Source of the DNA: Gemmatimonadota bacterium
Lineage (GTDB): Bacteria; Gemmatimonadota; Gemmatimonadetes; Longimicrobiales; Gaopeijiaceae
Assembly: GCA_022823145.1 (NCBI GenBank)
Contig: JAJDXS010000058.1
Location: forward strand, 34,908 to 98,907
DNA: 64,000 nucleotides
Direction: 5' to 3'
Made by a program: the position numbers and the translations under genes. The notes beneath the pieces are model-generated. The model was not told where the DNA came from and ran no database searches. It saw nothing but the letters and a program-made list of their open reading frames with translations. Of this stretch, positions 1-64,000 are shown piece by piece (within the stretch, counting starts at the first letter, position 1; each line of letters opens with the position of its first letter).

Positions 1-993
1 CGGGCCGTGGACGATCGACGCCTGCCCGGCCAGTTCATCCTGACCGGGTCCGCCGTGCCGGCTGACGACGCGACGCGGCACACGGGGGCCGGACGCTTGA
101 CGCGACTCCGCATGCGCCCGCTTTCACTCTTCGAACTCGGCCGTTCTTCAGGCGAGGTTTCGCTGACAGGCCTCCTGGACGGTATCCGTGCCACGGCTGG
201 CAGGTCGGTCATCCCCCTTGATGAACTGGCGGAACTCATCTGCGTTGGCGGATGGCCGGTCAACCTCGGGCGCTCCACTCAACTGGCCCTGCGCGCCAAC
301 CAGGATCACCTGGACGCGATCCGCCGCCTGGACATCGGCAACGGAGACGGAAAGAGGAGAGATCCGGTGAGGGTGGGCATGCTCCTTCGGTCCCTGGCGC
401 GGAACGTCGCAACCCCGGCCGCGACCGCGACCCTCGCCTCCGACACCGGCGAAGGCGTGTCAGCCATCAACGTGCACACCGCTGCCGACTATCTGAGGGC
501 GCTGGAACGGATCATGATCGTGGAGAACCAGCCCGCCTGGCCCACGCACCTGAGGTCGAGATCGGTCCTGCGGAGCAAACCGGTCCGGCACCTTGCGGAT
601 CCGTCACTCGCCGTGGCAGCGGTCCGCGCGACCCCCGCCCGGCTGCTCCGGGACCTCGGATTTCTGGGCCTCCTCTTCGAGTCGATGGTCGTGCGGGATC
701 TGCGCGTCTACGCCCAGGCGGCGGACGCTGACGTGTTTCACTACCGCGAGAAGGGTGGTCTGGAGGTGGACGCGATCGTGCAAACCAATGATGGCCGCTG
801 GGCGGCTTTCGAGGTCAACCTCGGCGAGGGCCGGGCGGACAGGGGTGCTCGCAACCTGCTCCGGCTGGCGGAGCGGGTGGATCCGGAGCGAATGGGGGAG
901 CCGGCGGTGCTGGGGGTGATTGTCAGCAGCGGCTACGGATACACCCGGGACGACGGGGTGAGCGTGATTCCCTTGGGGGCGCTGGGGCCGTGA
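1..993 (+). CDS. AAA-family ATPase with DUF4143 domain, 5' end cut off by the window
   Basis: The frame is open from the first base, so the N-terminus with the Walker A motif lies outside the window. The first visible residues, LPGQFILTGSA, match the sensor region (usually 'RPGRFLLTGSA') that follows Walker B in this ATPase family. A stretch on the theme of 'MRPLSLFELG' follows. The C-terminal half is the DUF4143 part and ends in a PD-(D/E)XK-like fold: FHYREKGGLEVDAIV, then WAAFEVNLGEG. In this copy the usual final Lys of E-x-K is Asn, so nuclease activity is doubtful. Proteins of this family are common, often solitary, and have no settled function. A second member lies at 49274-50428. It ends just before an outer-membrane protein gene on the same strand. 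Confidence 0.8.
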   Translation, partial: RAVDDRRLPGQFILTGSAVPADDATRHTGAGRLTRLRMRPLSLFELGRSSGEVSLTGLLDGIRATAGRSVIPLDELAELICVGGWPVNLGRSTQLALRANQDHLDAIRRLDIGNGDGKRRDPVRVGMLLRSLARNVATPAATATLASDTGEGVSAINVHTAADYLRALERIMIVENQPAWPTHLRSRSVLRSKPVRHLADPSLAVAAVRATPARLLRDLGFLGLLFESMVVRDLRVYAQAADADVFHYREKGGLEVDAIVQTNDGRWAAFEVNLGEGRADRGARNLLRLAERVDPERMGEPAVLGVIVSSGYGYTRDDGVSVIPLGALGP

Positions 994-1087
994 GGGGTGG
1001 CGTCGCTCCTGACCCCCTCCCGTGTGCACGCCACACTATACTGTCGGGAGAGGGAATCCATCTTCGCATTCCAATCTGGAGAACTCC

Positions 1088-2050
1088 ATGATGGACCATA
1101 TGCCAGGATCATCTCTTTCCCGCGTTGCCTTGCCGGGAATCTTCTTCGCCCTCGCCACTTTCGGCGGAGAGGCCGCCGCCCAGTCGCAGCGCGGCTTCTA
1201 TTACTCCACAAGCGTCGGCGTTGCGTCGGGCGCTTCCACAGTGGCCCGTGTGACGGGTCCCAACCACCCGACACGGTGTGACCGGCTGCTCTACGCCGAC
1301 CCAAACGACGCTCCCACGGGCCCGGAATGCCAGAGCACCGCGCTTGACTTCGTTTTCACTTTCGAGCCCGAAAGCGGGCTTGGCGGCAGCGCTGTCGTCG
1401 GCTATGCCCTGGGCCCACTGGCTCTGGAACTTGAGGCCGTCCAGCGGCACCAGATCGTTCACGAGGCGCCGCTCACGCTGGGTACCGGGGCAGGGGCCGC
1501 CATCACGGGCAAGGACACCGAATGGAGCACCGGGTTGCCGCCCTGGGGCGACCTGTCGGAGTTCAGGAGCCGCCAACTGTTCGTCAACGCGCACTACCGG
1601 CTGGCCAACGGAAGCCGGTTCACCCCCTACCTTGGTGTCGGAGGCGGACTCGCGCGCACGGACTATCGCTTCTATCTCGGGCTTCTCCGCAAGTCGGTCG
1701 CCGAAGGATACCTCGAGGTGTTCGGCGGCTCCAGGCAGAACCCGGAGGCCTCTCCGGAATGGCAGCGCCGCGCGGCGGGAAGCCTCAGCCAGCTCGACGC
1801 CAGTGTGTCGGAGACCGGAATCGGTCTTCAGGTGCTCGGCGGCATCGAGATCGGCTACTCGCAGCGCGTGTCGTTCGATCTGCGGGCCCGCTGGGTGCGG
1901 GTCCCGGAGGTGGACATGGACCAGCGATGGCTCACTATTCGCAGCCACGTGCCCGTGCACTCGGACGGGACGACACCGTTCGTGTCCCAGATCAACTTCT
2001 CCGAACTGGGGTACATCGGGATCACGGCCGGGGTGTTGTTTCGTCCGTAG
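1088..2050 (+). CDS. Secreted outer-membrane beta-barrel protein
   Basis: About 320 residues. I prefer the ATG pair at 1088/1091 to the upstream in-frame ATG at 1022, because a GGAG lies just before it and the product then opens with a signal peptide. That peptide has a short basic region, a hydrophobic LPGIFFALATF core, and a likely cut after GEAAA. The mature part shows alternating strands such as GGSAVVGYALGPLALELEA and FTPYLGVGGGLARTDYRF, and ends in GYIGITAGVLFRP, as in small OmpA/OmpW-like barrels. A Cys pair near the N-terminus (CDRLLY and ECQST) may form a disulfide. I cannot assign a substrate. It stands alone, between an ATPase gene and an antitoxin-like gene on the same strand. Confidence 0.7.
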   Translation: MMDHMPGSSLSRVALPGIFFALATFGGEAAAQSQRGFYYSTSVGVASGASTVARVTGPNHPTRCDRLLYADPNDAPTGPECQSTALDFVFTFEPESGLGGSAVVGYALGPLALELEAVQRHQIVHEAPLTLGTGAGAAITGKDTEWSTGLPPWGDLSEFRSRQLFVNAHYRLANGSRFTPYLGVGGGLARTDYRFYLGLLRKSVAEGYLEVFGGSRQNPEASPEWQRRAAGSLSQLDASVSETGIGLQVLGGIEIGYSQRVSFDLRARWVRVPEVDMDQRWLTIRSHVPVHSDGTTPFVSQINFSELGYIGITAGVLFRP

Positions 2051-2174
2051 GGGGAGGGCGGTCCTTCGTCCGAATCTGTTACTGCGTTGACGCCATTCCT
2101 GCTATTGAACGGTGTCCGTTTCTGCGCCGAGTACGAATCGAATCGATGCCTCCCAAGTGTAGGAGGAATTCAGA

Positions 2175-2546
2175 ATGACAATCAGGCCGATCAGAAACGA
2201 GACGGACTACGACGCGGCGCTGGGGGAGATCGACCGCTTGATGGGCGTGGCCCCGGACACGGTGGAATCCGACAGGTTGGAGGTGTTGGTAACCCTGGTT
2301 GAGAAGTACGAGTCAGCCCGGTGGAACATCGCTGCCCCGGATCCCATTGCTGCGATCCATCACGTCATGGAGGCTCGCGGACTACGACAAAAGGACTTGG
2401 CCGTTCTGATCGGTTCCCAGTCCCACGCTTCGGAAGTCCTGCGCCGACGGCGCCCACTTTCCCTGGCCATGATTCGGGTTTTGGCTACGGAATGGAGCGT
2501 TCCGGCCGAAGTACTGGTGCGGGAGTACGAACTCGCGACGGCATGA
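2175..2546 (+). CDS. HigA-like XRE-family antitoxin, apparently orphan
   Basis: The product has 123 residues. The N-terminal half has the acidic helical pattern of HigA antitoxins (IRNETDYDAALGEIDRLMG). From about residue 60 a helix-turn-helix follows: MEARGLRQKDLAVLIGSQSH, then ASEVLRRRRPLSLAMIRVLA. A near-perfect AGGAGG ribosome site at 2161-2166 decides the start. HigA proteins normally neutralise a HigB mRNA interferase encoded immediately upstream and repress their joint operon. Here the 124 bases upstream hold no HigB-like reading frame, and the next gene is convergent. It is therefore either a solitary regulator or a leftover antitoxin. Confidence 0.75.
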   Translation: MTIRPIRNETDYDAALGEIDRLMGVAPDTVESDRLEVLVTLVEKYESARWNIAAPDPIAAIHHVMEARGLRQKDLAVLIGSQSHASEVLRRRRPLSLAMIRVLATEWSVPAEVLVREYELATA

Positions 2547-2589
2547 CGTACCGCGCCGAACCCGGTTCAATCTCGCTGAGTCGCATTCC

Positions 2590-3753
2590 TCACCGCCCAA
2601 TCCTCAGCCGGGTCACGTAGGGCGTGCCGACTTCATCCTCGCCCGCGAAGAGGAGGTAGTCACCCCTCGCATGGGCCTTGGAGGCGTCGATCCTGACCTC
2701 TTCCGGAACCGCGACCCGTCCCAGAAAGACGCCGTCTTCGCGGAATACGTCGATGACCGTGCCCGCGTCGACCCGTGAGGTTTCCGGAGCCACGAAGACG
2801 TGGCCGGCGCCATCCACGAAGAGCCCGACGATGACCGGTTTGTTCTCCGGCAGGGCCTGCAGGTAGTCTCTCAACAGCGCGGGGGCGCCGTAGCGTTCGA
2901 ACGTGGCGCGCAGTTCGTCGCGGTCGGCTTCGTCGACAGGCGCCGGCCTGACTCTTGCCAGCGTGAACACCACGGTCGTGTCACCGGCCAGGGAACGCCT
3001 GTAGACCCGGTACTCCCCGCTGGATGCGAACCAGACGTCGTCTCTGCAGCCCAGGGCCCTCTTGAGCCGCGGTCCGAACTGGGCCGGTCGCCGCAAGCCC
3101 ACCGACGGCAGATCGGCCAGCTGGAGGACGAACTCCAGGTGAGGCAGCGTGTCCAGCCTTTCCGCATCGGGTGACACCCGGACCGGATAGTAGTGGACAA
3201 GGTCGACGTCCGACGGGTCGTCGCTCCTCTCCCTGTTCGGATAGCGCACCCCCCACTCCATGTAGCTGCCGTCCGGCGCGATCGTGCAACGGTCCGTGAT
3301 CATGCCCCAGGTGGCCTTGCGGACCCGCGTCCCGATCAGCGTGCCGTCGGGTCCGAAGATCGAATAGCGCGGCGCCCCCTGATCGGCCACCCACAGTGTG
3401 TCTCCCGGTGCGATGGCGGGTCCCAGCGCTTCGCGAAACTCTCCGGCTCCCTGCCCCTGTCCGCCGAGCGTGTGCAGGAAGCCGCCCCCGGCGTCGAAGA
3501 CGTGGATCTCCTGCGTCAGGCCGTCCAGGATGTAGATGTTGTCCCGGGAATCCGCGGCCACCGCGATGATGTCGCCCAGGTATCCGTCGGGCGGGCCCCA
3601 GACACGCAGATCCTCGTGGAGGGTCCATTCGGCGGTGGTCGTCCAGGCCGAGGCCAACGTGTTCTCGACGACGGTTTGCGCGCGTGCGCCCATCGGTGCT
3701 GCGCCGGTGGCCAGGAAGGCGGCCATGGTGACTGCGCCGGGGTGTTTGGTCAT
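2590..3753 (-). CDS. Secreted 6-bladed beta-propeller protein
   Basis: About 387 residues from the ATG at 3753, with an AGG roughly 9 bases upstream; the ATG at 3762 is an alternative. A signal peptide (MTKHPGAVTMAAFLATG...ARAQ) is followed by repeating blade units. Examples are IIAVAADSRDNIYILDG, then IHVFDAGGGFLHTLGGQG and AGEFREALGPAIAPGDTLWV. The 'GGxGxGxGEF' blade signature is shared with the genes at 15501, 20221 and 60669. These NHL/6-bladed proteins are probably periplasmic or surface binding scaffolds. The ligand is unknown and no catalytic motif is visible. The gene is convergent with the HigA-like gene. Confidence 0.75.
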   Translation of the reverse strand: MTKHPGAVTMAAFLATGAAPMGARAQTVVENTLASAWTTTAEWTLHEDLRVWGPPDGYLGDIIAVAADSRDNIYILDGLTQEIHVFDAGGGFLHTLGGQGQGAGEFREALGPAIAPGDTLWVADQGAPRYSIFGPDGTLIGTRVRKATWGMITDRCTIAPDGSYMEWGVRYPNRERSDDPSDVDLVHYYPVRVSPDAERLDTLPHLEFVLQLADLPSVGLRRPAQFGPRLKRALGCRDDVWFASSGEYRVYRRSLAGDTTVVFTLARVRPAPVDEADRDELRATFERYGAPALLRDYLQALPENKPVIVGLFVDGAGHVFVAPETSRVDAGTVIDVFREDGVFLGRVAVPEEVRIDASKAHARGDYLLFAGEDEVGTPYVTRLRIGR

Positions 3754-3885
3754 CGAGAACATCCTGTGGCGTGGAATCGTTCGATCAGCCCTGTGACACG
3801 GCGAGGGGTGGAACGGTTGCGCGGCGCGCGAGAGCGTCAATACCGTCGGAATTGTCTACTTTGGTTTACATTCTGGCAACCGCAG

Positions 3886-3972
3886 GTGACATTCCCCATC
3901 ACCAAGGCGCAGATCGACGAAGCCGTACGACGGATTATCCGCGACCGCGTGCCGGCGAAGAGAAACAGATGA
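3886..3972 (+). pseudogene. Possible N-terminal scrap of a nucleotidyltransferase (MntA-like) gene
   Basis: A GTG-initiated frame encodes 28 residues: FPITKAQIDEAVRRIIRD, then RVPAKRNR and stop. This resembles the first helix of small antitoxin-type nucleotidyltransferases, which read '..T.eqIdevvrrIve...P.rIilFGSrArG'. The match breaks exactly where the GS active-site motif should start. The stop overlaps the ATG of the next gene (ATGA), so it could instead be a tiny translationally coupled leader. The call rests on a short resemblance only. Confidence 0.25.
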
Positions 3973-4874
3973 ATCCACCGACTCCGGGAATCCGCTTCAC
4001 AACCATCCCATCGGGCCAATCTGCCGACCTTGTCGACTCCCTACGCTGGTACGTCGCGAGCCGCCTCGTCATCGAGGGTGGATTCGACCCCGACTGGGTA
4101 CGGCCACGTCCGCCGATTACCGTGAACCGAAACCGGCATGGATCGCTCCTCTCGCATGATCCAGATGCCGCCAAGTCGGGTCGACGGGCGCTCCTGGGCG
4201 CACTGAGGGCCGCAACACCGGACGTGAGCGTCACGATTCCCGCCATCGGGCCCGTGCTCGCATTGTCATTGGAGGGAATGGAGGGTGGAGAGGTCACGCA
4301 CGGTCGAGTCCCCGAAATGACCGGCGGGCTGGAGCGTATCGCCGGATCCTGCGTGAATCTGCACATGGTCTACCCGGCGCTCGTGTACGGCTGCTGGCAC
4401 GTGATCGCCGCAGCTGGGACCCAGGACCTTGTTCCATCCGCGCTGTCCGACCCGGACGCCGGCCCCGGCGATCACGGCGATCATTCCCTGCGGAACCGCG
4501 CACGTGCGGCGACGATCCGGCGCTACCACGACGCCCTGGTCCGCCTCTCGGAGCGTGAAGACATCCGCGACGACCCGTCCCGCTACGAAGCCTGCGCCTT
4601 GACACTGGTCGAGCACGGTGCCGGGCACCACGAAGGCACCCTTAATGCTGACTACCCGCCACCCGGGTCGCTACTCGACTACAACCGCATGTTCGAGCGG
4701 ATGTACGCGGTCTACGACCACCGCTTCGTGAACAGCACGACGGCCTTGCGGCGGACGACCGAACGCAGGGTTTGGCATCGCGACTCACCGTTGTTGGCGG
4801 AGGCTGGTGTGGATTGGGGGGTAACTTTCGCCCGTCGCTGCGCGGCTGGGCCGCGTGACAGAAAGCGGCATTGA
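3969..4874 (+). CDS. Protein of unknown function in a possible defence island
   Basis: About 301 residues from an ATG (MNPPTPGIRF) that overlaps the stop of a 28-codon frame. The longer in-frame upstream extension looks non-coding. Visible features are a conserved-looking helix (LVDSLRWYVASRLVIEGGFD), a strand-rich middle (DVSVTIPAIGPVLALSLEGM), then NLHMVYPALVYGCWHVIAAA. Two further segments follow: RARAATIRRYHDALVRLSER and FERMYAVYDHRF. The layout is reminiscent of restriction-endonuclease-like proteins, where an 'S-x-K-G-T' motif would sit at the position of LSLEGM, but that Lys is not present. There is no signal peptide, so it should be cytoplasmic. It lies upstream of an AlbA/Schlafen-type gene on the same strand. 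I do not recognise the family with certainty. Confidence 0.6.
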   Translation: MNPPTPGIRFTTIPSGQSADLVDSLRWYVASRLVIEGGFDPDWVRPRPPITVNRNRHGSLLSHDPDAAKSGRRALLGALRAATPDVSVTIPAIGPVLALSLEGMEGGEVTHGRVPEMTGGLERIAGSCVNLHMVYPALVYGCWHVIAAAGTQDLVPSALSDPDAGPGDHGDHSLRNRARAATIRRYHDALVRLSEREDIRDDPSRYEACALTLVEHGAGHHEGTLNADYPPPGSLLDYNRMFERMYAVYDHRFVNSTTALRRTTERRVWHRDSPLLAEAGVDWGVTFARRCAAGPRDRKRH

Positions 4875-5007
4875 TGAGGTTCGGACCCGGATGCCGTAGC
4901 TTGGTTTGGTGAACCGGGGACGCCCGACAGGAGCTGGTCCGGCACATGATCTGGACCATCGGTTGTGGTCCCAGCACCGTCGAAGCCACCAACAGGGAGC
5001 GAGCGCC

Positions 5008-6237
5008 GTGTCAGCGCACCTTACAGACGCCGAGATCCCAAGAGCACTCCGTCAGGGGGAGGGGCAGTTCCGCGAGTTCAAGTCGGCTTGGGACAGGGGT
5101 GCGGACCCACCCCGGAAGCTGAATTGGAAGAGGCTGCGGGACAAGATCGCCGATGCGGTTGCGGCCTTCGCCAACACGGACGGGGGTCTCCTCTTCGTGG
5201 GAGTGGAGGACGACGGCCGCCCGAGCGGGCACGGCTACTCCGACGAGGCGGTGGAGGAACTGTGCGCGGTGCCCGACAGTCGGCTCCGGCCGACGGTCCG
5301 CTGTAGAACCTCCCGCGTCGAGATCGATGGCAACGAGATTCTGGTCTTCGAGGTGCCGCAGTCCGCAGAAGCCATCATGGTGGTTGCCGACGGTTTTCCG
5401 TTCCGGGTCGGCGCCCGGATTCAGCGGGAGCCGCAGGAGATGATCAACCAACGGAAACAGGCGTTGCGGGTGGTGGGGTACGAGCAGCGGTTCCGGGCAG
5501 AGGCCACACTTGACGCCCTCGACCTGGAGCTGGCACACCGGTTCCTCGACCGTACACCGGTGGGCGCGAGGCCCGCCACGGAGGCGCTGGAATACTACGG
5601 CTTGATCGAGAGACACATCGACCGTTGGATGATCACCAACGCCGCACTCCTCCTCTTCGCTCGCCGGCCCGCGCTCAAGTGGCACCCGAGGGCCGGAGTC
5701 AGGGTCTTCAAGGTCGCGGGGCGGCAGCGGCTTCACGGACGGAAGCGCAACGTGACCCAGGTCGGGCGCGCCGATCCTCCCTTGGCGATCGCCCTGGAGG
5801 AGAGCATGGCTTTCGCCGGGGCTCAGGTGCGCCAAAGTGAACAGCTGAACGGGCTCTACTTCGAGGGGGTGCCGGAGTATCCGGAGTTCGCGTGGAAGGA
5901 GGCGCTGGTCAACGCGATCGCCCATCGCGATTACGAGGTGACAAGCCGGGAGACCGAAGTCTGGTTCTACGACGACCGGGTCGAGATTTCCAATCCGGGA
6001 GACCTGATCGCCCCCGTGACACTGGAGCGCCTCCGGGAGGGTGGCCCCGCCCATGGAACCCGGAATCCGATGCTCGTCAGGGTGCTGGCCGACATCGGTG
6101 CAATGCGGGATGAGGGCGAAGGCATCGCTCGCATTTTCGACGAGATGGCCGATCGTCAGCTGCCGGGGCCGGACATCGCGTGCGATGGTGGTCTGTTCAC
6201 CATCAAGCTCTTTGGCGGGGGGGACCGATTCGCATAG
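5008..6237 (+). CDS. AlbA_2/Schlafen-type DNA-binding protein with C-terminal GHKL ATPase-like domain
   Basis: About 409 residues from the GTG at 5008, chosen because AGGGAG lies 8 bases before it; the frame is open further upstream without protein-like content. Residues 15-150 form the AlbA_2 (Schlafen AAA_4) domain: GEGQFREFKSAW, DAVAAFANTDGGLLFVGVED, then FPFRVGARIQREPQ. The C-terminal part has the HATPase_c_4 signature: FAWKEALVNAIAHRDYE (N-box), then EVWFYDDRVEISNPGDLIAP and MRDEGEGIARIF. The architecture is that of 'RecG-like' transcriptional regulators and of several phage-defence proteins. The usual C-terminal winged helix is missing or very short, because the protein ends soon after GGLFTIKLFG. 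Confidence 0.85.
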   Translation: MSAHLTDAEIPRALRQGEGQFREFKSAWDRGADPPRKLNWKRLRDKIADAVAAFANTDGGLLFVGVEDDGRPSGHGYSDEAVEELCAVPDSRLRPTVRCRTSRVEIDGNEILVFEVPQSAEAIMVVADGFPFRVGARIQREPQEMINQRKQALRVVGYEQRFRAEATLDALDLELAHRFLDRTPVGARPATEALEYYGLIERHIDRWMITNAALLLFARRPALKWHPRAGVRVFKVAGRQRLHGRKRNVTQVGRADPPLAIALEESMAFAGAQVRQSEQLNGLYFEGVPEYPEFAWKEALVNAIAHRDYEVTSRETEVWFYDDRVEISNPGDLIAPVTLERLREGGPAHGTRNPMLVRVLADIGAMRDEGEGIARIFDEMADRQLPGPDIACDGGLFTIKLFGGGDRFA

Positions 6238-6243
6238 GTCCCG

Positions 6244-8097
6244 CTACCAGGGGCCACCAGCCCGCTCCCTCAGCAACGCCATCATGCGCTCGCCGAGTTC
6301 CCTGAACCTTTCTCGCAGCCGCCGATTACGGCGGAGGACATGGCGCATACCCTTTGCCAGGAGATAGTTCTTCATGGTACCGTCGCGGTACGTTCCGTTC
6401 TCGATTCGTTCCAGAAGCAGGTCGGCAAGGCTGCCGCCCTCCGCCATATACTCTTCCAGCTGCTCGAGTTCCGACACTGCAAGCACCTGTAGAGGGCGCG
6501 CCTTGGCGTGGCTCAGCGCATTCCGTTCCGCGAGGACCTCTTCGATGGTCTGATGGAAGAATGGCTCGACCGGGATCATGTCCAAGGTGACCACCACCGG
6601 CAGGTAACGGGTCACGGTACCAGGCCGGACCCATTCTCCCAGCGATCCGTTTTCAATGGCCAGAATCGTGTCGTCGAACTGGTCCGCCGCCTTGCCGAAA
6701 ACGTGGGCAACCTTGCTCCGCAGCATGTCTAGGTTCCCCTCGGCCCGGACTCCGTAGGGGAGAAGCGTGGCCTTGCATTCGAGTAGCAGAACCGTGTCCC
6801 CATAGAGAACGGCGCCGTCACAGGCCTTCATGTCCGAAGGGACGCTCTGCCGAAGTGACTCCTCGTCCACGTAGCGACGGACCTCGTCTGGAAAGACACG
6901 TCGGAACAGGGCCGCAACGTAGTTCTCGAACACACGGCCGGCGTAGTTGAAATACTCAAGGCGCCGGGCGTCGTCGTTGCGCTCGCTGGGCTGGAGAAAA
7001 GCATGGTGGAGCCCGGTGGTTAGCTTCCAGCGGAGGAGCCGGACGGAAGGGCAGTATAAGCGTCCCTCAAGGCTGACAAGGGGCGAGCGGTCCAGTGGCT
7101 GAATGTCATAGGGCCGCAAAGAGCCCGGTCCGCATCCACGTTCGAGCAGTGTCTCCCTCGCTTCTCCCGCGTCCACTACGAACAGGCTGGTCAACGCGTT
7201 GATCTCATCATGAGAGATGTTGAGTGCTTGCACGTAGGCTTCGAGGCTGAGCGGGCCGGGTGGTTGATCGGACTTCGGGTCAACAGTCCGCCAGTTCGCA
7301 AGCAGGGCAAGCCCCATTCCCCAGGCGAACTCGGGATCAAGTCCCGTGATCTCTCGGAAACGCGTCCGAAGGTCGACGGCACCGATTTGGTCGGCGGGCC
7401 CATGTTCCGGCAGGTAAAGGTCGTGCGTTCGGGCAAGTGAACATGCGAAGTCGTCCGAGGAGTTGAAGGTGCCGTTCATCACGATGAATCTGAGCCAAGC
7501 ATCCCGTTTGGCGGGTGACCGGAAGTCGGGTTCGCCTGCCAAGTCCTCTTCCCGGTCGATCAGATCAGCGGCCATGATCAGCGCCTCACCGATCGGTTCA
7601 AAAGTACCGCCGGACCTCTCCGTCACGTGCGGGCAGACCAGCAGTGCGATCTTTGCGATTGCGACCACTTGCTGCTCACTGAAGAACCACACCAAGTCGG
7701 TTACCCCCTCGAGCTTCAACCGATCCCAGTAATCCTGGAAGGCCCGCCCGACCCTGTCGGGGTTCCGAAACAGTGCCTGGATGACCCGGCGCTGCCCGTT
7801 CAGCGGCTCGTAGGAGTTGAGCACGGCGCTGACCCCGCCCAGCACGAGCAACACCTGCCCAAGGCCGAACCCCGACAGACGGTGTGCCACGTCCTCCCAG
7901 GAAGGCTCCACGCCATAGATGTCGCGCCATGTGCCACGGACCTGAAACCACTCCCTTCCGGAGGGCTGGCCCGGGCCCGCAAGGCGATCGGGCAGATAGA
8001 GACCTGTCTCGGTGGAGCGCGTGAATCCACGTGCAACGCCCCAGTCGGGAACGCCCCAGTCGGGGCCGGAATCTCTGCTTGTCTTCTGTCGTCTCAT
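6244..8097 (-). CDS. Large protein with C-terminal PD-(D/E)XK nuclease-like domain, unknown function
   Basis: About 617 residues from the ATG at 8097 (MRRQKTSRDSG), which has a GGGAC before it. ATGs at 8178 and 8379 extend the frame into AT-richer, low-complexity-looking sequence and are less likely. The first 350 residues are helical and match nothing I know. Around residues 430-480 there is FENYVAALFRRVFP, then DGAVLYGDTVLLLECKATL. This is the D-x(n)-E-x-K active-site pattern of restriction-like nucleases, followed by a helix (VAHVFGKAADQFDD). The end is a basic helical tail (MRHVLRRNRRLRERFRELGE). It is divergent to the gene at 8355 and convergent with the AlbA-type gene. I infer a defence or DNA-processing role, not shown. 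Confidence 0.6.
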   Translation of the reverse strand: MRRQKTSRDSGPDWGVPDWGVARGFTRSTETGLYLPDRLAGPGQPSGREWFQVRGTWRDIYGVEPSWEDVAHRLSGFGLGQVLLVLGGVSAVLNSYEPLNGQRRVIQALFRNPDRVGRAFQDYWDRLKLEGVTDLVWFFSEQQVVAIAKIALLVCPHVTERSGGTFEPIGEALIMAADLIDREEDLAGEPDFRSPAKRDAWLRFIVMNGTFNSSDDFACSLARTHDLYLPEHGPADQIGAVDLRTRFREITGLDPEFAWGMGLALLANWRTVDPKSDQPPGPLSLEAYVQALNISHDEINALTSLFVVDAGEARETLLERGCGPGSLRPYDIQPLDRSPLVSLEGRLYCPSVRLLRWKLTTGLHHAFLQPSERNDDARRLEYFNYAGRVFENYVAALFRRVFPDEVRRYVDEESLRQSVPSDMKACDGAVLYGDTVLLLECKATLLPYGVRAEGNLDMLRSKVAHVFGKAADQFDDTILAIENGSLGEWVRPGTVTRYLPVVVTLDMIPVEPFFHQTIEEVLAERNALSHAKARPLQVLAVSELEQLEEYMAEGGSLADLLLERIENGTYRDGTMKNYLLAKGMRHVLRRNRRLRERFRELGERMMALLRERAGGPW

Positions 8098-8354
8098 GCG
8101 TCCCGCATGGTTGCCAGCCACATGGGGGCTGTAGCCCTTGTTCCTGTCTCTACCATCCGAAAAATAGTATGATCCCATGCCAGTGACCGGACCGGGCTCT
8201 TGCAGATTACTGCTGGTCACAGCGTTCAGAGCGCTACGTTCTTCGTGATCCAGGTATTCCCCGCTGCATGCTGCTAGATTGCGCGACTTGCTGCTGGTAG
8301 AACGCGCCGAGTGGCTGCCGAAAACAGCTCTCAAACGTACGAGATTGACCAGGT

Positions 8355-9377
8355 ATGAACCGATATGACGACATCGCACGAGGTTTGGAACAGGCGCGGG
8401 AATTCTCCAGATCCTTGCGCTTGCTTGACTCGAAAGAAGTAGCCCGGCAATTGGAGGCCATCAGCAGCAGCTGGCAGCGCATGACCGACTACGCTACAGC
8501 TTCATCCGGCCTGATCGACCGTATCCATGCGCATTCCGCAGGGAGCGCTAGCGCTATGCGGGACCGACTCGCTCAGCTGCAGATTCCAGAGTCGATGTTG
8601 AGGGCGATGGCCAGTAGGTTGACCGTCGCCGCACGCCTGTATGAAGAGATCGATTTCCAGTTGATGGGAGAGTCTGTCGGGTTGGCTCGAGTCGAGCTCC
8701 AGAATCTCCAAACGTCTTTCCGTCGCATGACGGCTGGGTACGCGAAGATCGCCGAGTCGGTGACAAGCCCTTCCGACATCGCACACCTGCCTAGCTTCGC
8801 GTTGCCCGACGCTACACGGGAGCTATTCGTGACGGGGCACGCTGCGAAGGTGCTCCGCATCTCCGAGAAGGCGGAACCAGAGCAGGATCCGTCAGAGCTT
8901 CAGTTGGTTGCTGAAATCGAAGACGAGACTTCCGAGTGTATTGCACTTCTAGAAGCTGTCGATCCCGGTCTGGCGAGGCCGTACTTGGGTGCTCGCCATG
9001 CCTTGCGTGGGGCAAACCCCGATCGGGGGCGTCACGTTCTCGCATCCCTCCGCGAGCTATGGAATCATCTGCTTCGGCGCATCGCTCCCGACGAAGAGGT
9101 CCTGGAATGGGTTCTCAAAGAGGACGACGAGCTTCTCCACAACGGGAAGCCAACTAGGAGAGCCCGCATTCTCTTCGTCTGCCGGGACCTGAACCACGGG
9201 CCGCTGTCCGAATTCGTCGCTCAAGATGCTCAGGCCTTGGTAGCACTCTTCAACCTGCTGAACCGCATGCATCAGCTTGAGCCGAGTGCGTCGGACGCTC
9301 AGTTGCGGGCAGTGCTGCTCCGGACGGATTCGTGGCTCACATACATCCTTCAGATCTGGAACGAAACGCAGGGGTGA
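8355..9377 (+). CDS. Helical protein, possibly a pPIWI-associated nuclease-family protein
   Basis: The product has 340 residues, mostly alpha-helical, with no signal peptide or membrane segment. The N-terminal 200 residues contain heptad-like helices (ARGLEQAREFSRSLRLLDSK, EDETSECIALLEAVDPG). The C-terminal domain has RHVLASLRELWNHLLRRIAP, then ELLHNGKPTRRARILFVCR and PLSEFVAQDAQALVALFNLL. That order of motifs recalls the predicted pPIWI-associating nuclease families, which are found next to prokaryotic Argonaute-like genes and in other defence contexts. No PIWI gene is visible in this window, so the link is tentative. It is transcribed divergently from the PD-(D/E)XK-like gene across about 257 bases, which suggests shared control. 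The weak start has no strong ribosome site. Confidence 0.5.
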   Translation: MNRYDDIARGLEQAREFSRSLRLLDSKEVARQLEAISSSWQRMTDYATASSGLIDRIHAHSAGSASAMRDRLAQLQIPESMLRAMASRLTVAARLYEEIDFQLMGESVGLARVELQNLQTSFRRMTAGYAKIAESVTSPSDIAHLPSFALPDATRELFVTGHAAKVLRISEKAEPEQDPSELQLVAEIEDETSECIALLEAVDPGLARPYLGARHALRGANPDRGRHVLASLRELWNHLLRRIAPDEEVLEWVLKEDDELLHNGKPTRRARILFVCRDLNHGPLSEFVAQDAQALVALFNLLNRMHQLEPSASDAQLRAVLLRTDSWLTYILQIWNETQG

Positions 9378-9407
9378 GTTGCCTTCACGGGCTTGCGTGC
9401 CCCCCCC

Positions 9408-11837
9408 TCAACTCACCGGCCTCCCCCGCGGCCTGAGCACAAACAGCCCCTCGCCCCAGCTCGACACCACCACCACCCCGCTCTCAAAGAACGGGTAGTT
9501 GCTCCACGCCCCCCCGAACGCCGGCAACCCCGCATCATCCGGCACCGTATCAAAGAACCCGATCTCCACAGGATTCTCGACATCGCTGATGTCCAGGACC
9601 CTCAATCCACTCATCAGATTCGCCTGGTAGAGACGGTTGCCACGGATGTACTGGTTGTGGTCGATGGTTCCCGTTTCGGCGAAGTGCTCCTTGAGCAGCA
9701 GGGGGTCGTCCAGGTCGGCCACGTCCCAGATGAGTGTGCGGGTGCGGTCGACGCCGCCCTGCGCCTCGTCGGCTTCGTCGCCCATGAAGAAATGGCGCTG
9801 GTCCTCGGTCAGCCAGCCCTGGTGCGCGTAGGCGACGTTGGGGTACTCGCCGCGGGCGATGGCGACAGGGTTGTCGCGGTCGGTCACGTCGGCGATGCTG
9901 AGCGCGGTCTCGTTGGCGCCGAAGCAGATCTCGCGGCCCTGGTAGTCCTCGTCGGGGCCCCGGTAGATGACGCACTGGGCGTCGTGGGAGTAGCCGGTGC
10001 GCTGGCGTCCGGTAGTGGCGTCGGAGAAGCAGCCCAGGAAGACGGGCTCGGCGGGCGTGCGCACGTCGATCATGTGCAGGCCGCCGCCGCAGGTCTGGCC
10101 GCCCATGCTGCTGCCGACCGCGTAGGCCATCCCCGTCTCCTCGTTGATGACGATGTTGTGGGCGCTGGCGATGCCGTCGTAGCGCGCGGTCTCGGCGAAG
10201 GTTACCGGCGGGCCCGTGGCGTCCCGAAGTTGCGTGAGGTCGAAGATCTGCACGCCGTGCGCCCCGGCGCCGTCCGCCACGATGAACGCGTGGTCCGCAT
10301 ACACCTTGATGTCGCGCCACAGGTTCTCGGTGGCCCCCTCGGTCAGCGGCAGCTCGCCGGCGTACCGCGGGTTCGCGGCGTCGCTGACGTCGACGAAGGC
10401 CGTGGCGTCCGAGCGCCCCACCAGCGCCCAGTCCCGGCCGGTCACGGGATCCGTCCAGCCCCAGATGTCGTTGAGGATCGTGCCCGGATCGGCTCCCAGC
10501 GACGCCAGCGGCACAAACGCGACCAGATCGACCTGCGAGCAGTCGAAGGGCCCGGTGGCGCCATCGGTGCAGGGGGCCTCCTCGCCCGTCACTGCAGTGA
10601 GTGTTCGAGTGGATTCTCTGAGGGTTGAGCCCTCGGCCCAGCCACCGTCCCCGCGCTCGAACACGACGGCCGCACCCAGCCGCATGTCAGCGTTCGAGGC
10701 GGCCACGACGGCAACATCCTCACGCAGGGCGACATGCGAGCCAAACAGAGCGCCGCGGGAGAATCCGGGCGCCGGGATGGTGGATTGGGGATCGAGGGTG
10801 ATGGTGCCCGGCCCGCCTGCCTCCGCAACCCGGTAGACCTGCGCGCCGCCCGCCCCCTGGCTCACCCCGCTCGCGCCCACCCACGCGCTGCGGCCGTCGA
10901 AGGCCACCGCCGAACCGTAGCCTGCCGGGCCTAACTCGGGGAAGGAGAGGCGAGCCGACTGCTGCCACTCACCATCGCCGTTCCGGGTGAAGAGGACCGC
11001 TGCGCCCGCTCCTTCGTCCGCGCCGGGTGCCCCGACCAGCACGGAAGTGCCCGAGGCGGCGAGGCTCGTACCGAAGGCGTCGCCGCCGCGGCCGTCGGGG
11101 AGCGCCAGGATCGTGGTGGGAGAAGGGCCGGTGGCCGGAAAGCCGGCGTCGAAGGCGTAGGCCGCCCCGCGGTCGCCGCGCGTCCCGGGCGCGCCAACGT
11201 AGACGAGGTCGCCCGTCAACGAGAGCGCTGCGCCGAAACGGTCGATGGCGGAGACGACGGGGGATGCGAGGAGAGTGGCGGCTCCGCCGGCCGGGGAAAA
11301 CCGCAGGATCGCTCCAGGGCCCACCTCCGATGGCGCCCCGAGATAGACGGCGTCACCCGACAGTGCGACGGAGGCTCCCGCGCCCCGGATCTCCCGATCG
11401 GCTGGAGGCACGAACTCGGCCGTCTGCGTCCACTCGCCATCGTTGCCGCGCTCGAAGATGTAGGCTCCACCGATGCCATCGGCCCGCCCCGGCGATCCCA
11501 CCAGCAGCCGGTCGCCGTCAACCGCCAGCGCCGCCCCGAACTCGTCGCCGATCTCGACATCGTCGCCGGTGATGATGTAGGCGAAATCCCACCCGTCATC
11601 GGCGCGCTCGAAGACGTAGATTCTGCCGGGCGAAGGATAGATCGCACCCGCTACGCCGCCACCCGTGCGCCCCACGAAAATCTCGTCCTCGCCGATGGCG
11701 ATCGCGGCACCGAAGCCGGCAGCGGCCCAGAGGGATTCGAGGCCGGGCGAACGGGATTGGGCGCTGAGAGGCGGGTGTAACAGGAGTCCGAACACCAGCG
11801 ACACGCTGGCGACGATTGCCTTGGCACGGAACTTCAT
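9408..11837 (-). CDS. Exported choice-of-anchor-B family protein with FG-GAP and LVIVD repeats
   Basis: The product has 809 residues and starts with a clear signal peptide (MKFRAKAIVASVSLVFGLLL, cut near LSAQS). The first half is built of FG-GAP beta-propeller repeats such as FGAALAVDGDRLLVGSPGRA and FGTSLAASGTSVLVGAPGAD. From about residue 430 come LVIVD-type repeats: IWGWTDPVTGRDWALVGRSD, ATAFVDVSDAANPRYAGELP, then GLRVLDISDVENPVEIGFFD. The combination is that of the choice-of-anchor-B family, which is large, surface-exposed and of unknown ligand. No C-terminal sorting helix is obvious, and the protein stops at FVLRPRGRPVS. It is convergent with the 8355 gene, and a phased AT-rich repeat lies in its upstream region. 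Confidence 0.85.
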   Translation of the reverse strand: MKFRAKAIVASVSLVFGLLLHPPLSAQSRSPGLESLWAAAGFGAAIAIGEDEIFVGRTGGGVAGAIYPSPGRIYVFERADDGWDFAYIITGDDVEIGDEFGAALAVDGDRLLVGSPGRADGIGGAYIFERGNDGEWTQTAEFVPPADREIRGAGASVALSGDAVYLGAPSEVGPGAILRFSPAGGAATLLASPVVSAIDRFGAALSLTGDLVYVGAPGTRGDRGAAYAFDAGFPATGPSPTTILALPDGRGGDAFGTSLAASGTSVLVGAPGADEGAGAAVLFTRNGDGEWQQSARLSFPELGPAGYGSAVAFDGRSAWVGASGVSQGAGGAQVYRVAEAGGPGTITLDPQSTIPAPGFSRGALFGSHVALREDVAVVAASNADMRLGAAVVFERGDGGWAEGSTLRESTRTLTAVTGEEAPCTDGATGPFDCSQVDLVAFVPLASLGADPGTILNDIWGWTDPVTGRDWALVGRSDATAFVDVSDAANPRYAGELPLTEGATENLWRDIKVYADHAFIVADGAGAHGVQIFDLTQLRDATGPPVTFAETARYDGIASAHNIVINEETGMAYAVGSSMGGQTCGGGLHMIDVRTPAEPVFLGCFSDATTGRQRTGYSHDAQCVIYRGPDEDYQGREICFGANETALSIADVTDRDNPVAIARGEYPNVAYAHQGWLTEDQRHFFMGDEADEAQGGVDRTRTLIWDVADLDDPLLLKEHFAETGTIDHNQYIRGNRLYQANLMSGLRVLDISDVENPVEIGFFDTVPDDAGLPAFGGAWSNYPFFESGVVVVSSWGEGLFVLRPRGRPVS

Positions 11838-11903
11838 GGTTGTCCTCCTCCTTCGAGATCGTGTCTGTAGTCACCAAGATCCGTCCTCCGGGGCGTATGG
11901 CGC

Positions 11904-11945
11904 AATGTAAAATACACATTACATATTGTCATCTACACATTACAT
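11904..11945. repeat. Two direct copies of a TACACATTACAT motif, 21 bp apart
   Basis: TACACATTACAT occurs at 11913-11924 and again at 11934-11945, start to start 21 bases, which is two helical turns. The first copy is preceded by AATGTAAAA, so AATGT and ACATT also form an inverted pair. The block is strikingly AT-rich for this genome and lies about 65-110 bases upstream of the start of the choice-of-anchor-B gene. A nearly identical two-copy block with the same 21-base phase is at 21552-21583. A regulator-binding site is the simplest reading. Confidence 0.7.
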
Positions 11946-11994
11946 TCGTGCATCGTTGAAGGTGCCTTTCCCGGGTGCGACGGATCGCACTCGC

Positions 11995-12595
11995 CTAATC
12001 CATCCATGAGAGACCGGCAGAGGCCATCGGCTTGCCCCACACAACCGAGCCCGCCACCTCTCCCAGCAACCGCCCATCCTCCATTCTCACCGATCCCTCT
12101 TTGACCTGCTCCGAGATCCTTTCCCTCACAGCGCCGTCGAAGTCGGCAGCCTGATCCCGCGGCATCCGATCCCTGGAGAATCCGTTCTGCGAGTGCCGTC
12201 GCTCTACGTACTCGTCTACCGTCGGCGTCCACGGGACCGGGCCTGTCACCTCCTGGCCGAGACGCTCGAACAGGCCCGCCTGCTCAAGCGCCGGCGCGCA
12301 GATCCAGCGGATGCGTGGGTCGTTGCCCCCGGGAAGCGCACGTGCAGCTCTGATCATTCCGCGCGAGAAGTCGACCGCGTCCACACGGTCGCAATCCGGC
12401 GCGAGCCCACGCGCGATGTCGCCGGGTCCGGTGCCGGCGTCCAGCAACGACCTCGGCCGGTCCACGATCAGCCTGCGGAGGACCTCGAACGTGCCTGGGC
12501 GGATGCGGTGGGCGGTGCCGATAGGCGGCCACCACGCTCGGATCCCTGAAGGTCTCGGCAAACTCGACACTCCGGCAGGCGGGCCGGGTCACCAT
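11995..12595 (-). pseudogene. Class I SAM-dependent methyltransferase, frameshifted and internally deleted
   Basis: Translation from the ATG at 12595 gives the expected N-terminus (VEFAETFRDPSVVAAYRHRP). The frame is then lost at a CCCAGGC stretch around 12494-12500. Removing one base there joins it to GTFEVLRRLIVDRP and the SAM-binding motif LLDAGTGPGDIARG. A second lesion follows: the text jumps from RIRWICAPA to LFERLGQEVTGPVPW, where family members carry roughly 70 more residues of the Rossmann core. The total span is 601 bases, one more than a multiple of three. Family members methylate small molecules. This copy should be inactive, because the deletion would remain even if the frameshift were a sequencing error. 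Confidence 0.8.
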
Positions 12596-12743
12596 GTCCC
12601 CGTTTCCTTTGCGATGCCGCTGCCGGGCAACTTGCCGCGGGGCTTCCTGAACAACATCCTCAATCCCCGCCAGCGGTCTTGCTGGCCGACCATGTGGGCG
12701 CCCGCTCCGGTTGGCGTGGGCGGGCTGATCGAAGGAAGGTATC

Positions 12744-13682
12744 ATGGCGATCCCGGACGATACGACACGCCGCGACTTCCTACTGCGGATGGCGGGCGTC
12801 GGAGCGGTCCTGGCAACCCCGCGCGCCGTGCCTGGTGAACGGCCGCAACAGCAGGCGACGCTCCCCACCCGGCACATCCCCGGCACCGACGGGACCCTGC
12901 CGATCGTCGGCTTCGGCTCGTCGAAGCCCGTGCTCGAGATCCCGACCGAGGGAACCGAGCCAGTGGCGGCTGTGATCCGCGTGCTGCTGGAACACGGGGG
13001 GCGGGTCGTCGACACCTCGCCGCGCACGCCGGAGATCGACGCCGAGTTCGGCCGGGTCCTGACGGCGCCGGAGTTCCAGGGCCGCCTCTTCGTCGCGACC
13101 AAGATCAACACGGACGGGAGGATCGCGGGGATCACGCAAATGCGGCAGAACCAGCGGCTGGTGGGACGGCGGACGCTGGACCTGCTTCAGGTCGAGAGCA
13201 TGCGCGATCTGGACGTGCACTGGCCGAGCGTGCTGCGGTGGAAGGACTCGGGCGAGGCGCGCTACATCGGCGTCACGGTGTCGAGCAACGGCCAGCACGA
13301 CGACTTCGAGGCGGTGATGAGGTCCGAGCCCCTCGACTTCGTGCAGATCAACTATTCGGTCATGGAGCCGGGTGCGGAGGATCGGCTGCTGCCGCTCGCG
13401 CAGGACCTCGGGATGGCCGTGCTCATCAACCGCCCGTTCATGAACGGGAGCTACTTCGGGCGGGTGAGCGGGCGGACGCTGCCCGACTGGGCGGCCGAGT
13501 TCGACTGCACGACCTGGGCGCAGTTCTCGCTCAAGTACATCCTCGCGCATCCCGCGGTCACGTGCGCGCTCACCGAGACGACCAATCCCGAGCACATGGC
13601 GGACAACATCGGGGCCGGGTTCGGCCGCTTGCCGGACGAGGCGACGAAGCGGCGCATGCGGGAGCTGGTTCGGGATTTCTGA
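12744..13682 (+). CDS. Tat-exported aldo/keto-reductase-fold protein with altered catalytic residues
   Basis: The product has 312 residues. GAAGGAAGG just before the ATG at 12744 fixes the start. The N-terminus is a twin-arginine signal (TTRRDFLLRMAGVGAVLAT). The rest follows the aldo/keto reductase barrel: LPIVGFGSSKP, RVVDTSPRTPEIDAEFGRVL, LFVATKI, DLLQVESMRDLD, then ARYIGVTVSS and FVQINYSV. The catalytic Lys (VATKI) is present. The usual Tyr of the 'DTA..YG.sE' loop is not at its place, and the His that normally follows 'DllQvH' reads as Glu. It may therefore bind cofactor or ligand without classical reductase chemistry, or use another substrate class. It stands alone between a pseudogene and hicAB. 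Confidence 0.8.
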   Translation: MAIPDDTTRRDFLLRMAGVGAVLATPRAVPGERPQQQATLPTRHIPGTDGTLPIVGFGSSKPVLEIPTEGTEPVAAVIRVLLEHGGRVVDTSPRTPEIDAEFGRVLTAPEFQGRLFVATKINTDGRIAGITQMRQNQRLVGRRTLDLLQVESMRDLDVHWPSVLRWKDSGEARYIGVTVSSNGQHDDFEAVMRSEPLDFVQINYSVMEPGAEDRLLPLAQDLGMAVLINRPFMNGSYFGRVSGRTLPDWAAEFDCTTWAQFSLKYILAHPAVTCALTETTNPEHMADNIGAGFGRLPDEATKRRMRELVRDF

Positions 13683-13704
13683 GGGATTGCATGGTACGAT
13701 GTGA

Positions 13705-13721
13705 GTGTGTATTATACACAC
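13705..13721. promoter_or_regulatory. Palindromic operator immediately upstream of hicA
   Basis: GTGTGTA, then TTA, then TACACAC form a perfect 7-base inverted repeat that ends one base before the hicA ATG. The centre also reads TATTAT, which could double as a -10 element. HicB-type antitoxins with a ribbon-helix-helix tail repress their own operon at such palindromes. With the operator this close to the ATG, transcripts would be leaderless or nearly so. Confidence 0.65.
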
Positions 13722-13722
13722 C

Positions 13723-13917
13723 ATGTCGAGCCGACAGATCATTCGACGGCTGCTGGAGGATGGCTGGTCACTTCGGAGCACCCGCGGGAGCCACCATCAA
13801 TTCGTTCACCCTGACAAGCCCGGCCGAGTGACGGTAAAGCATCCCAGCAAGGACATCCCCATCGGGACGCTTCGCAGCATCTACCGGCAGGCCGACTGGG
13901 AATGGGAGAATCGCTGA
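13723..13917 (+). CDS. hicA: HicA family toxin (mRNA interferase)
   Basis: 64 residues from ATG 13723: MSSRQIIRRLLEDGWSLRST, then RGSHHQFVHPDKPGRVTVKH and a short tail. This is the dsRBD-like HicA fold. The catalytic His sits in GSHHQF, and the conserved 'vtVp.H..kdi..GTLrsIlrqa' end is present as VKHPSKDIPIGTLRSIYRQA. The length is typical for the family. A GTG at 13705 would add six residues but lies inside the operator. No ribosome site is visible, in line with a leaderless message. The stop overlaps the ATG of hicB (TGATG), so toxin and antitoxin are translationally coupled. Confidence 0.93.
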   Translation: MSSRQIIRRLLEDGWSLRSTRGSHHQFVHPDKPGRVTVKHPSKDIPIGTLRSIYRQADWEWENR

Positions 13918-14420
13918 TGCGCTTTCCAATCGTGATTCACAAGGACGCCAACAGCGGATACGGAGTCACCGTGCCCGATCTGCCTGGTTGTTTTTCGGCT
14001 GGCGATACTCTTGACGAGGCGATCGAGTCCGCCCACGAAGCAATCGCCTGCCATATCGAAGGATTACTGATGGACGGCGAACCGATCCCTGCCAGGGCCT
14101 CGCTCGAAGTCCATCAGGTCAAGGACGACTTTCGCGAGGGCGTCTGGGCGATTGTCGCGGTGGATGTGTCGAAACTCTCCAGCAAGACCACGCGGATCAA
14201 CGTCACCTTGCCTGAGCGGGTGCTGGCGATTGTGGACCGGGCGGCGGTGCGCGAAGGGCAATCGCGCTCGGGACTGCTGGCCCAGGCGGCGCTGAGCTAC
14301 ATCCGACGCCGGGCGGAGAGCGATCTTCCCTTGCTCCTGACGGATGAGCCCGTATCAGGTTCTTCGTACCAGGCAGGCTCCCCGCGTCCGGGCCGTCGCC
14401 GCTTCACTGGCGGCGAATAG
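13917..14420 (+). CDS. hicB: HicB family antitoxin with C-terminal DNA-binding domain
   Basis: About 167 residues. The partial RNase H-like HicB domain occupies residues 1-70: FPIVIHKDANSGYGVTVPDL, then PGCFSAGDTLDEAIESAHEA. The C-terminal part is a ribbon-helix-helix: TTRINVTLPERVLAIVDRAA, then GQSRSGLLAQAALSYIRR. It should neutralise HicA and repress the promoter at the 13705 palindrome. I take the ATG at 13917 that overlaps the hicA stop, with GGGAGAA 8-14 bases upstream. An in-frame ATG at 13902 is also possible. The protein is longer than minimal HicB proteins because of a 30-residue tail rich in Ser, Gly and Arg. Confidence 0.92.
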   Translation: MRFPIVIHKDANSGYGVTVPDLPGCFSAGDTLDEAIESAHEAIACHIEGLLMDGEPIPARASLEVHQVKDDFREGVWAIVAVDVSKLSSKTTRINVTLPERVLAIVDRAAVREGQSRSGLLAQAALSYIRRRAESDLPLLLTDEPVSGSSYQAGSPRPGRRRFTGGE

Positions 14421-14455
14421 GCTCAGGCCGCATGTATCTGCGAGGAGGACTCTCA

Positions 14456-15484
14456 ATGACTCGTCACACAACCACCGCGCTACTGCTGCTGGCCACCGCC
14501 TGCACACCGGCGTCAGACCAGGCTGCGCGGGGCGCCGACGCACCCGCCCAGCCCGCCACCATCGACAAGGCCAAACTCCACGGCGTGTGGCAGATCATGA
14601 CGGTCAGGAACCTGGAGACCTGCGAGGTCGACTCGATCGCGAACCACCGCACGATCTGGACTCACTACACCGACTCGCACTGGACCTACGTCTGGATGGA
14701 CGCCGGCCGCGAAGGCAGCACCCCCGCCGGGTTCGCCGCGCTCACACCCGAGGCCCGGTACGCCGAGAACCGCGCCAAGATGCTCGACGACCAGGGCGAG
14801 TGGCGCTTCTGGGGCAGCGGCGGCGAGTGGTGGCTCGACGGCGACATGATGGGCTACACCAACGTCGTCTCCATCGAGCCCTACCAGGTCCAGATGGGCG
14901 GCGTGGAGAAGGTCGTCTACGTCAACGACACGGCCTACGCGTACCACACCGTGCCCGCCGACGGCGAGGCGGTCCAGGAGTACACGCACCGCCGGCTCGA
15001 CACGATGGGCGAGTTGGCCGTAACCCGTCAGGGCGACATCGATCCGGCGGACCTGCGGGGCAATTGGCAGATCACGTCGACGCGCAACCTGGCGACAGGA
15101 GAGGTGGATGAGGTCTGGCAGCACCGCACGGCGTGGTTCCACGTCACGGACACCCACTGGACATATGTCTGGATGAAGAAGGGTCGGCCGGTCGTCACTC
15201 CCGGCGAACTCGGGCGCATGGCGCCGGAGGAGCGCGTCACCACCCGTTATGCGCAGATCTGGGACGATCGGAACGAGCCTGTGTTCTGGGCGAGCGGGGG
15301 CACCTACAGCATTGTCGACTCGATGTTCGTGGTCGGCCCGCGCGTCCTGTCGATCGAGCCGTTCTGGATCGGGGTCGAGGGCGAGGAGCCGATCACGCGG
15401 CTCGACCGCGAGGCGTACGTCTACCTGTCACCGCCTCGCGCCGACGGGACGGTCATCGAGACGACGCACCGGCGGATCGACTGA
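14456..15484 (+). CDS. Lipoprotein with two tandem lipocalin-like domains
   Basis: About 342 residues. GAGGAGG at 14442-14448 selects the ATG at 14456. The signal peptide ends in a lipobox (LLLLATACTP), so the mature protein is lipid-anchored. The rest is an internal duplication. LHGVWQIMTVRNLETCEVDS pairs with LRGNWQITSTRNLATGEVDE. HRTIWTHYTDSHWTYVWMDA pairs with HRTAWFHVTDTHWTYVWMKK. VVSIEPYQVQ pairs with VLSIEPFWIG. The units are near residues 45-185 and 200-340. The strand pattern and the start 'lxGxWqi' suggest lipocalin-like barrels. No enzyme motif is visible. It lies 36 bases after hicB and may be read through from it. Confidence 0.7.
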   Translation: MTRHTTTALLLLATACTPASDQAARGADAPAQPATIDKAKLHGVWQIMTVRNLETCEVDSIANHRTIWTHYTDSHWTYVWMDAGREGSTPAGFAALTPEARYAENRAKMLDDQGEWRFWGSGGEWWLDGDMMGYTNVVSIEPYQVQMGGVEKVVYVNDTAYAYHTVPADGEAVQEYTHRRLDTMGELAVTRQGDIDPADLRGNWQITSTRNLATGEVDEVWQHRTAWFHVTDTHWTYVWMKKGRPVVTPGELGRMAPEERVTTRYAQIWDDRNEPVFWASGGTYSIVDSMFVVGPRVLSIEPFWIGVEGEEPITRLDREAYVYLSPPRADGTVIETTHRRID

Positions 15485-15500
15485 GGGGGGGCGGAGCGGC

Positions 15501-16751
15501 TCAGTGGCGGTCTCCCACCACACGATGCACGCTGACAAACTCGACGCCCAGCTCGTCCCGATAGACCCCCGCCAGCAGCCCATCGCGAATCGCCAGCACC
15601 GTCAGGGCGCCGGGAGTCGATACGGGTCCCAGGTAGACGCCGGTCAGGTCGAATACATCCCACGTCGGGGGCTCGCGCGACAGCGGATCGGCCTTGAAGT
15701 GACGTGCCCAGATGGTCCCATCCGGTTCGGTCAGCAGCTGCTCGAACGCGGGCTCGTAGCGGGGGACTTCCATGCGGCCCCCCCATTCCCGCCAGACCGC
15801 CGCGTCGGCACCTGACTGGCCGATCTCGACGAGGCCCTCGATCGCCTGTGTGATGTCTTCCCCTGATACCGGCTGGCGGTCGCGCACGATCCGGTGGCGA
15901 GCCACGAGCGAACCGGCCGCGTCATGGAGCGATACCTGGGCGTCGGGGCCGCTGGCCACCGCGAGCCGGGTGCCATCGATGGCCCGCAGCGGTCGCGGGC
16001 TGAACGGCACGGGCAACATGTGGCGGCCCGTCCAGATCCACCGCTGGCCGAGAATCGTTGCCAGCCGGACCCGATCCTGCCGCACCGGATCGTAGCGCCA
16101 CAGCCCGATCGTGTCGGCCCAGGTGGTCCCGGCGTCGGGCGCCGAAATGGATACCGGGAAGGTGACGAGCCAGGCGCCATCGGCGAACAGGCCCTGAGCC
16201 ACGAACTGCGAACCGCCGAAGGACGGACGCTCCGTAGCGATCAGGTCTCCCTGTTCTCCCACGACGGAGAGGCGAGACAAGGAGCGGTCCCAGATGAGGA
16301 ACGCCCCGTCCTCGCGCCGGCCCAGATACCGCGGACTATGGAACTCTCCCGGACCCTCACCGCTGCCGCCAGCCGACCAGAGGTGGCGGCCGCCTGCATC
16401 GTAGCGGCGCACCTCGGATGTTCCGCCGTCCACGACAATGACGTCGCCGCCGGCCAGCAACGCGACATCCAGAACGCGGAAGAACTTCGAGGCGTCGTCG
16501 TCTTCGTCATCGCCCAGACGGAAGACCGGCTCCAGTTCGACGCGCCATTCCTCTCCCGGCGGCCATGACGCGGACGTGCTTTCCACGATCCCCACACCGG
16601 CGCTGTCGACGTGGATGGCGGTGTCGGGTTCCTGCTGGGCGCACGCCGTCGTGCAGAGCATGAACAGCGCTGGTGCCAGGTGCCCGATCCGCGTCAGGCG
16701 CCGACCCCCCCGACCATCACCTCGTGCCGGTGAGGTCCGCTTCCAGTTCAT
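15501..16751 (-). CDS. 6-bladed beta-propeller protein, probable lipoprotein or periplasmic
   Basis: The product has 416 residues. A basic stretch precedes IGHLAPALFMLCTTACAQQ, a lipobox-like end that would anchor Cys near residue 37. Blade motifs follow: ADTAIHVDSAGVGIVES-type start, VLDVALLAGGDVIVVDGGTS, RHLWSAGGSGEGPGEFHSPR, then DGAFLIWDRSLSRLSVV. The GSGEGPGEF motif is shared with three other propellers here. The start overlaps the end of the preceding M16 gene by 35 bases, so it is translationally coupled and is the last gene of an M16-M16-propeller operon. That context suggests a substrate-capture or scaffold role beside the two peptidase subunits, which is inference. Confidence 0.75.
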   Translation of the reverse strand: MNWKRTSPARGDGRGGRRLTRIGHLAPALFMLCTTACAQQEPDTAIHVDSAGVGIVESTSASWPPGEEWRVELEPVFRLGDDEDDDASKFFRVLDVALLAGGDVIVVDGGTSEVRRYDAGGRHLWSAGGSGEGPGEFHSPRYLGRREDGAFLIWDRSLSRLSVVGEQGDLIATERPSFGGSQFVAQGLFADGAWLVTFPVSISAPDAGTTWADTIGLWRYDPVRQDRVRLATILGQRWIWTGRHMLPVPFSPRPLRAIDGTRLAVASGPDAQVSLHDAAGSLVARHRIVRDRQPVSGEDITQAIEGLVEIGQSGADAAVWREWGGRMEVPRYEPAFEQLLTEPDGTIWARHFKADPLSREPPTWDVFDLTGVYLGPVSTPGALTVLAIRDGLLAGVYRDELGVEFVSVHRVVGDRH

Positions 16752-18225
16752 CCAGGGCTACCGGCCAGCGTGGGTGTCGCGCGGCTCTTATCCTCTCCAA
16801 CGGTCCGGCCACGACTGTCACGAAGGCCCCGGGGTCCAGGTACGCCTGCGCGACTGTCTTGACGTCGTCGGGTGTGACGGACTGAACGGCTGCAGGCCAC
16901 GCCACCAACTCGGCGGTGCCGCCGCGGCGGACATGCTCCACCGCGAAGGTCACGCTTGCGGTCGTAGCGAGTTCGAGCGACCGCCGCCAGACCGCGTCGA
17001 CCAGCCAGCCCTGGGCGCGCGTGACCTCGGACTCGGTGACGGGCTCGTCGGGATCGTGCATGCGCGCGATTTCGTCCAGGCTGTAGCGGACGAGGGGCGC
17101 CACGGCCTCGGGACGGCCCCCCGTGCGCACGAGGAGGAGACCCGTGCCCGACCCCGTCTCGGGTATCTCGAAGTCGTCGCGGTTGGCCAGGCCACGCACT
17201 TCGCGCGCGGCGATGTTGAGGCGCTCGGCGAGAATAAAGCGGAGAACGGCCAACGGGGCCCGGTCCGATTCCGGCACGGCGCCCATGGGGCGGCCGATGG
17301 CGATCCAGCCCTCCAGGCTCGGGACGTCCACGGCGTGAAAGCGGGTCGAGGGCTCGCGGGGGGTGATCGCGGCGGGTTGCGGTGCGGGCTGGCCGCTGGG
17401 AGCCCAGCCGCGGGTTGCGGCTTCCAGGGTCGCCACCACCTCATCGTGGGGCGCCGGGCCGCCGACGCCGAACACGACGCGATCGGCTGCCAGGGCCCGG
17501 GAGGCCAGCGCTCGCGCCGCAGCTGGCGAGACCATCGTGCCCGGGTCGGGAGGCGCCAGCGGATACCCCTGAATCCGCCGCTCGAGCTCGACCTTGGGGC
17601 GGTAGCCGGCGCCGCCAATTCCGGCCATCGGCATGGTGTAGCCGGGGTCCGCGCGGTGTTCCCGGATCGCACCGGCGTCCAGGTCGGGGTTGCGGACGAG
17701 TGCGATGAGCAGTTCGAGACCCGCCTGCCAGTCCTCGGGCAACACGTGGAGGGAGATGTGGACGGCGTCGAGGGTTTCCACGGTGGTCAGCGACGTCCCC
17801 AGCTCGGCCAGGAGAAGCGACAGCGGGCGGGTGGCTCCGATCGGAGTTCGGGTCGTGAGGAGTCGCGTCAGGAGCGTGGACGCGCCAGCTTCGCCCTCGG
17901 CTTCGTACAGACGGCCCAGGGGGAGCGCGGCGGTGAGGCGCACAAGTGGGTCGGAATCGGCCCCCGGCACGATGTAGGCTCGGACGCCGCTCGATGTCTC
18001 GACTAGGGCTTCGGCCGGATCGGGCGGGGTGAACGCAGCGGGCCCGAGCGCGAGTTCGCCCGGGTGGGGCCAGTCGTGCTCCAGGATCGCCCGTGAGCGG
18101 CCGGGGAGGGTGTCGCCGCCGCTGTCACATCCGGCGAGTGCGGCAGCCGCGAGCACCGACGAGGCCGCCACGGCCCGCGCATTCGGCCTCCGCCACGCGC
18201 GCATCCCGCGCACCGCGCCCCTCAT
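16717..18225 (-). CDS. M16 family peptidase-like lipoprotein, inactive-type subunit
   Basis: About 502 residues from the ATG at 18225, which overlaps the stop of the upstream M16 gene (ATGA). The open frame extends much further upstream, but that part is a shadow of the upstream gene. A lipobox (VLAAAALAGCDS) closes the signal peptide. The fold is M16: GVRAYIVPGADSDPLVRLTA, PLGRLYEAEGEAGASTLLTR, then LPEDWQAGLELLIALVRNPD and LERRIQGYPLAPPDPGTMVS. The zinc motif HxxEH is replaced by STLLTRLL. The protein is therefore most likely the non-catalytic partner of the gene upstream, as in M16B heterodimers. R/Y substrate-binding residues near the C-terminus cannot be judged by eye. Confidence 0.85.
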   Translation of the reverse strand: MRGAVRGMRAWRRPNARAVAASSVLAAAALAGCDSGGDTLPGRSRAILEHDWPHPGELALGPAAFTPPDPAEALVETSSGVRAYIVPGADSDPLVRLTAALPLGRLYEAEGEAGASTLLTRLLTTRTPIGATRPLSLLLAELGTSLTTVETLDAVHISLHVLPEDWQAGLELLIALVRNPDLDAGAIREHRADPGYTMPMAGIGGAGYRPKVELERRIQGYPLAPPDPGTMVSPAAARALASRALAADRVVFGVGGPAPHDEVVATLEAATRGWAPSGQPAPQPAAITPREPSTRFHAVDVPSLEGWIAIGRPMGAVPESDRAPLAVLRFILAERLNIAAREVRGLANRDDFEIPETGSGTGLLLVRTGGRPEAVAPLVRYSLDEIARMHDPDEPVTESEVTRAQGWLVDAVWRRSLELATTASVTFAVEHVRRGGTAELVAWPAAVQSVTPDDVKTVAQAYLDPGAFVTVVAGPLERIRAARHPRWPVALDELEADLTGTR

Positions 18226-19886
18226 CGCCCGTCTCCCGGCAGGTCCGCCCACAAGAAGTCGAGCCAGCTGGGCCCGCTTCCCTCCGGGGGCTCGGCGCGC
18301 GCGGTGGCGATCACCCGGTTGGACGGCACGAAATACGTCGCCGCGACACGCTGCACGTCCGCCACCGTCGCCGCGTCCCTCGCCGCGATCAGGTCGGGCA
18401 GCACGCTCCAGTGGTTCATCGTGTGGTGGTGCCCGATCAGGAACGCGAGCTCCTGGGGATTGTCGAGGAACTCCGCCCACTCGACCCGCAGCCGCTTCCG
18501 CGCCCGCTCCAGCGCGCCCGCGTCGATCCGCCCCTCGCGGAGGTCGGCCACCACATCCAGCAGCGCGCGCTCGACGGCTGCGAGGTCCCCGTCCGACTGC
18601 GCCTGCGCCACCAGGTTGAACGCGCCGGGCGCACCGAAGCGGTAGGTGTGGATGACGCGGAAGTCGGCCGATACCGCGGCCGCGGTGCCGGCGGCCACCA
18701 GCGTCTGGCTCGCCATGCCGTGAGGACCGCCGGCGAGCGCCGCGATGAGGTCGAGCACCGGCCTGTCCGGATGCCCCATCCCCGGAATCCGATACCGCAC
18801 ATGCACCTGTGGCGACAGCGGTTCCGTCCAGTCGAGCCGAACCGATCCGCCCGGCACCTGCTCCGACTCGATGTCCAGATCGGCCGGGGGCTCCGGTCCC
18901 CTGGGCAGGGCCCCGAAGTAGCGCTCGGCTAGCGGGACGATTCCATCCAGCGTCGCGTCGCCCACCAGCACGAGCGTCGCGTTGTTGGGCACGAAGTAGT
19001 CGTCGTAGATCCGCCACATCGCGGCCCGCGTGAAGTTCGCAAAGTCGGGCAGGTGTCCGCCGTCCGGCGTATAGACCGGGTGCGACTGTGCCGTGACGCC
19101 GTCGATCGCCTCGTTGAAGCGCGTCTGCGGCCGGCTCAGTCCTCCCAGCACCTGCTCCAGCACCGTGAAGCGCTGCGCCTCCCAACCGCGCATGACCGCG
19201 TTGACCATCCGTTCCGCTTCGAACCGGAAGAAGAGTTCCATGCGCTCCGGCGGGAGCGCCATGTTCATCTCCATGTAGTCCTGCTCGGTACTGGCCGGCA
19301 CCGGATCGGTGTGGCGCACGTATCCGCCGTGCTGCATGTACCACTTGTAGGTGGTCCAGAAGTCCCGGTACTCGTTGTCCCGGTCCTCCAGTTCGTAGAG
19401 CCGCTCCCTCAGCGCGTCCATCTCGGGCGTGGTCGGCCAGCCCAGCTCGTCGAAGAAGACCGCCCGCTCCCGCAGCCGGTTGCGCTCCCGGTTCCGAACC
19501 GCGATCAGCTCCTGCTCGGTGTCGTGAATCTCCTGCAGAATGGGCAGCTCGGCGGCCAGATCGCGGGTGCCGAGCGTCGTCGTCCCCTGGTGGATGACGT
19601 GCTCAAGGAAGTGCACGATGCCGTGGAGCCCCTCGGGCTCCAGCATCGACCCGACGCGAACCCAAAGGTTGGCGGCCACCCGTGGCGCCCGGTGATCCTC
19701 GACGAGCAGGATCGTGAAGCCATTGTCGAGGACGTGTTCCTGGACCTCGAGTGGCGGGGAAGGGGATTGGGGGATGAGGGCGGCCCCCGGCGGGCCCCCG
19801 GGCGGCCCCGCCTCCGATTCAGGCGCCGTTTGCCACGCAAGCGCGGCGAATGTGCCCACGGAAGCGATGAGAAGGAGCGTCTTCAT
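18222..19886 (-). CDS. M16 family zinc peptidase, catalytic subunit, exported
   Basis: About 554 residues from ATG 19886, preceded by GGGGTGG; a longer frame to 20027 is unlikely to be translated. A signal peptide (MKTLLLIASVGTFAALAWQT) opens the protein. The inverted zinc motif HFLEH is at about residues 92-96 in GIVHFLEHVIHQGTTTLGT, after VLDNGFTILLVEDHRAPRVA. An unusual charged insertion of about 90 residues (AVRNRERNRLRERAVFFDEL) follows. The second domain has PNNATLVLVGDATLDGIVPL. It should degrade short peptides in the periplasm. The stop overlaps the next M16 gene, so the catalytic and inactive-type chains are made together. Confidence 0.9.
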   Translation of the reverse strand: MKTLLLIASVGTFAALAWQTAPESEAGPPGGPPGAALIPQSPSPPLEVQEHVLDNGFTILLVEDHRAPRVAANLWVRVGSMLEPEGLHGIVHFLEHVIHQGTTTLGTRDLAAELPILQEIHDTEQELIAVRNRERNRLRERAVFFDELGWPTTPEMDALRERLYELEDRDNEYRDFWTTYKWYMQHGGYVRHTDPVPASTEQDYMEMNMALPPERMELFFRFEAERMVNAVMRGWEAQRFTVLEQVLGGLSRPQTRFNEAIDGVTAQSHPVYTPDGGHLPDFANFTRAAMWRIYDDYFVPNNATLVLVGDATLDGIVPLAERYFGALPRGPEPPADLDIESEQVPGGSVRLDWTEPLSPQVHVRYRIPGMGHPDRPVLDLIAALAGGPHGMASQTLVAAGTAAAVSADFRVIHTYRFGAPGAFNLVAQAQSDGDLAAVERALLDVVADLREGRIDAGALERARKRLRVEWAEFLDNPQELAFLIGHHHTMNHWSVLPDLIAARDAATVADVQRVAATYFVPSNRVIATARAEPPEGSGPSWLDFLWADLPGDGR

Positions 19887-20220
19887 AACTGCCACCCCTC
19901 TGATGACGTGATGCCGATCGATGCTCCCTCCAGAATGCGGCACGGCTCTGCCTCCGGCCAGTCGGCCAGGCTGGGTCACGTGGGTCGAGTAATCTCCTAA
20001 TGTCTTAGTTGACGTCGTGCGCCGCACGCCCTAGCCTCAACGTCCTGGAGCCCTCCGCGTACGACCTGGCCCAGGCTCGGAAAAACGAGGACCAGATCAA
20101 GGTGGAGCGATGCTGGTCGCCTGGCGACCCGGCTGACCGGTGACCGCAGCATACCTTGGTTTGCAGGAATCGCCACCCACCCGATTCAGAAGTTCGGTCC
20201 AGAAACCAGGAAGACGTAAC
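19887..20220. other. Intergenic region between divergent M16 and propeller genes
   Basis: 334 bases without a convincing complete gene, holding the promoters of both flanking operons. Reading 20009-20143 on the plus strand gives a short protein-like piece (SLNVLEPSAYDLAQARKNED) ending in a stop. It faintly recalls the middle of nucleotidyltransferase-like proteins of the DUF6036 kind and may be a decayed fragment. An AT-richer segment at 19988-20012 is the most promoter-like part. No hairpin or repeat stands out. Confidence 0.4.
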
Positions 20221-21483
20221 GTGACAAGAGCCACCTACCCAATCTTGGCAACGCTGCTCGCAACCCCGGCCGTCGCGCAGGACCATCCGCTGACCCTGGA
20301 CATGACCGAGCTTTACCGCGTGGGTGGTTTGAACACCCAGGAGTGGGCCTTTTTCGGGCCTCGCCTGGAGATGGGCTTCGATGGAGCTGGCAACCTGCTG
20401 GTGCTGGATGTGGTGAACCAGCGCGTCCTTGTAATCGGACCCGACGGTCAACTTGTGCGTGTCGTCGGGCGCGAGGGCGAAGGGCCGGGCGAGTTCCAGA
20501 TGAGTTTGGTAATCGCGGTGTGGCGCGATGGCCGCTTTGCGGTGCCCGACATGGGCCATTCCGCAATCCAGGTGTTCAACCCCGACGGCGAACTTGAGCG
20601 TTTTGTCAGGCTGGCCGACGAGAACGTTCCGCTGGCCGCCACCGTCGGTTTCAGAGAAAGGATCCGGGCCGATCCACTGGGCGGCGGGATCATCGCCCAG
20701 GGGGTCGGCGGCGTGCTGGCCCAAATGGCGAACTTTGCCAATCGCCGCATGGGACAACCGGAAGACGAGAATCCGCCGGGGGTCGATGACCGCGCGCTTG
20801 AAATGTTGGACCTCTCCGGGGATGTCATGACATCGAGCCCGATCCTGCACGGATGGAGGGCACCTCGCCCCGACGTCAGCCTGTCATCGGCCGACGCTGC
20901 AGACTGGTCGAGGGTGGTCGCAACGACGGAAGACCGGCACTTCGAGCCGGGGTTTCACTGGGATGTGCTACCCGACGGCACCATCGCCTACTCCGACTCC
21001 TCCGCGTACGCCATCAAGCTTGCCCGTCCAGATGGATCAGTCATCAACGTTCTGACACGGCCGTCCTCGCCAGAGGCGGTGTCCGAACGGATCCAGCAAG
21101 AGATGGTCGCATCGCGACTTCAGCTCCTCGAGGCACGGTTGGCGCGAGGTTCGTTTTCGGCTGCGGCCCTTCCGCCGCAGGATCCCGAAGCGGGTCGCCG
21201 GAGGATTCGGGATCGCGGATTCTACCACGAAGTCCCCGTGGTACGAGGGGTCGCGATCACCTGGGAAGGCGGGCTGTGGATCCAGCGTCGTGGAGAGGAT
21301 CCTTGGGATGACAATGGACCGATCGATGTCTTCAGCGCGGATCGCGAGTACCTGGGCACGCTCCCCGTCGGCCAACCGGAGATGCCAGCTGCTTTTGGAC
21401 CCGATGGTCTCGTAGTCCATTTGGAACGGGATGCACTGGACGTGCCAACGCTCGTCGTGAGCCAGCTGGGGGAAGCCAGGTAG
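20221..21483 (+). CDS. Secreted 6-bladed beta-propeller protein
   Basis: About 420 residues from the GTG at 20221, chosen for the AGGAAG 9-14 bases upstream and because it starts a short signal peptide (TRATYPILATLLATPAVAQ). Blades follow: LEMGFDGAGNLLVLDVVNQR, VLVIGPDGQLVRVVGREGEG, then PGEFQMSLVIAVWRDGRFAV and QVFNPDGELERFVRLADENV. The VGREGEGPGEF motif links it to the propellers at 2590, 15501 and 60669. It is a single gene, divergent from the M16 operon, and ends about 70 bases before the second copy of the phased CACATTACAT repeat. The function is not known; periplasmic binding is the likely role. Confidence 0.78.
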   Translation: MTRATYPILATLLATPAVAQDHPLTLDMTELYRVGGLNTQEWAFFGPRLEMGFDGAGNLLVLDVVNQRVLVIGPDGQLVRVVGREGEGPGEFQMSLVIAVWRDGRFAVPDMGHSAIQVFNPDGELERFVRLADENVPLAATVGFRERIRADPLGGGIIAQGVGGVLAQMANFANRRMGQPEDENPPGVDDRALEMLDLSGDVMTSSPILHGWRAPRPDVSLSSADAADWSRVVATTEDRHFEPGFHWDVLPDGTIAYSDSSAYAIKLARPDGSVINVLTRPSSPEAVSERIQQEMVASRLQLLEARLARGSFSAAALPPQDPEAGRRRIRDRGFYHEVPVVRGVAITWEGGLWIQRRGEDPWDDNGPIDVFSADREYLGTLPVGQPEMPAAFGPDGLVVHLERDALDVPTLVVSQLGEAR

Positions 21484-21551
21484 GTGGACAATCGCCCGGA
21501 CGGTGGCGGATGGGGCTGAAGTGGGTTAACTTCTGGATCAGAATGTCAACT

Positions 21552-21583
21552 GCACATTACATAATGTAAACCGCACATTACAT
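21552..21583. repeat. Second two-copy CACATTACAT block with 21-bp phase
   Basis: GCACATTACAT occurs at 21552-21562 and 21573-21583, again exactly 21 bases apart, with AATGTAAAC before the second copy. Aligned with the block at 11904-11924, 18 of 21 positions agree. Here the block lies between the 3' ends of two convergent genes, not upstream of either, so a simple promoter-operator role does not fit both copies. Confidence 0.7.
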
Positions 21584-21619
21584 CATCTTGATCCGGATTG
21601 TCGTGCGCGATGCCCGGCT

Positions 21620-22627
21620 TCAGTCCGGTTGACCGGTGACCCACGCGGTCCAGGCCTCGACATCCGTTCCATGGTCCTCGCCGCTCACGGCTCTAAGGAA
21701 AGCCAGAGCCTGCGCCCGTGTGGGTTCATGTTCGGCCCGGGCATGCGCGAGGAGCAGGTCCGGGCTTTCGCGCACCAGTTGTCGTCCGAACTGCGGGTCA
21801 ATACCCGTAGCGACCAGCATTTGCAGAATACCGTCGAAATGGGATGGGTTCGTGCCGTCGAGGAGCGCCCACAAATGCACGCGGGCGCCAGTCCATTCGA
21901 CCGGGTCCTTCCTTCGCTTGGACATACCCACGAGCATGGCCCTGGCCACCGAGCTGACTGCACTACGGGGATCGATCGCCGCACTCGCCAAAGCGTGCCA
22001 GGACGTGTCGTCGGCCACGGAATTGCCGAGCACCAGGACCGCAACCACCCGGGCCGACCACGATGAATCACTGGCAAGCACTCCGTGGGCGAGTTGGCGA
22101 TCCTCTTCGCTGTCAGCGTTATCGACGAAGTCCCAGACCTGATCGAGGATTTCGGGATTGCCGCCCATCTCCCGCGCGCGTCGCCACGAACGATTGAAGA
22201 CTCTGTCAAGGAAGCCGCCGCGCCAGGGGAGCGCACCCTCGATCGCGCTCACCGTGAGCAGGTCGTCGCCGACGGCAGTTGCGACTTCCCGCCAGGCCTC
22301 CGGGAGGGCCACCGCTTCGTTTCCTACCGGGCGGTAGCGGACTCGTGCGCTGTCCTCCACCCCGACCACGATCGTGTACTGGTCGCCTGTTTCGTTGGTC
22401 AGCTTGGCGGCCGCATCGGCGAATCCCAGTACTTCCTTCATGGTGCGGGCACAGGCGTGGAACGGTTGGCCGGGAGCAGTCGCTTGAATGGCGTCGAACA
22501 GCTCCTGGGCACTCCAGTCCTGCAACCCGATGAATTCGACCGGGCCGTCGGGCCCGGCGATGACCTGACCGGTGCCTGGCGGGGCCGAGACCGCCAGCAG
22601 CACGACCACTCCAACGATCGCGCGCAT
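21620..22627 (-). CDS. Secreted hypothetical protein coupled to the tricorn-like protease gene
   Basis: About 335 residues from ATG 22627 (MRAIVGVVVLLAVSAPPGTG), one base after the stop of the upstream protease gene; the 43-codon upstream extension is a shadow. The signal peptide ends near GTGQ. The mature part has no motif that I recognise. An N-terminal globular part (GLQDWSAQELFDAIQATAPG) is followed by HEAT-like helices (VLVLGNSVADDTSWHALASA). Two Cys lie close to the N-terminus of the mature part (one in FHACARTMKE). Tight coupling suggests it works with the tricorn-type peptidase outside the cytoplasm. Confidence 0.6.
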   Translation of the reverse strand: MRAIVGVVVLLAVSAPPGTGQVIAGPDGPVEFIGLQDWSAQELFDAIQATAPGQPFHACARTMKEVLGFADAAAKLTNETGDQYTIVVGVEDSARVRYRPVGNEAVALPEAWREVATAVGDDLLTVSAIEGALPWRGGFLDRVFNRSWRRAREMGGNPEILDQVWDFVDNADSEEDRQLAHGVLASDSSWSARVVAVLVLGNSVADDTSWHALASAAIDPRSAVSSVARAMLVGMSKRRKDPVEWTGARVHLWALLDGTNPSHFDGILQMLVATGIDPQFGRQLVRESPDLLLAHARAEHEPTRAQALAFLRAVSGEDHGTDVEAWTAWVTGQPD

Positions 22628-22628
22628 C

Positions 22629-25600
22629 CTACAACCCCCCCGGCCTTCTCGCCCGCACCGGCGGATCCGGCTCCGCAAGGATCTCCACCGCCTCCGTCTC
22701 CAGCAGCCGCAGCGCCTCGGCCACCGCGGCCTCCAGCTGCGGATCCCGCCCCGCAATGACGTCGGCCGGGATCTGCCGCACCTCGATATCCGGCGCGACG
22801 CCCTCGTTCTCGACCTTCCATTCGCCGGCCAGGTCGAAGAACCCGCCGCGCGGCGCGGTCACCAGCCCGCCGTCGATGAGCGGGGGCACGTCCCAGATGC
22901 CCACCAGGCCGCCCCAGGTGCGCGTTCCCACCAGCGGCCCGACCCCGCGCAGGCGGAACATGTATGGAAGCAGGTCGCCGCCCGATCCCGCGGCGTCGTT
23001 GATGATCATGACCTTCGGGCCCCAGATCCCCGCGGCCGGAAGACGGAACGGCTCGCGGTCGCCCGCGGGGTTGTTGAAGTAGCCCATCAGCGGGCGGGCC
23101 ATCAGATCGACGATGTAGTCCGCCGCCGAACCGCCGCCGTTGTACCGCTCGTCCACGACCGCGCCCTGCCTGTCCTGCTGGGCGAAGTAGTAGCGGTTGA
23201 AGTAGGTGTAGCCGCCCTGGCCGGTGTTGGGGAGCCAGACGTAGGCAAGCCGGCCGCCCGACATCTCGTCGACCTTGCGGCGATTGTCCTCGACCCACTC
23301 GCGACTCCTCAGCGCCCCCTCGTTGCCCACCGGGACGACCTGCACGACCCTCGACCCCTCACCGTCCGCCGTCGCTCCCACACGCAGCGCCACCTGCCGC
23401 CCGACCGTGCCCTCGAACAAGCTGTACGGGTTGGTCGGCGCGCGCAGATCGACCCCGTCGACCGCGATGATGTAGTCGCCCTCTGCGACATCGATCCCGG
23501 GGGCGCTCAGCGGCGACTCGAGCCCCGGGTTCCAGTTTTCGCCGGTGTAGATGTGGGCGATCCGGTAGCGCCCCGCGTCCTCCTCCAGGTCGGCGCCCAG
23601 GAGCCCGACGGGCACCGCATCGACGTCGGGAGTGTCGCCGCCGAACACGTACGAATGCCCGATCGCGACCTCCCCGGCGAGCACGTCCAGGAGGTAGTTC
23701 ATGTCGGAGCGGTGCGCGACGTGCTCGATCCAGGGCTCGTACATGTCATGGACGGCCGGCCAGTCGGCGCCGTGGACGTTCTCGACGTAGAGGAAGTCGC
23801 GCTGGTAGCGCCACGCCTCGCGGAAGAGCTGCCGCCACTCCTCGCGCGGGTCCACGCGCATGCGCACCGCGGTGTCGAGGCGGCCGTCGCCGACGCTCGG
23901 GCTCCCGGAGGTGCCGACCACCCCCCACGACGGGCCGCTGCGGTAGAGCAGCTTCTGCCCGTCCGCCGAGACGCTGAACTGCTGCACCGGCGTCAGGAAC
24001 GGCGTCGCCTCGTCGTCGTCCAGCGAATAGCGGTAGAGCGTGCCTGCGCCGGGTCCCGTCAGGGCCGCGGTGGCCGACTCGCCGCCCGCGCCCGGTCCCG
24101 TGAAGAACACGACACCGGCGGGCCCCGCCGCGAGGCCCGAGTAGTTGCGCGCGGGGATCCCGGCCGCGAGGATGCGCTGCCCCATCCCCTCGAAGTCGAT
24201 GCGGATGTCGTCCCCGCCCGTGTCGGCAGCGTCGCCGCCGCCCATGTCTTCGCCCTCATCCCCCTCATCCTCGTCCGCCGTGTCGTCCGCCTCCTCTTCG
24301 TCGCTTACCGGCAGGAAGGGCGATGGCTCGTCGGCCTGGAGCACGGCCAGGTAGAGCGCGCGGCGAACCGGACGCTCGTAGGAGGTCATGTCGAGCCAGC
24401 CGCTGCTCAGCGCGTAGTCGGTGCTGGCGAGGAAGTAGAGGTATTTGCCGCCCGCGTCCCAGGCGGGGGCGAGCGCGTCGGATAGGCCGTCGGTGAGCTG
24501 GCGGGTGGTGCCGTCGGCGAGCGAGTGGACCATGACCACGTGGAACTGGCTGTCGAGGCGCTTGGCGTAGGCCAGCCAGCGGGAGTCGGGGGACCACACG
24601 GGGTCGATCGTGCGCAGCGGGTGCGCGTACCGGTCGGTGTCGACGAGGGTGACGTCGCCGCTCGCGACCTCGACGCGCCAGAGGTTGAGGTCGGTGTCGG
24701 TGAAGGCGAGGTGCTCGGAGTCGGGGGACCAGGTGGGGGTGAAGAAGAAGGTCGGGTTCGGGATGACGATTTCCCGGGGCTCGCCGAGGCCGTCCTGCGA
24801 GCCGATCATGAGCCGGTACTCGCCCGACGCGTCCGAGAACCAGGAAACGTGGCGGCCGTCGGGGGACCACGCGGGGCTGCGGTCGGCCACGCCCGAGGTG
24901 CGGGTCAGGTTGCGCCAGTCGCCGTCTTCCGTGGGCACGGTGAAGATGTCGCCGCGGGCCTCGAAGAGCGCGCGCACGCCGGTGGGGGAGAGCGACGCGT
25001 TCTGGAGCGCACCGCCGACATCCTCCCAGTGGGCGCGCAGCCAGGGGAAGTCGCCGCGCACGGTGATGTCGACCTGCTCGGCCGTGCCGCTGGCCGGGTC
25101 GAGGAGGTGGATGTAGCCGCCCTGCTCGTAGACGAGAGCGCCGCCGCCCGCGTCGAGGCCCTTGACGTCGAAATCGGCGTGGCGGGTGACCTGCCGGACG
25201 GTGCGCGTGCCGGTGTCGTAGGCCCAGATGTTGGTCGCCCAGTCGCGGTCGGAGAGGAAGAAGACCTCGTCGCCGAGCCAGACGGGATCGAGGTCGTTGC
25301 TATCCTCCCACGGAACCTCCTCGAGCGCCCAGTCGTCCGTGTCGACGATCCACACCGGGTTGACCTGGCCGCCGCGGTAGCCCCGCCACTCGGCGTCGTT
25401 GAGCTGCCGCTGCTGGTAGGCGAAGCGCGACCCGTCGGAGGAGAAGTCGCCGGTCTTCCCACGCGGAATCGGCATCTCCTCGGGCAGCCCGCCGTCGAGC
25501 CCGACCGCGAAGAACCGGGGGTACGCGATCGGCGCGCTGGTGCGCCCGGAGTTGAAGACGACGCGGGCACCGTCGTGGGTCCAGCCGACGACCTGATCGG

Positions 25601-25967
25601 CTCCGGGGTGCCAGGTAAGGCGTTTGGGGTTCCCTCCTTCGGAGGGCAGGACGTAGACATCGACATTCCCGTCGTACTGGGCGCTGAAGGCGATGTGCCG
25701 GCCGTCAGGGGAGAAGTGAGGGTCGGTCTCCTGGCCCTGGAAGGTGGTGAGGCGCCTGGCCTCGCCGCCGGCCCGGTCCACGATCCACAGGTCGTTGGCG
25801 TACGCGAACGCGATGTGCGTCGCGCTGACCGTGGGCTGGCGCAGGAGGCGGGTGGACTCCTGGGCGGTGGAGGAGGGTGCGGTGAGGGCGAGCGCTGCCG
25901 TTGCGAGCAGCGCGGAGACGAGGGTGGCGACGCGCCCGATCGGCGCGGAGACGTTTCGTGTGGTCAC
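22629..25967 (-). CDS. Tricorn-type S41 family peptidase, exported
   Basis: The product has 1112 residues and starts at a GTG with a signal peptide (LVSALLATAALALTAPSSTA). Two WD40/PD40 beta-propellers come first (PHFSPDGRHIAFSAQYDGNV, DRSPAWSPDGRHVSWFSDAS), as in tricorn protease. A very acidic linker follows around residues 550-590 (EEEADDTADEDEGDEGEDMG). Then come a helical region, a PDZ domain (GIDVAEGDYIIAVDGVDLRA) and the S41 core. The nucleophile Ser is near residue 995 in NDAAGSGGDLLPY, a His is in AIGHSYVFGG and a Glu is in WKVENEGVAPDIE. It should cut peptides processively in the periplasm, feeding the hydrolases encoded upstream. The family is common in Gemmatimonadota and Bacteroidota. 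Confidence 0.92.
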   Translation of the reverse strand: MTTRNVSAPIGRVATLVSALLATAALALTAPSSTAQESTRLLRQPTVSATHIAFAYANDLWIVDRAGGEARRLTTFQGQETDPHFSPDGRHIAFSAQYDGNVDVYVLPSEGGNPKRLTWHPGADQVVGWTHDGARVVFNSGRTSAPIAYPRFFAVGLDGGLPEEMPIPRGKTGDFSSDGSRFAYQQRQLNDAEWRGYRGGQVNPVWIVDTDDWALEEVPWEDSNDLDPVWLGDEVFFLSDRDWATNIWAYDTGTRTVRQVTRHADFDVKGLDAGGGALVYEQGGYIHLLDPASGTAEQVDITVRGDFPWLRAHWEDVGGALQNASLSPTGVRALFEARGDIFTVPTEDGDWRNLTRTSGVADRSPAWSPDGRHVSWFSDASGEYRLMIGSQDGLGEPREIVIPNPTFFFTPTWSPDSEHLAFTDTDLNLWRVEVASGDVTLVDTDRYAHPLRTIDPVWSPDSRWLAYAKRLDSQFHVVMVHSLADGTTRQLTDGLSDALAPAWDAGGKYLYFLASTDYALSSGWLDMTSYERPVRRALYLAVLQADEPSPFLPVSDEEEADDTADEDEGDEGEDMGGGDAADTGGDDIRIDFEGMGQRILAAGIPARNYSGLAAGPAGVVFFTGPGAGGESATAALTGPGAGTLYRYSLDDDEATPFLTPVQQFSVSADGQKLLYRSGPSWGVVGTSGSPSVGDGRLDTAVRMRVDPREEWRQLFREAWRYQRDFLYVENVHGADWPAVHDMYEPWIEHVAHRSDMNYLLDVLAGEVAIGHSYVFGGDTPDVDAVPVGLLGADLEEDAGRYRIAHIYTGENWNPGLESPLSAPGIDVAEGDYIIAVDGVDLRAPTNPYSLFEGTVGRQVALRVGATADGEGSRVVQVVPVGNEGALRSREWVEDNRRKVDEMSGGRLAYVWLPNTGQGGYTYFNRYYFAQQDRQGAVVDERYNGGGSAADYIVDLMARPLMGYFNNPAGDREPFRLPAAGIWGPKVMIINDAAGSGGDLLPYMFRLRGVGPLVGTRTWGGLVGIWDVPPLIDGGLVTAPRGGFFDLAGEWKVENEGVAPDIEVRQIPADVIAGRDPQLEAAVAEALRLLETEAVEILAEPDPPVRARRPGGL

Positions 25968-26115
25968 GGCTGGGACTCCCTTGAGCGCGACTGTTGTCGA
26001 GATGTCCTGCCTCGCGAGGTGGAGGCGGGCAGTTTACGATAGTCGCTTCCGGTGCTCAGCGCAGTGTGGCCTCACTCCTCCACGCGGGAATGTCCCTTCG
26101 GCCATTCGGTGCGGC

Positions 26116-27945
26116 CTACCGATCCCTTCGGATCACCGGCAGCACGATGTGCGACGCCCTTTCACCCCCGTGGAACACGCGCTGTGTGGCCACCACCGCC
26201 TCATCGGCTGTCACCATCGCCACATTGTCCGCGCCGGTGTTGAGATTCGGCAGGTAGTACGGATACCAGCTCGACGAGATCTCGATGCCGATCCGGTGGC
26301 CTTCCTGAAAGAGGTTGCCGGTGCCGCGCCAGAATCGGAGGGTGTACTCGTAGACCTCGTCCGGCTCGATGGCGCTGAGCTGCGCGCTGTTGAAGCGGCC
26401 GTCGTTGTCGGGGTCGCGGTTGCGGGCGCGCATGACGGCCTCGGTGAGGAGGGCGGAGTAGCCGTCGGGGCCGATGTCGACGAGGCGGATGAACCAGTCG
26501 GTGTCGCGGGCGGAGGTGGAGGCGTAGAGCCTGGCTTCGATCGGGCCGGTGACCTCGACCGCTTCTTCAAGGGGTGGCGTGCGGAAGACGAGGACTTCGT
26601 CGCCGGCTGCCGAGGCGCGGGTGTCGAGGGCGCCGTCGATGTGGCCGTTCTTGTTGGGCCAGGTGTCGAAGGGATCGCGGGTGGGGTTGAGGGGGTCGTA
26701 GGCGTAGGTGTCGTGGCCTTCCGCGGCAGGGGCGTCGGTGGTGAGGAGGCCGTCGCCGGCGGAGGAGTTCGCTCCGGTGGTGCTGGTCAGGTAGTAGTTG
26801 GTCCACTCGGTCTGGGGCAGCGGCCAGTCGTCCTCGGCGTACCACCTGTTTTCGCCCATGACGAAGACATGGACGGGCGGGTCGTTCTCTACGCCGTTGT
26901 CTTCGCCCTTGAGGAAGTGGTCGAACCAGCGGACGACGTAGCCGTCGACGTCGATCACGGCGTCGGGGCCGTAGTCGATTCCGCCGGACGACTGCGTGTT
27001 GATGCCGTGCACCCAGGGGCCGATGATCAGGCTGGGGCGCCTTGCTTCGGGGGTGGCGCCGTACTGCTTCATCCCCAGGTAGTTCATGGGCGAACCGGGG
27101 TAGTTGGCGTCGAACCATCCCGTGAACGACAGCGAGGGGACGGTGATGTTGGCGTACGATTCCGGCGTCTGATAGGCGATGCCTTCCCACAACGGTGCGG
27201 TCGAGAGGTTGCTGCGGTACCAGTCCTCGAACCAGGGGCCGGAACGCAGGCCGCGTGACTCGTTGATCTCGATGTACGGGGTGTGGGGTGGATCCTGGCG
27301 GTTTTCCGACCACCCGAGGTAACCTCCGGCACCTGCGATCTGCGCGGTCCGGCCCGACATCATGGCAGCCCAGTCGAGCATCCAGCCGGCGATGAGGACG
27401 CCGTTCTGGTAGGGCAGATTCTCGAAGTGATCGGGAGGCGCCACCTTCGGCGCGATGGCGGCTAGGTGGGGCGGGGCGGTGCTGGCCGTCCACCACTGCG
27501 TCCATCCCAGGTAGGATCCGCCGATCATGCCGACCTTGCAGGTACACCACGGCTGGGTCGCGATCCACTCCACCAGGTCGTACCCGTCGGTCTTGTGAAG
27601 CGGGTTGAAGGGTCGCCATTCGCCCTCCGAGTCGTAGCGCCCGCGTACGTCCGCCGCGACCACGACGTACCCGCGCTGCGCGAACCAGATGGCGGATTCG
27701 CGCGATCCGTTGTTGTCGTAAGGGGTTGACGTGAGGATGGCAGGAAACGGACCGGACTCCCCCCGGGGGGTATATACGTCCACGGAAAGGCGCACTCCGT
27801 CCCGCATGGGCACGAGGATGCCGCGGGTCACGTCGACCTGGTGATCCGCTCCCGAGTAGTCGCCCGCGTCGGGCATCTGGGCGCCGATGTCGCACGATGC
27901 CGTGGCGGCAACGAGCAGGATCAGGGGGGCGAGTTTCCTGGTCAT
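26116..27945 (-). CDS. CocE/NonD (S15-type) alpha/beta hydrolase, lipoprotein, copy 1
   Basis: About 609 residues from ATG 27945, preceded by GGGAGA; the longer frame to 28107 runs into a gene fragment. The N-terminus ends in a lipobox-like LLVAATASCDIG. The S15 core shows VLVPMRDGVRLSVDVYTPRG-like start (here ILVPMRDG), VVVAADVRGRYDSEGEW, and the nucleophile elbow GMIGGSYLGWTQWW. A distal His (IIGPWVHGIN) and a C-terminal jelly-roll (VEVTGPIEARLYASTSARDT) follow. Members hydrolyse acyl esters, amides or X-Pro peptides; the substrate is unknown. It is nearly a twin of the gene at 28189 and precedes the tricorn gene by 148 bases on the same strand. Confidence 0.9.
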   Translation of the reverse strand: MTRKLAPLILLVAATASCDIGAQMPDAGDYSGADHQVDVTRGILVPMRDGVRLSVDVYTPRGESGPFPAILTSTPYDNNGSRESAIWFAQRGYVVVAADVRGRYDSEGEWRPFNPLHKTDGYDLVEWIATQPWCTCKVGMIGGSYLGWTQWWTASTAPPHLAAIAPKVAPPDHFENLPYQNGVLIAGWMLDWAAMMSGRTAQIAGAGGYLGWSENRQDPPHTPYIEINESRGLRSGPWFEDWYRSNLSTAPLWEGIAYQTPESYANITVPSLSFTGWFDANYPGSPMNYLGMKQYGATPEARRPSLIIGPWVHGINTQSSGGIDYGPDAVIDVDGYVVRWFDHFLKGEDNGVENDPPVHVFVMGENRWYAEDDWPLPQTEWTNYYLTSTTGANSSAGDGLLTTDAPAAEGHDTYAYDPLNPTRDPFDTWPNKNGHIDGALDTRASAAGDEVLVFRTPPLEEAVEVTGPIEARLYASTSARDTDWFIRLVDIGPDGYSALLTEAVMRARNRDPDNDGRFNSAQLSAIEPDEVYEYTLRFWRGTGNLFQEGHRIGIEISSSWYPYYLPNLNTGADNVAMVTADEAVVATQRVFHGGERASHIVLPVIRRDR

Positions 27946-27964
27946 TGGTGTCTCCCGTTGATGG

Positions 27965-27996
27965 GCGGGGCCACCCCGTGATGGGGGTGACCCCGC
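27965..27996. terminator. Strong GC-rich hairpin upstream of CocE copy 1
   Basis: GCGGGGCCACCCC and GGGGTGACCCCGC form an almost perfect 13-base stem with one mismatch and a short GTGAT loop. It begins exactly where the SusD-like fragment ends and stops 19 bases before the downstream CocE start. There is no U-tract. It may be the old terminator of the lost SusD gene, or a structure in the leader of CocE copy 1. Confidence 0.45.
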
Positions 27997-28188
27997 TCTG
28001 AGTGTGTTGTCGTTGACATTCGCCGGTTCGTATGCCGGCAGTCCGGCGGCTGCGTGGAATCCATTGATGATGTCCACCGCGGTCTGCCCCAGTTCGATCT
28101 CGGCCATGATCAGCTTGGCTTCCGCCCCGTTCGCGATCGCGATCGGGCTGAACTCGGGCGAGAGAAACCCTGCGTCCTGCCGGAGCCG
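27997..28188 (-). pseudogene. Fragment of a RagB/SusD family outer-membrane protein
   Basis: The 64 codons right after the stop of CocE copy 2 read SPEFSPIAIANGAEAKLIMA, then EIELGQTAVDIINGFHAAAG and LPAYEPANVNDNTLR. This matches the C-terminal region of SusD-like nutrient-uptake lipoproteins, where 'EA.LI.AEael' helices precede 'iN.vRaaaGLp'. Neither the N-terminal part nor the C-terminal end of a SusD protein is present, and no SusC/TonB receptor is nearby. It is a remnant left between two tandem hydrolase genes. Confidence 0.6.
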
Positions 28189-30057
28189 CTACCTCGCTCT
28201 CCGAATCACGGGCAGCACGATGTGCGACGCCCTCTCACCCCCATGGTACACGCGCTGCGTGGCCACCACCGCCTGGTCCCTCGTGACCATCGCCACGTTG
28301 TCGGCCCCCGTGTTGAGGTTGGGGAGGTAGTACGAGTACCAGCTCGACGAGATCTCGATGCCGATGCGGTGGCCCTCCCGGAAGAGGTTCCCGGTGCCGC
28401 GCCAGAACCGGATCGTGTACTCGTAGATCTCGCCGGGCTCGATCGTGCTGAGCTGCGCGCCGTTGAAGCGCCCCTCGTCGTCGGGGTCGCGGTTGCGAGC
28501 CCGCATGACGCCCTCGGTCAGCAGCGCCGAATGGCCGTCGGGGTGCACGTCGACGAGGCGCACGAACCAGTCGGTGTCGCGGGCCGAGGTCGAAGCGTAC
28601 AGTTTGGCCTCGATCGGGCCGGTGACTTCGACCGCCTCTGCAAGCGGTGGCGTGCGGTAGACCAGGACCTCGTCGCCCGACGCCGAGACGCGGGTGTCCA
28701 GCGCCCCGTCGATGTGCCCGTTCGTGTTGGGCCAGCTGTCGAAGGGAGTGCGGGTGGGGTTCAGCGGGTCGTAGACGTAGGTGTCGTGGCCCTCGGTCAC
28801 GGGGGGTGTGGTCGTGAGCAGGCCGTCGCCGTTCAGGGAGTTGGCTCCGGACTGGGAGCTGAGGTAGAAGCGGGTCCACTCGGTCCCCGGCAGGGGCCAG
28901 TCGTCCTCTGCATACCACCTGTTTTCGCCCATGACGAAGACATGGACCGGCGGGTCGTCCTCAACCCCGTTGTCGATGCCCTTCAGGAAGTGGTCGAACC
29001 AGCGCATCACGTACCCGTCGATGTCGATCACCGCGCCGGGGCCGTAATCGATTCCACCGAGATGGCGGGTGTTGATCCCGTGCGTCCACGGTCCGATCAC
29101 CAGGCTGGGCCGCCGCGCCTCGGGGGTCGCGCCGTATTGCTTCATTCCCATGTAGTTCATGGGCGATCCGGGGTGATTGCCGTCGAACCAGCCCGTGAAG
29201 GCGAGCGAGGGGACCGTGATTCGCGAGTACGATTCGGGGGTCTGGTACCGGATCGCGCTCCAGTAGGGATCGGTGGTCCGGTTCTGCCGATACCACGTCT
29301 CGAACCAGGGGGCCGAGCGCAGTCCGCGCGCCTCGTTGATCTCGATGTAGGGCGTGTGGGGGGGATCCGCGCGGTGCTGGGGCCAGCCGTTGTAGTAGCC
29401 GGTGTCGGCGACCTGCGCCGTGCGGCCGGACGACCCCGAGGCCCAGTCGAGCATCCAGCCGCCCAGGAGCACGCCGTGCTGGTAGGGCAGGTTCTCGAAG
29501 GGGTCGGGGGGAGAAACCCGGGGCGCGATTGCCGCGAGGTGCGGCGGGGCCATGCTCGCCGCCCACCACTGTGTCCACCCCAGATACGAGCCGCCGATCA
29601 TGCCCACCTTGCCTGTGCACCACGGCTGGGCGGCGACCCACTCGACGAGGTCGTAGCCGTCCACCCGGTGCAGGGCCCCGAACGGATCCCACTCGCCCTC
29701 CGAGTCGTAGCGCCCGCGGGCATCGGCCGAGACGACCACGTAGCCCCGCTGTGCGAACCATGTTGCGGTCTCCCGCTGCCCGTTGTTGTCGTACGGAGTG
29801 TGCGCGAGGATGCCGGGGAAGGGGCCGGCGGACCCCCGCGGGGCATAGATGTCGACCGAAAGGCGCACGCCGTCCCGCATGGGCACGAGGACGCCGCGGG
29901 TCACGTCCACCTCGTATTCGGCCTGGGAGTATTCGCCGGGGTCCGGGGGTTGGGCGAGTGCTTCGCCACCCGTCGTGCCGGTGAACAGCAGAAGCGCCGC
30001 TGCGAGCGTGGCGGTCCGGTTTGCGGCGACCGTGCCGAGCGTGGTGCTACCGTTCAT
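28189..30057 (-). CDS. CocE/NonD (S15-type) alpha/beta hydrolase, exported, copy 2
   Basis: About 622 residues from ATG 30057. AAGGAG lies 7 bases upstream, and the start overlaps the stop of the dipeptidase gene (ATGA). The frame continues far upstream as a shadow of that gene. The signal peptide (TATLAAALLLFTGTTGGEAL) has no clear lipobox. The core repeats copy 1 almost word for word: VLVPMRDGVRLSVDIYAPRG, VVVSADARGRYDSEGEWDPF, GMIGGSYLGWTQWWAASMAP, VIGPWTHGIN and ITGP-type jelly-roll. It differs in the signal region, which suggests that the pair diverged in how each is anchored. It likely acts on ester or amide bonds of peptides or related compounds in the periplasm. Confidence 0.9.
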   Translation of the reverse strand: MNGSTTLGTVAANRTATLAAALLLFTGTTGGEALAQPPDPGEYSQAEYEVDVTRGVLVPMRDGVRLSVDIYAPRGSAGPFPGILAHTPYDNNGQRETATWFAQRGYVVVSADARGRYDSEGEWDPFGALHRVDGYDLVEWVAAQPWCTGKVGMIGGSYLGWTQWWAASMAPPHLAAIAPRVSPPDPFENLPYQHGVLLGGWMLDWASGSSGRTAQVADTGYYNGWPQHRADPPHTPYIEINEARGLRSAPWFETWYRQNRTTDPYWSAIRYQTPESYSRITVPSLAFTGWFDGNHPGSPMNYMGMKQYGATPEARRPSLVIGPWTHGINTRHLGGIDYGPGAVIDIDGYVMRWFDHFLKGIDNGVEDDPPVHVFVMGENRWYAEDDWPLPGTEWTRFYLSSQSGANSLNGDGLLTTTPPVTEGHDTYVYDPLNPTRTPFDSWPNTNGHIDGALDTRVSASGDEVLVYRTPPLAEAVEVTGPIEAKLYASTSARDTDWFVRLVDVHPDGHSALLTEGVMRARNRDPDDEGRFNGAQLSTIEPGEIYEYTIRFWRGTGNLFREGHRIGIEISSSWYSYYLPNLNTGADNVAMVTRDQAVVATQRVYHGGERASHIVLPVIRRAR

Positions 30058-31076
30058 TTCGGCTCCTTCCATACTTCGCGACATACACGCAGCCAGTTGC
30101 CGCCGAGGATGCCGCGCACATCGTCTTCCGAGTATCCTCGTTGCAGCATGAGGTCGGTGAGTTCGGGCAACTGCTCGACCTCGAAGCAGGCCAGAGGCTC
30201 CCACAGCCCCTGCTCCTTCCCGGGCCACTCGTCCGGCCGCGCGTCGATGAACCGTCGCAGGAATTCCAGACCCGGCTTGTCCAGGTTGTCGAGGCCGATT
30301 CCGGCATGTCGTGGCCCCACGAGCTGCACGACGTGGTCGAGGTGGCGGAAGTAGGTTTCGGTGCTGGTGTCGCCCAGATAGAAGCCGGCGCTGGTGATGC
30401 CGATCACGCCTCCGACGGCCGCGCACGCCTGAATCTGGTTGTCGTGGACGTTCCGGAAGTGCTCGCGTATGGAATGGCAGCCGAGGTGCGAGAAGATGAC
30501 CGGCGCCTTCGACACCTCCATCATCTCGAGGGTGGTGCGGTAGCCCGCGTGGGCGGCGTCGACGAGCATTCCGACACGGTTCATCTCGTGGATGACCTTG
30601 ATCCCGAACCGGGTCAGCCCGATGTCGATGCGATCCGCCGAACCCCCGCCGATCGAATTGACGAGGTTGAAGATGGGGTGCACGAAACGGACGCCGAGCT
30701 TGTAGTAGGTCTCGATCAGGTTGAGGTCGCGCTCCAGGCAGCGGAACCCCTCGAGGTGCAACCCGACCGCGAGCTTGCCGTCGCGCCTGGCGGCCAGGAT
30801 GTCGTCTACGGTATTGACCAGCACGTAACGGTCGGGCCGGCTCAGGATCTGGTGGCGGCAGCGGGCGATCCGCTGCATGGCCTCGCCGATATTGTGGCGG
30901 TCGCCAGCGGGGTGGACCGAAACGAAATCTACCCCGGCGGCCCGCCAGCGCGGAAAGAGGCGGGAGTCGTTCCCGTGATCGGGCTCCCAAACGAAGACCA
31001 TGTCCCAAACCAGGGCATCGTCGTGGAGCGCGGCGGCGCGGTCGGAGACGTCCCATTCAACCATGCCGTTGCCCAT
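30054..31076 (-). CDS. M19 (renal dipeptidase-like) family protein with divergent metal site
   Basis: The product has 340 residues, with no signal peptide, so it should be cytoplasmic. The barrel motifs of M19 are present: LAVGLHLEG (bridging Glu), VGMLVDAAHAGYRT and VIFSHLGCHSIREH (His ligands), then IGITSAGFYLGD and HAGIGLDNLDKPGLEF. The first strand normally carries 'DGHND' with two zinc ligands. Here it reads VWDMVFVWEPDHGND, so the His-x-Asp pair is not in its usual place. Members hydrolyse dipeptides with a D- or dehydro-residue at the C-terminus. Start at ATG 31076, five bases after the SDR stop, or ATG 31064. The gene lies in a tight operon with an SDR, a serine hydrolase and a CocE hydrolase. 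Confidence 0.85.
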   Translation of the reverse strand: MGNGMVEWDVSDRAAALHDDALVWDMVFVWEPDHGNDSRLFPRWRAAGVDFVSVHPAGDRHNIGEAMQRIARCRHQILSRPDRYVLVNTVDDILAARRDGKLAVGLHLEGFRCLERDLNLIETYYKLGVRFVHPIFNLVNSIGGGSADRIDIGLTRFGIKVIHEMNRVGMLVDAAHAGYRTTLEMMEVSKAPVIFSHLGCHSIREHFRNVHDNQIQACAAVGGVIGITSAGFYLGDTSTETYFRHLDHVVQLVGPRHAGIGLDNLDKPGLEFLRRFIDARPDEWPGKEQGLWEPLACFEVEQLPELTDLMLQRGYSEDDVRGILGGNWLRVCREVWKEPK

Positions 31077-31080
31077 CCAC

Positions 31081-31842
31081 CTACTGCTCCCACTCGATGT
31101 GGCCGTCGACCGCGATGACCTGCCCGGTAACCCGGCTCGCCCCCTCCGAAGACAGGAAGACGGCCATGTCGGCGATGTCCTCCGGCTCCACCTTGCAGCG
31201 CATCGAGATGAACTGCAGGAACTCGTCCTCGACCTCGGTCGTCGAGCGCCCCTCCTGGTCCGCGATCCGCTGCACGATCATGCGCATTCGCTCGTTGTTG
31301 ACCATCCCCGGCTGGATCGCGTTCACGCGCACGTTCCATGGCCCGAGTTCGCGCGCGACCGTCTTCGTCAGCCCCTCGACGCCCCACTTCGACACGTTGT
31401 AGACGGAGCGATTGAGCGGCAGGGTGCGCACGCTGCCCGTGGAAATGTTCACAATCGATCCCTCGCGCCTGTCCTTCATCCCCGGCACGACCGCCTTTGT
31501 CCAGAGGAAGGGGCCGTAGAGGTTGACCCGCATCGTGCGGTCCCATTCGTCGTCCGGCATCTCCTCGACTGGAACGCGGGGACCGGGAATGGCCGCGTCG
31601 TTCACGAGCACGTCCACTCTGCCCATGGCCTCCTCGGCGTCGCCCATGCCGCGGGCTACGTCGGCGGGCACGGACACATCCCCCACCGTGCCCGAGAAGG
31701 CGGTGTTCTCGCTCAGCGCCCGCCGCACGGCCTCGGCGTCGATGTCGAATATGTGGACCCGGTAGCCGGCGTCCGCGAACCGTTGCGCGATCACCCGCCC
31801 GATTCCGCTCGCTCCTCCGGTGACGACGACCGTGTGCGCCAT
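31081..31842 (-). CDS. SDR family NAD(P)-dependent oxidoreductase
   Basis: 253 residues, the usual length. The cofactor motif VVVTGGASGIGRVIAQRFAD is at the N-terminus, followed by FDIDAEAVRRALS and VLVNDAAIPGPR. The Ser in IVNISTGSVRT and YNVSKWG complete the catalytic triad. A typical end is GQVIAVDGHIEWEQ. Asp at the end of the second strand (HIFDID) points to NAD rather than NADP. It lies 3 bases after the beta-lactamase-fold gene and 4 before the dipeptidase gene, within one operon. Its substrate is unknown; it probably oxidises an alcohol released by the neighbouring hydrolases. Confidence 0.92.
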   Translation of the reverse strand: MAHTVVVTGGASGIGRVIAQRFADAGYRVHIFDIDAEAVRRALSENTAFSGTVGDVSVPADVARGMGDAEEAMGRVDVLVNDAAIPGPRVPVEEMPDDEWDRTMRVNLYGPFLWTKAVVPGMKDRREGSIVNISTGSVRTLPLNRSVYNVSKWGVEGLTKTVARELGPWNVRVNAIQPGMVNNERMRMIVQRIADQEGRSTTEVEDEFLQFISMRCKVEPEDIADMAVFLSSEGASRVTGQVIAVDGHIEWEQ

Positions 31843-31845
31843 CGG

Positions 31846-33618
31846 CTACCGCCTCGTGAAGCGCACGCCCCGAACCCGGTCGAGCGAGACGTGCATGGTG
31901 GATATGCGGCCGCTGCGCTCGCGCTCGAACTTGATCGCGAGCGCCGGCAGGGAGAGCAGGTCCAGCATCGGTGGCTGGTGTGGCTCGGCGATGAACGCGT
32001 CGGCGGCGGTGGCCACGAGATCGAAGTTCTGGCCGGACTGGACTCCGGCGCCGATGCGCATGGTCAACCGGCCCTCCTCGCTCTCGACGTGCCAGTGCAC
32101 GCGCAGCTGGTCGGAGTAGTAGCTGCCGACGTAATCGGCGGGGGCGTGACGGGCGCCTGCTCCGGCGTCTCCTGCCGGCACCCTCACGAAGCGGCGCGGG
32201 GAATCCCACGCGCTCCAGTGGATCTGGAGTTCGTTCGGCGTCGCCGAGTCACAGCCCGGGGCAACCACCTCGATGGGCGGGATGTGCACGTTGCGGATCG
32301 TCTGGAAGGTGCAGTCACCGAGGTCCCGCAACGGGGCCGGAGCCCCTGAAAACTGGTGGGTGAGCGAGCCTGGCTGTCCTCTCGATCGCAGGTAGTCTCC
32401 CGTTGCGGGGTCGACGAAGGTGCCGGCAAGGAGTTCCTGCTGCTCGGGCGTGAGGGGGGCGGGCCCCATCTCTCCGGGGACCGAGTAGCCCGATCCCGGG
32501 TCCGAAGCCAGGAATGCGTCCACCATCTGCGTGTGCAACGCGCCGGCCGACAGGCTGCCGAGGTAGTTGGTGAAGACCGCGACGATTAGATCGATCTCCG
32601 GATAGAACGCCCAGTGGGTGCCGGTCGCGCCGCCGTGCCCCCAGCCGCGCAGTCCGCGGTGCCGTTCCTCGCCGAGGCCGAATCCGTAGGCGAGGTCGGC
32701 GCCGCCCGTCAGCCGGGTGGGGCCCTTGAGCCGGTCGAACATCGAGGTGCCGTCCTTGAACCCCTCGCGCAGATGCATGGGCCAGCGGAGGAAGTCGTCG
32801 AAAGTGGTCAGTAGCGACCCGTCGCCCGAAGTCTGAAAGGGAAACTCGAAGCGAAAAGACGTAATACCTTCACCCGCATACAGATAGGTCGTTCCCTGCC
32901 CGTCATGGATCTGTGCGATGTCGGGGGGCGCCAGCGTTCGGTCCATGCCTAGGGGAGCGAAGATCAGTTCGCGCAGGGCCTCCTGCCATGAGACGCCGGT
33001 GACGGTCTCGATGATCCTCGCCATCATCCGCCAGTTGGTGTCGATGTAGTTGTGCGCGGTTCCCGGCACGTAGTTGAGCGTGTCCTGGCGGCGGGCCAGC
33101 GCGTACATCTCGTCCAGCGTGGCATGACCGGTGACCCCCGCCAACGGCAGAAGCCACTCGTCGTACCAGAGCCCCGAGGTGTTGGTGAGCAGGTGGCGAA
33201 TGGTCAGGGATTCGGAGAATGTCGGGAAATCCGTCAGGTGCTGCTGCACCGGATCGTCCAGGTTCAACCTGCCGGCGTCGGCGAGCAGAAGAGTCGCGTG
33301 CCCGGTGAAGCCCTTGGTGATCGACGCGATCCGGTATCCGACGTCGGGGGTCCACGGGATCCGGAACTCGCGGTTTGCCGAACCGTAACCGTTCAGGTGC
33401 ACGATCCGGCCCCGGTGAATCAACGCCGCGATCCCGCCGGGACTCCGAGGCGCGTCGTGGCCGGCGAAGAGCGCGTCGATACGGGCGGATAGATCGGCGG
33501 ACTCGGCGATCACCCAATCGCGTTCGGGCGGGGTGGGCGTGCAGGCGGACACAGCCACAGCCACGGTCAGCGCCACGGCCGTGGTGGTTGCGGAATAGCT
33601 GGTCAAGCCTGCCTCCAT
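31846..33618 (-). CDS. Serine hydrolase of the beta-lactamase/penicillin-binding fold, lipoprotein
   Basis: About 590 residues from ATG 33618 (MEAGLTSYSATTTAVALTVA); an upstream GTG at 33642 is also in frame. The signal peptide ends in VAVAVSACTPT, a likely lipobox. The SxxK nucleophile motif is YRIASITKGFTGH, and NTSGLWYDEWLL with YVPGTAHNYIDTNW supplies the second motif. HGGATGTHWAFYPE resembles the HxG third motif. After residue 400 a beta-rich extra domain follows, like the lipocalin-like tails of class C esterases. It is the first gene of a four-gene operon (hydrolase, SDR, M19, CocE). Its action on esters or D-peptides is inferred from the family. Confidence 0.88.
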   Translation of the reverse strand: MEAGLTSYSATTTAVALTVAVAVSACTPTPPERDWVIAESADLSARIDALFAGHDAPRSPGGIAALIHRGRIVHLNGYGSANREFRIPWTPDVGYRIASITKGFTGHATLLLADAGRLNLDDPVQQHLTDFPTFSESLTIRHLLTNTSGLWYDEWLLPLAGVTGHATLDEMYALARRQDTLNYVPGTAHNYIDTNWRMMARIIETVTGVSWQEALRELIFAPLGMDRTLAPPDIAQIHDGQGTTYLYAGEGITSFRFEFPFQTSGDGSLLTTFDDFLRWPMHLREGFKDGTSMFDRLKGPTRLTGGADLAYGFGLGEERHRGLRGWGHGGATGTHWAFYPEIDLIVAVFTNYLGSLSAGALHTQMVDAFLASDPGSGYSVPGEMGPAPLTPEQQELLAGTFVDPATGDYLRSRGQPGSLTHQFSGAPAPLRDLGDCTFQTIRNVHIPPIEVVAPGCDSATPNELQIHWSAWDSPRRFVRVPAGDAGAGARHAPADYVGSYYSDQLRVHWHVESEEGRLTMRIGAGVQSGQNFDLVATAADAFIAEPHQPPMLDLLSLPALAIKFERERSGRISTMHVSLDRVRGVRFTRR

Positions 33619-33755
33619 TCGCTGGGGTCCAACAGGCGCCACCGGACCGTCACATTAGCCGGGCGGGCCGGGTTTGTGCTAATCTTTACGGCTGACTAGC
33701 GGGCCCGGCCAGCATGCCGGGCGAAGTAACCAGGCCTTTCATGGAAAGCACTGTG

Positions 33756-34955
33756 ATGAGCAAGAAGACCGTTGACGAATCCGTTCCGGCCACCACCCCA
33801 TCCGGCAGCGACGAATCGGTCGGCCGCCGCAAGTTCCTCGGCACGGCAGCGACCGGCGTGGTCGGGGCCGGTCTGGTCACCGCATGTGGAGGCGACACCG
33901 GCGGCGAGTCGGACGGGGCCCCGGCCGTGGTTACCCAGCCGAGGGTGACGTGGAGGCTGGCGTCGAGCTTCCCGCGCGGTCTCGACGCGATCTACGGGTC
34001 CGCCGAGATGCTTGGGGAACTCACCTCGGCGTTGACCGGGGGCCGCTTCCAGATCCGCGCGTATCCCGCCGGCGAACTCGTGCCGGGTCTTCAGGTCATG
34101 GACGCCGTTCAGCAGGGCACCGTGCAGGTCGGCCAGAGCACCAGCTACTACTACACGGGCAAGAACCAGGCGCTGGCCTTCGACGCGGGTGTGCCCTTCG
34201 GGATGACCGCGCGCCAGCAGGACGCCTGGCTGAACGAGGGCGGAGGACTCGATGTCGTGCGTGGGGTCTTCTCGGACTTCGGCATCATCTCGTTCCCGGG
34301 CGGCAACACGGGGGGTCAGATGGGCGGATGGTTCCGTCGCGAGGTGAACTCGGCCGAGGATCTGCGCGGCCTCAAGATGCGCATCCCCGGGCTGGGCGGC
34401 GACGTCATGGATCGCATGGGCGTGACGGTACAGGTGCTGGCAGGCGGCGACATCTACCCCGCGCTCGAACGCGGCGCGATCGACGCCACCGAGTGGGTGG
34501 GCCCCTACGACGACGAGAAGCTCGGCCTCCATCAGGCCGCGCCCTACTACTATTACCCGGGCTGGTGGGAGCCGTCGGCGTCGGTCTCCTACGAGGTCAA
34601 CCAGCAGGCGTGGGACCAGCTCCCGAGCGACTACCAGGCGGTCTTCGAGGTCGCGGCCAAGGCCACCGCGCGCCGGATGCTCTACTACTACGACGCCAAG
34701 AACCCGGGCGCGCTGCAGCGGCTGATCGACGGCGGCACCCAGATGCGGTCCTTCTCGGACGACATCATGGAACTCGCGCGCACCACCATCGGCGAGATAC
34801 TCGAGGACTACGCCGCGGCCGACCAGCAGTACCGTCAGGTCTACGACCACTGGCGGAACTTCAAGGAGGCGTCCTACCGCTGGTTCGGGACGGCCGAGCT
34901 GAGGTTCGCGAGCTTCGCGTTCAACACGGCACCGTCGGCGTCCGGCAACGTGTAG
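33756..34955 (+). CDS. dctP: TRAP transporter substrate-binding protein (DctP family), Tat-lipoprotein
   Basis: About 399 residues from ATG 33756, with GGAAAG 7-12 bases before it; ATGs at 33741 and 33714 are in frame. The export signal is twin-arginine and lipobox combined: VGRRKFLGTAATGVVGAGLV, then TACGG. The body has the DctP pattern: TWRLASSFPRGLDAIYGSAE, GRFQIRAYPAGELVPGLQVM, LRGLKMRIPGLGGDVMDRMG, then IYPALERGAIDATEWVGPYD. This is the keto-acid (TakP/alpha-keto acid) type, with WVGPYDD. It should deliver an organic acid to the DctQM membrane subunits encoded tail-to-tail at 35067-37091. Confidence 0.92.
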   Translation: MSKKTVDESVPATTPSGSDESVGRRKFLGTAATGVVGAGLVTACGGDTGGESDGAPAVVTQPRVTWRLASSFPRGLDAIYGSAEMLGELTSALTGGRFQIRAYPAGELVPGLQVMDAVQQGTVQVGQSTSYYYTGKNQALAFDAGVPFGMTARQQDAWLNEGGGLDVVRGVFSDFGIISFPGGNTGGQMGGWFRREVNSAEDLRGLKMRIPGLGGDVMDRMGVTVQVLAGGDIYPALERGAIDATEWVGPYDDEKLGLHQAAPYYYYPGWWEPSASVSYEVNQQAWDQLPSDYQAVFEVAAKATARRMLYYYDAKNPGALQRLIDGGTQMRSFSDDIMELARTTIGEILEDYAAADQQYRQVYDHWRNFKEASYRWFGTAELRFASFAFNTAPSASGNV

Positions 34956-35066
34956 GCAAGACGAGAAGCGGCGAAGAACCCCGCGGCAAGCTGACGAAAT
35001 GACATCTGTGTCGTCGTTTTGCCTGTCGATTTGACGACTCTGCCGTGATTCTGCGCCCTCGTCGCC

Positions 35067-36389
35067 TCAGTTCACCAGCCCGGTCACGAGCGCCGGCCAC
35101 TGGATGATCAGCATCAGGCCGATCAGCTGGATGATGATGAACGGGATCACCGCACGGTAAAGTTCGGTAGTCTTCACCTCCGGGGGGGCCACACCCCTCA
35201 GATAGAAGAGCGCGAAGCCGAAGGGCGGCGTCAGGAACGAGGTCTGCAGGTTCATCCCGATCATCACGCCGAACCAGACCAGGTCGATGCCCAGGACGGC
35301 CGCCGCCGGCGCCAGTAGCGGGATGATGATGAAGGCGATCTCGAAGAAGTCGAGGAAGAAGCCGAGGATGAAGATCGTCAGGTTGGCGACCAGGAGCAGG
35401 CCGATCCGCCCGCCGGGCAGGGTCGTCAGCAGGTCTTCGATCCAGATGTCGCCGTAGAGCCCCCGGAAGACGAGCGCGAACGCCGTCGAGCCGATCAGCA
35501 GGAACATCACCATCGTGGTGAGCTTGGTCGCGCCCAGGCACGACTCGCGCAGCACGCTCATCGACATCCGGCCCCGCGCCGTCGCCAGCAGGATCGCGCC
35601 CACGGACCCGATCGCGCCGGCCTCGGTCGGAGTCGCGATCCCGGCGAAGATGGACCCCAGCACGATCAGAATGAGCAGCAGCGGCGGCAGCATCACCACC
35701 GCCACGCGGCGCATCAGCACCCGGAAGTCGACGTCGGTCATCTCGGGCGGCAGCGCGGGCGCGGCCTCGGGCTTGACCACCGCCACGCCCGCCACGTACA
35801 GCGCGTACATCCCGGCCAGCATCAGTCCCGGCACCAGTCCGCCGATGAAGAGATCGCCCACGGAGATGCCCAGCTGGTCGGCCAGGACCACCAGCACGAT
35901 GCTCGGCGGGATGATCTGCCCCAGCGTCCCCGACGCGAGGATCACCCCCGACGAGAGCCGCGCCGAGTAATTGTAGCGCAGCATGACCGGCAGCGAGATG
36001 CTGCCCATGGCCACCACCGAGGCGCCAACGACGCCAGTTGCGGCGGCCAGCATCGCGCCCACGACCACGACCCCTAGCGCAAGCCCCCCGCGTAGCCTCC
36101 CGAAGAGTGTGCCGATCGTCGTCAGCAGATCCTCGGCGAGCTTTGCCTTCTCCAACACCAGCCCCATGAAGATGAAGAACGGCACGGCCAGGAGCACATA
36201 GTTCGACATCACCCCGAAGATCCGCTCGGGCATGGCGAACAGCAGGTTCCAGTCGAAGAACCCGAACTGCACGCCGATGAAGGCGAAGATCAGCGAGGCG
36301 CCGCCCAGGGCGAACGCGACCGGATAGCCGCAGAAGATGATCAGGAAGACCACCACGAACATCAGAGGGGCGAGGATGTTCGCTTCCAT
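35067..36389 (-). CDS. dctM: TRAP transporter large permease subunit (DctM)
   Basis: 440 residues with about twelve hydrophobic segments and the DctM signature: FVVVFLIIFCGYPVAFALGG, VPFFIFMGLVLEKAKLAEDL, GVVGASVVAMGSISLPVMLR, ASGTLGQIIPPSIVLVVLAD, then ATPTEAGAIGSVGAILLATA. It forms the Na+-driven elevator channel of the TRAP system in the inner membrane. Its ATG directly abuts the stop of dctQ. It ends about 110 bases from the 3' end of dctP, which is on the opposite strand. Confidence 0.95.
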   Translation of the reverse strand: MEANILAPLMFVVVFLIIFCGYPVAFALGGASLIFAFIGVQFGFFDWNLLFAMPERIFGVMSNYVLLAVPFFIFMGLVLEKAKLAEDLLTTIGTLFGRLRGGLALGVVVVGAMLAAATGVVGASVVAMGSISLPVMLRYNYSARLSSGVILASGTLGQIIPPSIVLVVLADQLGISVGDLFIGGLVPGLMLAGMYALYVAGVAVVKPEAAPALPPEMTDVDFRVLMRRVAVVMLPPLLLILIVLGSIFAGIATPTEAGAIGSVGAILLATARGRMSMSVLRESCLGATKLTTMVMFLLIGSTAFALVFRGLYGDIWIEDLLTTLPGGRIGLLLVANLTIFILGFFLDFFEIAFIIIPLLAPAAAVLGIDLVWFGVMIGMNLQTSFLTPPFGFALFYLRGVAPPEVKTTELYRAVIPFIIIQLIGLMLIIQWPALVTGLVN

Positions 36390-37091
36390 CTAGAGTCCGA
36401 TCCCTCCGGCGGGCGCTTCGGCGGCATCTTCGCCCTCTTCCTCGGCGTCGTCCCCCCGCCGCAGGACCGCCAGATCCTTCAGGAACTCCGACACCCCCTG
36501 GGCGAGCAGCAGCACGAACGCCACGATGATCACGGCCTTCAGCGGGTAGCGCGGCAGTCCGCCCGGGTCCGGCGAGGCCTCGCGCACCGCCCACGAATTC
36601 CGGATCGACGGCCAGGAGACCCACAGCACGAAGATCGAGAAGGGAAGGAGCATGACGACGGCGCCGACGACGTTGATCGCGGCCCTGGCCCTGGCGCGGA
36701 GTCGCCCGTACAGGACATCCACCCGCACGTGGGCGTTTTCCCTGAGTGCGAAGCCCGCCCCGAGCAGGAAGATCAGCGAGAAGAGGTACCACTGCAGCTC
36801 CAGGTAGAGGTTGGAGCTGAGGTTGACGCCGATGAAGCGTCCGAGGTAGCGCGCGATGGCGTTGTATGCCCCGATCAGCACCATCACCAGCGCCATCCAC
36901 GCGATGAAACGCCCCAGGCCGCCGGTCAGGCGGTCGACGAAGCGGGAGTAGGGGTTGTCACGCAATGGCTTGTCGCTGTCCCAGGTGGGTGGGTCGGGCT
37001 TGCGGAGGGGTCGACGGGGTTCGTGGGCCGACGCCCAGACTATCACGCGTGGCGGGTGGTGAGCAAGGACTGGCCCTTCAGCCTCGCGCAT
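36390..37091 (-). CDS. dctQ: TRAP transporter small permease subunit (DctQ)
   Basis: The product has 233 residues. Four membrane helices are visible (FIAWMALVMVLIGAYNAIAR, LQWYLFSLIFLLGAGFALRE, VVGAVVMLLPFSIFVLWVSW, AVIIVAFVLLLAQGVSEFLK) with the DctQ motif ENAHVRVDVLYGRL after helix 2. An acidic tail (RRGDDAEEEGEDAAE) closes the protein. The start is uncertain. ATG 37091 overlaps the gpmI end by 14 bases and adds a basic, proline-rich leader. A GTG at 37046 would give a shorter form. It is placed after gpmI and before dctM on the same strand, so the three are probably co-transcribed. Confidence 0.9.
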   Translation of the reverse strand: MREAEGPVLAHHPPRVIVWASAHEPRRPLRKPDPPTWDSDKPLRDNPYSRFVDRLTGGLGRFIAWMALVMVLIGAYNAIARYLGRFIGVNLSSNLYLELQWYLFSLIFLLGAGFALRENAHVRVDVLYGRLRARARAAINVVGAVVMLLPFSIFVLWVSWPSIRNSWAVREASPDPGGLPRYPLKAVIIVAFVLLLAQGVSEFLKDLAVLRRGDDAEEEGEDAAEAPAGGIGL

Positions 37092-38670
37092 TCTCCCGTG
37101 CCAGCACGCTTCGCCCCGTCATCTCGTGCGGCTGGGGTATTTGCAGGAGATGAAGGATCGTGGGGGCCACGTCGGCGAGGATTCCGTCGCGCACGGTCGC
37201 GGTGGGCCCTCCGGGGCGCCTGCACAGGATCAGCTGCACCGGCCCGGTGGTGTGGGCCGTGAACGGGCTTCCGTCCTCGCACAGCATCCGCTCGGCATTG
37301 CCGTGATCGGCGGTCACCAGCGCCGTCCCGCCGACCCGGGCGACGGCCTCCAGCACCCGCCCCACGCATTCGTCGACCGCCTCCACCGCGGCGACCGCTG
37401 CCGGAATGCTCCCGGTGTGACCCACCATGTCGGCGTTGGCGTAGTTGACCAGGATGAAGTCGTGGCGCCGCTCGGCGATGTGGGCGACGAGCGCCTCGGT
37501 CAGCTCCGGCGCGCTCATCTCGGGCTTGAGGTCGTAGGTGGCGACCTGGGGCGACGGGATGAGGTGGCGCTCCTCGCCCGGGAAGGGCTCTTCCACTCCG
37601 CCGTTGAAGAAATACGTGACGTGGGGGTACTTCTCCGTCTCGGCCATGCGGAGCTGTGTCCGCCCCGCGGCCGCCAGCACCGCGCCCAGGACGTTGTCGA
37701 GGGTGCGTGGCGGGAAGAGGACGGGGTAGGGAAAGTCGTCCTCGTAGCGGGTCATGGCGACGAGGCGGTTGCACGGGCCGCGCGGGCGCTCGAAGTGGGG
37801 GAAGTCCTCGTCCATCAGCGCAGCGGTGAGCTGGCGGGCGCGGTCGGCGCGGAAGTTGAAGAAGAGGATGCCGTCGCCGGGGCGGATGCCCTCCGGGTCG
37901 CCGACCACGGCCGGCGGCAGAAACTCGTCGGTCGTGCCGTTGGCGTAGCACCCTGCGACGTATCCCGAGGCGCTCTCCACCCGCGGTCCTCCTCCTTCAG
38001 CGATCGCCCGGTAGGCGCGTCTGGTGCGCGGCCAGCGGCGGTCCCGGTCCATCGCGTAGTAACGCCCGGACACCGTGGCGATCCGGATGTCGCCGCGGCT
38101 TGCTCCCGTGCGCGCCTCGAGCTCCTCGATCCACCCGACCCCCGAGGTCGGCGATGTGTCGCGGCCATCGGTGACCGCGTGCAGCCGCGCCGGCAGGCCC
38201 GCGCGTTCGGCCCAGTCCACCAGCGCCAACAGGTGGGAGATGTCGCTGTGCACCCCCCCGTCCGAACAGAGGCCCACCAGGTGGAGCGCACCGCCCCGGC
38301 GCTCGACCCCGGCGCCCAGTTCGCACAGCGCCGGGATCTCGAAGAAGGAACCGTCCCGTATCGCCAGCGAGATGCGCGTGACGTCCTGATGGACGATCCT
38401 GCCCGCACCCAGATTCAGGTGCCCGACCTCGGAGTTCCCCATCTGGCCGGCGGGAAGCCCCACGTCCTCGCCCGAGGTAGCGAGGAAGCCCCACGGGCAC
38501 GAAGCCAGCAGCCCGTCGCGCACCGGCGTCCGCGCCATCGCCACGGCGTCGCCCCTGCGCGCGATCTCGGCCGGATCCGATGCCGGCACTCCCCACCCGT
38601 CGCAGACGATCAGGACGACCGGGCATGCGTGGTCCGGTTGCCGTGCCCTGGACTCCGCAATTCCATTCAT
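37078..38670 (-). CDS. gpmI: 2,3-bisphosphoglycerate-independent phosphoglycerate mutase
   Basis: 530 residues, normal for the metal-dependent enzyme that interconverts 3- and 2-phosphoglycerate in glycolysis. Motifs: VVLIVCDGWGV (metal Asp), GQMGNSEVGHLNLGAG with the catalytic Ser at residue 80, VTDGRDTSPTSG, VSGRYYAMDRDRRW, LFFNFRADRAR-type segment (ILFFNFRADR), then VNYANADMVGHTG and ALVTADHGNAE. All expected metal ligands are visible. Its 3' end overlaps dctQ. No clear ribosome site precedes the ATG. It is the probable housekeeping copy. Confidence 0.96.
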   Translation of the reverse strand: MNGIAESRARQPDHACPVVLIVCDGWGVPASDPAEIARRGDAVAMARTPVRDGLLASCPWGFLATSGEDVGLPAGQMGNSEVGHLNLGAGRIVHQDVTRISLAIRDGSFFEIPALCELGAGVERRGGALHLVGLCSDGGVHSDISHLLALVDWAERAGLPARLHAVTDGRDTSPTSGVGWIEELEARTGASRGDIRIATVSGRYYAMDRDRRWPRTRRAYRAIAEGGGPRVESASGYVAGCYANGTTDEFLPPAVVGDPEGIRPGDGILFFNFRADRARQLTAALMDEDFPHFERPRGPCNRLVAMTRYEDDFPYPVLFPPRTLDNVLGAVLAAAGRTQLRMAETEKYPHVTYFFNGGVEEPFPGEERHLIPSPQVATYDLKPEMSAPELTEALVAHIAERRHDFILVNYANADMVGHTGSIPAAVAAVEAVDECVGRVLEAVARVGGTALVTADHGNAERMLCEDGSPFTAHTTGPVQLILCRRPGGPTATVRDGILADVAPTILHLLQIPQPHEMTGRSVLARENARG

Positions 38671-38827
38671 TTCCCGTAGGCTTGTAGACTGAATCGAGAT
38701 CCGAGGCGGCTATGCCCGCCGGCGACGAACGTCGACAAGGTACGTGAAAACGCGCGCCGCTGTCCTGTGCCGCCCCCCAGGGTGGCGGGGTGCGCCGAGC
38801 GCACCAATGTTCCGAGGTAAGGCCGAC

Positions 38828-39853
38828 ATGACATTTGGTCAATCTGACCTTACAGAATTGCAGGCCATTGACCTGCAGGGCCATTCCGCGCCCCCTGTCC
38901 GGTTGGCGACCGCGGCCCCACCCGGGGATCTCCCCGAACTGCAGCGCTGGAGAGCCGCAGTGGGGCCGGTGAGGATGGCAACGGTGGCCCGCCGGGTCTC
39001 CGCCCGCACGGCTGGTTGGCCGCTCACCATCGTGGCCTGGAACACAAACGTCGGTGGCGGTGCGCTTCGCACCCTGTGGGACCACCTGACGGCCGGCCGG
39101 GACACTGCTGCCGGCCCGACCGTGCTCCTGTTGCAGGAAGTGTTCGCGACCGGACCGCAGATCCCCGGGCTCACTCCCGGCGCGGCATGGGCCACGCGCA
39201 TCACGGCCGTGCCGCCCGATGAAGAGCGCACCGACATCGTCACCTTCGCGCGAGACACGGGATTGTCGCTGCTCTACACTCCCTCGATGCGGAACGGAGG
39301 ACCCAGGCCGGGCGCACCGGGCGGACCCCCCGAAGACCGCGGCAACGCCATTCTCGCCAACCTGCCCCTGTCGGCGCCCCAGGCCATCGAACTCCCCTTC
39401 GAACGCCAGCGCCGGGTCGCCGTCGCGGCGGACGTGACCATCGCGGACACGACCATAACCCTCTGCTCCATACATCTCGACAACAGATCGCAGTGGAGCC
39501 GGGCGTGGAGAACCCTCGGCGCCGGTCGCCGACGCCAGATGGCCGGGTTGCTCGAGGTGTTCCCGGGGCCGGCCGCCGAACACCAGGCCCACATCCTGGG
39601 CGGCGACCTGAACACCTGGGTCGGCGGCCGCCGCGAAAGCGCCTGCCGGCTCGCGCGTTTCCGCTTTCCCCTTCCCGTGCGACCGGATCGCCGACCGACG
39701 CACCACCTGGAGATCGGTGGCTGGCTCCGTCATTCCGACCACCTGATGTTCCGACTCCCCTCCGGGTGGCGTGGCGCCTGCCATCGCGCGGACGCTACCT
39801 TCGGATCTGACCATTACCCACTGGTCGGAACCGTTGAGCCCTGCTTGCCGTAA
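38828..39853 (+). CDS. Endonuclease/exonuclease/phosphatase (EEP) family protein
   Basis: About 341 residues from ATG 38828 (MTFGQSDLTELQ), with AAGG close before it; in-frame ATGs at 38744 and 38807 would add unlikely sequence. The EEP core starts near residue 60: LTIVAWNTNVGGGALRTLWD, VLLLQEVF (metal Glu), RGNAILANLPLSAPQAIELP, LCSIHLDNRS, HILGGDLNTW, then the terminal ATFGSDHYPLVG with the catalytic Asp-His. There is no signal peptide or membrane anchor. Substrates in this superfamily range from DNA to phospholipids, so the exact reaction is open. The final H-D pair and LQE make it probably active. Confidence 0.85.
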   Translation: MTFGQSDLTELQAIDLQGHSAPPVRLATAAPPGDLPELQRWRAAVGPVRMATVARRVSARTAGWPLTIVAWNTNVGGGALRTLWDHLTAGRDTAAGPTVLLLQEVFATGPQIPGLTPGAAWATRITAVPPDEERTDIVTFARDTGLSLLYTPSMRNGGPRPGAPGGPPEDRGNAILANLPLSAPQAIELPFERQRRVAVAADVTIADTTITLCSIHLDNRSQWSRAWRTLGAGRRRQMAGLLEVFPGPAAEHQAHILGGDLNTWVGGRRESACRLARFRFPLPVRPDRRPTHHLEIGGWLRHSDHLMFRLPSGWRGACHRADATFGSDHYPLVGTVEPCLP

Positions 39854-39858
39854 TAGCA

Positions 39859-39884
39859 CGGAGTCGTAGAGCTACGGAACTCCG
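39859..39884 (+). terminator. Hairpin after the EEP-family gene
   Basis: CGGAGT-CGTAG and CTACG-GA-ACTCCG pair into a stem of about ten base pairs with a tight loop and a two-base bulge, starting 6 bases after the stop codon. No run of U follows, so it may be a stabilising 3' end rather than a true intrinsic terminator. Confidence 0.35.
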
Positions 39885-39974
39885 GATCGGCCCGGTGCCG
39901 ATGCCGATCGCACCCCGCCCGTGCGGCGCCCCCATAGGCGCACGCCGCGTCCCTCATACGGAGGAGCCCTGCCC

Positions 39975-42845
39975 ATGTCTCGTCTTCGCCGCTTCTCGAC
40001 TCTGCCCGCTCTTGCCCGGCTCGCGGGAGCCATCGCATTCGTCCCGCTCGCCATCGCCTGTGGCCCGGGGTCGGACGCCGGTACAACCGGGGAGACGTTC
40101 TCGATACCCTTCGAGCGCTACGAACTCGCCAACGGGCTCGAGGTGGTGCTGCATGTGGACCGCTCGGACCCGCTGGCGGCGGTCGCCATGACCTTCCATG
40201 TCGGTTCGGCGCGCGAGGTCGCGGGGCGCACGGGATTCGCCCACCTGTTCGAGCACCTCTTCTTTCTTGACTCGGAGAACCTGGGTGCGGGGGGTCTCGA
40301 TCGCCTCATGACCCGTATCGGAAGCTCGACCAACGGGTCGACCAGCCGCGACCGCACCAACTACTTCGAGGTCGTGCCCATCGACGGCCTGGAGAAGGCG
40401 CTGTGGGCCGAGGCGGACAAGCTGGGATTCTTCATCAACACGGTGACCGAATCCGTGGTGGCGAAGGAGAAGCAGGTGGTCAAAAACGAGAAGCGGCAGG
40501 GCGTGGACAACCAGCCCTATGGTCACACCAACTTCGTCATCGACCGCGCGCTGTACCCCGAAGGGCACCCGTACCGCTGGCAGGTGATCGGCTCGCTTCA
40601 GGATCTGGACGCGGCGACGCTGGCCGACGCCAAGGAGTTCCACGCGCGCTGGTACGGGCCCAACAACGCGACGCTGGCGGTGGCCGGTGACATCGACGTA
40701 GAGCGGACGAAGGAGTGGATCGAGAAGTACTTCGGCGAAATCCCGCCGCGGGAGCTGCCGACGGTGAACGAGCCACCCACCGTGGAGCTGGCCGAGACTC
40801 GCCTCCTGTTTCACGAGGACAACTTTGCGCGCCTTCCTCGCCTGACCATGTCCTGGCCGGCCGTCCCCCTCTACCACCCCGACAGCTATGCGCTCGACGT
40901 CCTGGCCGCGCTGCTCACCGACGGCAGGTCGACCCCGTTCTACAAGGTCCTGGTGGAGGAGCGGCGGGTCGCGCCCGCGGCGTCGGCGTTCAACAGCACA
41001 CAGGAGCTGGCGGGCCGTTTCACGCTGCAGGTGGGGGCTTTTGCCGGAACCGACCTCGACAGCGTCCAAGCGGCCGTCGAGGCGGCCTTCGGGCGGTTCG
41101 AAGATGACGGAGTCCCGGAGGCGGAGCTGCGCAGGGTGAAAGCCGGTACCGAAACAGCGTTCTACAGGGGCCTGTCGAGTGGGTTGGGCAAGGCCTTCCA
41201 GTTGACGCAATACGCCATCTTCGCGGATGACCCCGGATTCGCCGCCGAGGACCTCCGACGCACCCTGGCCGTGACCGCGGACGATGTGCTCAGGGTGTAC
41301 GAGACCTACGTGGCTGGCAGACCGTACGTCGCGACCAGCTTCGTGCCCCTGGGCGAGGCGGAGCTGGCACTGGCCGGCTCGGAGCGCGCGGAGGTCGTCG
41401 AGGAACCGATAGTGCAGGGGGCCGAGGCGGCCTTCACCGTCACACGCGGCGAGGAGCGCACTCCGCAGGGCTCCTTCGACCGGTCCGTCGAACCGCCCTT
41501 TGGGCCTTCGCCGAGCTTGCGTGTGCCGGAGGTGTGGAGCGAGACGCTCGCCAACGGCCTCGCGGCATTCGGCATCGAGGACCGCGAGACCCCGATCGTG
41601 CAGTTCGAGCTGCGCTTTCGCGGCGGCCTCCTGCTCGAGGACCCCTACCGGACCGGCGTGGCCAACCTGCTGGCAGAGACGATGCTCGAAGGCACGGCCA
41701 ACCGCACACCCGAGGAGTTGGAGCAGGCGATCGACCTTCTCGGCGCGTCGCTCAACGTCTTCGCGGGCACGCAGAGCTTCACCGTTGCGGGTAGCGTGCT
41801 GGCTCGGAACTATGCTGCGACCATGGCTCTTGTCGAGGAGATCCTCCTGGAGCCGCGCTTCGACGCGGAGCGCTTCGAGCTCGCCAGGCAACGGGTCGGA
41901 AGCGCGATCCGGCGACAGGCCGCAAGCCCCGGCGCGGTGGCGGCGGGGGCCTTCAACCGGCTCGTCTACGGCGACCACATTCTGGCCGAGAACACCCTGG
42001 GCACGATCGAGACGCTGGAGTCGATCACGCTCGACCAGCTACGGGAATACCACCGGACAGCCCTGACTCCGGCGGCAAGCGCCTTCCACGTCGCCGGTGC
42101 GGTTTCGGCCGACGAGGCGACAGGGCCCCTGGCCGGTCTCGCCGCTCGCTGGACCGGAGGCGATGAGCCCGACTACGCGGCCCCGCCCGTGTGGTCTCCG
42201 GAGCGTGCCGGACTGTACTTCATCGACGTTCCCGGCGCGGTGCAGTCCGTGCTCGCGATCGGGCGACTCGCACTTGCAGAGACCGACGACGGCTTCTATC
42301 CGGCCACGGTAATGAACTTCCGGCTGGGGGGCGGCGGGTTCGCGTCGGACCTGACGCTGGAGCTCAGGGAGGGCAAGGGGTACACGTACGGGATCGGGTC
42401 CGGCTTCCAGGGGACCGATCTCCCCGGCCCGTTCGCGATCCGCTCGTCCGTGCGGGCCAACGTGACCTTCGAATCGCTCAATCTCATCAAGGAGATCGTG
42501 GAGCGCCACGGCCCCACTTTCGACGAGGCGGATCTGGAGGCCACGCAGGGGTTCCTGCTGCGCGCCAACGCCCGCGCCTTCGAGACGCTTGGCGCCAAGC
42601 TCGGCGTGGTCCGTGCCGTGAGCGTGTACGGATTCGCGCCGGATTACATCCTGGAGCGCGAGCGCATCGTACGCGAAATGACGATCGATCGCCTGCGCGA
42701 ACTGGCCGAACGCCACCTGGACACGCAAGGCATGATCTGGCTCGTGGTGGGCGACGCGGCGACCCAGCGCGACCGCCTGGCGGCCTTGGGCCTCGGCGAA
42801 GCGGTCATGCTGGATCGCACCGGGAGGCCGTTGGCATCGCCGTAG
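39975..42845 (+). CDS. Two-domain-pair M16 zinc peptidase, lipoprotein
   Basis: About 956 residues. GGAGGAG before ATG 39975 fixes the start. The signal peptide ends in a lipobox (VPLAIACGPG). The first half is the active M16 unit: ANGLEVVLHVDRSDPLAAVA, then GFAHLFEHLFFLDSENLG with HLFEH at residues 90-94, and a downstream Glu in KNEKRQGVDNQP. The second half (LANGLAAFGIEDRETPIVQF, LLEDPYRTGVANLLAETMLE) is a zinc-less repeat, as in pitrilysin-like single-chain enzymes. It should cleave peptides in the periplasm. It is monocistronic and ends 16 bases from the convergent pyrC gene. Confidence 0.93.
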   Translation: MSRLRRFSTLPALARLAGAIAFVPLAIACGPGSDAGTTGETFSIPFERYELANGLEVVLHVDRSDPLAAVAMTFHVGSAREVAGRTGFAHLFEHLFFLDSENLGAGGLDRLMTRIGSSTNGSTSRDRTNYFEVVPIDGLEKALWAEADKLGFFINTVTESVVAKEKQVVKNEKRQGVDNQPYGHTNFVIDRALYPEGHPYRWQVIGSLQDLDAATLADAKEFHARWYGPNNATLAVAGDIDVERTKEWIEKYFGEIPPRELPTVNEPPTVELAETRLLFHEDNFARLPRLTMSWPAVPLYHPDSYALDVLAALLTDGRSTPFYKVLVEERRVAPAASAFNSTQELAGRFTLQVGAFAGTDLDSVQAAVEAAFGRFEDDGVPEAELRRVKAGTETAFYRGLSSGLGKAFQLTQYAIFADDPGFAAEDLRRTLAVTADDVLRVYETYVAGRPYVATSFVPLGEAELALAGSERAEVVEEPIVQGAEAAFTVTRGEERTPQGSFDRSVEPPFGPSPSLRVPEVWSETLANGLAAFGIEDRETPIVQFELRFRGGLLLEDPYRTGVANLLAETMLEGTANRTPEELEQAIDLLGASLNVFAGTQSFTVAGSVLARNYAATMALVEEILLEPRFDAERFELARQRVGSAIRRQAASPGAVAAGAFNRLVYGDHILAENTLGTIETLESITLDQLREYHRTALTPAASAFHVAGAVSADEATGPLAGLAARWTGGDEPDYAAPPVWSPERAGLYFIDVPGAVQSVLAIGRLALAETDDGFYPATVMNFRLGGGGFASDLTLELREGKGYTYGIGSGFQGTDLPGPFAIRSSVRANVTFESLNLIKEIVERHGPTFDEADLEATQGFLLRANARAFETLGAKLGVVRAVSVYGFAPDYILERERIVREMTIDRLRELAERHLDTQGMIWLVVGDAATQRDRLAALGLGEAVMLDRTGRPLASP

Positions 42846-42861
42846 CCACCGGAGCTCGGCC

Positions 42862-44214
42862 TCATGTCGCCGTGGCCCAGTAGCCACCCCGTTCATGATC
42901 GAAGACCAGCGCGCGGCCGAGCGGCTCATTGGCAACACGTCCGTCGGCAAAGACGGTGCGGCCCCCCAGGAACGTCCTCACGGGCCAGCCCTGGAGTCGC
43001 GTTCCGTGCCAGGGGCTCCAGCCGCACCTGGTGCGCTGATCCTCGTTTCTCACCTCTCGCTCCTCCGCCATGTCGACAAGCACGAGATCCGCGTCGTAAC
43101 CCGGCTCGATACGGCCCTTGCCGACAATGTCCCAGATGTGGGCGGGCCCGTCGCTCATCCACTTGGCGAGGTCCTGCAGGGTGCAGCGGCCGCGGTTCAC
43201 CTCGTTGAGCATGAGCGGGAGAAGGACTTCGACGGCCGGGATGCCGGAGGGCGATTCGGGATAGGGTGCGCGCTTCTCCTCGAGTGTGTGCGGGGCGTGG
43301 TCGGTGGCGAGGATCTGGATGGCGCCGGCCTTCAGCCCCCGCCAGAGAGCGGCGCGGTCGTCGGCGGTCTTTAGCGACGGGTTCATCTGGGCGAGCGTGC
43401 CGAGGCGGTCGTAGTCCGAGATGTCGAAAAACAGGTGATGCGGGCACGCCTCGGCAGTGACGGGGTCGCCTTGTTGTGCCAGGATCGCCACTTCTTTGGC
43501 GGTAGACACGTGGAGGACATGGAAGCGGTGACGGTGGCGTCGTGCGAGATCGATTGCGCGCAGCGTGGCCGTGACCGCCGCCCAGTTGTCGCGGATGCGG
43601 GAGTGGTCGTGCACGGAGAGCGGGCCCTTGAGGCGCTCCCGGTTCGCGCGCACGGTGGACTCGTCCTCGCAGTGCGCGGTAATCGGGAGTGTCGTCTCGG
43701 CGAAGATCGCCTCCAGGCAATCCTGGTCGTCCACCAGCATGTTTCCGGTGCTGGACCCCATGAAGATCTTGATCCCGGGCGTCGAGACTCCGGGGGTGCG
43801 CCCGGCCCGGCAGAGCTCGTCCAGGTTGTCCGTCCTGGCACCCATGTAGAAGCCGTAGTTGACCACGCAGCGGCGCTCGGCCAGGGCAAGCTTGTCGGCG
43901 AGCGCCTCGACGGTAACCGTCTGCGGCACGGTGTTGGGCATCTCCAGGAACGACGTGATGCCGCCGGCCGCGCAGGCCTGACTGCCCGTGCGCAGATCCT
44001 CCTTGTGGGTGAGGCCGGGGTCGCGAAAGTGAACCTGATCGTCGATCACACCGGGCAGGAGGTGCAGCCCGGCCGCCTCCACGACCTCGTCGGCGCGCGT
44101 GTGCGGCGGCGCGTCCACCCCCAGAATCTGCCCGTCCTCGACAAGAACCGAGGTGCGCGCGGTCTCTTCCGGCATAACCACGCTGGCGTTGCGAATCAGG
44201 ATGCGGTGCGGCAT
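42862..44214 (-). CDS. pyrC: Dihydroorotase
   Basis: 450 residues, class I (amidohydrolase) type. It closes carbamoyl-aspartate to dihydroorotate in pyrimidine synthesis. Metal-site motifs: [30 protein letters not shown] with the carboxylated Lys, [20 protein letters not shown], then [14 protein letters not shown] with the catalytic Asp. An allantoinase-like assignment is possible because the families are close, but [10 protein letters not shown] and the SSTGN loop favour DHOase, as in MraY-less Bacteroidota PyrC. It is followed upstream (34 bases) by the NfuA-like gene on the same strand. Confidence 0.88.
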
Positions 44215-44248
44215 GACTCCGACCTGCCGGCCCCCGTCAGGACCGGAC

Positions 44249-44839
44249 CTATGTGAAGTACGGGTTGTCCCCGCTCGCGTGGTCCGTCACGTCGTGAATC
44301 GCCGTCACCTCCGGCACCGACTGTGACACCATGCGCTCCACACCCTGGCGCAGCGTCATGCGCGACATCGCACACCCCTGGCACCCGCCCGCCATCTCGA
44401 TGAAGATCTCGGTGCCCTGCACGTCGACCAGGTTGATTACGCCTCCGTGCGCCGCGATCGCCGGGTTGATCTCGGTGTCCAGCACCTCGGTGACCCGTTC
44501 CGCCAGCGCGCCCCCGGGGCCGGCCTCGTCCATCGCGTCCTTCACCGCATCCGGGTCCGGAGTGATCTGAAAGCCGCTCTCCTGGACCGTCTCGACGAAG
44601 TCCACCCTGGCCCCGTCCAGCCGCTTCACGCTCGCTTCATCGACCAGCACCGTGAACGCCCCCGCATCGACCTCGACATCCGACGCACTGCGCGCCTCCG
44701 CCTCGACCAGCGTGAGTTCGTAGTTGGGAGCGAATGGACTTCCCTCCACCGCGATCCTGAGCGCCTGCAGCCCGTCCTCCTCCACGTCCATGAACGACGT
44801 GACCATGTCCCGGGCCTTATCCGTAAACGTCAGCTTCAT
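44249..44839 (-). CDS. nfuA: NfuA-like Fe-S scaffold/carrier protein (NifU C-terminal domain)
   Basis: The product has 196 residues. The N-terminal 100 residues have the A-type-like (IscA) fold without its Cys: [20 protein letters not shown], then [20 protein letters not shown]. The C-terminal domain is Nif[40 protein letters not shown] with the CxxC cluster ligand. This is the NfuA layout, which passes 4Fe-4S clusters to targets. It lies 51 bases after sbcC and upstream of pyrC on the same strand. DHOase is not an Fe-S enzyme, so no functional tie to it is implied. Confidence 0.9.
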
Positions 44840-44890
44840 TTGCTACCTCACTGTGGTGTTGTGCCTTCTGAAATCTAAGCCCGACGCTGG

Positions 44891-47800
44891 CTATTCCAGC
44901 AACCCCGCCAGCGCCGATGCTCCCTCCATTCCCACGTCGGAGCGTGCGAGTTCCTGGCGTTGCGCCCGGGAGAGCCATGTCACCTGGCTGCCCTTCGCGG
45001 TTCGCGTGACGGCGAGCACGTCGTCGATCTGTTCCGCCACGGCCGCGACGTGCGAGATCACTCCCACCATCCGACCTGTCCCTGCGACCAGCGAAAGCGC
45101 CTCAATGGCGGAGTCGAGGTTGCTGCGGTCCAGCGACCCGAAACCCTCGTCCAGGAAGAGCGATTCCAGGCGGCCGCCGCTCCGGGCCATCATCTCCACC
45201 ATCCCGAGCGCGAGTGCCAGCGATCCGATGAACTGTTCCCCGCCGGAGAGGCTGGCAGGGGAACGCGCCTGGCCGGAGTCGTTGTCGACAACCAGCCACT
45301 GCTGGTCCTCCAGATCGCCCGGATCAGCAAAGCTGTAACGGCTCCCGGTCATCTCCCCCAGCATCCTGGACGCGTAGACCAGCAGGTCACGAGACCGCCG
45401 CAGCGTGAGCCACTTGAGGAACGCGCCCCGTTTGAGGGTGGCGTCGAGATCGCCAAGGGCGAGTTCGAGTGCGGCGACCTCGTCGGCGGTCTGCCGGAGC
45501 TTCAGCAAGTCGTCGAGGATGGCGGCGAACCCGTCCCTGGCCCGCGTCGCGTCCCGGGCGGTGTAACGCGCCTCGTCGGCTGCCCTGCCTGTGGATCGCA
45601 GCAGGGCCTCGAGGTCGGTGGCATCGCCGGGAGGGTCCAACTGCGCGGCAACCCTCCGGGCTTCGCGCCGCGCCTCGTCGGCGGCAGCGAGAGCGCGGTG
45701 GCGAAGGTCGGTGGCTTGCGTGAGCACCTGCTCAATCGCTTCGCGTAGCCGACCGAGTCCCTCTCGGAGCGCCGTCGCGTCCACCGGGTAGTGAATGGCC
45801 CCGGGGACCGCGATCTCGACAGCCAATTCCCGAACGGCGTCCGCGAGAGCGGTCCGGTGGTCCGCGAGCGCCCGCACCAGGGCCTGCAGAGCCTCCTCGA
45901 CTTCGATCTTTCGGGTCTGGTCGAGACGCTGCAGCGCGGTCCTTGTCTCCTCGATCCCGGCGCGCAGGCGGTTCCGCTCCCGTTCGCGCATCTGGAGGAT
46001 CTTTTCGCGCTCCCGGGCCGCGTACGAGGCACGATCGACGGGTGTGGTGTCGACGGTTTCCAGCTCCAGGGGGTCGGGGGGAAGGGCGAGTTGGGGGCGA
46101 AAGGGCAGGGGGATGGACTGGATGCTCCGGGTGAGGGCTCCGAGGGCTTCGTCGGCGGCCTTGCGGGTTCTTTCGGTTTCGTTGCGCGCGTGGACGAGTG
46201 TCTGCCGGGCCGAGGTCTCCTCCATCTGGGCACCGGTTTGCGCCTTGCGCAGCTCTTCGGCCTTGGTGCGGTGATCGCCGAGCTTCGCCTCGGCTTCGCG
46301 GAAATGCAGCCCAACCGGGGCAAGGGCCTGTTCCCGGTCGGGCAGTGGCGCGTCCCCTGCGAGTGGGAAGGCGTCGTCAAGACCGGCTTCGTCGCGAAGG
46401 TGCCGGAGCGCACCAGCCATCTCGGAATGAAGGTCATCGAGTGCGCTCCGGGCGTCCCTTGTACCCAGCCGGGCGGACTTTTGCTGCGCCCTGAGATCGG
46501 CAACGACCGTGTTTGCCGCATCGGCGTCCGACCGCGCCGCACGGCGGACCTCACGCGCCGCGTCAAGACCGGTGTCCCGCGGTGGGGCCCAGCCCTCGGG
46601 GAGTTGGTGCTGACAAATCGGACACTCGTCGCCCGGACAGAGATCGTGGGCTGCGGCCGCGGCCGCGTTGGTACGCCGAGCCTCACTCAGCCCCTGCTCG
46701 GCCCGTTGCAGCCGCTCCTGCGCCCCCTGCAGGTCACTCTGCGCGGTGGTGAGCCGTCCGGATACCTCGGCTCCCTGCTGCTCCCGCCTGGCCAGGCCGG
46801 CCTTCGACGAACGGATGCGCTCCCGCAGGTCGCGGCACCTGTCATACCAGCGTTCGGCATTCGTCAGGCGCTCACGAACAGAAGCGACGGCTTTCGCAAG
46901 GGGCGGCTCCAGCGCCTGGTGCCGGGTCACCCGATCTGCTGCCGATTCGAGGGCCTGTTGAGCCTGGGCATGGTCCTTCGCCGCCTTCGTCTCGCCCAAT
47001 ATCGCGTTGCGCAGTCCAAGGGCCGCTTCGACCGCCCCCTCCACCTGGTTCGGGATCGCGTCGAGCGTTGCCAGGGTGCGCGCGATCTGATGATGGTCAG
47101 GACCGTCGTCGGTCGGAATGCCGTTCATGTCTCGCCTCAGACGGGCCTCGCGCTCCTTCAGCTCCGTCGTCCTGGCCCCGATCTGGCGCTGCGCACCCTC
47201 CACTGGATCAATCCGGTCGGCAAGTTCTTCCAGCGCCGCCGGGGTCAGGTGCTCGCTTGCGCGCCGGACCGCTGCGATCGTCACCTCGGACTGGCGGAGG
47301 GCATCGCGGGCCCGCGTCGACCGATCCCGAAGATCGGCCAGTGCGACTGCTCGACGACTCGCCGCTTCGGCCCGCGACGTCAGCAACGCAAGGTGCGCTT
47401 CGGGATCGTCCGGATGGCGCTCTACCTCATCCTGCAGCCGGATCGCCAGCGTTCTGACCTCGCTCAGCCTCTGCCCTGCCACCACTCCCGCCGCCTCCAG
47501 ATCCTGCGTGCGCCACACCTGCCGCAGGATCTCGGTGCGGGCGGACGGTGCGTCCTCCACCAGAAGGCGGGCAAAGCGCCCCTGCGGCAGAATCACGGTG
47601 CGCAGGAAGGCGTCGCTGTCGAGCCCGATGAGCTCCTGCACGCGCTCGTTGACCGGCCTGACCTGCTCGACCTTCTCGAGCGTCTCACCGCTGGGCCCGT
47701 AGCGAACAAGCTGCGCCTGGGCGGGCCGGAGTCCCCCCGCGCCCGCTCGCCGGTCCACCCTGGTGACTTCCCACTCCTCGCCAGCCACCTGGAATCGCAG

Positions 47801-48022
47801 CACGACGCGCATCACGTCAGACGTGTCGTTCATCGACTCCTGCTTGGACCGGCCCCCAAGCGACGTCTGTCCGTACAGGGCGTAGGTCATCGCTTCGAGG
47901 ATCGACGACTTCCCGGCGCCGGTGTCGCCGATGACCGCGATCTGGGTGCGGCCGCCGAAGTCGATCCCGACCTCGGCCCTGAAGGAACGCAGTCCCTCGA
48001 TGGTGATTCGAAGCGGGCGCAT
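44891..48022 (-). CDS. sbcC: SbcC/Rad50-type SMC ATPase, DNA double-strand-break processing
   Basis: About 1043 residues from ATG 48022 (MRPLRITIEGLRSF), five bases after the sbcD stop. Walker A (IGDTGAGKSS) is at residues 32-40, followed by LEAMTYALYGQTSLGG. Long coiled coils flank a zinc hook CPGDECPICQHQLP near residue 466. The C-terminal half closes with SPASLSGGEQFIGSLALALG near 924 and Walker B with D-loop (LFLDEGFGSLDRSNLDSAI) near 957. It pairs with SbcD as an ATP-driven nuclease that trims DNA ends and hairpins. Context: the last gene of a cluster nurA-herA-ATPase-sbcD-sbcC. Confidence 0.95.
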   Translation of the reverse strand: MRPLRITIEGLRSFRAEVGIDFGGRTQIAVIGDTGAGKSSILEAMTYALYGQTSLGGRSKQESMNDTSDVMRVVLRFQVAGEEWEVTRVDRRAGAGGLRPAQAQLVRYGPSGETLEKVEQVRPVNERVQELIGLDSDAFLRTVILPQGRFARLLVEDAPSARTEILRQVWRTQDLEAAGVVAGQRLSEVRTLAIRLQDEVERHPDDPEAHLALLTSRAEAASRRAVALADLRDRSTRARDALRQSEVTIAAVRRASEHLTPAALEELADRIDPVEGAQRQIGARTTELKEREARLRRDMNGIPTDDGPDHHQIARTLATLDAIPNQVEGAVEAALGLRNAILGETKAAKDHAQAQQALESAADRVTRHQALEPPLAKAVASVRERLTNAERWYDRCRDLRERIRSSKAGLARREQQGAEVSGRLTTAQSDLQGAQERLQRAEQGLSEARRTNAAAAAAHDLCPGDECPICQHQLPEGWAPPRDTGLDAAREVRRAARSDADAANTVVADLRAQQKSARLGTRDARSALDDLHSEMAGALRHLRDEAGLDDAFPLAGDAPLPDREQALAPVGLHFREAEAKLGDHRTKAEELRKAQTGAQMEETSARQTLVHARNETERTRKAADEALGALTRSIQSIPLPFRPQLALPPDPLELETVDTTPVDRASYAAREREKILQMRERERNRLRAGIEETRTALQRLDQTRKIEVEEALQALVRALADHRTALADAVRELAVEIAVPGAIHYPVDATALREGLGRLREAIEQVLTQATDLRHRALAAADEARREARRVAAQLDPPGDATDLEALLRSTGRAADEARYTARDATRARDGFAAILDDLLKLRQTADEVAALELALGDLDATLKRGAFLKWLTLRRSRDLLVYASRMLGEMTGSRYSFADPGDLEDQQWLVVDNDSGQARSPASLSGGEQFIGSLALALGMVEMMARSGGRLESLFLDEGFGSLDRSNLDSAIEALSLVAGTGRMVGVISHVAAVAEQIDDVLAVTRTAKGSQVTWLSRAQRQELARSDVGMEGASALAGLLE

Positions 48023-48026
48023 CCGG

Positions 48027-49277
48027 TCAGGCGTCCCCCCCTCCCCCACGCAGTGCGGTGAGGACCCCCTCGGCGCGCACCGTCAGCCCGGTCAGCCCGA
48101 AGTCCGGCCCCTCCTCGTCCCCCGAGCCAGCCACAGCCTCGCGAAAGAGTGCCAGGACCGTGTCGCGGGGAGCCTTCGTCGCCCTCCCGGTCGCCGCCGT
48201 GCTCCGCCACTCGACGAAGAGATCCTCGATGGAGGGCTCCTCCCCGTCGCCGTCCCCGGAGATTGCCTTGACCGTCCGGTTGGCCACCTCGTTGACCAGG
48301 TTGAATACCACGCACTCCGGCGACCATTCGGCCACCCGGTCCGCCAGGTCAGGAATGGGGTCATCGGACTTCACCACAGCCTTGAGAAAACAGCCGTCCA
48401 GTGCCCTATCGGCCGCCCGCTCCTCCAGTTCGCGGAACGTCCCGGTGAAGCTCTCCAGCGGCCGCCCCGGGGGCAATTCCCGTTCGCCGACCTGGACGTC
48501 GTCGCCGATCGTGACCACGACCGCATGCTTGCGCTGGCGGCTCTCGCCGTAGTCCAGAGGGATCAGCGACCCCGCGTACCGGCCGCGCACGCTTCCCGGC
48601 AGTTGCTGCGGGTCGTGGATGTGCCCGAACGCACAGTAGAGCGCCCGGTGGAGACCCTTCGTGTGCGTGGCGTGATCCTCGCCCACGGTGAACCGCCGCT
48701 CGGAGTTGCCGGGCCGTGCCCCGTCGACGTGCAGGTGGGCCGTGTAGAGGACGATGCCGTGCGGGCCCGCGGCCTGGCGCGCGCGGTCGATCACATGGTC
48801 GTTGAGGTTGCGGATGCCGTCGGCGTAGTCGCCCTCGAAGCGCAGGGCATCGGCGGTGGCGTAGTCGGTGATCGCCCCGGGGGGAATGAACGGGACGCAG
48901 GCTAGCGCGACGGGGACCTCCGCCAGGTCGTCGAACTCCACGACGCGTGGCGAGGTGACGAACCGGAGGCGCCGGGGCGAGGCCATGCCCGCCATGTCGT
49001 CGAGGACATCGAACAGGGCGCCCGAGTCGTGATTGCCGCTGATCACCACGGTCGGCGCGATCCGCGCCAGCCGCTGCAGGGCGGTGACGCCGAGCCTGAG
49101 CGCGGGGTAGGGGGGACGGTAGGCGTCGAAAAGGTCGCCCGCGTGGACGATCAGGTCGGGGCGTTCGGCGGCGGCGATGTCGAGGAGCGCCTTCAGCGCC
49201 GAGTGGTGGTCGTCGGTCCGTTCGTGGCGTCCCAGCTTTGCGCCGAGGTGCCAGTCGGCCGTGTGGAGGAGTTTCAT
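48027..49277 (-). CDS. sbcD: SbcD/Mre11-type exonuclease subunit
   Basis: About 416 residues from ATG 49277; the open frame upstream is a shadow of the ATPase gene. The calcineurin-like phosphoesterase motifs are complete: MKLLHTADWHLGAKLGRHER, DLIVHAGDLFDAYRPP, VVISGNHDSGALFD, IVLYTAHLHVDG, then CAFGHIHDPQQLPG and RYAGSLIPLDYGE. These bind the two Mn ions for 3'-5' exonuclease and endonuclease activity. The C-terminal part has a capping domain and an Asp/Glu-rich linker. It overlaps the upstream ATPase gene (ATGA) and is followed closely by sbcC. Confidence 0.95.
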   Translation of the reverse strand: MKLLHTADWHLGAKLGRHERTDDHHSALKALLDIAAAERPDLIVHAGDLFDAYRPPYPALRLGVTALQRLARIAPTVVISGNHDSGALFDVLDDMAGMASPRRLRFVTSPRVVEFDDLAEVPVALACVPFIPPGAITDYATADALRFEGDYADGIRNLNDHVIDRARQAAGPHGIVLYTAHLHVDGARPGNSERRFTVGEDHATHTKGLHRALYCAFGHIHDPQQLPGSVRGRYAGSLIPLDYGESRQRKHAVVVTIGDDVQVGERELPPGRPLESFTGTFRELEERAADRALDGCFLKAVVKSDDPIPDLADRVAEWSPECVVFNLVNEVANRTVKAISGDGDGEEPSIEDLFVEWRSTAATGRATKAPRDTVLALFREAVAGSGDEEGPDFGLTGLTVRAEGVLTALRGGGGDA

Positions 49278-50428
49278 GCGCTTCTTATCCGCTCGCGGAG
49301 CGTGCCGATCTCCCACAACGGGACCACCGTGATCCGCTCGCTCACCGGGTATGCCCGCGGGGCGGGGCACACCACGAACAGGTGATCCACCCCCAGCGCG
49401 TCCGCCGAGGCGCGAGTCCTGCGCGAAACGGACGGCGACTCGCTGAACTTGATCTCGAATCCCGTCCAGCGACCCTCGACGGTGGCCAGCAAGTCCAGCT
49501 CCCCGCCCCCGTGCGCGGCCCAGAACCATGCATCCGCCGGGCGCAAAACGCGCAGCAGCTGCTCGATCACGAACCCCTCCCAGGAAGCTCCGACACGCGG
49601 ATGCGAAAGCAGCGCCGTGTCGTGCGGGATGCCCAGCAGGGTATGAAGCAGGCCCGTGTCGCGCAGGTAGACCTTGGGCGCCTTGACCTGGCGTTTGGCG
49701 ATGTTGTGGAACCACGGCTGCAGCTGCCGGACCATGAAGGTGCCGGTTAGAAGATCCAGGTAGCGGCGCACAGTCTTGTCCGACAGCGACAGCGCGCGTC
49801 CCAGGTTGGACGCGTTCCACGTCTGGCCGTGGGAATGCGCCAGCATGGTCCAGAAGCGCCGCATCGCTGCGGCGGGAATGGAGATCCCGAGCTGGGGCAC
49901 GTCCCGCTCCAGGAACGTGCTCACGAACGATTCCCGCCAGGCCCGGCTGTCGTCGTCGGACGCAGCCAGAAAGGAGCGGGGGAAGCCTCCGCGTACCCAG
50001 AGGTCGCGCCACTGCGGCGGACCGGTCTCATCGAGGCCGAAGCCGCTCATTTCGATGAGTTCCACCCGCCCGGCCAGCGTTTCCGAGACTCCCCGCACCA
50101 GATCCGGCGCCGCGCTGCCCAGGACCAGATACCGCGTCCGGGAGCCCGGCCGGTCCACCAGCACCCGGAGAGCCGGGAAGAGCTTCGGCATCCGCTGCAC
50201 CTCGTCCAGCACCACCAGTCCATCCAGGGATCCCAGAACGAGCTCGGGATTGGCAAGTCCGCGGACATCCGGTTCCGACTCCAGATCGAAGCGCGTGGCC
50301 TTCCTCCCGGCGGCGAACTGCCGTGCGAGCGTGGTCTTGCCGCATTGTCTCGGACCCAGCAGGGCCGTGATGGGAGCGCGGGCGGTCGAAACCTCCAGCC
50401 GCCGGAGATAGTCGGGGCGTGCTAGCAT
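49274..50428 (-). CDS. AAA-family ATPase with DUF4143 domain, inside the DNA-repair cluster
   Basis: About 384 residues from ATG 50428 (MLARPDYLRRLEV); ATG 50491 is upstream in frame. Walker A is ITALLGPRQCGKTTLARQFA and Walker B is GLVVLDEVQRMP, followed by sensor TRYLVLGSAAPDLV and LIEMSGFGLDE. The C-terminal DUF4143 part carries WVRGGFPRSFLAASDDDSRA, a winged-helix-like SLSDKTVRRYLDLLTGTFMV, and a PD-(D/E)XK-like end with GGGELDLLATVEGRWTGFEI, then KFS: the D...E-x-K pattern is intact. The stop overlaps sbcD (ATGA), so its synthesis is coupled to Mre11. An 80-base gap separates it from herA, which suggests its own promoter. Confidence 0.9.
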   Translation of the reverse strand: MLARPDYLRRLEVSTARAPITALLGPRQCGKTTLARQFAAGRKATRFDLESEPDVRGLANPELVLGSLDGLVVLDEVQRMPKLFPALRVLVDRPGSRTRYLVLGSAAPDLVRGVSETLAGRVELIEMSGFGLDETGPPQWRDLWVRGGFPRSFLAASDDDSRAWRESFVSTFLERDVPQLGISIPAAAMRRFWTMLAHSHGQTWNASNLGRALSLSDKTVRRYLDLLTGTFMVRQLQPWFHNIAKRQVKAPKVYLRDTGLLHTLLGIPHDTALLSHPRVGASWEGFVIEQLLRVLRPADAWFWAAHGGGELDLLATVEGRWTGFEIKFSESPSVSRRTRASADALGVDHLFVVCPAPRAYPVSERITVVPLWEIGTLRERIRSA

Positions 50429-50508
50429 GGTCGTAAGATAGCGTGAAAATTCGGAGCACGCATCCGAGATTTCGTGTATAGGATTGGTCACGCAAGCGCT
50501 TGGAGCTG

Positions 50509-52347
50509 CTACAACCCCCTCTCCGCCCCCGACATCGCCCCCAGATTCGCCATGATCGTCTCCGTCCGTTCCCGGTCCCGCGCCTCGTCCACCACCGCCT
50601 CGTCCGGATTGGTCGCGAACGGTGGGAACGGAAACCGCAACGGGATCGGCTCGGGAACGATCGGCTGGGACAGGACCATCGTCCCGGGCATGAAACGCGA
50701 CGCACGCTCGCGCAGCGAGGACGAGAGGAAGCGATAGGCGTCGGCCTCGTTGGCATCGAGCCGTCCGGCCACCTTGAGCGACGCGTTGCGGGGAAGAGCG
50801 GGAGCCACGGCCGAAGCGGCCTGCTGAGCACCCACCAGAAGCACCCCAAGGGAACGCCCACGCTCGGCGATGTCGACGAGAAGCTCCCTCAGCGGCGAGT
50901 ACCCTTTCGCGGGAGCGTACTTGTTGAGTTCGTCCAGGACGACGAAGCGCAGCGGAACGCGTCCTGTCCCCTGCTTCTCGCGCCAGACCCCGTCCAGCAG
51001 CGAACCGACCACAAAACGCTGGGCGTCGTCGTGCAGTGTGGAGATGTCGACCACGTGCAGGCGGGCGTTTTCGGAGGAAACGGGCTTGAGGCCGCAGCCG
51101 ATCAGAGGTCCGATGTGCTTGCGGAGCCGCAGCAGCCGGCGCAGGTACGCCTGGCGGGTGCCAGCCTGGGTGCGTCCGAACCAGGCCTTGATCGTGTCGT
51201 CGTCGTCGCGGTTGGCCATCTTCTCGGTGAAATCGACGAATCCCCCGAAGTCCTCGATCACATGGCCGGCGCCCGCGCGCACCGTCTCGGGTTCCCTGGC
51301 CGCCATCCGGTCCGGGTCGAAGCTCGTGTCCTCGGGGACGGTGGGGAGGATCACCACCGCGCCCGACTCTCCGCCCTCGAGGCGGCGAAGGTGGCGCAGC
51401 AGCTGGATGCGAAACTGCTGCTCGATGAAGCCGACCTGGGTCGAGCGGTCGTCCTCGGAGGTGAAGCAGAACTGGAGGAGCTGGTCACGGATGAACTGCT
51501 CCGGGGTCCATCCGTAGGCGTGCACGTCGCGGGTGTCGCGAGACTTGACGCCCGGCACCGTCCCCGAGACGCCGGGCCGCCGCGGGGCGTACAGTCGCAC
51601 GGAGCGGAAGGGGCCGGGATCGCCGACGCCCAGGGCGCGCCACTGGGCACGCGCGTTCGGCCTGCCCGGAAACTCGGAGTTCGGGCGATCGAGATGGAGC
51701 AGGTCCTCGCCCTTGGTGTTGAAGACGAGGGCGCGCACGTTCTCGCGTTCGGCACGGCCTCCGAGGAGTGCCATCCCGCCTTCGGTCTCGAGGAGCTGGT
51801 AGAGGATGTACAGCGCGTACGAAGTCTTGGTCGCCACGCCCGATATCCCGGAGATCGAAAAGTGTCCCCCGGAACGTCCGTCAACGAAGCGCATGTCGGC
51901 GTAGATGGGCTCGCCACCCATGTCCAGGCCGACCGGGAGCTTGCCGCGCTTCATCTCGTCCTCGAACAGCGCGATCGTGCGGTCCCGGCCGACGGCGCGC
52001 ATGGCCACGGAACCCGCGTTCGGCGCCACGAAGAGTTCGGGGACGACGCGCAGCACCCGCACCTCGGCCAGACGCACATGCTCGGCGGGTATGACTCGGT
52101 CGACGACCCGGGCCGTGTCGGAGGGCAGGTCGGCGCCCTCGAAACGGCTGCGCAGCTCGGTGACAATCCCGTAGTGGGTAACCTGCGTGCCATCGGGGAG
52201 TCCGGTCCGGACGGCGACCAGCTGGTCCAACTGGACGTTTGCGCCAGGGTCGAGCACTACCTGAAACTCGCGCGAATTGCTGCCGTGCGAGCCGTCCAGC
52301 AGCCCGATCCGGTGGTCTTGTGCGGTGGTTGCGTCCTGGCCGGTCAC
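50509..52347 (-). CDS. herA: HerA-type hexameric DNA-translocating ATPase
   Basis: The product has 612 residues and starts at GTG 52347, which overlaps the nurA stop. An N-terminal HAS-barrel (LDQLVAVRTGLPDGTQVTHY, GIVTELRSRFEGA) is followed by the HerA/FtsK core. Walker A is the HerA variant HFSISGISGVATKTSYALYI (x-T-K-T-S), Walker B is LRFVVLDELNKYAPAKGYSP, and sensor LGVLLVGAQQAASAVAPALP and an arginine-finger region (RLDANEADAYRFL) follow. It should pump DNA through the ring for its partner nuclease NurA. The adjacent nurA gene supports this strongly. Confidence 0.88.
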   Translation of the reverse strand: MTGQDATTAQDHRIGLLDGSHGSNSREFQVVLDPGANVQLDQLVAVRTGLPDGTQVTHYGIVTELRSRFEGADLPSDTARVVDRVIPAEHVRLAEVRVLRVVPELFVAPNAGSVAMRAVGRDRTIALFEDEMKRGKLPVGLDMGGEPIYADMRFVDGRSGGHFSISGISGVATKTSYALYILYQLLETEGGMALLGGRAERENVRALVFNTKGEDLLHLDRPNSEFPGRPNARAQWRALGVGDPGPFRSVRLYAPRRPGVSGTVPGVKSRDTRDVHAYGWTPEQFIRDQLLQFCFTSEDDRSTQVGFIEQQFRIQLLRHLRRLEGGESGAVVILPTVPEDTSFDPDRMAAREPETVRAGAGHVIEDFGGFVDFTEKMANRDDDDTIKAWFGRTQAGTRQAYLRRLLRLRKHIGPLIGCGLKPVSSENARLHVVDISTLHDDAQRFVVGSLLDGVWREKQGTGRVPLRFVVLDELNKYAPAKGYSPLRELLVDIAERGRSLGVLLVGAQQAASAVAPALPRNASLKVAGRLDANEADAYRFLSSSLRERASRFMPGTMVLSQPIVPEPIPLRFPFPPFATNPDEAVVDEARDRERTETIMANLGAMSGAERGL

Positions 52348-53336
52348 ACGGCCTCCTCATCCCGGTTGTGTTGCATGACGGCCTCCCGGACGGCACGCAG
52401 TGCCAGGCGCGAGTCGCCGATCAGGTGGTGAAGGTGCTGTTCGAGCCGTGCCACCGGTGCAAGGTTGACCGGCGCACGGGCATCGCGGTGAGGCGCCGAC
52501 GCGAAGGTGGGAAGCCAGCTGGCAGCGCGATCGACGGTCGCGATCGCCTGAGCGCTGCCCGAACTCGCGGGCACCTCCAGGCGCGCGATCCCTGCCCACG
52601 GCCCCGCCCAGGGACCGGGGTCGCCCACACGGATGTAGCACGCATAGCGGTCGTCCTTCATGGCGAAGATACTCGTCCGTTCTCCGACGAGGAGGCCAGG
52701 CACGACCTGCCAGTGCTCAACCGCGAGCGTGCGACGGTGGTGCGTTTTCACGTACCCCACTACGGGCGTCCTACGGCTGCGGCGGATACTGTGAAGCGGA
52801 CCGTCGAAGACGACCAGCCAGCCTTCCGCGAAGAGGTGGTCGGCGATTGCGGCTTCGGTGTCCCGCATCAGGCGCTGGAGGTGTTGCGACGCCGCGTGGG
52901 GCTCTTCGCTGTCGACCGAGAGAGCCGTCCAGCGCCACCCGCCCGGATGTGGATGCAGTCGAACCTGCTCACCCCCGGAGAAGATGACGGCGCGACGGAT
53001 CTCCACGTGACCGATCTCCGCCGGGCCATCCTCCCCGATGAGAACCGCCCCGGCACCCCACGCCCCGGCGATCCCCGTAATCGTCTCGCCCTGCGGGTTC
53101 GTGCGCGTCAGGTGTGCCTCGGTTCGGCGCACCCCGTCCACGAAGCAAAGTCGTGTCGGCGGGCCCGCGTCGCGCGGCTGATGAATGCGGAAGTGTCCCC
53201 CATCCTCCACGACTCGGCATTCGACCGTGTGTTCATCCTCTTCGTCCGCGCGAAACCCGGCGCCGTATGACGCGTCGAACGGCTCGACCCCGATGAAAGG
53301 GCGGCGTCCGGTGTCGTTCGTCTGAGGGATGGCCAT
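52344..53336 (-). CDS. nurA: NurA domain nuclease
   Basis: About 330 residues from ATG 53336 (MAIPQTNDTGRRPF); the upstream extension has no protein-like character. NurA motifs: RLCFVDGVRRTEAHL (catalytic Asp of 'DGxRR'), GWLVVFDGPLHS (second Asp), VVGYVKTHHRRTLAVEHWQV, then CYIRVGDPGPWAGPWAGIAR and LEVP. The terminal segment (ATVDRAASWLPTFASAPHRD, ARAPVNLAPVARLEQHL) fits the usual 'P..l..ig.lE..Lrh.lGD' end. NurA proteins are Mn-dependent 5'-3' exonucleases activated by HerA. It is the first gene of the cluster and divergent from an SDR gene. Confidence 0.82.
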   Translation of the reverse strand: MAIPQTNDTGRRPFIGVEPFDASYGAGFRADEEDEHTVECRVVEDGGHFRIHQPRDAGPPTRLCFVDGVRRTEAHLTRTNPQGETITGIAGAWGAGAVLIGEDGPAEIGHVEIRRAVIFSGGEQVRLHPHPGGWRWTALSVDSEEPHAASQHLQRLMRDTEAAIADHLFAEGWLVVFDGPLHSIRRSRRTPVVGYVKTHHRRTLAVEHWQVVPGLLVGERTSIFAMKDDRYACYIRVGDPGPWAGPWAGIARLEVPASSGSAQAIATVDRAASWLPTFASAPHRDARAPVNLAPVARLEQHLHHLIGDSRLALRAVREAVMQHNRDEEAV

Positions 53337-53475
53337 GTCGGAAGGCGGGGCATGACTTGAAGGGCAGTACCTCGCGACAACTTCATCGCAGGCACCAGGG
53401 AAGCTAGCATGTGGGGTATCGAGTCGGTCTCCCGCAAGATCCGCAACCACCCACCCTTGAGAACACTCACTGCGC

Positions 53476-54348
53476 ATGCAAACCATCGCCATCACCGGAG
53501 CGAACCGCGGAATCGGCCACGCCACCGCAGCCCTCCTCGCCTCCCAGGGGCACCGCGTCATCCTCGTCTGCAGGGACCGGAACCGTGGCCACGACGCCCT
53601 CGCGTCATTGGATCCCCTCCCGAACCGCGCCCGCCACCACCTCGTCGTCGCCGATCTCGCCTCCCTCGACTCCGTGCGGGAAGGTGCACGGGAGATCCTC
53701 GATCTCGATTATCCTCTGGCAGCCCTCGTCAACAACGCTGCGGTGCTTCCCGCGAAGCGCACGCTGAGCCGCGACGGCTTCGAGATCCAGCTTGCCGTCA
53801 CGCACATGGGTCATTTCCTCCTGACCCATCTGCTCATGCCCCTCCTGGAGCGCCACGAGGAGACGAGCCGCGTCGTAACCGTCTCTTCCGGCGCACACGT
53901 CGGCCCCCCGCTGGACTTCGAGGACCTGAACTTCGAAGTGCGGCCATACAAGCGGACGCGAGCCTACCAGCAGAGCAAGCTGGCGAACGTGCTCTTCACC
54001 TTCGCCCTTGCCCGACGCACCGCCGACACCAATGTCGAGGCCGTGGCGCTGCATCCGGGGGTCTACGACACCGGGCTGCTGAGGGACTACATGAGCGCGG
54101 TTCCCGGCAGCGGTGCAGTCGCGAGCGTATTCGCAGGCAACGCCGGGAAGGCGGCTCCAATCCTCGCGGGACTCGCTGCCGGGCGAAGAGACGAGAAGCT
54201 GAGCGGAGCTTACCTCAACAAGGCAGTCGTGGACACGCCCTCAAGGGCAGCGCGTGAAAGGGAGGCCCAGGAACGTCTTTGGGAATGGAGCACGTCCGCG
54301 GTGGGACTGTCGGCTGACGGCGCCGGGCGCATGGCCGGGGAAGGGTAG
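53476..54348 (+). CDS. SDR family oxidoreductase, retinol-dehydrogenase-like
   Basis: 290 residues. The NADP-binding motif IAITGANRGIGHATAALLAS is followed by VILVCRDRNRGHDALASLDP, where the Arg suggests NADP. Then come LAALVNNAAVLPAKRTLSRD, VVTVSSGAHVG with the Ser, and the active-site YQQSKLANVLFTFALARR. This matches the retinol dehydrogenase/WW-domain oxidoreductase branch, longer than classical SDRs at the C-terminus (SGAYLNKAVVDTPSRAARER). The substrate is unknown. It is monocistronic and divergent from nurA by 139 bases. Confidence 0.9.
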   Translation: MQTIAITGANRGIGHATAALLASQGHRVILVCRDRNRGHDALASLDPLPNRARHHLVVADLASLDSVREGAREILDLDYPLAALVNNAAVLPAKRTLSRDGFEIQLAVTHMGHFLLTHLLMPLLERHEETSRVVTVSSGAHVGPPLDFEDLNFEVRPYKRTRAYQQSKLANVLFTFALARRTADTNVEAVALHPGVYDTGLLRDYMSAVPGSGAVASVFAGNAGKAAPILAGLAAGRRDEKLSGAYLNKAVVDTPSRAAREREAQERLWEWSTSAVGLSADGAGRMAGEG

Positions 54349-54490
54349 TGCGCGGCCGGCGCCAGCCCGCGCGAACGGACACGCGCAGGGGCGCTGATGC
54401 TCAACAGGTGGCGACCGTCCGTGTCTTCGGTAACTTTCGTGCGCGTTTTTCGCCCCATACCCATCCACACAACACTCCGGGGGACGCGAC

Positions 54491-55813
54491 GTGGCGGACC
54501 TGATGGATAAGATCGTCTCGCTGGCCAAGCGGCGGGGCTTCGTGTTTCAGTCATCCGAGATCTACGGAGGAGCCGCTTCGGTCTGGGACTACGGCCCGCT
54601 GGGCGTCGAACTGCGGAAGAACGTGGCGGACGCCTGGTGGTCGACGATGGTGCACGGGCGCGACGACATCGAGGGGATCGACGCGGGCATCCTCATGCAC
54701 CCGCGGGTCTGGGAGGCATCGGGCCACGTGTCGGGTTTCACCGACCCGCTGCTGGAATGCAAGACCTGCAAGAAGCGCTGGCGGGCGGACCACATCGAAC
54801 AGGCCGCCTGCGCGCGCAAGCCTTCGGTGGTCCCCGGCGCCCACGCCGACTGCGATCTGGGCGAACCGCGCCTCTTCAACCTCATGTTCAAGACCTTCAT
54901 GGGCCCTGTGGAGGAGGACGCTTCGGTCGTCTACCTGAGGCCCGAGACCGCCCAGGGATCGTACGTCAACTTCCTCAACGTCCAGCAGACGTCGCGCCAG
55001 CGCGTTCCTTTCGGTATCGCGCAGCTCGGCAAGGCGTTCCGCAACGAGATCACGCCGGGCAACTTCATCTTCCGCACCCGCGAGTTCGAGCAGGCCGAGA
55101 TGCAGTTCTTCGTCAAGCCCGGCAGCGACGACGAGTGGTTCGACTACTGGCTCGATCAACGTATTGCCTGGCACCACGAGATCGGCATTCGGCCCGAGAA
55201 GCTGCGGCAGCACGCCCATGGCCCCAACGAACTCGCCCACTACGCCAAGACTGCGGTCGACATCGAGTACGAGTTCCCGTTCGGCTGGCAGGAGCTGGAA
55301 GGTGTCCACAACCGCACCGATTTCGACCTCTCACGCCATCAGGAGTTTTCCGGCAAGCGCCTCATCTACATCGACCCTGCCGGTGGTGAGCGTTACCTGC
55401 CTTTCGTGGTGGAGACGGCGATGGGGGTGGGACGGGCGGCCCTGGTCGCGCTTGTCGATGGATACCGCGAGGAGGAGGTGGGAGGGCAGCAGCGTGTCGT
55501 GCTCGCACTGAGTCCGCGCCTGGCACCGATCAAGGCGGCCGTCTTTCCGTTGATGAAGAAGTTCGGGCAACCCGAACTGGCGCAATCGCTGCTCAAGGCA
55601 CTGCGCCGCGCGCGCCTCCCCGCCGCCTACGACCAGGCGGGCTCGATCGGGCGCCGCTATCGCCGTCAGGACGAGGCGGGGACGCCCTGGTGCATCACCA
55701 TCGACGGCCAGACCCGCGACGACGACAGCGTCACGATCCGCGACCGCGACACCCTGGAGCAGGAGCGGGTCGGGCTCGACCACGTGGTCGGCTGGATCAA
55801 GGAGCGGCTGTAG
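54491..55813 (+). CDS. glyQS: Glycine--tRNA ligase, homodimeric class
   Basis: 440 residues from GTG 54491. It is a class II synthetase: motif SSEIYGGAASVWDYGPLGVE, the zinc-region Cys (LLECKTCKKRW), motif 2 VYLRPETAQGSYVNFLNVQQ, then FGIAQLGKAFRNEITPGNFI and FRTREFEQAEMQFFV. Motif 3 is LPFVVETAMGVGRAALVALV, followed by the anticodon-binding domain (VVLALSPRLAPIKAAVFPLM). It charges tRNA-Gly. The 142-base upstream region is GC-rich and shows no T-box. Single gene. Confidence 0.96.
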   Translation: MADLMDKIVSLAKRRGFVFQSSEIYGGAASVWDYGPLGVELRKNVADAWWSTMVHGRDDIEGIDAGILMHPRVWEASGHVSGFTDPLLECKTCKKRWRADHIEQAACARKPSVVPGAHADCDLGEPRLFNLMFKTFMGPVEEDASVVYLRPETAQGSYVNFLNVQQTSRQRVPFGIAQLGKAFRNEITPGNFIFRTREFEQAEMQFFVKPGSDDEWFDYWLDQRIAWHHEIGIRPEKLRQHAHGPNELAHYAKTAVDIEYEFPFGWQELEGVHNRTDFDLSRHQEFSGKRLIYIDPAGGERYLPFVVETAMGVGRAALVALVDGYREEEVGGQQRVVLALSPRLAPIKAAVFPLMKKFGQPELAQSLLKALRRARLPAAYDQAGSIGRRYRRQDEAGTPWCITIDGQTRDDDSVTIRDRDTLEQERVGLDHVVGWIKERL

Positions 55814-55849
55814 CGGGCGACGGCTACGTCGGCGGCTCGCCGCGATCCG

Positions 55850-56839
55850 TCAGCTTGACAGCAGCTTGCGTGCGAGGAACCTCGCGGCTTCCCGTTCAGC
55901 CCAGAAGCGCGGGCGCCACGGGAGCGCACCCTCGACGAATCCGAGGTGGCCTCCGCGGTCGGTGAACGCGGCCGTCAGGCAGGGGTTGTGCGCGACGATC
56001 TCCTCGGGAGCCGCACCGCGGGGCATGAACGGGTCGTCGCGGGACTGGATGAGCAGGGCCGGTACGCGGATGTGCGGGAGGTCGCGGCGCACATCGGCTT
56101 GAGCATAGTAGTCGTCGGCTCCTGCGAAGCCGTGTAGAGGTGCGGTGAATGCTTCATCGAAGTCCCTCAGTGTCCGGGCCGCGAGAGCGCGGTCCACATC
56201 GGCCTCGCCGTTGAGCAGGTACCGCTTTGCACGCACCTTGCGCCGCAACGAGCGGAGAAAATGAACGCCATAGGTGCGCCTCAGGATACCGCTTGACAGG
56301 CGCTCGGCGCTGCCCGGCAAATCGAAGGGCACCGATATCGCCACCGCGGCGCCAATCGCTGCCTGTTCACCGTGCGTGCCCAGATACTTGAGGAGCACGT
56401 TGCCCCCAAGACTGAACCCCGCAGCTCCGATGGGGCGCCCGGGATAGCTCCGCCGCAGTCGGACAACGACGTGCGACAGATCCCCGGTGTCGCCCGAATG
56501 GTAGCAGCGGGCAAGGCGATTGGGCTCGCCGCCGCAGCCGCGAAAGTTCATGCCCACTCCCTGGATCCCGCAGTCGGCGAGTTCGCGAAACACCCCGGAC
56601 ATGTACCGTCTCCGCGTCGAGCCTTCAAGACCGTGCAAGAGCACGGCGAGCGGCGCGTCAGGGGCGGGTTCCGGGGCGAAATCGAGGTCGAGGAAATCGC
56701 CGTCCGGTGTGTCCAGCCTGCGACGTTCCAAAGGAAACGCCGCGCCGGAGCGAAAGTACCGTCCGGCCAGGGTCTGCGCGTGCGGGTTACGGATCCACCA
56801 CGCAGCCCGGAAGCCCGAACCGGGGACAAGTGCCGACAT
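55850..56839 (-). CDS. YheT-like alpha/beta hydrolase
   Basis: About 329 residues from ATG 56839; AAGGAG about 13 bases before it supports this start. Motifs of the YheT/ABHD1-3 family: FRAAWWIRNPHAQTLAGRYF, LAVLLHGLEGSTRRRYMSGV, VGMNFRGCGGEPNRLARCYH, nucleophile elbow GAAGFSLGGNVLLKYLGTHG, then VPALLIQSRDDPFMPRGAAP (Asp) and DRGGHLGFVEG (His). The full Ser-Asp-His triad is visible. It has no signal peptide, so it is a cytoplasmic esterase or lipase-like enzyme with unknown substrate. Divergent from the NSS transporter gene. Confidence 0.9.
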   Translation of the reverse strand: MSALVPGSGFRAAWWIRNPHAQTLAGRYFRSGAAFPLERRRLDTPDGDFLDLDFAPEPAPDAPLAVLLHGLEGSTRRRYMSGVFRELADCGIQGVGMNFRGCGGEPNRLARCYHSGDTGDLSHVVVRLRRSYPGRPIGAAGFSLGGNVLLKYLGTHGEQAAIGAAVAISVPFDLPGSAERLSSGILRRTYGVHFLRSLRRKVRAKRYLLNGEADVDRALAARTLRDFDEAFTAPLHGFAGADDYYAQADVRRDLPHIRVPALLIQSRDDPFMPRGAAPEEIVAHNPCLTAAFTDRGGHLGFVEGALPWRPRFWAEREAARFLARKLLSS

Positions 56840-57077
56840 CGTATGGCGGCTCCTTTCGCCAAGCCGGTGATCATCGGACGACCCGGGGCGGCGATTCTCC
56901 GTTCGCCGCGGCCGGTGCGAAATACCCGCCCCCCTCGTGGCTGGCGTCCTCGCCCCCTTCACGATAGCCTATCCGGTGGCCGAGCACGGGAGTCCACGGT
57001 CGGACACACCACCGGAGGCTGCTCCTGCCGCCGTGCCGACAACACCCGGAACCTCCCCAATCAGGAGCCGCAACACC

Positions 57078-58544
57078 TTGTCCACCAGATCCGAAGTCTT
57101 CACCTCCCGCTGGGGAATGCTGCTCGCCATGCTCGGGATGGCCATCGGGACCGGGAACATCTGGCGCTTCCCCCGGATCGCGGCCTCGAACGGGGGCGGC
57201 TCGTTCCTCGTGGCCTGGGCGATCTTCCTGCTGCTATGGTCGATCCCGCTGCTCATCCTCGAATTCGGGATGGGGAAGGGCACGCGGCGGGGCAGCATCG
57301 GCTCCTTCGTCAGGACGATCGGGCCGAAGTTCGCGTGGATGGGTGCGTGGATCGCGTGGGTCGCGGTCGCCATCCTGTTCTACTACACGGTGGTGATGGG
57401 GTGGACGATCCGGTTCTTCTTCGCGACGATCACGGGCGAGATCCCGACCGCGGTGCCCGGGAGCTTCTGGGACGCCTTCAACTCGACGCCGCAAGCGGTC
57501 GGGTTCCATGCGCTGGCGGTGGGGCTCGGCATCTTCGTGGTTGCGCGGGGGGTGCGGGGCATCGAGAAGGCGGCCCGGTTCCTCATTCCGTCGCTGGTCA
57601 TTCTGGTCGTGGTGCTCGCCATCAAGGCGCTCACGCTGCCGGGGGCGTCCGAGGGGCTCGCGTTCCTCTTCACCCCCGACTTCAGCGAACTCGCCGACGT
57701 CCGGATCTGGCTGGAGGCGCTTACCCAGAACGCATGGGACACCGGCGCCGGATGGGGACTGGTACTTACCTATGCGGTGTACATGCGGTCGCGCGAGGAT
57801 ACGGCGCTCAACGCCTTCGTAATCGGGTTCGGCAACAACTCCATGTCGCTGCTGGCGGGGATCATGGTGCTGTGCACGATCTTCTCGGTCATGCCCGAGG
57901 CGGCGGGCGAGATCGTCGGCGCGGGCAACGAGGGGCTCACCTTCATCTGGGTGCCACAACTCTTCGCGCAGATTCCCGGCGGCCAGTTCTTCATGGGGCT
58001 CTTCTTCCTCGCGCTCGTCTTCGCCGCCTGGTCGAGCCTCGTGGCGATGATCGAGCTCGCGGTGCGCATCCTCATCGACCTGGGGCTGACCCGGAAGCGT
58101 GCAATCATCGCGGTCGGGTCCACCGGCTTCCTCCTGGGAATCCCCTCTGCGCTCCGGCTCGGGGTTTTCCAGAACCAGGACTGGGTCTGGGGGGTCGGGC
58201 TCATGCTGTCGGGCTTCTTCTTCGCCTTTGCGGTGCTCAGGTACGGCGTGACGAAGTGGCGCGAGAAGTTCATCAACACCAGCGACTCCGACGTCAGGAT
58301 CGGACGCTGGTGGGATTGGGCGATGCGACTGGTGGCGGTCGAGGCCGTCGTTCTCACGGTCTGGTTCCTCATCCAGGCCGGTGGCGACAACTTCTGGTCG
58401 GCCGAGACATGGACGCTCTTCTCGCCGTATAACGTGGGCTCGGTGCTCATCCAGTTCGGCGTGGTGCTCGTTGGCCTGCTCGCCCTGAACCGGTGGATGG
58501 CGAACCGGATCATGGCCCTCCAGGACAGCGGCGGAGCCGACTGA
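57078..58544 (+). CDS. Sodium-dependent transporter of the NSS (LeuT) family
   Basis: About 488 residues. I take TTG 57078 as start because AGGAG lies 10 bases before it and the product then begins STRSEVFTSRWGMLLAMLGM, directly before the family's first helix. In-frame GTGs at 56937 and 57033 have no good ribosome site. Helix 1 carries the Na+/substrate motif AIGTGNIWRFPR. About twelve membrane helices follow, with IPLLILEFGMGKGTRRGS, FYYTVVMGWTIRFFFATITG, GWGLVLTYAVYMRSREDTAL and FAAWSSLVAMIELAVRILID. It probably imports an amino acid with Na+. The substrate cannot be read from sequence. Confidence 0.92.
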   Translation: MSTRSEVFTSRWGMLLAMLGMAIGTGNIWRFPRIAASNGGGSFLVAWAIFLLLWSIPLLILEFGMGKGTRRGSIGSFVRTIGPKFAWMGAWIAWVAVAILFYYTVVMGWTIRFFFATITGEIPTAVPGSFWDAFNSTPQAVGFHALAVGLGIFVVARGVRGIEKAARFLIPSLVILVVVLAIKALTLPGASEGLAFLFTPDFSELADVRIWLEALTQNAWDTGAGWGLVLTYAVYMRSREDTALNAFVIGFGNNSMSLLAGIMVLCTIFSVMPEAAGEIVGAGNEGLTFIWVPQLFAQIPGGQFFMGLFFLALVFAAWSSLVAMIELAVRILIDLGLTRKRAIIAVGSTGFLLGIPSALRLGVFQNQDWVWGVGLMLSGFFFAFAVLRYGVTKWREKFINTSDSDVRIGRWWDWAMRLVAVEAVVLTVWFLIQAGGDNFWSAETWTLFSPYNVGSVLIQFGVVLVGLLALNRWMANRIMALQDSGGAD

Positions 58545-58563
58545 CCCGCGCCGTATTCCGCGA

Positions 58564-59394
58564 GTGGCCGTTCACGACGAGTACGCCAGACTCACACCGT
58601 ACGAGCTTCTCCTTCCGGAGCTCGACTTCGCCGACCGCCGCTTCCCGGCGATCGGCGACGAAGCCGTGCAACAGGGAGTCGACGCCGGCAATCCGGCCGC
58701 GTTCGTGATGCTTGGAGCGGTGCAGGGGACGCTGGCGGAACTGCGCGAGGAAGATGCGCCGCCCGAATCGATCCACGATCACGGCAGCGTACTCTACTTC
58801 GCATACCACCTGTGGCGGACGGCCGGCGTGGTGGTCCTCGCGCAACAAAAAACGTTGCGCGCACTGTTGTCCGAGGACGCCAGACGACCGAGCCCAGGCC
58901 CCAAGTCGTTGTGGGCCAGCGAACTGGCCGATAGAGCGGGATACATCCAATTGCCTCAGCATCTCGTCTGGATCGAGGAGGCGCGCAACGCCCCGCCCGA
59001 ATCGGTGGATGGCATTTTCTGGTTCGGCGACGCCCACCGTGCGTGCCACCTGGCCCTCGTCGCCGGGATGCGCGGCGACCGCCCCGGCTTCGCCGTCGTG
59101 CCCGTCCCCCCACAACCTTTCGACGCCCTGCCCGGTTGGGCCGCCGGACCCGCACGGGAGGGCGGGGGCGACTTCGAAACGTCGCTCCCCGGCGCCGAAC
59201 TCGACGGCCTCATCGGAGTACGCACGCCCGCAGAGGTTTTCAAGCTGGCCGCGCTGCTCCTGCGGCGCCTGGTGACGGAACGACCAGGCGATTATGCGTC
59301 GCCGGCAAGCGCCCCTGAGCCACCAAGCGCACACGACGATCCCCCCGCTTCCGCCGGACCCACCCCGTCCGCCCTACCCTACGTCACTCTGTAG
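58564..59394 (+). CDS. Conserved-looking hypothetical protein
   Basis: 276 residues from GTG 58564, 19 bases after the transporter stop. There is no signal peptide. The N-terminal part, RLTPYELLLPELDFADRRFP, then NPAAFVMLGAVQGTLAELRE and SVLYFAYHLWRTAGVVVLAQ, is helical. The middle has GYIQLPQHLVWIEEARNAPP and VDGIFWFGDAHRACHLALVA, and the last 30 residues are Pro/Ala/Ser-rich and look disordered. I do not recognise the family. Codon use and reading-frame quality match those of the neighbours, so it is very probably real. Its end lies 7 bases before nth, and the two may be co-transcribed. Confidence 0.7.
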   Translation: MAVHDEYARLTPYELLLPELDFADRRFPAIGDEAVQQGVDAGNPAAFVMLGAVQGTLAELREEDAPPESIHDHGSVLYFAYHLWRTAGVVVLAQQKTLRALLSEDARRPSPGPKSLWASELADRAGYIQLPQHLVWIEEARNAPPESVDGIFWFGDAHRACHLALVAGMRGDRPGFAVVPVPPQPFDALPGWAAGPAREGGGDFETSLPGAELDGLIGVRTPAEVFKLAALLLRRLVTERPGDYASPASAPEPPSAHDDPPASAGPTPSALPYVTL

Positions 59395-59401
59395 CCGACC
59401 C

Positions 59402-60055
59402 ATGAGCCCCCGAGAATCCAAAAAGGCCCGGGCCGCCCGGGCAGCCGAGATCTACGAGATCCTCCTCGCCGAATACCCCGACGCGAAGTGCGCGCTCGAG
59501 CACGCGTCTCCCTACGAGCTCGCCGTCGCGACCATCCTGTCGGCGCAGTGCACCGATGCCCGGGTGAACATGGTCACGCCCCAACTCTTCCGCCGCTACC
59601 CGGACCCCGAGTCGCTCGCGGACGCGCTCCCGCAGGAGTTGGAAGAGATCATCCGGTCGACCGGATTCTTCCGCAACAAGACCCGCAACCTCATCGGCAT
59701 GGCCAACTTCCTGGTCGACGAGCACGGCGGCGAGCTGCCCCGCAACATGAAGGAGCTCTCGGCGCTCCCCGGCATCGGCCGAAAGACCGCCAACGTGATC
59801 CTGGGCAACGCCTTCGGGATCGACGAAGGGGTGGTCGTCGACACGCACGTCAAGCGCCTCTCCGGCCGCATGCGCTTCACCATGCAGGCCACGCCGGACA
59901 AGATCGAAAAAGACCTGATGGCCATCTTTCCGCGCCGCGTCTGGACGATGCTGGCCCATCTGCTCATCTATCACGGGCGGCAGGTGTGCAACGCCCGCAA
60001 GCCGCGCTGCAACCAGTGCGCTATATCGCACCTGTGCCCGTCCAGCGCCGTGTAA
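59402..60055 (+). CDS. nth: Endonuclease III (DNA glycosylase/AP lyase)
   Basis: 217 residues from ATG 59402. Helix-hairpin-helix LSALPGIGRKTANVILGNAF contains the catalytic Lys, and the Asp follows in GVVVDTHVKRLSGRM. The 4Fe-4S loop is C-x6-C-x2-C-x5-C (CNARKPRCNQCAISHLC). Upstream, ATILSAQCTDARVNMVTPQL is the usual glycosylase motif. It removes oxidised pyrimidines and nicks the abasic site. Length and motifs are complete. The reading frame continues 36 codons upstream, but those overlap the previous gene and are not protein-like. Confidence 0.97.
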   Translation: MSPRESKKARAARAAEIYEILLAEYPDAKCALEHASPYELAVATILSAQCTDARVNMVTPQLFRRYPDPESLADALPQELEEIIRSTGFFRNKTRNLIGMANFLVDEHGGELPRNMKELSALPGIGRKTANVILGNAFGIDEGVVVDTHVKRLSGRMRFTMQATPDKIEKDLMAIFPRRVWTMLAHLLIYHGRQVCNARKPRCNQCAISHLCPSSAV

Positions 60056-60080
60056 CTCCACCCGTACCAAGGACCAGCTG

Positions 60081-60665
60081 ATGCCCACCAGATCCGACGC
60101 CGTGGCCCTCCTCGAGGAATGGGTCGCGAGCGAAGCGCTCAGGAAGCACATGTACGCCGTCGAAGCCGCCGTCAGGCACTACGCCCGCCTCATGGGCGAG
60201 GACGAGGATCTATGGGGCCTGGCCGGGTTGCTTCACGACCTGGACTGGGAGCGCCATCCCGACGAGCACCCGCACATCGGCGTTGCCCGACTGCGCGAAC
60301 TCGGCTATCCGGAAGAGGTCGTGCACGCGATCGAGGCGCACGCATACCCGGACCGCACCGACGTAGTCCCCGAATCCCAACTCGACCGGGTGCTCTACGG
60401 CTGCGACGAGTTGAGCGGCCTCGTGTATGCATGCTGCCTGGTGCGCCCGAACGGAATCGACGACCTGAAGCCGAAGTCCGTGGCGAAGAAAATGAAGGAC
60501 AAGGCGTTCGCGCGCGGCGTGCATCGCGACGCGGTCCAGCGCGGCATCGACCTGATCGGGCTGCCGCGAGCCGAACACATCCAGAACGTAATCGACGGGC
60601 TCCGCACGGTAGGGGATGTGCTGGAGGTGAGAGGGGTCGATCAGGCCGCGCGCCGCAGAGGCTGA
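60081..60665 (+). CDS. HD-domain phosphohydrolase-like protein
   Basis: 194 residues. H-HD-D motif: ALRKHMYAVEAAVRHYARLM gives the first His (residue 23), LAGLLHDLDWERHPDEHPHI gives the HD pair (52-53), and ELSGLVYACCLVRPNG follows a later Asp in LYGCDEL. The set resembles the HDIG-type proteins often found near nth or in tRNA/nucleotide metabolism. It probably hydrolyses a phosphate ester of a nucleotide. It lies 25 bases after nth on the same strand and ends 3 bases before the convergent propeller. Confidence 0.85.
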   Translation: MPTRSDAVALLEEWVASEALRKHMYAVEAAVRHYARLMGEDEDLWGLAGLLHDLDWERHPDEHPHIGVARLRELGYPEEVVHAIEAHAYPDRTDVVPESQLDRVLYGCDELSGLVYACCLVRPNGIDDLKPKSVAKKMKDKAFARGVHRDAVQRGIDLIGLPRAEHIQNVIDGLRTVGDVLEVRGVDQAARRRG

Positions 60666-60668
60666 GCG

Positions 60669-61893
60669 CTATCCGCCGGTTCGCTCCAGCGACCACATCT
60701 GCACGTACTCCACACCGAGGTCGTCGGTGGCGCGTCCCAGGATGTAGTCCTCACCGATTTCGTAGATACGCAGGCCTGAGGGCGTCTCGACGAAACCGAG
60801 GACACGTCCCTCCTCGTCGAACACCGTCCAGAGGGGATCCGGCCGCTCCTGGCCCGGAAGGTCGTATTCCTGGATCCAGAGATTCCCGAGCGCATCCGCC
60901 AGGATCTGGTCAAAGGCGGGGAAGGTCTCCGGCATGGGAACCTCGGCCAGTTGCTCGCGCAACGATCGCCGCCTTTCCGCCTGTTCCTCGGGCGGTCGGG
61001 CTGCCACCTGCCGCTCGATATAGGCGTCCCGATGGGCTGGCGTCGGTGCCACGAGCGCATGCTCCCGTCTGACGACGAGATCGAGCGCGCCGTTCGGTCC
61101 AAAGGCCCTGATCTCATAGCCGTCGCTTGGGTGCGACCACGAATCGACCGGCCCACACGGCGGTGCGGACCGAGCGAAAGAACGGGAGCGTCATCATCAT
61201 CATCATGTTGCCGGACGTCGAGAGATAGCTCTCGGAACCGGGACTGGCTCCCAGTGACGCTGTAATCACACCCTCGGCGTCCGCCACTTCGTACAGGCGT
61301 TCTCCGCGACGCAGGCCATCTTCGATCGTACTCCCGCCAGGGCCCGATCGGGACACGAGAATGGTGCCGTCGGCGGAAACCTCTTCCGGTGTGTCACGGC
61401 CGTCCCCGGGGTCACCGGGAATCATGGTGCGGCCGAAGTTTCCATCCCGGTCGAAAACGGAAAGGCGTTCCCGCTGCGAATACCACGCGACCACCGAGTC
61501 ACCCTGCCACCCGGCGATCGCGACCAGGCTGTTGAACTCACCGGGGCCTTCGCCGCTGCCACCCCAAGTCGCGAGATGGACTCCGGATCCGTCGAAAACC
61601 CGCAACTCCTGCGACCCCCGGTTGGCGACGACGATGCGGCCATCGGACAGCCTCGTCGCGTCGCGGACCTGATGGAGCAGGTAGGGGTCTTCGCCCTCGA
61701 GGGCGCCGATCGACAGAAGCGGAACCGAGTCGACCCGCCAGCCGAGCCTCGTTCCGTCCGGCGGCCGAACGTTCTCGACGATCCTGATACCGGCACTGTC
61801 CCGCGCCTCGGATGCCAATTCCACCCTGGCCCGCTGGTCGCTGCAAGCGGCCGTCGCCAGGAGCACGACTGCGGGACCGACCAGGACCCTCAT
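60669..61893 (-). pseudogene. 6-bladed beta-propeller lipoprotein split by a +1 frameshift
   Basis: The first part (259 codons, 61893 to 61114) has a lipobox (VVLLATAACSDQ) and blades such as LHQVRDATRLSDGRIVVANR and LATWGGSGEGPGEFNSLVAI. It ends in a false stop soon after VWAGRFVVAPKRRL. One extra base in CCCAAGCGAC near 61127 explains this. Without it the text runs on as APSDGYEIRAFGPNGALDLV and into the downstream frame (60669-61052: MPETFPAFDQILADALGNLW, GLRIYEIGEDYILGRATDDL). The joined protein would be about 408 residues, like its paralogues. It is either a recent mutation or an assembly error. It is the third gene of a BlaI-M56 operon (ATGA overlap with M56). Confidence 0.85.
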
Positions 61894-63383
61894 CGCTCGC
61901 TTCCGACGACCGCGATGGGCTCAAGCAACACGCTCCCGCTGCTGTTGCCCCACAGGCGGTGACGGCCCCTGGGCTCCCAGCCCTCGCAGATTCCGCGCCA
62001 ACCGCTGGCCCTGTTGCCCCACACCACACACACGTTGCGGTCGTCGGGAGCGTCGGTTTCCCCCAGATCCCTGGACAGCGCCCTGGCGCACTCGGCCATG
62101 GCCTGGTCACGCGCGTCTTCGTCCGACGCTTCCGGCTCCAACCTGCATTCCACCGGTTGTACCGGGGCATCGGCGAGGGCGTACGGTCCGTCATGGCTGT
62201 TGGAGGCGAAAACCCAGTAGGCGTATACCGGATTCTCGCCCCCCCAGAGCCGCTTGAGCTCCGTCGTATCCGGGCGTTCCGCGCCCGGCACAACGACCAT
62301 GGTGATCTCCGGCGGTCTGGGCGATTCAACCAGCGGCGTCGGCATCGCCTGGTCCCCGGTGCCGCCATACACGAGGCCGAAGGGAAGCAGGAAAAACGCG
62401 GCAGCAGCGCACGCGCGCCGGATCCAGCGAGGTGTCCGGTCATTCGATGGTCTTCTGACCAGCATTCTCAGTCTCCTCTCAAGCGAATCCGGACTTCGCC
62501 CGCTCGTCACACTGCTTGAAAACGCGGGCGTTGACGGTGTTGGTGGCGTGGACATCACTTCCAATACCTCGACGAGCGATCTCGCGTAGCCTCGTGGCGT
62601 GGAATTGATAGCCGCCGCACCAAGTGCGTCGCACGACGCCTCCTCGGCAGCTCTCAGTTCACGGCGGGCAGACCATGCCACCGGGTTCCACCAGAAGGCC
62701 GAGCACGCCAGCCACTCGATCCAGCGAACCAGGTGGTCGCGCCGGCGGACGTGTGCCAGTTCGTGGGCAATCACGGCGCGGAGTTCCTGCCCGCCGAGAC
62801 TGGACAGAAGGAACCACGGGATCACAAGCCGGACCCTGCCACCGGCCCAGCATACCATCGGGGACACACGAGCGGTTGTGGTGTGCACTTCGGGAACCCG
62901 TACCAGGTCCAGGCTGCGTCCAATCCCGGCGACCTCGTCACGCAGTGCGCGTGGTGCCGGCAGTGAAGTCCGCGCGAGCCAGTGCCTGAACCGGAGTGCC
63001 CGGGCCAGGGTCCACGCGAGCATCAGCGCCGCGACGGCAAGCCAGGCGAACACGACCGAGGCCTTGCCGTTGCCGACGATGAAGGCGGGGACGCGCACGC
63101 CGCTGTCGCCGAGTTGATCACGGACTGCAACTGCCCCGACATCGACTGACGCTTCGCCCTTCAACACCGCATCCTGGGCCATCGCGGCGTCCACACCGCC
63201 TCCCCCCGGAAGTACCGGCAGCGCCACCACCGCCGGCAGCAGCAACGCGACCAAAACGACCAGCCACAGCCGATGCGCCACAGCGGGATGACCCACGCGC
63301 CGCTGTACCGCCCACGCCACACCCGCCAGCAATACCGACACCACCAGCTTCGCCACACCGACCTGAAAGAGGATGTCGACCAT
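61890..63383 (-). CDS. M56/BlaR1-type membrane zinc peptidase
   Basis: 497 residues. Three or four N-terminal membrane helices (VVSVLLAGVAWAVQ, LWLVVLVALLLPAVVALPVL, VVFAWLAVAALMLAWTLARA) precede the gluzincin site HELAH at residues 207-211 in AVIAHELAHVRRRDHLVRW. WWNPVAW and ELRAAEEASCDALGAAAI follow and are typical of M56. A further helix near residue 340 precedes a periplasmic tail of about 150 residues with three Cys and no penicillin-binding domain. In the BlaR/MecR pathway such proteins sense a signal and cleave BlaI. The ATG lies one base after the BlaI stop. What it senses is unknown; the tail may bind a ligand with the propeller protein. Confidence 0.92.
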   Translation of the reverse strand: MVDILFQVGVAKLVVSVLLAGVAWAVQRRVGHPAVAHRLWLVVLVALLLPAVVALPVLPGGGGVDAAMAQDAVLKGEASVDVGAVAVRDQLGDSGVRVPAFIVGNGKASVVFAWLAVAALMLAWTLARALRFRHWLARTSLPAPRALRDEVAGIGRSLDLVRVPEVHTTTARVSPMVCWAGGRVRLVIPWFLLSSLGGQELRAVIAHELAHVRRRDHLVRWIEWLACSAFWWNPVAWSARRELRAAEEASCDALGAAAINSTPRGYARSLVEVLEVMSTPPTPSTPAFSSSVTSGRSPDSLERRLRMLVRRPSNDRTPRWIRRACAAAAFFLLPFGLVYGGTGDQAMPTPLVESPRPPEITMVVVPGAERPDTTELKRLWGGENPVYAYWVFASNSHDGPYALADAPVQPVECRLEPEASDEDARDQAMAECARALSRDLGETDAPDDRNVCVVWGNRASGWRGICEGWEPRGRHRLWGNSSGSVLLEPIAVVGSER

Positions 63384-63384
63384 G

Positions 63385-63750
63385 CTACTCCTCCAGAATC
63401 CGGCGCAGCTTGTCGATCTCGGCGCGCGTGAGCTTGTTGTCTTCGACCAGCCTCGTGATCATCGGCACGAGCGACCCCTGGGTCAGCCGGTTGGCGAGCG
63501 ACTCCAGCTGGCCACTGGCGTATTCCTCACGGCCGACGGCGGGCGAGAAGACGTTCACGCCCAGGTCGCGAGCACGGGCGACGAAGCCCTTGGCCCGAAG
63601 GCGCTGCAAGAGGCGCTGGACGGTGCCGTGCTGCGGCCTGGCGACGTCAGGGTAGAGCCGGTCGAGGATCTGCCGCGCGGTGAGGCGACCCTCCCTCCAC
63701 AGCAGCTCCATAACCGCGAGTTCGGAATTGGGTAGCGATTGCATGGTCAC
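63385..63750 (-). CDS. BlaI/MecI/CopY-family transcriptional repressor
   Basis: 121 residues from GTG 63750, with GGAGG about 12 bases upstream; the ATG two codons later is farther from it. A winged helix covers residues 5-75: SELAVMELLWREGRLTARQI, LDRLYPDVARPQHGTVQRLL, then QRLRAKGFVARARD. A dimerisation and cleavage region follows. It should hold down its own operon by binding the tandem GACA-N3-TGTC sites at 63785-63817, until the adjacent M56 peptidase inactivates it. This is the standard BlaI-BlaR logic, but no beta-lactamase gene is next to it here. Confidence 0.94.
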   Translation of the reverse strand: MTMQSLPNSELAVMELLWREGRLTARQILDRLYPDVARPQHGTVQRLLQRLRAKGFVARARDLGVNVFSPAVGREEYASGQLESLANRLTQGSLVPMITRLVEDNKLTRAEIDKLRRILEE

Positions 63751-63784
63751 GGCCGCTCTTCACCTCCGCTCCAATAGCTGACAC

Positions 63785-63817
63785 GACAATATGTCGTAGA
63801 CATTAAGACACGATGTC
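63785..63817. promoter_or_regulatory. Tandem operators (GACA-N3-TGTC) for the BlaI-type repressor
   Basis: GACA-ATA-TGTC (63785-63795) and GACA-CGA-TGTC (63807-63817) are two palindromes of equal layout, start to start 22 bases, about 35 and 57 bases upstream of the repressor start. The first extends to ACGACA-ATA-TGTCGT. BlaI/MecI operators are usually built from TACA and TGTA half-sites, so GACA/TGTC is a variant. The region beyond, to the window end, shows no gene. Confidence 0.65.
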
Positions 63818-64000
63818 GTAGATGTCAAGTCTGCAACGCTCAGATGGCACCCCCTTCGCGAACCCGTCCTGCTCTTGGTTCATATGTGGACGCCCCGTTG
63901 TGAGCAAGCCTGATTTCCGAACCGGGGTCGGGGCATGGTGGTCAGGTACTTTCATATGTCCGGCCTCTTGATGCGGCGCTCGTTTGCCGCGGGCCCGTAT

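Follow-up and report, generated by a model that had tools for sequence, protein, structure and literature searches.

The window, a stretch of 64,000 nucleotides from a Gemmatimonadota bacterium, carries on its minus strand (44891..53336) a nurA-herA-sbcD-sbcC operon of the Deinococcus type, with a DUF4143 ATPase gene at the seam between herA and sbcD and an AddB-AddA pair elsewhere in the same genome. We give an even chance to the reading that the operon specifies an end-processing nuclease directed against foreign DNA that also serves in repair. Two interchangeable versions of the operon exist, and about half of the relatives with the version of the window (type 1) have extra genes, mostly of defence families, inserted in the middle of it, which makes a role in immunity likely. 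From the sequences we infer that the four products would act jointly as a nuclease with a defence role.

The genes follow in the order nurA, herA, DUF4143 ATPase gene, sbcD and sbcC, as an earlier note on this DNA had read them, and the open reading frames together with family and PDB matches bear this out, as they do the two overlaps it named (nurA/herA and DUF4143/sbcD). nurA (52344..53336, minus strand) encodes a predicted nuclease of 330 amino acids. Scored on the ORF in its longer form, which runs to 53561, the profile check proposed for it gave a match to Pfam PF09376 at 31.9 bits (cut-off 21). This is the only Pfam NurA match in the genome. The PDB sequence search matched NurA of Deinococcus radiodurans (7f6d_H, E 2.9e-18) and TM1739 of Thermotoga (1zup, E 6.6e-5). 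It lies directly upstream of herA (50509..52347, minus strand, GTG start) and overlaps it by 4 bp (52344-52347). HerA, a predicted DNA-pumping ATPase of 612 amino acids, matches D. radiodurans HerA (7f6d_B) with E 1.5e-107 across residues 1-584 in the PDB sequence search and has the P-loop region ISGISGVATKTSYAL in common with it; in profile searches, it matched no Pfam family (even at E 10) and no NCBIfam family. sbcD (48027..49277, minus strand) encodes a predicted Mre11-type nuclease of 416 amino acids with a domain over the cut-off of TIGR00619 (135 bits, cut-off 77.65). The match starts at residue 246 of the ORF 48027-50012, and the likely start is therefore at 49277. sbcC (44891..48022, minus strand; ATG at 48022, alternative GTG at 48049) encodes a predicted Rad50-type ATPase with Pfam AAA_23 and SbcC_Walker_B above cut-offs, a match to TIGR00618 of 190 bits, under the cut-off of that model (478.5), and a hook motif read by eye as CPIC. 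PADLOC gave only weak, partial matches for the operon proteins (mad8 and HerA for HerA; mad3, LmuB and others for SbcC) and nothing for NurA or SbcD.

By homology, the predicted NurA-HerA pair is of the bacterial Deinococcus type, HerA over most of its length and NurA over the Pfam cut-off; the families and the P-loop region are those of the D. radiodurans complex (7f6d). The closest solved proteins are bacterial throughout: all three versions of the operon match D. radiodurans HerA, and types 1 and 2 also match NurA of D. radiodurans and TM1739 of Thermotoga. According to excerpts of PMC9960219, nurA and herA of D. radiodurans are regarded as one operon and the complex has been investigated in end resection; as compared to it, the window adds sbcD-sbcC in the same operon and the DUF4143 gene at the seam. 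Archaeal nurA-herA-mre11-rad50 operons, as described in excerpts of PMC12977600, hold the same four functions in one operon. The label "archaeal-style" given earlier to the cluster does not fit with the Deinococcus proteins as the closest solved ones, and the four-gene cluster is already published for a bacterium, Oceanithermus profundus, with the SbcD and SbcC genes downstream of nurA-hepA (hepA being herA), in the excerpted part of PMC5448004. The same excerpts put the best identity of Thermus and Oceanithermus HerA to archaeal HerA at 27% and contain no mention of seam cargo or cassette swapping. Excerpts of PMC12977600 assume that bacterial nurA-herA goes back to archaea in the distant past, and a distant archaeal origin is possible, our comparison being with PDB proteins.

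AddB and AddA form an adjacent, overlapping gene pair in the genome of the window (G000:C9, identified by domains), with UvrD, UvrD_C and PDDEXK_1 in the AddA-like and PDDEXK_1 in the AddB-like protein. With this pair present, the operon replaces nothing in this genome; it had been suggested to replace or add to RecBCD/AddAB, and only the second part survives. An archaeal-type joint resection machine in place of RecBCD/AddAB is therefore most improbable, even though the conserved four-gene order speaks for one, and the Deinococcus affinity of the proteins argues against it as well.

The type-1 operon was found in 19 of the 121 genomes of the family (f1). Its four core genes are contiguous on the same strand and keep their order in the type-1 genomes apart from seam cargo, so that the expectation of a conserved order in related genomes was borne out for these four and not for the DUF4143 gene; such conservation makes co-function likely. 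Among 14 loci labelled as other phyla, 11 have all four genes in order and three are cut by contig ends; seam inserts longer than about 300 bp are absent from all 14. A HerA match is absent in 81 of the 121 family genomes. Pfam NurA matched eight of 121 phylum genomes (seven over the cut-off) and is too insensitive for counting absence, because it misses the genome G058, whose nurA (L046) is 86% like that of the window.

An insert of about 1 kb or more separates herA and sbcD in 10 of the 19 type-1 genomes of the family and in none of the 18 type-2 genomes, in which 62-205 bp separate the matched parts (Fisher p 0.0004, a value that is too small, as the occupied seams represent fewer than 10 independent events). 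Three of the occupied seams belong to sister species, some have DUF4143 or SoFic copies in common, and only three changes of cargo state are needed on the tree for 14 type-1 genomes. The spacing of AddB and AddA and the other seams of the operon served as controls. Among the type-1 operons, the nurA/herA seam was opened in 0 of 18 measured and the sbcD/sbcC seam in one of 18, by a PDC-S11 gene; the nuclease domains of AddB and AddA lay 2874-3288 bp apart in seven of eight type-1 genomes, the pair in the eighth being split over two contigs. The cargo matched by PADLOC comprises Druantia III (DruE, E printed as 0; DruH, 8.5e-67), Bunzi (BnzA, 3.5e-75; BnzB, 2e-65), SoFic (2.4e-112) and MTase_II (4.4e-116), and Pfam families among it include GmrSD_N (a GmrSD-like protein), AlbA_2 and Fic. 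In relatives, differing defence genes (Druantia III, Bunzi, SoFic, GmrSD_N and DUF4143) thus stand between the same neighbours at herA/sbcD. No site-specific integrase or transposase that could account for the inserts was seen among the cargo ORFs scanned. Not all seam inserts are defence genes, which counts against defence, and the non-defence genes among the cargo are few. The seam of G144 also holds a TonB receptor and a metallo-beta-lactamase-fold protein, the seams of G098 and G124 hold radical SAM proteins, and a type-3 operon (G006) has a block of a TonB receptor and an M16 peptidase; a 1.6-kb insert in G070 matched no family. Contig breaks at the herA end in G059 and G121 were considered as a sign of large inserts and rejected. 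In both, the sbcD contig opens in an apparent herA end with DUF4143 immediately behind it, and the breaks are put down to a G-rich stretch, the simpler explanation; for this reason, the herA end of G121, a 71% match, was not scored as a duplicate.

The DUF4143/AAA_14 ATPase gene (49274..50428, minus strand; likely ATG at 50428, ORF to 50491) is the sole cargo in the window. Its product matches the two Pfam families with E 3.3e-44 and 5.2e-22 and the PADLOC family PDC-S01 with E 9.8e-85, a family that PADLOC ranks as candidate defence only. A search of full-text literature for DUF4143 with defense and phage found nothing beyond work on Thermus Argonaute. The gene had been counted as one of five operon genes, and a system in which HerA or SbcD has the ATPase as its fixed functional partner would agree with the overlap of its stop with the sbcD start (common bases 49274-49277) and with dN/dS of 0.10-0.15 (six pairs among four intact copies). 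The seam DUF4143 genes also belong to more than one lineage, which favours such a partnership. Set against this, the seam has no room for the gene in 8 of 19 type-1 and all 18 type-2 genomes, and the L035 copy seems broken, while those of L037 and L041 are fragmented or shortened. We consider a five-gene system very unlikely. The gene is not core, because eight relatives have a herA-sbcD gap of only 9-38 bp, and it behaves as cargo at the seam; the signature of purifying selection fits a working accessory gene.

A diverged version of the operon, type 2, with a gene order that differs from that of type 1, occurs in 18 other genomes of the family, and none of the 37 family genomes having one version has both. 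In the genus, 15 genomes have type 1 and eight have type 2, each of the 23 having exactly one version, which points to a housekeeping need, although most of the family genomes give no HerA match. At least six version changes are required on a 22-genome tree of NfuA+PyrC, five of them forced by well-supported branches. The operon of the window is located at a chromosomal site (site A) bordered upstream by an SDR-like gene (53476..54348, plus strand; a by-eye label, the SDR-nfuA adjacency recurring in the genus) and downstream by an nfuA-like gene (44249..44839, minus strand; Pfam NifU and Fe-S_biosyn above cut-off). Site A holds type 1 in some genomes and type 2 in others (two operons) and is empty, with SDR directly adjoining nfuA, in 11 of 22 genus genomes; both versions are also found at a second site, site B. 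One version takes the place of the other at a given site even where genomes are 95% identical at another locus. Two pairs of genomes with different versions have common flanks that end near the operon ends (93/89% for G061/G127 and 93/87% for G123/G130).

Plain repair, with NurA-HerA and SbcCD resecting double-strand breaks beside AddAB and the inserts and swaps as neutral flux at recombination-prone sites, is a real alternative to which we give somewhat less than even weight. The single version in each genus genome fits a required function, part of the inserts is non-defence, and the D. radiodurans complex has been studied for resection (excerpts of PMC9960219). Neutral flux accounts poorly for inserts that gather at one of three internal seams, for their absence from type-2 operons when two of these sit at site A like that of the window, and for the steady spacing of AddB-AddA, another repair pair; swaps between nearly identical genomes are, in our judgement, unusual for repair genes. 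A purely repair role, as assigned earlier, is not established, and the seam defence genes and whole-operon replacement point to immunity, at least in part. The turnover of versions and cargo resembles that of immune loci more closely than that of repair genes.

For the favoured reading, an end-processing nuclease with both roles, known families would predict that SbcCD opens DNA ends that are hairpinned, blocked or bound by protein and that the HerA ring pumps duplex into the NurA dimer, which would degrade or resect it, while AddAB would deal with ordinary breaks in parallel. Phage or plasmid counter-measures may favour the turnover of versions and cargo, and the seam genes may be accessory immune modules that travel with the operon when its homologous flanks recombine. 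More tentatively, the operon could be a swappable immune nuclease, its versions exchanged under phage pressure like restriction systems and its seam a docking site for accessory defence genes (Druantia III, Bunzi, SoFic, DUF4143 ATPases) that may guard the nuclease from phage inhibitors; we hold this possible, if rather doubtful.

Defence operons can have defence genes embedded in them, BREX with inner genes being an example, and phage-defence islands likewise show changing defence genes between fixed neighbours; here, by contrast, the genes that host the cargo form a DNA-end-processing set, which itself matches PADLOC models only weakly and in part. The next PDB HerA chain for the window protein, 8xau, which we take to be of the HerA-Sir2/HerA-DUF4297 type of defence system, gave a negligible E of 0.78. 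In such systems, listed as defence in excerpts of PMC12977600, HerA is coupled to an effector, as in the window, but the partner here is NurA. Whether HerA-NurA serves repair or antiviral defence is disputed, and this 2026 study of an archaeal complex, in the same excerpts, argues for an antiviral role and not resection. Because near-identical genomes differ in the version they have at one site, defence genes lie within the operon and AddAB is encoded elsewhere, the question becomes directly testable here, and the data suggest that SbcCD and NurA-HerA are worth examining as one immune unit. No earlier description of the seam inserts and swaps was found in the literature searched, and both appear to be new; searches for defense island or hotspot with HerA and SbcC together found none, and those for Gemmatimonad with NurA and HerA found only unrelated work, judged by title and abstract start.

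Between herA and the DUF4143 gene, a 28-bp stretch (50481..50508, minus strand) is probably what is left of the beginning of an AAA_15/AAA_21 ATPase gene, agreeing by eye with L037 in 24 of 28 bases. This gene follows herA in L035, L037 and L041 (domain found for the L035 copy); it is open in L035 and L041 (578 and 582 amino acids) and its frame is broken in L037. An imperfect palindrome, read by eye upstream of the DUF4143 gene (50445..50473, minus strand), recurs at the corresponding position in L037, L064, L066 and L068.

The operon is located on the minus strand of the window and is transcribed in the order nurA (53336-52344), herA (52347-50509), a DUF4143/AAA_14 ATPase gene (50428 or 50491 to 49274), sbcD (49277-48027) and sbcC (48022 or 48049 to 44891), the five-gene arrangement described in the earlier note. 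The assignment of NurA is borne out by a Pfam NurA match above the cut-off. The ATPase (Pfam DUF4143 and AAA_14), SbcD (Pfam Metallophos and NCBIfam SbcD) and SbcC (Pfam AAA_23 and SbcC_Walker_B) also exceed their cut-offs; the NCBIfam SbcC match is below its cut-off. HerA, for which no family was found in Pfam or NCBIfam, matches Deinococcus radiodurans HerA (PDB 7f6d, E 1.5e-107), and NurA matches the NurA of the same entry (E 2.9e-18); the Deinococcus NurA-HerA complex contains the closest solved proteins to both. In the alignments, the P-loop region of HerA is identical to that of the Deinococcus protein, and NurA retains, aligned to Deinococcus NurA, the blocks VDG, DGP and GYVKT, which are nuclease motifs. 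An imperfect palindrome (GAAA..CTCGGA-n7-TCCGA.TTTTC, 50445-50473) is located directly upstream of the DUF4143 gene and is repeated upstream of the DUF4143 genes of loci L037, L064, L066 and L068; it may be a control element.

The operon core consists of four genes, nurA-herA-sbcD-sbcC. Scanning public genomes yielded 32 loci in which HerA has 65-98% identity. Fourteen loci are labelled Acidobacteria/Vicinamibacter-type, Gammaproteobacteria/Pseudomonadales, Spirochaetaceae or Euzebyaceae, although all are MAGs whose labels may be wrong; the core order is found in 11 of the 14, the other three are cut by contig ends, and in none are herA and sbcD more than about 300 bp apart. The core of the proposed five-gene operon is thus kept in relatives, and the DUF4143 gene falls outside it. 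The four-gene bacterial cluster is not new, since passages of PMC5448004 describe the SbcD and SbcC genes of Oceanithermus profundus downstream of hepA (a herA homologue), as in the archaeal set. In the same passages, the highest identity of an archaeal HerA to that of Thermus and Oceanithermus is put at 27%; an archaeal source of bacterial herA-nurA is assumed in passages of PMC12977600.

HerA matches occur in 82 of 121 genomes of the phylum: 8 of type 1 (the window's version), 8 of type 2 (diverged), 65 of type 3 (distant) and one other (G072, locus L076; HerA 42%, gene order as in the window). Type-2 HerA has 41-44% identity to the window's in the N-terminal half, and the order is herA-sbcD-sbcC-nurA in the 10 loci examined (L071-L075, L108-L112). 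The best match of type-2 and type-3 HerA is also D. radiodurans HerA. An SbcD match lies at most 3 kb downstream of type-3 HerA on the same strand in 58 of 65 genomes, SbcD matches above the family cut-off existing in just 24 of the 121. Two type-3 loci, L077 and L078, have the order nurA-herA-X-sbcD-sbcC, with a weak nurA label (E 1.6e-4 to the window NurA in L078; no Pfam family in L077). The intervening gene (L077 6123-7076, L078 5998-6852) is 30% identical between the copies, and no Pfam family was found for that of L077. In G006 (L079 5574-15346), herA and sbcD are separated by a non-defence insert with genes for a sigma factor, two M16 peptidases and a TonB receptor. G096 (L082) has type-1-like sbcD-sbcC (63% and 46%); the 14 kb retrieved contain neither nurA nor herA, and the genome gives no HerA match.

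SbcCD would open blocked DNA ends and HerA would pump the duplex into NurA, which would then degrade or resect the DNA. Of the earlier suggestion that the operon replaces or adds to RecBCD/AddAB, replacement of AddAB is refuted for the window's genome, because two overlapping genes there encode an AddB-like protein (1349 aa, PDDEXK_1) and an AddA-like protein (1128 aa, PDDEXK_1, UvrD-helicase and UvrD_C). AddAB would be active in parallel.

In the window's family, HerA is matched in 40 of 121 genomes (weakly in three); 19 carry type 1, 18 carry type 2 and none carries both. The type-1 herA/sbcD distance between matched parts is 9-38 bp in eight of the 19, 262 bp in G126 and about 1 kb or more in ten (G000, the window's genome, G059, G121, G053, G098, G131, G133, G124, G070 and G144). 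In four of these ten (G053, G059, G098, G121), herA and sbcD are on separate contigs: the sbcD contig of G059 and G121 opens within a herA-like end, with DUF4143 next to it, and in G053 and G098 cargo upstream of sbcD is the basis for inferring the link. The nurA/herA seam is opened in none of 18 measured type-1 genomes (at most 184 bp; G139 is cut), and the sbcD/sbcC seam in one of 18 (G136, a PDC-S11 gene; otherwise at most 90 bp, G133 being cut). The type-2 herA/sbcD distance is 62-205 bp in 18/18. As a control, 2874-3288 bp separate the nuclease domains of AddB and AddA in seven of eight type-1 genomes, the eighth (G053) having them on separate contigs. For 10/19 against 0/18 inserts, the Fisher p of 0.0004 is too small, given the relatedness of the genomes and a tree that needs just three changes of cargo state among its 14 type-1 genomes.

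Cargo labels come from the scanned part of the cargo ORFs. SoFic, Druantia and Bunzi are tested defence systems. In G144, the herA/sbcD seam contains DruE (E printed as 0) and DruH (8.5e-67) of Druantia III, together with a TonB receptor, a type II methyltransferase (4.4e-116) and two further proteins, one of AlbA_2 type and one with a metallo-beta-lactamase fold. G098 has BnzA (3.5e-75), BnzB (2e-65), an AAA ATPase gene, a radical SAM protein, a DUF4143 piece and a Fic protein 95% like the SoFic of G133 (L035; 2.4e-112); G053 has DUF4143 and a Fic protein 97% like it. G133 also carries an AAA_15/21 ATPase, AlbA_2, DUF3800, an Mrr/ResIII fragment and a DUF4143 copy that appears broken. G131 (L037) has GmrSD_N, DUF4143 and pieces of AAA and AlbA_2, and G124 (L044) has DUF4143, radical SAM, an aspartyl-protease-like ORF and a 1413-aa protein of no family. 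A 168-bp direct repeat (92%; L044 15576-15742 and 21401-21566) brackets the block of this protein and the DUF4143 ATPase. DUF4143 is the sole cargo in G000, G059 and G121, the window's gene belonging to candidate family PDC-S01; no family was found for the G070 insert. In L034, the operon at site B is followed directly by a SoFic gene (17232-18401, E 2.1e-111); in other genomes SoFic is within the seam.

In the window, the 28 bp directly after the herA stop resemble, by eye, the start of an AAA ATPase gene (24/28) that follows herA in L035, L037 and L041; they are likely what is left of a longer insert. The 262-bp seam of G126 and the G053 cargo contig have a 148-bp stretch in common (84%). 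Beyond the AAA gene is a partial second herA 3' end (215 bp in L035, 138 bp in L037), as expected if recombination in herA brought the cargo in. Purifying selection on the DUF4143 gene is indicated by dN/dS values of 0.10-0.15 for every one of the six pairs that four intact copies form.

Operon versions occupy shared chromosomal sites. Site A, between an SDR-like gene and nfuA, is empty in 11 of 22 genomes with nfuA found, and holds type 1 in eight and type 2 in two, G128 being given no state. Site B holds type 1 in G058, G061, G123 and G132 and type 2 in G127 and G130, with common flanks on both sides; the type-2 operons of G017 and G134 are likely there too, judged by the upstream flank, a TonB-receptor gene with paralogues. 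Site C, defined by its upstream flank, holds type 1 in G098, G131 and G133. At the empty site A, G061 and G127 have 95% identity across 11.3 kb, and they differ in version at site B, where their flanks (93% and 89%) end close to both operon ends; G123 and G130 show the same swap (93% and 87%). On a NfuA and PyrC tree of 22 genomes, at least six version changes are needed, five forced by well-supported branches, and version shows no clustering (a count this low arose in 176 of 500 shuffles). A second genus of the family, g4, has type 1 in two genomes and type 2 in nine.

Version exchange and embedded defence genes resemble immune loci, and passages of PMC12977600 conclude that a direct part in end resection is unlikely for the archaeal complex, which may have an antiviral role. 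On these grounds, our preferred reading is a machine that serves both repair and immunity and would host accessory defence genes at its seam. A plain repair operon, with inserts and swaps as neutral flux, is a serious rival, because every one of the 23 genus genomes retains exactly one version (15 type 1, 8 type 2) and part of the seam inserts are non-defence genes. In the locus pairs L034 and L073, L042 and L110, and L118 and L117, near-identical genomes have diverged versions at a shared site, with sharp borders.
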